Shown one piece after another: positions 1 through 26,330 of a stretch of 26,330 bases of DNA. Position 1 is the stretch's first letter, and each line of letters begins with the position of its first letter. Origin of the DNA: Mesaphorura yosii (taxonomy: Eukaryota; Arthropoda; Collembola; Poduromorpha; Tullbergiidae). The notes below the pieces were generated by a model. That model was given only the letters and a program-made list of their open reading frames with translations, was not told where the DNA came from and did no database searches. The stretch spans positions 1 to 26,330 of the forward strand of contig WIXG01000693.1 of NCBI GenBank assembly GCA_009869945.1. The letters are read 5' to 3'. The translations under genes were made by a program, and so were the position numbers.

Positions 1-151
1 CGAAATGTTTGCACTCACGATAGAATTCTCTTTTACCAGTTTTACTTTTAGCAAAAGTTGCTTTCGCTATAAGCAATAGAAGTAGTGACAGCAACAATGC
101 GAATTGAGCTAATGATATTTACGAATTTAATGTTTTATTGCTTCATTATTG

Positions 152-1802
152 TTAATAACTGAATAAATTGTGCGTCATGAGTAGCATGGCACTTAAAAAT
201 CCAAATCCGAGCACCGAGAATTGTCCGAACATGGAAGTTCCTCTGTCTGATTTGTCAGCTGGTTTAAGCAAGCGTTGGAGCATTCCGTGAAGCATTTTGA
301 CTTGAGGACCATCCCGGGTTGCTAAAATTCAAGGGTAAGCGTAAAATTAAGGGTCCACGTTCTTTACTCGTCGGTGTCATTGGTCTTAAGCTTTCGCTCA
401 CCATAATCAGGCCCGCTGTGGGCGAAAAAGTCCCAGCATCCATTCAGGCTCACCAAAGTGGCCCGAGCCAAAGGAAAAACCATGATCACATGATTCTCCT
501 CGGCCACATGCAGGAATTTGGACCTTGTGAAAGTGCTTTTTGCCGATTGCGGACTGATTTCATCATTTCAAATCAATTAAGCTAAAAACCTTAAAAACCT
601 TGGTTTGAACTGGCAAATTTTTCTTACTTTGATCCGCCACACCCGTGAAAGTGGAAATGGAGAAGGCATTCATTCGCAGAATTCTGGCAGTACTCAGGAA
701 TGTAAATCCATCCAACTTCTCCCATCGAAATATGCTTCAAATCCCTGCCGGAGAAGAACTCGCTTTGGTTAAACAGCTGCAGTTCGCCGATTTGCCTGTT
801 GGCTTCAAGATAAGAAAGATAAAATACGACTGGGTATATAAGAAACGGGTTTAAATACCATCTGGTTTGATGATCTCGTCTCCAATCATGAACTTCATCA
901 TTTCGTACGCCCCGGAAAAGTTGCAATTGACAAATCGTGGTCCAACCGCAAATATTTCACTCACGTACGCCTCTTGTTCTTCGTGGGGGCTCCGAGCGTG
1001 GCAGTCTTTGCCGGTGTCGTCAGTTGGCTTGACATGAAAACGTGTGTTATATTAAATCTGTAAGGGTTTTCCCGTTAATGATTCTCATTCTTACAAAGTC
1101 ATGCCCCGCATCGTGTGTCGTCAGTTGGAGGTTGGCTGTGTTTGGGACAAAATTGTGATAAAAGTCGATATTCTGCTTCGCGACGTCCACTGGAATCAGC
1201 GTGTCGCGCTCGCCGGCCCACACAAACACTTTCTGATCTACGAGGCCTTCGAGTGGGTCGATCATATCCCGCGATGCGTACTTCCGAGTCTCCTCCACGG
1301 CGAGGCTGATGTTGTAACGACCAAAGAGGGTGTTTGGAATGACTGGAAAGGTCTGCTGGAGCCACGTCGAGCAACCCAGGCCGAATGAGAGCAGGTTTCC
1401 GTTCCCGCAGCGGTAATACGCTTAAACGAAAGCAAAATCAGCATCAGCGCAGGTGACCGAGGATCCACGATCCACGCAAAGCAAGTCACGAGCCTTACCC
1501 ATTGAAAACAGAGCCACTCCACTGAAAAGTGAAGAATGCACCATGTGAAAGGTGGTTGCCATTGCGGATCCGCTTGAGAAGCCAGAGAGCGTGACCTTGT
1601 CCTTGCGAATGTTAGGGAAGGATTCTGCAAAGAAAAGATGGTTTAATCCAAAAAGTTAAAATGGCTCCCCCGAACTGGTTAATTCAGAACTGAACGTACT
1701 CAAGTTCATGACATCCTGCGCCTGCCCCGAAACCCCTAAATTACGGCTCCAGGCCACGGAAACCAGGAGAAGGAACCAAATTATCTGATGCTGGCGAGCC
1801 AT
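152..1802 (-). CDS. Secreted PHB-depolymerase-like esterase (alpha/beta hydrolase), 7 exons
   Basis: Exons by eye, in transcript order: 1802-1700, 1624-1499, 1420-1095, 1027-859, 802-628, 523-402, 321-152. The phases join cleanly to give 396 aa. Residues 1-27 look like a signal peptide (hydrophobic IIWFLLLVSVAW). The lipase box GFSSG is at 49-53, so Ser51 is the likely nucleophile. Asp149 (GERDTLIP) and His183 (DAGHDF) complete a plausible triad. A later part reads WIYIPEYC...HFHFHGCGGSK and then GCWDFFAHSGPDY, the two-part layout of the extracellular poly(3-hydroxybutyrate) depolymerase/esterase family. The last ~15 residues are hydrophobic (VLGFGFLSAMLLM), so a GPI signal or membrane tail is possible. 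AATAAA lies just past the stop (minus strand, 139-134). Known for the family: hydrolysis of polyester or other short-chain esters. The animal substrate is unknown. Six introns show it is a resident eukaryotic gene and not contamination. Confidence 0.85.
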
Positions 1803-2310
1803 TTTATGTAGCTTACTGAGTTTACTACAATTCAAGACAACTGACTGAATTTAGAATGGAATGCCAACTGTTCAAGTGTCATTTGTCAACCTTTTGCTTG
1901 CTTCATAATCACATAGGCTTATCTCGCTATCGATGCAAGTGTAAATTGAGAAAAATCAATTGCACAGTACAGCTGTCAAGTTGTCGCCTGTTCTGTTGCC
2001 ATTTGTTTCTGTGTTAATTCCCTGCGATAAAAATTGAAATGCCCCCGGACATTTGATTTGATACTGACATTCTGTAGTTTAATTTGCTGTTGCAATGCTC
2101 AATGCTATGCTCTACGAAAGAATTATCTGATAAGGACACCTACCTATATGACCGGGAGGCTCGATTCAGCACACCACACGCCGTTTAAAGTTTTATTGTA
2201 AATCACTATCTTAATTACAGCATGATTTATACTTAATTATTATTGTACAAAGGCAATTATTAAAGAAATCAGTCGTCCCGTGTAGCAATTCTCATCCTCA
2301 GGATTTGTTG
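1803..2310. other. Intergenic: esterase 5' region and URI1 3' UTR
   Basis: No coding sequence seen. The left part is the upstream region of the minus-strand esterase. The right part holds the URI1 3' UTR, with a minus-strand AATAAA at 2197-2192, about 115 nt past the URI1 stop. Confidence 0.6.
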
Positions 2311-3168
2311 TTAATCGTTTTCTTCTCGCGATTTCTTGAATTTACTGACTCGTTTCTCCTTAACGGGAGCAGATGCTGACGCGGTTGGTTGCCTCTCGAT
2401 GACGGTGTCTCCCACCGCTGCTGGAGCGGCTGTGCCGGCACTGAAGCTGCTACTGGAAGTGATTGGCAGCGACTTGGTTGATGTTGGTTGTACTGCTTCC
2501 GACATTTGACCAGATGATTTCTTCACTAATGCAGGCACAGCCACCGCCTTTGCTGGCGCTCGCCGCTCGAACTTATACTCGTACTCATCTTCCTGCAGTT
2601 CCAGCTCGTCCAGGCGACTCATCACATCCTGGAATTCAGTTTCGCCACCTTTGTCATCTGCTCGCGCCTTTGCCTTTTCCTGATGATACTTTCGCAACTT
2701 CTCCCGATGCACCTTCCTCCACTCTTTTTCTTGCTCCTCGTCGTATTCTTCCCGAATCTCCTGCACATTCCCGTCCATGAGCTCCCCAAGCTGCTGACTT
2801 GTGGCTAGGCGCCAAGCTTGGCTCTGATCCAGCTCCTGTTTAAGTTTCTTGAGCGCGTCATCACATTTTCCGATTCGTCGATTGACAATTTCGATCGCGT
2901 GCTTTGCACTGCATTCCATAAACCAATTATCACCGAGTAAGCAAGTCACCTCGTTGGTATGAATCAGTTTCCCGGGAGCAAATGCTTTGGGTCCAAGAGG
3001 AAGAAGAGCACCCTGTTCCAATTTGCCTGAAAGACTGGTGAGCGTTGACTTCAAATTCACGTAATCACGCCTCCAATTTTCATGTAAAAGAGTCTGCTCC
3101 TGATTTGTTGCCAGTACACTTTGCTGGTGGGCAATGAGGGCCTCCAGCAATTGGCTGTCTTTGTCCAT
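2311..3168 (-). CDS. URI1: URI1, unconventional prefoldin RPB5 interactor (alpha-type prefoldin)
   Basis: Single-exon ORF of 285 aa. URI is the prefoldin-like subunit of the R2TP/URI-prefoldin assembly that binds RPB5 and helps assemble RNA polymerases. The diagnostic prefoldin block is at residues 59-83: GPKAFAPGKL, then HTNEV, then LLGDNWF. Coiled-coil helices flank it at about 5-50 and 90-140, followed by a charged linker and a Ser/Ala/Pro-rich tail ending in a basic RVSKFKKSR motif like that at URI C-termini. At 285 aa it is shorter than vertebrate URI (about 535 aa), mainly in the linker. The start ATG has a strong context (ACAATGG). No promoter space exists upstream: the stop of the WASHC3-like ORF ends 21 nt before this ATG and in the same frame, so URI1 probably depends on a shared transcript. 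Confidence 0.9.
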   Translation of the reverse strand: MDKDSQLLEALIAHQQSVLATNQEQTLLHENWRRDYVNLKSTLTSLSGKLEQGALLPLGPKAFAPGKLIHTNEVTCLLGDNWFMECSAKHAIEIVNRRIGKCDDALKKLKQELDQSQAWRLATSQQLGELMDGNVQEIREEYDEEQEKEWRKVHREKLRKYHQEKAKARADDKGGETEFQDVMSRLDELELQEDEYEYKFERRAPAKAVAVPALVKKSSGQMSEAVQPTSTKSLPITSSSSFSAGTAAPAAVGDTVIERQPTASASAPVKEKRVSKFKKSREEND

Positions 3169-3189
3169 TGTGAACTCGGGAGAACAAAA

Positions 3190-3612
3190 TCAATCTTCGA
3201 TTCGAGCAACAACGGGTGTCTCCGACGTTGACGAGGAGGTTTCACTCGGATCGCTGGGTGTGGGCGCTCCCTGTGAGGCTGCTTGAGGTTGGGGCTGTGG
3301 TGTCGCGAGCTTATGCTCCAGAATCTGCAACTGGCACTCAATGTTTTCTAGCTGAATCTGCATTCGATCAAGCTTCTCCACGCATTTAGTGGAGAATCGG
3401 TTCAGACCGATGACGGTCGTCGACAAGAAATGGTTCAGGAAGGCTGCAAGTCGTTTGGGGTGTTCCAAAGATGCAACCTGCAATTATGCAATGAATTTTA
3501 AGGATTCGTTCTCCAGGCCACAAACACGCACACTTAATGGCAATGGGTGACTTACGTGTTGAATATCAATTCCGGCCACAGCGATTGAATTTGTATCCAC
3601 AACGTCGTCCAT
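3190..3612 (-). CDS. WASHC3: WASHC3 (CCDC53)-like WASH complex subunit, short form
   Basis: Two exons: 3612-3556 and 3477-3190, with a 78-bp intron (GTAAGT...GCAG) in phase 0, giving 114 aa. WASHC3 is the small coiled-coil subunit of the WASH complex that drives Arp2/3 actin assembly on endosomes. The family signature is present: a short acidic start, GIDIQHV, then KRLAAFLNHFL, NRFSTKCVEKLDRM and a coiled coil QIQLENIECQLQILEHKL, closely matching the animal CCDC53 pattern. A Pro/Gln/Ser/Thr-rich tail follows and the ORF ends at TGA (3192-3190). Human WASHC3 is about 194 aa. Its conserved C-terminal half, with the DPRYxxYxKMxxVGVP-type motif, is absent here. The next gene, URI1, starts 21 nt later in the same frame, so a dicistronic mRNA or a stop readthrough product is possible. 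Confidence 0.85.
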
Positions 3613-4199
3613 TCCACTAATACGAATTTCCGACGGTCATAACGCAATCCAGTTCAGACTAGGACTAGCAGAGGAAAATGTAATGGCGCAAATTATTCGT
3701 CACATGAGTAAACTCCAGAAATCAAGAGCCAATTCTGGTAGTGTGCCGTTTATTCGCAAATCGGGAATTAGAAATCACACGATATGAAAGCGAATGTGAA
3801 ATGCGTGCTTGAATTGAGCGGTTTCATGATCTCGTCATTTCATCTTTTAACTAGCATTGCTGTGAACAAAGAATGAGTCTTGGTTTCTACCTCGCACGCA
3901 TACGCCATAAGAATAAAACTCAAAGATTGCGGATATCAACAGTAAGTTCAGAGTTTGATATTGAACGCGATCGTCGGATGTCAAATAATCAATTTATTTC
4001 GTCAATTCGCACATTGAACGATGAGTTTAGAATCTACAATAACTAACAAATCAGTAATCAACAAAAGTAGTGCCTGTCGGCCAGCGTAAATTAAAGCAAA
4101 ATCACTCTTTATTCGGTTAAGATTCTGTCGATCTCGACAGTGGTAAGCAGCTGCGGGGCGGGCGGGCTCTTGACCCGTCGCGTCGCCTGTCTTCATACT
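3613..4199. other. Intergenic: WASHC3 promoter side and lectin 3' UTR
   Basis: No convincing gene. Two minus-strand AATAAA signals (4113-4108 and 3998-3993) lie past the lectin stop. The rest, 3613-3990, is the upstream region for the minus-strand WASHC3-URI1 transcript. No TATA box was recognised there. Confidence 0.55.
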
Positions 4200-5113
4200 T
4201 CACACAGGAACAACCTTCCACCACTGGCTCTTATCGTCATGCGACTCCGGGTACGTTTGAATCGGGTGACCATGCCCCATGTTACGAAGACACCGGCCTG
4301 TTCTCATGTTCTTGATGAGAACATACTCGTGTCCGCCAAACGCCTGCACCGGAACCGGAAGCCATTGTTGGTTCTCCTTCCCATGAAACTCCTACGGCAT
4401 GGAATAGCGGAAGGGAAGGGTAATGTTGAAACTAAGACAGGATAATGTACGCAGTGGAATGACTTACATAAAGAATGATGTACAGGTCCTTCTTGTTCGC
4501 GTGGGTGGCATCATCCATCGCCAGTATTTTATCGCCCTTCCCACGAACCAGGCTGGTTATGCGATAACCAGCGCCCTCAACCTGAATGCTGAACTTCTGG
4601 TTTTGGCCACCCCCGTAGTGCCACATGACTATACGGGTGCCAGCGCCCTTCTTCGCCCCGCCTTCGGCGTCAAGGACCTATACACCAGTTGAATTGAACC
4701 TTTCTTGAAACTACGAGCTTCCTTAGGATCTAGAAGGGCAAACTTCGTTAAATACGTACATTTCCATCCACAGCGCTGATAACTTTACAGACGCCAGAGT
4801 TGAATATAGGTGGATGAGGTTGCGTGGGCGCGGGATAAGAAGGCATGACGCCACCGTGACCTCCTCCAAATCCACTACCCGGTTGACCACCGAACCCACC
4901 TCCAGGTTGACCACCAAATCCGCCGCCGGGCTGGCCACCGAAACCTCCACCTGGCTGACCGCCAAATCCACCACCTGGCTGACTCGGCTGAGCTCCAAAC
5001 CCGCCGCCTGGTTGACCTCCGTACCCACCGCCTTGCGGCGCTGGCTGTGCTCCAAATCCGCCTGGAGGGGCTGGTTGAGCACCATGCCCGCCTGATGGAC
5101 CTCCTGACCACAT
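4200..5113 (-). CDS. Gly-rich R-type (ricin-B-like beta-trefoil) lectin
   Basis: Three exons: 5113-4760, 4677-4468 and 4391-4200, both introns phase 0, giving 251 aa. Residues 1 to about 100 are low complexity, built from GGFGGQPG/GGFGAQP units. Residues from about 107 form a beta-trefoil of three subdomains: VISAVDGNVLDAEGG...NQKF, KILAMDD...NQQWLP, and NMRTGRCLRN...SQWWKV. The Q-x-W/F signature ends each subdomain. This is the carbohydrate-binding fold of R-type lectins. No catalytic toxin chain is present. There is no N-terminal signal peptide, so the protein is cytosolic or exported by a non-classical route, as suggested for galectin-3-like proteins that also carry a Gly/Pro-rich N-terminus. 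The ligand is unknown. The fold assignment is firm; the function is inference. Confidence 0.85.
4870..5095 (-). repeat. Tandem GGFGGQPG-coding repeat
   Basis: Within lectin exon 1, a roughly 24-27-bp unit encoding GGFGGQPG is repeated about five times, with GGFGAQPxxP variants to its 5' side. Codon choices differ between copies, so the array is not a very recent slippage product. Confidence 0.8.
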
Positions 5114-5846
5114 TTTGTTAAGGGATTCTAGCAGTTATACGCTTGAGACCCTAAATTGATTTAACTGGTCAATTACCGAGACAGAGTCGAAATGCACCTC
5201 ATGAAGAACTACACCTGTCAATGGAAATGAAGTTTGAAAAGAGCGAATTGCGAACTAAACACACTAACTGGGATGGGCATGAGCGAGCAAGGCGGCCAGA
5301 GCCGACACTCATCATGCCATACTTCATAGAATGGCCTTATCAGTTTGAGCTCCAGCTCTTATCTCAATGCACAGGAACAATACAGAGTAAAAAGCAGAGA
5401 ATATATTTTGTCAGTTTCAGCCCAGAAACGGTAATGACTAACATCGTACCATAATCAGCATATAAGCATATTACGCAATTCGCAGATTTGCGAAACGAGA
5501 GTACGCAGGAACAAACATATGACTAATTATTGGTTTCTCGTCCCAGTGGCCAGTGACACATTATTCGTTCAGAACTTTATAACCGGTTGGAAGAGTGACA
5601 GGTGGCTCATTTAGTTCTCGGATTTGCAACAGGAAATGACGGGCAACGGGCCATGAAACACATGCGTTTCTCAAAAAAAATTACATGACCAACAGATACC
5701 TCGCAAAGTTTAATTCGAAATCATGGAGCTATTTAAAGCAGCACGGTGCAGTGCCTCCGCACGACGCGACAATTTACTGTCAGTTCAAAGACGAAAAACA
5801 GTTAACCACTTTATTAATTTCCACTTTCTTCACTTAATTAGTAATA
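5114..5846. other. Intergenic between lectin 5' end and PLD6 3' end
   Basis: No supported gene. A minus-strand TATAAAG lies near 5580-5574 and might serve the lectin if it has a 5' UTR intron; a splice-acceptor-like CTAG sits just upstream of its ATG. A minus-strand AATAAA at 5815-5810 probably ends the PLD6 transcript. Confidence 0.45.
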
Positions 5847-5929
5847 ATGTCAGCAGTCAGCGGAGCATCAGCAGCATGGAGCACTCTCATTTGGACACAT
5901 AAATACAAACATTTAACAACAGCAATAAA

Positions 5930-6553
5930 TTATTCTGGATCATACGTATGCCAAATTCGATCAAATGTCTTGACGTACTCCGGCACAATCCGAGACTCGC
6001 TGCTTATCACAACATTTTCTTTCTGGTGCTCCAACGCGTCGTTGGTCCAGTTGAGCGATCCGGTCATGACATAAAGGTCATCGACAATCACAAACTTGTG
6101 GTGAATCGTCGTGCTGTACTCGTACCGCTTGTACCTCCACTGAATGCCAAGGCTCTTGAACTCCGCCGCACACCTCAGCGTCCCAGGTGATGTTGCACTG
6201 TAGATTTTCACCTGCACTCCTGACCGCTGCTTGGCGACTAGCAGATTGAGGAGCCGTTGTGCGAGTCCACCCTGAATTGTCATTATACAGATCTTGATAC
6301 TCTTCTCTGCTCGGGACAAGTACGACTCGAGCTTGGAAATGGACGAGTTCGGGTGATCAGTCTTGACCCATGGTCGTGGTGGGAAGAATAAGGTGGCGGT
6401 CCATAACTTGTTCCGCTCCTCCTGCGCCGCCGTCTTGGCCGCCCACCAACGCATCCAGCAAATGTGAATGAGAACTCCAGCCAAGAACGCTGCTCCAGCG
6501 CGGAATGGATGGGCTGCGACCAAGTGCAGGGAGTTGGAGGGGACCATCGCCAA
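5930..6553 (-). CDS. PLD6: PLD6/zucchini-like mitochondrial phospholipase D family nuclease
   Basis: Uninterrupted 207-aa ORF. A hydrophobic segment at about 20-36 (FLAGVLIHICWMRWW) fits the N-terminal mitochondrial outer-membrane anchor. A single HKD motif H151-x-K153-x4-D158 (HHKFVIVDD) is followed by MTGSLNWTNDALEHQKEN, the characteristic MitoPLD/Zucchini pattern. One HKD per chain implies a homodimer. The known family role is making piRNA 5' ends on the mitochondrial surface, or cardiolipin/phosphatidic acid metabolism. The protein is shorter than human PLD6 (252 aa) and fly Zuc (253 aa), and I see no CxxC-type zinc-finger Cys cluster between the anchor and the HKD motif. The start at 6553 is the first ATG before the anchor. 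It lies head-to-head with KNL1. Confidence 0.88.
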   Translation of the reverse strand: MAMVPSNSLHLVAAHPFRAGAAFLAGVLIHICWMRWWAAKTAAQEERNKLWTATLFFPPRPWVKTDHPNSSISKLESYLSRAEKSIKICIMTIQGGLAQRLLNLLVAKQRSGVQVKIYSATSPGTLRCAAEFKSLGIQWRYKRYEYSTTIHHKFVIVDDLYVMTGSLNWTNDALEHQKENVVISSESRIVPEYVKTFDRIWHTYDPE

Positions 6554-7035
6554 AGCCGACCGATTGGACTGTGGTCACAAATCAGTTATCTGCTAACCGT
6601 GAACAAAAGTCAATAATTATTCAAGGAAAAGACACCATTCATTCATCCTCCACATTACCTTTCGGCTGTTTCTCGAACTGAAACTAGAACCATCGAATGC
6701 AAACTTGAATTTTATCTTAATCACGAAAGACACAATCAGTAATCACTGAATTTCAACTAATAAACGATCTGTCATTGTCAGGAAGGAAGCAGAAATAAGA
6801 AATTAAAGCGATTCAAATAGGATGATTCTGTCTCGACTTTCGCAGAAGGGCGAAGAATCCTTTGCTTTCCACTCGTCTCAGCGAAAGAGAACGCGGGCCT
6901 CACTTCTGTAGTAGAGCAGTACGTAAGAAAGAAACAATTGCATATTTGGAACGGCACGGCGGCATTCGGCTGTTTGACACGCAACGGCAACGGTTTTGTT
7001 TTCTTTCGCTCATGTGAGACTCAACGGAAAATTCA

Positions 7036-7065
7036 GATTGATTCAGATTCAGATTCACCGATTCA
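7036..7065 (+). repeat. Short GATTCA tandem repeat
   Basis: ATTCAGATT-type units repeat several times here: attcagattg, attcagattc, agattcaccg, attcaattc. It is a minor microsatellite in the divergent PLD6/KNL1 promoter region. Confidence 0.6.
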
Positions 7066-7362
7066 ATTCAAATGAAAGTGATAAGCATGTCCTGATCTTA
7101 CAGTTAGTGTTAATTACTTGTAACGTGTAACTTGACCGAATATTTTTCATTGACAGTGGCTCTCAACTCAGCAGTCCGTGAAGACGACGAGGGAAGGAGA
7201 AAGAATCAAAGAATTTGACACTTGAAGGTAAGTCTAAGTTCCTGCGCTCCTCCAGCCAGGTCTGTTTGGATAAATTATCGCCAGCAACATTCTTAGCGAG
7301 TTACATTGAGTACCTTTTAATTGAGTATTAAACTTAATTTCTAGAAATCAGAAATCATAATC

Positions 7363-7386
7363 ATGGTGAAACTCATCCTGGCCTGA
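7363..7386 (+). promoter_or_regulatory. 7-codon uORF upstream of KNL1
   Basis: ATG at 7363 opens MVKLILA and stops at TGA 7384-7386, 14 nt before the KNL1 ATG. The uORF is in the last 5' UTR exon if the intron 7228-7344 is spliced. The close spacing would force leaky scanning or reinitiation, lowering KNL1 translation. Confidence 0.5.
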
Positions 7387-7400
7387 TCGTAACTAAAGGA

Positions 7401-10400
7401 ATGGAGAATAACTTCCCTGCACCGCCCCCACCGCCGACGAAACGCCGCCAATCGGTGAGTCACTTGGTTCAATTGCAAAATGAAGGCATAGCTTCAATCA
7501 CAATTAGTTGTAACTTAATTTCCTTTGTACAGATCTTGAAATCAGGAAATTCCGTTCGTTATGAAGACACTGAGTGCATTGACATCACAGCATCAGTATT
7601 AACAGGACTTCAGAAATGTGAAGTGGCAGCTGCAGCTCCACCACCGCCACGGAGGGTTAGCTTCTTTGATGTTCCACAAGTCTTGGACATCAGTCCTGCT
7701 CATATGAGCTCGGACAGTCACAACCAAGACAGTGTGGACGAGATGAACAAAACATTTGCTTGCAACGCGCCGATGGAAATGAGCAGCCATTTCCACGAAA
7801 CGAACAAAACATTTACAACGTACAACACGCCGATGGAGATGAGTATCACCACGAACAGAACATTTGCTTACAGCGCGCCGATGGAAATGAGTCAGATGAG
7901 TAGCACGAACAGAACAATCTCTTGCAACATGCCGATGGAGATGAGCAACAACAACGAAACGAACAGAACTGTTGCTTACAACATGCCGATGGAGATGAGT
8001 GTCGTCGGACAAGGAAATCCTGCTCTTTCGACTTCGACTTGCTACGAGGCGATGGACATGTCATATGATGATCTATACATTGACACGGAAAGTATTACTG
8101 CAACTGCTGACATGTCGCGTGAAGACACTGCCCATGCACACGCTGTCACCAAAAATATTCCTGCTGACATGTCGTGTGTTGACACTACGCACGGAGTCAC
8201 TAAAATGTTTGCTGTTGACATGTCGTGTGAAGGTGAAGACGCTGACGCTACCCACGGTATCACCAAAAATATCCCTGTTGATATGTCGTGTGACGAAGTT
8301 CAGGCTGCCCATGGAACCACCAAAATGTATGCTGTTGATATGTCGTGTACAAATGTTACCCACGCCCACTGCTTGCACGAAGCTACTAAAAATAATGCAG
8401 TTGACATGTCGTTTGAGGATTCCGTATCTGAGAACTTGGACCGCAATCACAATCCAGCTTCAGAGTCATTACATACATTATTTGAAACTTCTCTGAAACC
8501 AGCGCCGCTGCCGGCACAGCAGCAGGTACCCGTGCGTCTGGTTCATCCTTCAGAAATCACCGGAAGGCCAAACGTTTTACCAAGCAAATATCAACCACCT
8601 CGACTGGCTCAGATGAATGACGCACGGACACAGAATCTTGTGGCGGATAACTCTCAGAACGTCGATTTCTTGCTCAGGTATCCAGGATCAAATACGGCTC
8701 AGAAGTGCTCCTATCCAACCCCAACGGATGGGTACGGCCAGTTCGGGTCAGCTAAAACACCTCGCAAGGGTCGGCAGCCTCAGTCTCAGCCTCCTCAGCG
8801 CTATCAGGCTCCCGTCGCAATGACATCTCAGTCACATCCACAACATCAATTTCCTCAACCATTCATCCAGAAAGTATTTCTGAGCTCGGTTGAAGTTCAG
8901 ACGTCACCGCTGACCACGTACATCTCGACAGGGACGTCAATTACGCCAAAAACACCCCAGCAGAAGACACCAAGGACATTTTTACTGAAGAGGGACTTTC
9001 AACAGCAAACCTCCAAGAATTCCACTCCCGAAGTACTGCCACAACCTGTATCGACTGCGAGTGAGGAGAAAGAAGAGCTCCAAGTGCTCGCTCCCGCAGC
9101 AATGCCGCCAAGAAACCAGGAACTTCCCAGTGCGAGTGTGAGTCGAAGCCAAAGCCATGATTATGGTCAAGAGTCAGAACATCAGCATCAGGTTAAGTCT
9201 CAGTCTCAGTCTCAGGCGACTCAGCTCCAGCCAAAGTCTTCTGCGGACCCAACCGAGATTAGAAGGGCGAACCAGCGCCGCCGCGAGACGTACACCGTGC
9301 AGAACTCCGTTTTTCCGGTGCCGAACATCGAGATTGACGGCGCAAATCAGAATTCGATGCCAGACTGCGGAATTGCCGACACGAGCAACCTCAGTTTTGC
9401 GAGCACACTATCTTCTGAGCCGGACCCTGGAGATCAAGCCCCAAATCCGGGTCTGGATGACACCCAGGACACCCACCAATTCGAAGGGCGTCTGGTGCAG
9501 CAGCAGCAGAAGTCAATGAATACAACCACCATCATCGGAGGCAGCCGCAGCGCAATTGACGACATCGATAAGACAGAGAAAAGCATTGAAGAGGTACGGC
9601 GTTCATTGGAATCTGCGCTAAATTCCACTGAAAACGGTAACGGTGGCCTAACAAGAGAAATTCTTCCTCGACGGTTTCCCGTCCCCGGTCGCGAGTACTA
9701 CGATCACGACCACCAAGACCAGTCAAACACAACGTTTAATGTCAACAACAACACCACGCTGACCCACGAAACCCTTCTTGGTCCTGGTCCCGGCGCGATC
9801 AGGAACGCCATCTTTGATAGAAGTCTATCCGCCGCCTATCAAAGCCAAGCACAGGCAATGACATCAGCTATCAACGCCAACATGAACTTGTCGCAAGCAA
9901 ATGGATTCGGATTGACGGAGGAAGTTTTGCCACCGCACCTGACTGTCAATAATGGCGGTAACATAACATTCCGAGCTGAGAGCACCACAACAATCACTCA
10001 AGAGACGTCATTCGTTGTTTCTGGTCACCAACAGCAGCAGCGGCGTGAGGAACAACGACCAATTACAGTGGCGGCAGCGACGCCAGCACAGGCAACCGCA
10101 GTGGCAGTGGTCCCGACCTCGTCTACGAACGACCGCTCCGCTAGAGATTTGATGCCTCCTCCAACTCCAAGGGGGCTGCCAACAATAACAGCCCCATGCG
10201 CAGCAGGCTTGCCGATGACTCCACAGCCCAAATCAAACTCATCAATTCCTCCGTCGATGGGATTGGGACCGCCGAGTGCCAAGAAGAGAAATCTCGATTT
10301 GTCCATGTCCATCTGCAGAGATCCTCAAGAACTCTGCTTCCTCGCATGGGAGTCTCATCTTGGTCAGAAAACGCGTCAATATCTCAAGAATTACGGCACC

Positions 10401-10682
10401 ATGTCCGACTGCGCAAAAACCCGCTTCTGTGCTCTCATGCGAGAGGAGCTGCTCAAACTGAACCGAATCGACTTCGAGAAATTCGCCGTCGACTTTGCTC
10501 ACGCCTTTCCAGAGTGGTTCATGCCTACCGTCCGGTCACATTTTGAAGTGCAAGAATTAGCCGCGATTCCGCTCCACGAGTACGACACGCACCCGACCAT
10601 CGTGAACATTACGGGCGGCCCTGAAGTCCTAAGGACTCAAACGCTGGAGGAGGTTCTGGCGAGCCTGAATTTGGTACTTTAG
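7401..10682 (+). CDS. KNL1: KNL1/Spc105R kinetochore scaffold, MELT-like repeats, atypical C-terminus
   Basis: Exons 7401-7454 and 7533-10682, with a 78-bp intron that carries no in-frame stop; the spliced protein is 1067 aa. The spliced N-terminus reads KRRQS|ILK and then RRVSF at 58-62. In KNL1 these are the basic SILK and RVSF PP1-docking motifs; RVSF is also the Aurora B target. MELT-like motifs follow: five [NT]-[KR]-T-x-x-x-x-x-P-MEMS units (about 7740-8000), one MDMS and six xDMS units (about 8050-8420). Known role: the phosphorylated repeats recruit Bub3-Bub1 for the spindle checkpoint. The long middle is Gln/Pro/Ser-rich and disordered. The last ~120 aa look folded (CFLAWESHLGQ, REELLKLNRIDFEKFAVDF) but I do not recognise a coiled coil or tandem RWD, the part that normally binds the kinetochore. 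AATAAA is at 10994. Confidence 0.85.
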   Translation: MENNFPAPPPPPTKRRQSVSHLVQLQNEGIASITISCNLISFVQILKSGNSVRYEDTECIDITASVLTGLQKCEVAAAAPPPPRRVSFFDVPQVLDISPAHMSSDSHNQDSVDEMNKTFACNAPMEMSSHFHETNKTFTTYNTPMEMSITTNRTFAYSAPMEMSQMSSTNRTISCNMPMEMSNNNETNRTVAYNMPMEMSVVGQGNPALSTSTCYEAMDMSYDDLYIDTESITATADMSREDTAHAHAVTKNIPADMSCVDTTHGVTKMFAVDMSCEGEDADATHGITKNIPVDMSCDEVQAAHGTTKMYAVDMSCTNVTHAHCLHEATKNNAVDMSFEDSVSENLDRNHNPASESLHTLFETSLKPAPLPAQQQVPVRLVHPSEITGRPNVLPSKYQPPRLAQMNDARTQNLVADNSQNVDFLLRYPGSNTAQKCSYPTPTDGYGQFGSAKTPRKGRQPQSQPPQRYQAPVAMTSQSHPQHQFPQPFIQKVFLSSVEVQTSPLTTYISTGTSITPKTPQQKTPRTFLLKRDFQQQTSKNSTPEVLPQPVSTASEEKEELQVLAPAAMPPRNQELPSASVSRSQSHDYGQESEHQHQVKSQSQSQATQLQPKSSADPTEIRRANQRRRETYTVQNSVFPVPNIEIDGANQNSMPDCGIADTSNLSFASTLSSEPDPGDQAPNPGLDDTQDTHQFEGRLVQQQQKSMNTTTIIGGSRSAIDDIDKTEKSIEEVRRSLESALNSTENGNGGLTREILPRRFPVPGREYYDHDHQDQSNTTFNVNNNTTLTHETLLGPGPGAIRNAIFDRSLSAAYQSQAQAMTSAINANMNLSQANGFGLTEEVLPPHLTVNNGGNITFRAESTTTITQETSFVVSGHQQQQRREEQRPITVAAATPAQATAVAVVPTSSTNDRSARDLMPPPTPRGLPTITAPCAAGLPMTPQPKSNSSIPPSMGLGPPSAKKRNLDLSMSICRDPQELCFLAWESHLGQKTRQYLKNYGTMSDCAKTRFCALMREELLKLNRIDFEKFAVDFAHAFPEWFMPTVRSHFEVQELAAIPLHEYDTHPTIVNITGGPEVLRTQTLEEVLASLNLVL
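7738..8010 (+). repeat. MEMS repeat array in KNL1 (5 units)
   Basis: Five units of about 18-19 codons. Each has N-[KR]-T-[FIV]-x4-5-P-MEMS. The T-aromatic pair sits about ten residues ahead of the MELT-like core, as in vertebrate T-Omega/MELT units. Confidence 0.85.
8050..8420 (+). repeat. DMS repeat array in KNL1 (7 units)
   Basis: One EAMDMS and six xDMS units. After the first two, unit starts alternate: KNIPADMSC, KMFAVDMSC, KNIPVDMSC, KMYAVDMSC, KNNAVDMSF. His/Thr-rich spacers lie between. The alternation suggests growth by duplication of a two-unit block. Confidence 0.8.
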
Positions 10683-11651
10683 GCTCGAAGCGAATGAGGG
10701 AAGGCTTTTGTATTTCGTTCAGTATACAAATTAAGCTTAGAAATTCTCAATTAGGTATAATATTTTCGACGAATCTTATCACAGTCACTGACACTGCGTT
10801 GGTTACTGTGTCTGTACTGTGTTCTTCTCAATTAACGTAATACGTAATACTAGAAATAATTCTCATTGCAGCATAGCAGTAAGATTTGTATTTTGATAAA
10901 AGTAATTAATTTAATTAAATTAATGAAAGGTAAGGTAATTCTCAACACTATTTCGTAGATGTAAGATCATCAGCAACCAAGGAAGCAATAAGCAATAAAA
11001 ATAGCCATGCAATTTCAATTTCTACAGCAAATAAGGTGGCTATTCAGACATTTTCTTGCTGAATCTGGCTGTAAAACCAAAACCCTGCATCTCATCTTTT
11101 AGTCTTGCAGGTCATAAATCACTCATTTTAAGAATTTACGATTGTCGTGTGCAGCAAAGTCGGAAAAGTCTCTGGCCATTTATTGCTATTACTGAAACGG
11201 GTTTTGAGTCTTTTTAAGCGTCGAGTAGTTCGGAGCCTCACGCACGCATGCGCACGTATTGTAGTGATTGAATTTAAACTTGCAATTTGTTTTCGAGCAC
11301 GCGTCGATTGGTTGCGAATTCGGTTCCGGGTAAATTCCACGCACACCCAAGCAGCAATCACAAGCACGTTAAATTTAAAATTACTCAACACTTTTACGAG
11401 CGCCGCGCGTCGTAAAAATGAAAAGCAAAAGCTCAAGATTATTGTCTGAGGTTTATGGAGGAGTCGCCTAATTGACAATTATGCAATCGAACCTACTTCT
11501 ATCGGAGTGGCCATGACCAGAAATCGCAGTTGTTGTTTTAGGCCACTGATGAGTTCAAGCTGTCGGGTTGGAATCGGGTAACTGCCAGTTCTTACCCAGA
11601 TCGCAATCCGCAAAGGTCTCCGACTCACAAAGGTCCGGACGCCACGAAGCC
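10683..11651. other. KNL1 3' UTR and upstream region of the chitin-binding gene
   Basis: No supported gene over about 970 bp. AATAAA at 10994-10999 is the likely KNL1 polyadenylation signal. From 11450 the sequence is the probable promoter/5' UTR of the chitin-binding gene. In-frame ATG 11568 is open but precedes no signal peptide, so ATG 11652 is preferred. Confidence 0.55.
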
Positions 11652-13449
11652 ATGGCTTATCGTCTCATCTTCACGTCCGTTTTCGCTCTTATCGCCCTCA
11701 TACATTTCATCCGCGCCCAGTCGCCTTCCAAAACCTCCTTCTGCGCAGAGGCTGGCGAAGGGTTCCACACGCACCCGGACGACTGCACGAAATTCGTCCG
11801 TTGTTTCGCGTATGGGAACGGAAAGACGCAGACAAGCGGAAGCGGAATCCTTGGCCGATTTGACTTTGACTGTGCGCCGGGCACTGTGTTTGACCCCGTC
11901 TTGATGGTGTGCAACTACGCGGGAGCCGGCGGAGCGCCGAAGGACTGTGTCCCAAAGACTGCGTACGAAATCGTCTTTGGGCGTGGCAAGACTGCAGCTA
12001 CGACGAGGCCAAGCGTGAGTGTGACGACGGCGACAATTTCAACTCGAATTGCGGCACCACCGCCGCCGGAGGAAATCAGCGCCGCGACAACTCCGACTCC
12101 GACAACGACGACAACGACAAAAGGACCCTCTTCACGTAAGTTCTCTTCTTGCTAGCTTCATTGGGAGGATTACTTGAATATTTGAATTTGAAAGTGCCTG
12201 TGACTGACTGACAGCTGTTTTATTTACGCCCACAGTGAGTGACCTCATCTCCGAAGGATTGAAACCAAATAATTTGGTGCCAGACTTATTTGGAAACAAA
12301 GGCACCACCACCGCCACCACTACAACAATGATGACCACGACCACTCCCGAGCCTGACGTCTGCACCTGCAACGTGAACGGAAGCCTGAGCCAGCAATGCG
12401 ACCCAGCCGGGACCTGCAATTGCAAGAAGAACGTCGACGGCAAGCGCTGCGACTCGTGCAAGGAGGGCCACTTCAATCTGGATGCTGGCAACAAGTTTGG
12501 GTGCACTGAGTGCTTTTGTTTTGGCCACAGCACAAAGTGCAAATCTGCACCAGGCTTCAATGACAGTCGGTTCACCAGGAAATTCGGAATTGGCTTCTAG
12601 TTCATTGAGCACTGGCACCGACTTATTCTTCTTTCCAGTTCCGATTCGAAGTTCTTTCTCCACGGGCGCTGGAGCTTGGAAGGCTGTGGATGAGAGCGGC
12701 GCCGTCGCTGATCTTCAGTGGGTGAAGCCGTTGCAACTGATTTCAGTCGCTGCGTCAACTGGCCAGCCACGAATCTACTTCTCGGCGCCACGTTAGTCCA
12801 CGCTTACTGCTCAAAATTCTAAACATTTAACAAAGTCTTTGCTTCTTATCTTAAAATCGAATCGATCATTTGATTTTGTTTTGAAGCCGCATACCTCGGC
12901 GAGCAACGACGAAGTTACGGGCGACGCCTGAATCTGACGCTCTACGTCAGCAGCGAACGGGAGTACGTCCACTCCAACTTCGAGCCCATCATAATTCTGG
13001 AAGGTTCGGGACTCAGCATCTCCCAGCCCGTATTTGGAAGGGATCTCAATCCTTACCCGGAGGAGCACCCGCAAATCTACTCGTTCAAACTAGATTCAGA
13101 GACGCCGGGCCCAGGATGGCAGCCGAGGCTCACGAAACCCGAGTTTATGAAGCTGCTCTCGAATTTGACGGCAATCAAGATCCGAGGGATATTCTCGCCC
13201 GAAGGAGGCACGACGTACCTCGACAACGTCTTTATGGAGTCGGCAAGAATGCCGACTCCAAAAACGCCGGACGGTCCGCCGGATTCCGGGGTCGAGGAAT
13301 GCGAGTGTCCGCAGGGCTATGTAGGGCGCAGTTGCGAGGAATGTGCGAAAGGGTTTATGAGAGCCAGCTGTGGAGGAGATGCGCTTGAGAAATGTGTCCC
13401 ATGCGACTGCAACGTGAAATGCGCTGATAAGGTCGCTTGTGGCTGCTAA
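11652..13449 (+). CDS. Secreted chitin-binding (ChtBD2) protein with laminin LE-L4-LE module
   Basis: Exons 11652-12135, 12236-12565, 12639-12791 and 12887-13449, all introns phase 1, giving 509 aa. Signal peptide at 1-22 (LIFTSVFALIALIHFIRA). Six Cys at 31, 45, 51, 74, 87 and 99 with aromatic spacing form a peritrophin-A/CBM14 chitin-binding domain. A Thr/Pro-rich linker, probably O-glycosylated, runs to about 202. A laminin EGF-like repeat occupies about 204-253, then CFCFGHSTKC opens a second LE that is interrupted by a laminin IV (L4) domain from about 272 (AWKAVDESG, IYFSAP, YLGEQRRSYG, YLDNVFMESA). The LE resumes with CECPQGYVGRSCEEC and the protein ends in CNVKCADKVACGC. A split LE around L4 is the standard laminin layout. 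The likely site is the extracellular matrix or cuticle, linking chitin to matrix. The exon 2 donor (A|GTCGGT) is weak but is required by phase and homology. Confidence 0.85.
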
Positions 13450-13557
13450 ATGCTAAATGAAAATAATGCGCCGGAATTTATTAAAACAGGACCGCTTTTA
13501 TTTTAAGTTATTATTTAGTTTAATCGCTTCGTCAATGAACTTAATACATAATTTAAC
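13450..13557. terminator. Convergent overlapping polyadenylation region
   Basis: Two genes end tail-to-tail with 108 bp between stop codons. Plus-strand ATTAAA at 13480-13485 serves the chitin-binding gene. Minus-strand AATAAA at 13502-13497 serves the DUF229 gene. The two 3' UTRs probably overlap by some tens of bases. Confidence 0.6.
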
Positions 13558-15880
13558 TTACTGGGCTTCTAGGCAATGGCAAGCGCTGTCGACGAAATGA
13601 GGCACATTTTCGTACTCCTCCAGACAAGCCCCGCGTTTTCCGTACGCGTTCACCCTCACAAGTTCTCCTTGTACGTGGTACTTGATTGCCTTGTCATTGG
13701 CCTTACTCTTGGAAACGTTTTTCCTGTCCTCCACATCCACGCCCACGCTCGCTTCGTATAACCCTCCGCCTGGCGTCGTCCGAAACACAATCTCGAACGA
13801 ACTCTTGTCGCCATGCTCGGAGCTCAGCCTCCGTGCCTCCTCCATTCCGTAAAGTTTCAGCTGTGCACATTTGTCAAAAAGACTCAAGCGACTATTCAGC
13901 TCCTCCAGCGCAACTTCAACTGCTTGCTGGACCTCATTGTTTGTCTCCGGCGACTCGACATTGGTTTTCCTCCAGCAAATGCACCACTCCGCAGGAATGT
14001 TGGCTGATTCGCAGGTTCGGTCAGCCGGCACGGGCAGGAAAAGGCTTTGGCCTTTATTTCGAGATAAGTTCGGTGCTCGCGACCGGCTTTCTATCGCCTG
14101 ATTCGTTATCGTGTCCAGGTCACCCAGGTCGAGCAGAGTCTCGTGCAAGTCGAACGGTGTCGTGAGCCTGACGGTGTTGACTCTCATATTCTCCACTGCC
14201 GTGCCGTATTTCTGCTGAAACCACTCCGGGAACACAAAGTAGAGGAAGGGCATTCGGGACTCGATCGACCCCGCGTTGGTTCTCGAGTATTTGCCGTACG
14301 CCATTCCGTGGTCAGACATGAGCACGACGATAGTGTTATCCAGAAACCGTGTCCGTGTCCATTTCTAGTTGAGTTTCGTTAGTAAATTGTGTAGCGGGTC
14401 GTCCAAAAACCGGGCGTAGCCAATTACGTCATGTGCAGCCGTGGCGGACCACAAAAAATGAAAGTACGGGGCTCCTTCATCTTCAAAAGCTTCGGCCACG
14501 TTGTAGATTCGATCAAAGAGCAGATTCTGGACCCACTGATAGTCGAAGCAGCCGAACGTGAACTGATTCCCTTTCGCTTCGTTGAGGTACTTCAGTTCGT
14601 GGAGGTAATCCGTCCACAAATAGTCGGCAGTCTCGTTTTCGCTCAATTTCAGTGCTTGCTTGAAAAAAGTGTTGGGAAGACCAAAATCGTCCTCCGCCCG
14701 CAGAACGCTGTAACCTTTCCGCTGGAATTTTTTCCAGACGAGGTCGCACCGCTGCTCTCCGGGCGGTACTTCCGGGTCTTGACTGTCTTTCTTCAGTTTG
14801 CAGCCCGTTAGCATCGGCATCACATTTCCTTGCGTCCCCGCACTGACTTTATTGTGCCCAAAGAATTCGACGGCCCCAAGTTGCTGGAGGAGTTCCTGGG
14901 ATTTGGGGAAGGAACGAATGAAATTGGCGTGGGATATTGAGTCGAGACCAACAAGGATTATGCTCGGCGCTCGTTGACCATCGGACGGCGGCTGCTGCTG
15001 CTCTGACGTTTTGGACTTGAGTCTGAAGAATTCGAACTGATCTTGGTAATCAACTTCGTTTGAGTCCAATTTGAAGCATTTTACATTGATGTAGTCGTAT
15101 GTCTCGGGAATTTGAGTCACAGCGCCAGAAATCGGTAGGCATTCTGTCTTCGTTCGGTTCCTACGTCTAAATGTCGAGAAGCCATGAATTATTTTTTACA
15201 TTCTTCCTTCATTATCAACATGTATCCCCTTCTGTGACCCGTGACCCTTTAGAGTGGGAGTTTTAAATCACAAATAGAAATGAGCAAAGCTTGCTTACTC
15301 TCCATGTTCCGAAAACCCCAGAAAGCAGCAGTTTACAGTCTTCCAGTACTCAAGAAATTCGGGTGACTCGACCCGTACCAAACTCCCGTGATCCGGGTGG
15401 AATTTTACGAGCTCCTTTTCCTTCTCGTCTTCGCCAATTAATCTGAACGACTCAGCGGCGAACGGCTTGAGTCTTGGAATGCTGCAAAGTTGGTCTATTT
15501 CAGGACGAGATGCTGCTTCCCCTGCGACTGCGCCTGCGTCTGAAACTTTCATCAAATCATCAGTTCATCATAATACTTCATTGTGTCCTCATTCAGGCAT
15601 CAATTAATCAAAATTATGCACATACAGAATACAAAATTACTTGAAATACAGCCTTACTTTTGTCCATCTCCGTCTCCGTCTTCGTGTTCTCCTTGCCAGC
15701 GTACAGGAGCTCAACTTTTATCGAATTCTGAATCTGGAAAGACGACGAAAGGCTCCTGAAGGACATTGTCATTTGGTTCGCAGCGAAAGTCAAGAGAACT
15801 GTGCTTATCAGCAGTGCACCGAGAATATTCCTCTTCGTGAAGGTGCGAGCGGATACAAAGTCCATTTTGTGCCTGTGCAC
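13558..15880 (-). pseudogene. DUF229 sulfatase-like membrane protein, copy 1, with in-frame TAG
   Basis: Exons 15880-15658, 15539-15299 and 15166-13558 (phases 1 and 2) give 690 codons, but codon 422 is TAG (14367-14365). DUF229 proteins belong to the alkaline-phosphatase/sulfatase-like superfamily; their reaction is not established. Seen: an N-terminal type II anchor (NILGALLISTVLLTFAANQM); IILVGLDSISHANFIRSFPKS-like first metal/nucleophile block; HDVIGYARFLDDP; and, after the stop, SDHGMAYGKYSRTNAGSIE, the Asp-His metal block. The frame stays open on both sides of the TAG to a normal end (SACHCLEAQ). Relative to copy 2 there is also a ~4-codon insertion at the same place, with a doubled ACACGG. 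Translation as read gives 421 aa lacking the second metal block. It could be a young pseudogene, a readthrough gene, or a sequence error. Confidence 0.7.
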
Positions 15881-16408
15881 TTGCGCTGATGCTGATTAAC
15901 TCAATGAAGATTTGTGCAAGCAAGACAAGTATAAAAAAGTTTCAATACATGTCTTCTGAGTGACATTCCACACGCAAATGCAAATAACCTACTTACGAAT
16001 CTACGAAGCAAAACAGTGGAGGCGTTGGAATAGATTAGCCATTTTGCCAAACCATTTTTCTGTGTGACATTTCCTCTTATCAGCAGTGTGGTCAATTTGT
16101 AACATACTTCTAATTATTACACGTGTAAGGAGGAAATCTCGAAGAGGAAATCAATTGCGCTTATCAGTAGGGCCAGAGCAGTTACACGCTTCAATTACCG
16201 CAGAGTACTCGTGTTTGCCCCGCTTTCATTCCTGGCTCATACTCGTATCATTCAATTGACACTTGACACGACGTTGACAATTGATAAGGTGATGGCGACC
16301 AAACAAAACGCAGCAGCAGTCGCAGTCCCATCCCACAATTTACTTCACAACGATTGACTTTATTAATTTCTTGCACCTTTCTTAATTAATCTTAACTAGC
16401 CTACCAGT
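15881..16408. other. Spacer between the DUF229 copies
   Basis: 528 bp holding the 5' region of copy 1 and the 3' UTR of copy 2. Minus-strand AATAAA at 16364-16359 is about 45 nt past the copy 2 stop. No gene seen. Confidence 0.6.
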
Positions 16409-18768
16409 CTAATGATACATACAATGACAAGCACTGTTGACTAAATAAGGCACAGTCCGTTTCGGGTTCGCCGTCGCGTCGCCTTTTTCATACTCCTCCA
16501 GACAAGCACCACGCGTTCCGTACGCGTTCACTCGCACAATGCCACCCAGCACCCGAAAAGCACCTTGGCCGCCACCACCACCCCGTCTCGTCTTTGCGAC
16601 GCTGACTTCGTATAAGGCACCGCCGGGCCTCGTCTTGAATACAATCTCGTACGAACTCTTCTCGAGTAGCCTCGAACTCAGTCGACGTGCCGCCTCGATC
16701 TCGTCCAGCTCCAGTTGGGCACACTTCGCGAAAGGGCGCAGGTGGCCGTTCAGTTCGCCGAGGGCAACTCGGGCCGCTTCCTGAATGTCGGCGTCATCAG
16801 CCGGCGACTCGATGCTCGACTTCGTCCAACAAATGCACCATTCATCAGGAATCCCGGCGAGCTCACACGTACGATTGACTGGGACGGGCAGGAAAAGACT
16901 CTGGCCTCTGGACTTCTTCATTTTACTCGTCCACGTGCGCGTCCGCTCGCGTGTCTCGAGCGCCTGATCAGTAATTGATCGCAGGTCAGCTAGATCTAGC
17001 AACGTCTCGTGTAAGTCGAAGGGCGACGTTAATCTCATCGTATTAGTCTTCATGTTTTCAATCGCCTTGCTGAAGCGCTTATAGAACCATTCCGGAAACA
17101 CAAAATACAGCAGTGGCATCCGGGACTCGATTGACCCGGCGTTCGTGCGTGAGTACGTGCCGTACGCCATTCCGTGGTCGGACGCCAGCACGAGGATCGT
17201 GTTGTTCAGGAATTGTTTGGCAGACAATTTCGTCAGAGTCATGTACAGGGGATCGTCCAAGTATCGGGCGTAGCCAATCACGTCGTGTGCGGTCGTGGCC
17301 GTCCACGTAAAATGAAAATAGGGCTCCTGCTGGTGTTGGTGCCGACTCGCAGCTGGGGCTCCAAAGGCCTCGGCCACGTTGAGGATCCGCTCGAAGAGCA
17401 AATGCTGCACCCACTGGTAGTCGAAGCACCCGAATGTGAACTGATTCGCCTTTGCCGTGTTCAGCCTCTTCATTTCACGGATGTAAGGCGTCCACCGGTA
17501 GTCTGATATTTGTTCGTCGGTCAGTGGAAGATGGCGTTGCGTACGGAGAACCGTGAAAAATTCATTGTTCAGTCCAAGATCGTCTTCGGCACGGAGCACA
17601 GTGTAATTTTGTTGTTTGTACTTGTTCCAGACGAGGTCACAAAACTCTGGGCGCCCGTCCCCGCGCGCGTTCGGCATCAGCTCGGGAATCTGGCTATTCT
17701 TCTCCAGCCTGCAACCCGTCAGCATCGCGAGTACATTCCCCTGCGTCGCGACACTGATTTTGTTATGCCCAAAGAATTCAATTGCACCGAGTTGCTGCAT
17801 GAGGAATTGGTGTGACTTTGGAAAGGAACGGATAAAATGCACGTGCGAGACAGAGTCGAGACCAATAAAAAGAATGTTCGGGGCTGCACTCGCAGGCGTT
17901 GGCGAAGACCGCGATTGAGATTGAGACTGGCTGCGTTTGTATTTTGACGATTTTGAATGCTTGAGCCTGAAGAACTCAAACTGATCTTGATAGTCCATCG
18001 TGTCTGAATCCAGCTTGTAACATTTGACGTTGATAAAGTCATACTTGGACGGGATCGGAGTGATTGATGATAAAATCGGCTCGCAAATTGCCGACGATTC
18101 ATTCCTGTGGACAAAAAAGTCAGTTTATGCGATTCACGAATCGCGAGTAGAAAATTTACCGCGAGAAGCATTGAGATTTGAAAAGAGATTCCTTACCCCC
18201 GATTTCCATTTCCCCAATACCCAATGTAGCAGCATTTGACAGTTTCCCAGTATTTGGCCTCGGCCATCGAAGCTCGGCCGTTGAAGTTAACCCGCACCAG
18301 ATTTCCATGCTCCGGGTAGAATTTCACAAGCTCGTCTCTTCGTAGGCACTTGATTGGGTCTTTCCCCACGCCGTCGCCAGCAATCAGTCGCAGGGCATTC
18401 GCGTTGAACGGGTCAAGACTTGGAATGTTGCAAAGAGCGCCGGGCTCCATCGGCAGCGTATTGTAGACAGAATCTGACGAAGCAAAGTCGCAATCAATAT
18501 TCAATGAGGTCAAGCTTGGCTTAAAGCCTCAATCTCAATCAATCATTTCTGCAAATCTGCAATTACTTCCTGTATTCTCGTACTCGTCGTAGGATGAAAA
18601 GAAGCCAATGTTTACGAAGTTATGGATTTGGAAGAAGGAAGTGCCACCGTTCAGGAACGGTGTCATTTGATGAGTGAGGAATATCACGAGCAGGGTGCTT
18701 ATCAGCAGCCCAAAGAGGATGTTGCGCCTGGTGCAGGTGTAGGACCCACCGCCGGAAGTCTGGGCCAT
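16409..18768 (-). CDS. DUF229 sulfatase-like type II membrane protein, copy 2 (intact)
   Basis: Exons 18768-18567, 18473-18197 and 18104-16409, phases 1 and 2, giving 724 aa. The exon/intron layout is the same as copy 1, so the pair arose by tandem duplication of a three-exon gene. A transmembrane anchor lies at about 16-36 (NILFGLLISTLLVIFLTHQM). Catalytic-fold blocks: NILFIGLDSVSHVHFIRSFPK, LAMLTGCRL, LRAEDDLGL, HDVIGYARYLDDP, LVLASDHGMAYGTYSRTN, ESRMPLLYFVFPEWF, and SPFDLHETLLDL. The Asp/Ser and Asp-His pairs sit where alkaline-phosphatase-superfamily enzymes bind metal. Cys-rich C-terminal motifs (CELAGIPDEWCICW; SACHC) suggest a disulfide-stabilised luminal or extracellular domain. Family length in insects is about 600-700 aa, so this copy is complete. 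The substrate is unknown. Confidence 0.88.
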
Positions 18769-20468
18769 TGCGGTGCTCGGCGCTCACGACACCAATGACC
18801 AATCCCAATTTTGTATGTATGAAGCTCACATGTTTCCTAAAACTACTAATCACAATCACTATCACTGACGACTGTCAACTAAGAGCGTTGAATCATTAAC
18901 TAACTAATCTCATTAATCTGTAATTTCTTGTAATTCGTTAATCGTTAGCCATTATCTCCATTGCGAAAATCAGATCAGGTCACAATTCCAGTTTCAGTTG
19001 CTAATATCTAATCTCCAGCACCTCGTCTCGTTACGATACAGCACGTCAGCACGTGTTTACATTCTACGGATGTGGATACCCTGAACAGTAAATCACAATC
19101 ACAAGTCTAACCACTGATTAATTAATTATTACGCACGAGCCAGCTGAAATCACCTGCACGAAAACAAAAGAATCAGAAATGCAGGCACTAAACAACTGAT
19201 TATTGCTCGTCTTCAGACGGTTACAGCGACTGGGAACTCGGAAGGAAGGAAAAGGAGCCTGCCTGGATTCTGGATCGATTCATTCTCGTTCATGCCGCCG
19301 CCGTGCCGACCTCACGCGAGTAGCAGCGTTCCACCTTTCACGTTTCTACGGCTCTGCTCCTACTTTTTGTGGATGGACTCATTCACTGTTCACTGCATTG
19401 CAAAAAACTATTTTAGGAAACCTTGAGCGTAGCGGAAGCCGTAGCGTAGCTGAATTTGCTACTCGTTATTATATTAGAATTTCGCATGCTCGTAGTGCTC
19501 GTACTGCACGTGAAGTCGAAGTCGTAATGTGATGCCTGCCTCTTCGACTGGCATCTTAATTAGAGTTAATCGCATTTCGCATGAATTATGACTGTAAATG
19601 TGAATATGCAACAGCCATCAGTTCAGCCAAGGCAAAGGCAACGTCGGTCAGTCAGTCAATCAACGCACTAAATCTAGAGCCTGTCCATTGATTTATGCGG
19701 TGTGTGCGGTCGCGATAGGCGATACGATGCGATGCGATTTCCGGCGTGGATTTTGCTGCGTGCTTGTGGTAGCTGGACACAAAATAATTCGTGTTACTGG
19801 TTTTTAAAGATTTATGCATATGAAATGAATTGCACCAAAAGTCCGCAAAATGAGTTATTCCGGCTTTAATGCAAAGATGAAAAGCAAACGAAAAGCATAT
19901 TTACAGAGCAAGAATTGAATGATGAGAACGACTGTCTAACGATTAATGTACAACTGATTTACAACTACTGATGGATAATTAGAGAGATACACATTGATTT
20001 TAACATTGTACAAGAAAAATGAAGAAATGAAAGAATGAATGAAGAGCAGCAGCAAGTGTCAGATACATACGTGCTCTTTAGCATAATTATCTAACATGAA
20101 ATGCTTAATTAACAAGAATGTTACTGTGAGATCTGATGTGACACAGCATCAGACTTCATCTTCTGCTGCACACAACGACAGGACCCCACATTCTTTCGAG
20201 ATAAAGATGACGAGATCGCTGACGCAATGCAGCACAGCCTTGAACTTAAATCGAACTTGCTAGAGTTCGAGCACTGGTACTGGCTGATTAATTGACAGTT
20301 GACAGGCATGAAACTTGACGCTGGCACGAAAATTCAGTCTCAATTCTTGTGGAATGGCTGGAAAAATGGACAGAATGAAATGATCCGGCAATACAAAGCT
20401 GGACAACGCCGAAGTTAATGAAGGGGCATGTTTTAATCCCTAATGATTATTAAGGACACAAACACGGT
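18769..20468. other. Gene-poor 1.7-kb spacer
   Basis: Contains the upstream region of DUF229 copy 2 and the 3' side of GNAT copy 1 (minus-strand ATTAAA near 20437-20432). A plus-strand frame of 109 codons (19203-19532) has no recognisable domain. A short GCGAT/GATGC iteration lies near 19711-19738. I see no RNA gene or mobile element. Confidence 0.5.
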
Positions 20469-20909
20469 TCACAAAGCCATATGAAAATGGTGGCTCTTCA
20501 GCAGAAAACCCTTGTTAAGATACATACGATGAGCATCGTTCCTCTCGTAGCCGCTGTCCAACGATACCGCATCGCACTTCAGCTCTTTCGCCTTCGCCAC
20601 GACTGTATCCATGATCAGGGAGCCGTACCCCTTTCGCTGGCTCCCGACATGTGTGCAGTAGTCGTCGATGTACAGTGTTAGTCCGGACCAGAGAAAGTTC
20701 ATGACGCGGTAGCCCAGCACCGTGGCGGCTCTTTGACCTGGCGCCGACTCGATGTACAGCAAGTGATAGCCATGGTCTCGCTGCTGCTGCGTGACGCGAT
20801 CCACAAACTGCTCCTTCTTCAGGTGCGGCCGGAGTTGGAACATCGTCTCCCAGCAGGCCAGAATCTGCTCCGGTGTGGTGGCTTCTTTGACAACGGCGAC
20901 GGTGGACAT
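20469..20909 (-). CDS. GNAT family N-acetyltransferase, copy 1
   Basis: 146 aa, no intron in the CDS. GNAT enzymes transfer acetyl from acetyl-CoA to an amine. The acetyl-CoA-binding motif A is seen as DDYCTHVGSQRKGYGSLIMD, with Q/R-x-x-G-x-G/A, preceded by the beta4 strand. Motif B is AVSLDSGYERNDAHRMYLNKGF, the usual Tyr-x-x-x-GF ending. A 5' UTR intron (20993-20910, AAG|GTAAGT to CACAG) ends exactly at the ATG, so the start is well fixed. It resembles small stand-alone acetyltransferases common in bacteria and found in scattered animals. The substrate cannot be told. Its nearest relative is the gene 0.6 kb upstream. Confidence 0.85.
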   Translation of the reverse strand: MSTVAVVKEATTPEQILACWETMFQLRPHLKKEQFVDRVTQQQRDHGYHLLYIESAPGQRAATVLGYRVMNFLWSGLTLYIDDYCTHVGSQRKGYGSLIMDTVVAKAKELKCDAVSLDSGYERNDAHRMYLNKGFLLKSHHFHMAL

Positions 20910-20993
20910 CTGTGCATTAGATTAGACAGAGCCTAATCAGAAATCAGTCATGAATAGAAACCCATTAGTTAGAAATAAATCGGCACAACTTAC

Positions 20994-21502
20994 CTTCAGC
21001 TTTCTAGTTATACTGGTTCAACTGGAATGCAAGTCTTCGACTTCAGTCCTGTTCTACGGAATTTGAATTAAGTTCTTCAACACTCACAAACTAAGCACCA
21101 GCAATGAAAGAAAGACTGAGCAATGCAATGCCAACTTCTGTATTCAAATTGGAGTTTATTAAGTCTATTAATTTACCCTTCAATTTTAAGCAACAGCCTA
21201 GCCTGCGAGAATTCAGAAAAAGTGAGACGAAGAGGAGCGAGCAGTCAGCTGATTTTGTTAATTTATACGGTTCACTGAGAGAAAAACAAGAAACTTTTAC
21301 GCACTCCAGGCCAAATCCCGGCTACTCTAGTGAAGTGATATTACATAACACTTCATGCTTTGTTTATCAGCATCGGTTGACTTGTTACTAAATTCATGCA
21401 CATGAGATCACAAGACAGTCGTCCAAGTGTTGAAATTGAGCTACGTTTGGTAAACAAGTTCAAGGTCAGCTTTATTCGAACGAATCCAAAGAAGCGTGTC
21501 TC
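20994..21502. other. Spacer between the GNAT copies
   Basis: Holds the 5' UTR exon and promoter of GNAT copy 1. Minus-strand AATAAA at 21476-21471 is about 27 nt past the GNAT copy 2 stop. A plus-strand frame at 21104-21391 shows no domain and is not called. Confidence 0.5.
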
Positions 21503-22036
21503 TCAGAATTGAGCCGGTTTCAGCTCCAGATCGAAATGGTGGCTTTCGAGTATGAATCCTTTATTCAGGTAGAGGCGGTGAGCCTCGTGGCGCCTGTAGA
21601 CGCTGTCCAGACAAATTGCTTCGCAGCCCGCGAGTTTGGCTCGCTCCTTAAGGGTGTCGACGAGGAGCGACGCGTAGCCTCTTCCTCGACACTCTGGCAG
21701 CGTGCACATGGACTCGAGGATCATCGTTTTTCCGGACCATAAGAAGTTTTGGATGCGGTACGCGATGATGGCGACTGCTGGAGTGCAACCATTGTCCGGT
21801 GCCCGTGCCTGTGCCGTGTGCTTGTCTCCTTCGATGTACAGCAGCGTGTAACTCGGATCGTCCCTCTTGACTTGGCGTACGCGATCGACGAATTCTTCTT
21901 TTACTAGATGCGAGTTGAGCTCGAACATCGGACCCCAGCACGCGAGCACTTCGGCGGTCGTGGTGGCTTCTTTAATGTCGACAGTTTCACTCGAAGAAGG
22001 TTTCTCAGTCATCATAGTTGGGAAATTTAAAATCAC
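21503..22036 (-). CDS. GNAT family N-acetyltransferase, copy 2
   Basis: 177 aa, intronless. It aligns with copy 1 along its length: shared IKEATT..ILACW, a MFxLxxHLxKExFVDRVxQ block, NFLWSG, motif A MCTLPECRGRGYASLLVD (R-x-x-G-x-A) and motif B AICLDSVYRRHEAHRLYLNKGF. It differs by a longer N-terminus and an insert around AQARAPDNGCTP. The start could be 22036 or one of the internal Met codons (MMTEK). The order and shared strand with copy 1 indicate tandem duplication followed by strong divergence. The substrate is unknown. Confidence 0.83.
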   Translation of the reverse strand: MILNFPTMMTEKPSSSETVDIKEATTTAEVLACWGPMFELNSHLVKEEFVDRVRQVKRDDPSYTLLYIEGDKHTAQARAPDNGCTPAVAIIAYRIQNFLWSGKTMILESMCTLPECRGRGYASLLVDTLKERAKLAGCEAICLDSVYRRHEAHRLYLNKGFILESHHFDLELKPAQF

Positions 22037-22665
22037 ACAAAATATTTAGAGCTCAGCACGCACGGTACGATTTAGAACTGTGAGTTTGAAGTAACCAAAA
22101 ATTGCGCGGAAGAAGCTTAAAACCGTCTCTCCAGACAAGAATAACCGAAGATGTCTTTGAAGGATGAGTTTGTTAGGTTAGAAAGATTAAAAAGTTCAAG
22201 TTCAACGATTTTTTTCATTCAATTCATCGAGCCCCATTTCTTAATGCAATGCGTACGTACTATAAGCTTGAAGTCAGAATTCCTCCGTTGAGTCGAGTGT
22301 TCAGTAATGTTGTCCAGTGCTTCGAGGTTACAACAAAGCAACACGCAACAGGTGATATTTAACCTACAACTTACTTGTGACATGTGACGATGTGACAGCT
22401 TTGAAGTGCATGAAAAAAGTCACAACTCATTTTGGGATGTGCGTTTTTTCGTCTGGACAAGTTTTTCTCCTCTTCACATGGAATACGAATACGTGATACA
22501 CGACCACATGTGAACGTGAGTCAGCACCTGCAATTCCTACAATTGGTCAGGTGCTGTTTTGGGTCAGTATTTTATTCCAGTATTATTTTGGGTACGCAGT
22601 AGAACACTTGCCTTTTGCTCACTCCAACCTGAAATTGCTGAAATCTTGATTTGTAATTCACAGCG
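22037..22665. promoter_or_regulatory. Divergent 5' region between GNAT copy 2 and the SDR gene
   Basis: 629 bp between the minus-strand GNAT start and the plus-strand SDR start. AT-rich; no coding sequence or clear TATA box recognised. A TTCACAG acceptor-like site sits just before the SDR ATG, so a 5' UTR intron is possible. Confidence 0.45.
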
Positions 22666-23779
22666 ATGGCTTTAGTCCGAACCACCGACTATTTGTGGTC
22701 AATGTACCAGATAAACAAGTGGACCTTGGCCCGTGAACTCTTCAAATCCCATCCACCACTGGACTTGAAGGCGATTCCTGATGTCTCGGGTAAAGTTGCG
22801 GTCATCACGGGAGGCACACGCGGAATCGGAGTTTCCATCGTCAAGAAGTTGCTCCAGGTTGGCATGCATGTCGTAATCGGTGAGTGGTCCAGTTGAACTC
22901 GAACTGTGTGCCAGAAATTGCACCGAATCAGGCCAATCAGGCGAGGAATTGAGTTTTTGTTATATTACAGGTTGTCGTGACCCCGCCGACGGCCAGAAAC
23001 TGGTCGACCAAATCCGGAAAACCAAGGGCATCACGACCGGGTCGGTCGATTTGGTGCCGCTCGACCTCACACGCCTGGCTTCGGTTCGGGAATTCGCTGC
23101 TGCCGTGCTGGCAAAGGGCCTGAAGATCCACCTGCTCATAAATAACGCTGGTGTGATGGGAATTCCTTTCAAACTCACTCCGGACGGCCACGAGACTCAA
23201 TTCCAAGTGAATTACTTGAGCCACTTCCTGCTGACGAACCTGCTGCTCCCCAGAATGCTGGAGTCAGCCGCATCCAACCCCAACGATCAGCCAGGGCGCG
23301 TTGTAAACGTGAACGCAGCGGCGATGTACTACGGTCGAGTGGACTTTGAGGATTTGGAGCTCTGGAAGCGGTACAGCCCCTTTGTCGCGTACTTCAACGT
23401 CAAGCTTTATCAGGTGCTCATGACCCGACACTTAGACGCTCGGCTGATGCACCAAGCTCAAGGCCAAGGCGGTGGGGCGAAAGTACGGATCAACGCTGTG
23501 CATCCCGGCGTGGTTGGCACCGACCTCGTCTCGCACATTACTGGCAAGGGTGGTTTCCTGCAGGGAATGATGAAGCGGATGCTAATGACACCAGATCAGG
23601 GCGCCGACGACGTGCTCCACGTCGCCCTGAGCGCAGACGCCGGCCTGGAGGGCGGAGAATTCTTCGTACACCGGCGAGCGGAGAAAGGATTCAGCGAGTA
23701 TTACAGCCCGAAGGTGCAGCGGCAGCTGTGGGACGTCACGGCGGAGTTGGTCGGGCTCGCCGAGCCAGTGAAGAACTGA
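22666..23779 (+). CDS. Short-chain dehydrogenase/reductase (DHRSX/RDH-like) lacking the catalytic Ser
   Basis: Exons 22666-22879 and 22971-23779 (phase 1), giving 340 aa. The Rossmann nucleotide-binding motif TGGTRGIG is at 48-55 and NNAG at 129-132. Tyr212-x-x-x-Lys216 (YFNVK) is the YxxxK pair. The closest family look is the retinol-dehydrogenase/DHRSX group (VNYLSHFLLTNLLLP, DFEDLxxW, NAVHPGVVGTDL). In that group the catalytic Ser sits 25 residues before the Tyr in VNVSS; here the same place reads VNVNAAAM, so residue 187 is Ala. The protein may be catalytically weak, or use another residue. The N-terminal ~40 residues are amphipathic and not a clear signal peptide. Plus-strand ATTAAA at 23898 is the likely polyadenylation signal. 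Confidence 0.87.
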
Positions 23780-24008
23780 GGAAGACACAAAACAGAAATG
23801 AAGTCGAATGGATGTGCATGGCGCAAATCGTTTATTGGAATTTTGTGGTTTCAAGGCAGAAGGATTGTGTTTTTACAAAAAGCACTCCATTACAATAATT
23901 AAAATTCAGTACAATTTTATAATTCCATTCCAGCATATGAGTAGTAGTTTGTAGATTGGCATTGGCAACAGTCTTTGACAGCAATAGCAGAAGCTTCTCA
24001 TAATAATT

Positions 24009-24761
24009 TTAGTGATGGAGATTAAAGTTCCTCCATGCTCGTGCTACAGCTGGGCTCATCTGGCTCTTGACAGCAGCCGTTGTGGTTGGAATTGGTTGTT
24101 TCGGTTGGTTTCTCCAGGTAGTGTCAGCCTCGCTCTGTTTTCGAATGATTTCCGTCAGCGTTTCGATCTCTGCATTTTCCTCTGCAATTACGTCATCTTT
24201 TTCGGGAATCTGAGCTGTCAGGGGAGGCTTGAAATTGGTATCGGCTCCATTTCGAATAATTTCCACAAGTCGAGCCATCTCCGCGTCCTTTCCAGTGAGC
24301 AATGCCTCCTTTCCCTCAAGCTGAGCAGCCCCCACCTTCTCGGCGGCGGCGAGTTGAGCATGCAGTGAAGAAACTTATGTCTTCAAATCCTTGATCAAGT
24401 CAATTGTTTGGGACCGAGGCATGAAGAGTATTCCGCTCTGCTTTGCTGCTGGCTCCTGATGAGGCGTAACGCTGCAAAATAAAGTACACAAATTCTACAT
24501 ACTTGATAAGCCCGGACCTCAAAACATGCCTAAAAGTAAACCTGGCGACTGGCGACTCACCAATTTGAGCTTGAATGCGCTACTGCCACGATCGATGCTG
24601 GGCTCGGGCTCTCCGACACTCAAAGCTTAAGGACGTTCCTCGGCAGGGGAAAGGAAACATCTTGAAATTGCAGCGGAGACAGTGTCTGCTATTGCTGCTG
24701 CAATCAGGGACGCTGTTGTATTGTTGCCGGTTGCTGCTCCGGAAACAGGCTTCACAAGCAT
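24009..24761 (-). pseudogene. Coiled-coil protein locus with broken frames
   Basis: I do not recognise a family. A minus-strand gene structure is visible: a 5' exon ending at GA|GTAAGT (24881/24880), an exon with ATG 24761, a donor TTG|GTGAGT (24561/24560), and an acceptor TTTTGCAG (24472). Exon 1 codes for an Ala/Ser-rich start, then stops at TAA 24629-24627. Exon 2 reads IDLIKDLKT-TAA-VSSLH in one frame and AQLAAAEKVGAAQLEGKEALL in another, offset by 2 nt. The two together look like one heptad coiled coil broken by a nonsense codon (CAA to TAA would explain it) and an indel. After that 24368-24009 is open and has an internal repeat: AEMARLVEIIRNGADT and AEIETLTEIIRKQSEADT, about 40 residues apart. 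Alternatives are a non-coding transcript or sequence errors. Confidence 0.4.
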
Positions 24762-24881
24762 CGTAATCGTGACTGTGACACTTGTATGACTTCTTCCTTA
24801 AGAATTGAAGAATTAGATTGTTAGAATATCCTGGCCTGACCTAAAATGCTTCGGACTTAAACTTGGCACGGGGAACTTACT

Positions 24882-25833
24882 CGACCACTCGCTCGGAGGA
24901 AAGACGACTGACCGATTGAAGGCTGAAGGGAATGAATAAGTATGGTGCTTCGCTTTTCTAGCGTCTTCCGTCTAGTGATCTCTTTTTCTATGTTTGCCTC
25001 GCTTACTGCTTAGCTTGTCTTGCCTCCTGAGGCTATTAAGGCTCACAAAGTGAAGCGACGAAGGAAGGCGCCTCATTTTTGGTACTCGTAATTTTAGACG
25101 GTTAAAAATAAATTACGCCCCCTTTCAGCACAGTTGAGGGGTCGTCTTGTGACCGAGGCTGGTTTCTGATGAAAGGAATGTAAGGATCTTTGATCTGTTG
25201 CGAGTCGAAATTGTATTGGCTTTGCATTTTCCATTTGTATGCACAATCCATGGCCAGGATTCGTGAATCGTGTAATTACGAGAGCGCATGAAGACATAAG
25301 ACCGGAGTCATTGAAATGTTACATGGACCATGAACCATTTCTTGATCACCTTGACTTGACAATTTACTTAGGTTGTGCTGGTCAACCAATTACAAATGGT
25401 CTGGATATGACAGACTTGGCCTTGGCACCGCTTAGCCCGACGTGTAAGTCCACGTGCAATAACTCCGCTTCACCGCCTTGATTGGCTGGAGCTATTTGTC
25501 CATGAGGTCAGACTGGTTAGGCCCAGGCCCACTTCAAGCTGGAACAAACAAATTCCTGCACGTCAATTCACAATTTACACTGCACTACACGATACTTGAG
25601 ATTGAAAACTTGATTGCATCATACCAGAAACATCAGATTGCCAATTAATTGGCAAATACTGTTAGCTAATCACAGTAATCACTGTAATCAGAATCATAAC
25701 GGAAACCTTTTGCTTACCAACGACTTTTGCTTTTGAGTGTCCAGCAGCACGAGGCGTGCACCCAAATTAGAAATAATCGACATGTGCAATGCTGCTTGCG
25801 TAAGTTAATCTCAAGTGGGCATTGAATCGGGAA
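24882..25833. other. Intergenic before the GMC gene
   Basis: Apart from the probable 5' exon of the coiled-coil locus at the left edge, no supported gene. A plus-strand frame at 25239-25481 and a minus-strand frame at 25297-25094 have no domain features. Confidence 0.5.
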
Positions 25834-25869
25834 TATAAGCAGACAGCCAAGGGGCGAACGACCAGTTCA
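25834..25869 (+). promoter_or_regulatory. TATA box plus initiator for the GMC gene
   Basis: TATAAG at 25834-25839 is followed by CCAGTTC at 25862-25868. The A at 25864 is 30 nt downstream of the TATA box. This fits the arthropod TATA/initiator (TCAGTY) spacing and implies a 5' UTR of about 58 nt. Confidence 0.65.
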
Positions 25870-25921
25870 CTTCCATCAGCAATTGTGAAGAGTTTCAATT
25901 GCAGCGGCAGTGGCAGTAACA

Positions 25922-26330
25922 ATGAATTTAGCCACGCTCGTTTTCGCGGCCGTCCCGGTCCTGATTCAGTACTACGCCCGCAAATACCAAGAAGCAGACT
26001 ATCAGGCCACGCTGACAGAACTCCAGTCGGAGTTTTCTGTGCCTTCCATCAAAACATATGACTTCATCGTGGGTAAGTTGAAACAGCAGTTGTCTTCGAA
26101 TAATGACAGGCAGTTAATAGTTAATTGATTGGTGCTTTCTATTTTTTAGTTGGAGCGGGAAGCGCCGGCTGCGTCGTCGCCGGTCGCCTCTCCGAGCACT
26201 TCAACGTCCTCCTGCTCGAAGCAGGTGGAAATCCAGTACCGGCCTCCGACGTCCCCGCCTTCGTACTTCAAGTCGCCTACGATCGGCTCACAAACTACGA
26301 GTTTCCGGGACTGCCGCAAACACGCGGGGC
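25922..26330 (+). CDS. GMC oxidoreductase (glucose-dehydrogenase-like), 5' part, cut by window end
   Basis: Exon 1 25922-26072, 77-bp intron, exon 2 from 26150 and still open at 26330. The protein begins with a hydrophobic segment LATLVFAAVPVLIQYYA (signal peptide or anchor). YDFIVVGAGSAGCVVAGRL follows, the FAD-binding GxGxxG of GMC oxidoreductases, then a strand ending LLLEAGG with the Glu that holds the ribose of FAD. Insect GMC enzymes oxidise sugars, alcohols or ecdysone and are usually secreted and present in large families. The intron splits the FAD motif between IV and VGAG, phase 1. The substrate domain and C-terminal catalytic His lie outside the window. Confidence 0.9.

What the first reader, a model, noticed from the sequence alone, without database searches (positions are those of the whole stretch)
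2311..3612. WASHC3 and URI1 lie in one frame, separated by a single TGA and 21 nt
The WASHC3-like ORF ends at TGA 3192-3190. Seven codons later, in the same frame, URI1 begins with an ATG in strong context (ACAATGG). There is no room for a promoter, so the two share a transcript. A WASH-complex subunit and a prefoldin-like RNA-polymerase assembly factor have no known joint gene that I can recall. Either this is a true dicistronic mRNA with reinitiation, or stop readthrough gives a fusion, or the TGA is recent.
Basis: partly seen in the sequence, partly recalled or inferred. Interest (0 to 1): 0.75.

Follow-up and report, generated by a model that had tools for sequence, protein, structure and literature searches.

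The report
Two unrelated genes sharing one transcript
In the genome of an unnamed animal, the gene for a WASH-complex subunit and the gene for a prefoldin-like protein sit only 21 bases apart and probably share one messenger RNA, an arrangement already known for other gene pairs in flies and other organisms.

Summary
On the minus strand a two-exon WASHC3 (CCDC53) ORF (ATG 3612, intron 3555-3478) ends at TGA 3192-3190. After 21 nt without a stop, a URI1 ORF complete at both ends starts in the same frame (ATG 3168, TAA to 2311). The shared frame means little (about 1 chance in 4).

Better evidence is the 3' end. AATAAA and ATTAAA are absent for 500 nt after the WASHC3 stop (only the weak AAGAAA occurs), while 9 of 9 other ORF ends examined in the window have one starting within 312 nt, URI1's at 2197. 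So WASHC3 RNA most likely runs through URI1. Best reading: an ordinary dicistronic gene, URI1 made by leaky scanning and/or reinitiation.

'No room for a promoter' goes too far: a URI1 start site inside WASHC3 is not excluded. Readthrough fusion is disfavoured: homologues start near this ATG, and none of 130 URI1 homologues found is annotated with a CCDC53 domain. A pyrimidine-rich tract with a poor GAG acceptor leaves a splicing route open. Both proteins are shortened. No RNA and no relative's DNA were available. New member of a known kind; modest interest.

The parts
3556..3612 (-). WASHC3 exon 1 (coding part, 19 codons)
   Evidence: ATG with G at -3 and +4; splices in phase 0 to exon 2 to give 114 aa
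3478..3555 (-). WASHC3 intron, 78 nt, GTAAGT...TTGCAG (inferred from sequence, no cDNA)
   Evidence: donor scores 8 of 9 to MAG|GTRAGT, CAG acceptor
3190..3477 (-). WASHC3 exon 2, ending in TGA 3192-3190
   Evidence: PF10152 hit over profile positions 1-77 of 147; same locus found in the own-genome search
3169..3189 (-). 21-nt intercistronic stretch, 7 open codons, with an 11/12-pyrimidine tract followed by GAG
2311..3168 (-). URI1 ORF, 285 aa, single exon, ending in TAA
   Evidence: PF02996 hit; homologues; aligned at both ends
2192..2197 (-). AATAAA, probable shared poly(A) signal, 114 nt after the URI1 stop
3613..4112 (-). about 500 nt between an AATAAA after the upstream ORF (4113) and the WASHC3 ATG, presumed promoter and 5' leader of the unit; holds further AATAAA at 3998 and 3754 and nine ATGs
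   Evidence: TSS not mapped

Best explanation
This is a dicistronic gene. One transcription unit starts upstream of WASHC3 and ends at the poly(A) signal after URI1. It encodes a shortened WASHC3 and then URI1 as two separate proteins. URI1 is probably translated from that mRNA by ribosomes that miss the WASHC3 start (leaky scanning), and/or resume scanning after the TGA and reinitiate 21 nt on at an ATG in good context. Shown from sequence: the two ORFs, the frame, the spacing, and the lack of AATAAA or ATTAAA between the WASHC3 stop and the end of URI1. Inferred: the single mRNA and the way URI1 is translated.
For: In the 500 nt after the WASHC3 stop none of ten poly(A) hexamers occurs; 9 of 9 other ORF ends examined have AATAAA (7) or ATTAAA only (2) starting within 312 nt, against 23% of random window positions. 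URI1's stop is followed by AATAAA at +114. The spacing is 21 nt against 508-2470 nt for seven other same-strand neighbours. URI1's ATG context is ACAATGG; only 2 other ATGs lie between the two starts in the spliced RNA, both with a pyrimidine at -3 and C at +4. Both ORFs look complete as separate proteins: URI1 begins near where homologues begin and ends in the conserved VSKFK motif. Precedent: Drosophila sloth1/sloth2, 5-nt gap, reporter data supporting leaky scanning, and 196 annotated bicistronic fly genes (passages of PMC9681215).
Against: No RNA data. The weak hexamer AAGAAA, not among the ten, does occur 340 and 458 nt after the WASHC3 stop, so a WASHC3 3' end inside URI1 is possible. 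Absence of AATAAA/ATTAAA inside coding sequence is expected anyway (3 in 8,688 coding nt). The 312-nt span was chosen after looking, and the ORF ends are not confirmed gene ends. WASHC3's own start has a good context (G at -3 and +4), unlike sloth1, so leaky scanning should be limited. Nine ATGs precede it in the possible leader. Out-of-frame ATGs inside WASHC3 are not significantly depleted: 1 observed, 1.97 expected, P 0.35. No relative with the same arrangement could be examined.
Confidence: 0.58

Rival explanations
1. Overlapping genes. URI1 has its own promoter inside the WASHC3 intron or exon 2 and makes a separate monocistronic mRNA; WASHC3 mRNA runs into or through URI1, and URI1 on it is not translated.
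For: Nothing in the sequence excludes a start site within WASHC3. It avoids the cost of second-cistron translation. DPE-like pentamers occur there, but that pattern matches throughout.
Against: No TATA or Inr-like match between 3612 and 3168; but the same scan finds no TATA and only one Inr (3876) upstream of WASHC3 either, so it does not discriminate.
Confidence: 0.22
2. Splicing route. A spliced leader (trans) or the shared first exon (cis) is joined at the AG ending at 3175, giving URI1 its own capped 5' end from one pre-mRNA, as in nematode-type operons or by alternative splicing. The cis join from donor 3555 would also be in frame.
For: TTTTGTTCTCCCGAG lies between stop and ATG; it is the richest pyrimidine tract (11/12, next best 8) among 21 AG sites listed from 3470 to 3169. 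2.3% of random 21-mers in the window hold such a tract and 0.5% of window AGs follow one.
Against: GAG is a poor acceptor (recalled general knowledge). The nematode SL1 model gave no match at E<=1, but only 50 of 21,707 first-look candidates were scored and leaders of other phyla would not match. At the 6 other starts examined, no AG within 40 nt upstream follows more than 8 pyrimidines in 12; YAG sites occur near three of them (WASHC3, PLD, SATa).
Confidence: 0.13
3. Stop readthrough at TGA gives a WASHC3-URI1 fusion protein, with the TGA as a regulated or recent stop.
For: Same frame, 7 open codons between.
Against: Frame and open codons occur by chance about 1 time in 4 (10 of 30 tight pairs in frame). 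TGA is followed by T, not the leakier C (recalled). URI1's ATG has good context and lies near where homologues start. No PF10152 in the precomputed Pfam column of 130 distinct URI1 homologues from two searches (4 of them carry no Pfam annotation), with admitted lengths of about 157-499 and 271-863 aa, and the WASHC3 protein has no BLASTP match at E<=1e-3 among these 130. The second search scored only the 7,995 candidates sharing most words.
Confidence: 0.04
4. Assembly or sequencing artefact at the junction, or a decayed copy.
For: Not tested against reads. WASHC3 is short.
Against: One URI1 match in the assembly, both ORFs intact, contig without N.
Confidence: 0.03

Closest known systems
Drosophila dicistronic genes, e.g. 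sloth1/sloth2 (PMC9681215, passages read)
   Same: Two separate ORFs on one strand with a very short gap (5 nt there, 21 nt here), good context at the second ATG
   Different: There the ORFs are out of frame, short, related to each other, and the first ATG is suboptimal; here the ORFs are in frame, not recognisably related, and the first ATG context is good. There cDNA, RT-PCR and reporter data exist; here none.
Budding-yeast bicistronic transcripts without trans-splicing (PMC8573964, abstract and outline seen)
   Same: Adjacent same-strand genes on one mRNA; the abstract reports shorter spacers for highly expressed ones
   Different: There the transcripts are mapped and compared with monocistronic equivalents; here no transcript data
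Nematode-type operons resolved by SL trans-splicing (recalled)
   Same: Close same-strand genes; a pyrimidine tract plus AG before the downstream ATG
   Different: Poor GAG acceptor, no SL1 match in a limited search, no AATAAA/ATTAAA between the cistrons
WASHC3 / CCDC53 (PF10152)
   Same: Profile positions 1-77 match above cut-off
   Different: No match to profile positions 78-147 in the ORF or elsewhere in the assembly in a search blind to introns
URI1 / unconventional prefoldin RPB5 interactor
   Same: Prefoldin domain, HTNEVTxLLGDNWF motif, RLDELE segment, C-terminal VSKFK motif
   Different: Lacks the internal segment holding PxDIYxxF...PKSILK-type motifs, as does the JGI protein P0001

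Membership tests
WASHC3 (CCDC53) | PF10152 match above the curated cut-off | tested here: met
   47.1 bits against 24.6, profile 1-77 of 147
WASHC3 (CCDC53) | Full-length domain including the C-terminal half | tested here: not met
   No match to profile 78-147 in the ORF; own-genome search at E<=10 gave this locus and one sub-threshold hit (22.2 bits) that I read by eye as a SNAP29-type SNARE; a short separate exon could have been missed
URI1 | Prefoldin domain and best named homologues called URI | tested here: met
   PF02996 64.8 bits; most named hits are URI / RPB5-interacting proteins, the nearest (Orchesella) is an 'unnamed protein product'; only weak prefoldin matches among solved structures
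URI1 | Conserved C-terminal motif (VSKFKxxR) | tested here: met
   KRVSKFKKSR near the C-terminus; S, F and K invariant in the 10-row alignment
URI1 | Internal PxDIYxxF...PKSILK-type segment | tested here: not met
   gap in the window protein and in P0001
Dicistronic gene | Two separate ORFs in tandem, short gap | tested here: met
Dicistronic gene | No strong 3'-end signal between the ORFs, shared poly(A) signal | tested here: met
   no AATAAA/ATTAAA between 3190 and 2311; AATAAA at 2197; weak AAGAAA present at 2850 and 2732
Dicistronic gene | One mRNA carrying both ORFs | not testable with these tools
   no transcript data held
SL-type operon | Trans-splice acceptor before the second cistron | tested here: inconclusive
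   pyrimidine tract present, acceptor is GAG
SL-type operon | SL RNA gene in the genome | tested here: inconclusive
   nematode SL1 model: 0 matches at E<=1, 50 of 21,707 candidates scored; leaders of other phyla are not covered
Stop-readthrough gene | Fused homologues or homology across the stop in relatives | tested here: not met
   no CCDC53 annotation or WASHC3 BLASTP match among 130 URI1 homologues; conservation of the linker codons not testable

The most novel reading that the evidence does not exclude
The WASHC3-URI1 pair is a two-gene operon whose downstream message is freed by splicing, trans or cis, at the pyrimidine-rich AG that fills the 21-nt gap, possibly in an invertebrate lineage for which operons have not been described (lineage not identified here).
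Probability: 0.1. Interest if true: 0.6.

Novelty: new member of a known kind. Interest (0 to 1): 0.3.

Why it matters
[quoted passage not shown] It would be a clean natural case for measuring second-cistron translation after a 114-codon first ORF. It also warns annotators: the single TGA invites a false fused gene model.

Tried and rejected
Naming the organism: the 18S family search of the own genome failed three times; an rRNA pattern and COX1 gave no match. The closest named URI1 is from the springtail Orchesella dallaii, 45% identity over 68% of the query, too far to name the taxon. The assembly has 93.0 Mb in 1127 contigs.

Synteny in relatives: URI1 in viral contigs and genome contigs gave no relative; by their descriptions these collections are viral and prokaryotic. 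WASHC3 found no homologue in the protein database for lack of shared words and none among solved structures.

Genome rate of tight same-strand ORF pairs: 200 kb of one contig gave 30 pairs, 10 of them in frame, but introns and broken ORFs cannot be told from dicistrons, so no rate is claimed. The ORF-length floor there did not catch WASHC3-URI1 itself.

RNA structure at the junction: z -1.18, 26 of 200 shuffles fold as well; nothing special. Rfam on 1800-4200 at E<=1: one chance-level hit far below its gathering score, hence no SECIS or IRES match. Selenocysteine at the TGA is rejected for that reason and because URI1 starts anew at its own ATG.

Fusion by splicing out the TGA: 56 GT-AG combinations of 40 nt or more keep the frame; the best donor scores 5 of 9 against 8 for the real intron, and of the ten shown nine have acceptors inside URI1; rejected.

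Literature: CCDC53 with URI1 gave 1 paper and WASHC3 with URI1 gave 1; from listing and abstract start, an ovarian-cancer chemotherapy review and a stem-cell psychiatry review, neither opened. Searches on dicistrons, operons and trans-splicing showed nothing on this pair in listings and abstract starts.

Full report
What is there. On the minus strand, an ATG at 3612 opens a 19-codon exon (3612-3556). A 78-nt intron follows (3555-3478, donor CAC|GTAAGT, acceptor TTGCAG), and exon 2 runs to TGA 3192-3190, giving a 114-aa protein. It matches PF10152 (CCDC53 = WASHC3) at 47.1 bits against a cut-off of 24.6, but only over profile positions 1-77 of 147. Seven open codons follow, and in the same frame ATG 3168 opens a 285-aa ORF ending at 2311. 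It matches Prefoldin PF02996, and most of its named homologues are URI proteins. It has one match at E<=0.001 in the 93-Mb assembly.

How surprising is the frame? Two same-strand ORFs share a frame one time in three, and 75.7% of random 7-codon stretches of the window lack a stop, so the single-stop, one-frame look has a probability of about 0.25 once two ORFs lie this close. In 200 kb of another contig, 10 of 30 tight same-strand ORF pairs were in frame. The window has two other in-frame tight pairs: 14820-14365 / 14319-13558 (45 nt apart, apparently two parts of one DUF229-like gene) and a low-scoring pair with the same 21-nt gap. The closeness of two recognisable, different genes is the real observation: seven other same-strand neighbouring ORFs in the window are 508 to 2470 nt apart (upstream exons not established).

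Do they share a transcript? Ten ORF ends in the window were examined for ten poly(A) hexamers in the following 500 nt. Nine of them (URI1; the ORF ending at 4200, lectin-like by eye; PLD; a KNL1-like ORF by eye; two DUF229-like; two acetyltransferases; a dehydrogenase-like ORF just under its Pfam cut-off) have AATAAA (7) or ATTAAA only (2) starting within 312 nt. WASHC3 has none of the ten. Random window positions have AATAAA or ATTAAA within about 312 nt in 23% of cases and within 500 nt in 34%. Against this: the weak variant AAGAAA, not among the ten, does occur 340 and 458 nt after the WASHC3 stop, inside URI1. The 312-nt span was chosen after seeing the data, several ORF ends are not proven gene ends, and AATAAA/ATTAAA are rare in coding sequence anyway (3 in 8,688 nt). 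Still, a separate WASHC3 mRNA would need an end signal and there is no strong one, while URI1 has AATAAA at 2197. The upstream ORF is followed by AATAAA at 4113, leaving about 500 nt for a promoter ahead of WASHC3. I infer that WASHC3 RNA runs through URI1.

How would URI1 be made? URI1's ATG (ACAATGG) has A at -3 and G at +4. Between the WASHC3 ATG and the URI1 ATG the spliced RNA holds two other ATGs, one in frame and one opening 5 codons, both with a pyrimidine at -3 and C at +4. That suits leaky scanning. Against it: WASHC3's own ATG has G at -3 and +4; nine ATGs lie in the possible leader between 4110 and 3612, how many of them in the mRNA being unknown; and the paucity of out-of-frame ATGs in WASHC3 is not significant (1 against 1.97 expected, P 0.35). 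Reinitiation after a 114-codon ORF is usually inefficient (general knowledge). I cannot choose between these.

The gap itself. The 21 nt are TTTTGTTCTCCCGAGTTCACA. The AG ending at 3175 follows 11 pyrimidines in 12, the best of the 21 AG sites between 3470 and 3169 (next best 8). Only 2.3% of random 21-mers in the window hold such a tract, and 0.5% of window AGs follow one. This looks like a splice acceptor except that the AG is preceded by G, which animal acceptors avoid (recalled). A cis join from the exon 1 donor to this site would be in frame. The nematode SL1 model has no match at E<=1 with 50 of 21,707 candidates scored, which says little outside nematodes. None of the other 6 starts examined has an AG within 40 nt upstream that follows more than 8 of 12 pyrimidines; YAG sites lie near three of them. 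I keep splicing at 0.13.

Readthrough. Nothing supports it beyond the frame. URI1 homologues begin near this ATG. No PF10152 annotation appears in the 130 distinct homologues from two searches, which admitted lengths of about 157-499 and 271-863 aa (4 of the 130 carry no Pfam annotation, and the second search scored only the 7,995 candidates sharing most words). WASHC3 itself has no BLASTP match at E<=1e-3 among them. TGA is followed by T (recalled as less leaky than C). Fifty-six frame-keeping introns could remove the TGA on paper, but the best donor scores 5 of 9, where the real WASHC3 donor scores 8.

Both proteins are short. WASHC3 lacks a match to the C-terminal half of its Pfam profile. 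A genome search with PF10152, blind to introns, found only this locus and one sub-threshold hit that I read by eye as a SNAP29-type SNARE. URI1 aligns at both ends but lacks the internal segment that holds PxDIYxxF...PKSILK-type motifs in most rows; the JGI homologue P0001 lacks it too. URI's PP1 binding and its C-terminal 'URI box' are mentioned in passages of PMC2346476 and PMC3648552. Which named box the lost segment corresponds to I did not establish.

What is known. Drosophila sloth1/sloth2 share an mRNA with a 5-nt gap, with reporter evidence for leaky scanning; the same paper counts 196 annotated bicistronic fly genes (passages). Yeast bicistronic mRNAs without trans-splicing are described (abstract). 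Searches for CCDC53 with URI1 and for WASHC3 with URI1 returned one paper each, by listing and abstract start unrelated reviews, not opened. Within these and the searches I saw no report of this pair. So this is a new instance of a known arrangement, with moderate confidence.

Limits. No RNA, no reads, no DNA of relatives, no named taxon. The conclusion on transcript structure is inference from sequence.

Noticed in passing
window 3190-3612: WASHC3 lacks a match to the C-terminal half of PF10152 (positions 78-147) and no other copy was found in the assembly; a shortened WASH-complex subunit.
   Followed up: partly
window 2311-3168: URI1 lacks the internal PxDIYxxF...PKSILK-type segment, as does JGI protein P0001; a shared reduction or a clade trait.
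   Followed up: partly
window 7401-10682 (+): 1093-aa single ORF with many M[ED]MS-type repeats, looks like KNL1/Spc105R (by eye; no Pfam hit at E<=0.01).
   Followed up: no
window 13558-14820 and 16409-17998 (-): Two neighbouring DUF229/sulfatase-like genes (the second by Pfam, the first by eye) that look like a tandem duplication; the first is split into two in-frame ORFs 45 nt apart, by an intron or a break.
   Followed up: no
window 20469-20909 and 21503-22015 (-): Two tandem GNAT acetyltransferase ORFs (Pfam) with similar sequences by eye.
   Followed up: no
window 4748-5113 (-): ORF of GGGFGGQPGG repeats upstream of an exon that looks lectin-like by eye (4391-4203).
   Followed up: no
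L009 5802-8054 (contig C1 55802-58054): Two good-scoring ORFs in one frame with a single stop and 42 nt between them; may be an intron or a broken gene; not examined.
   Followed up: no
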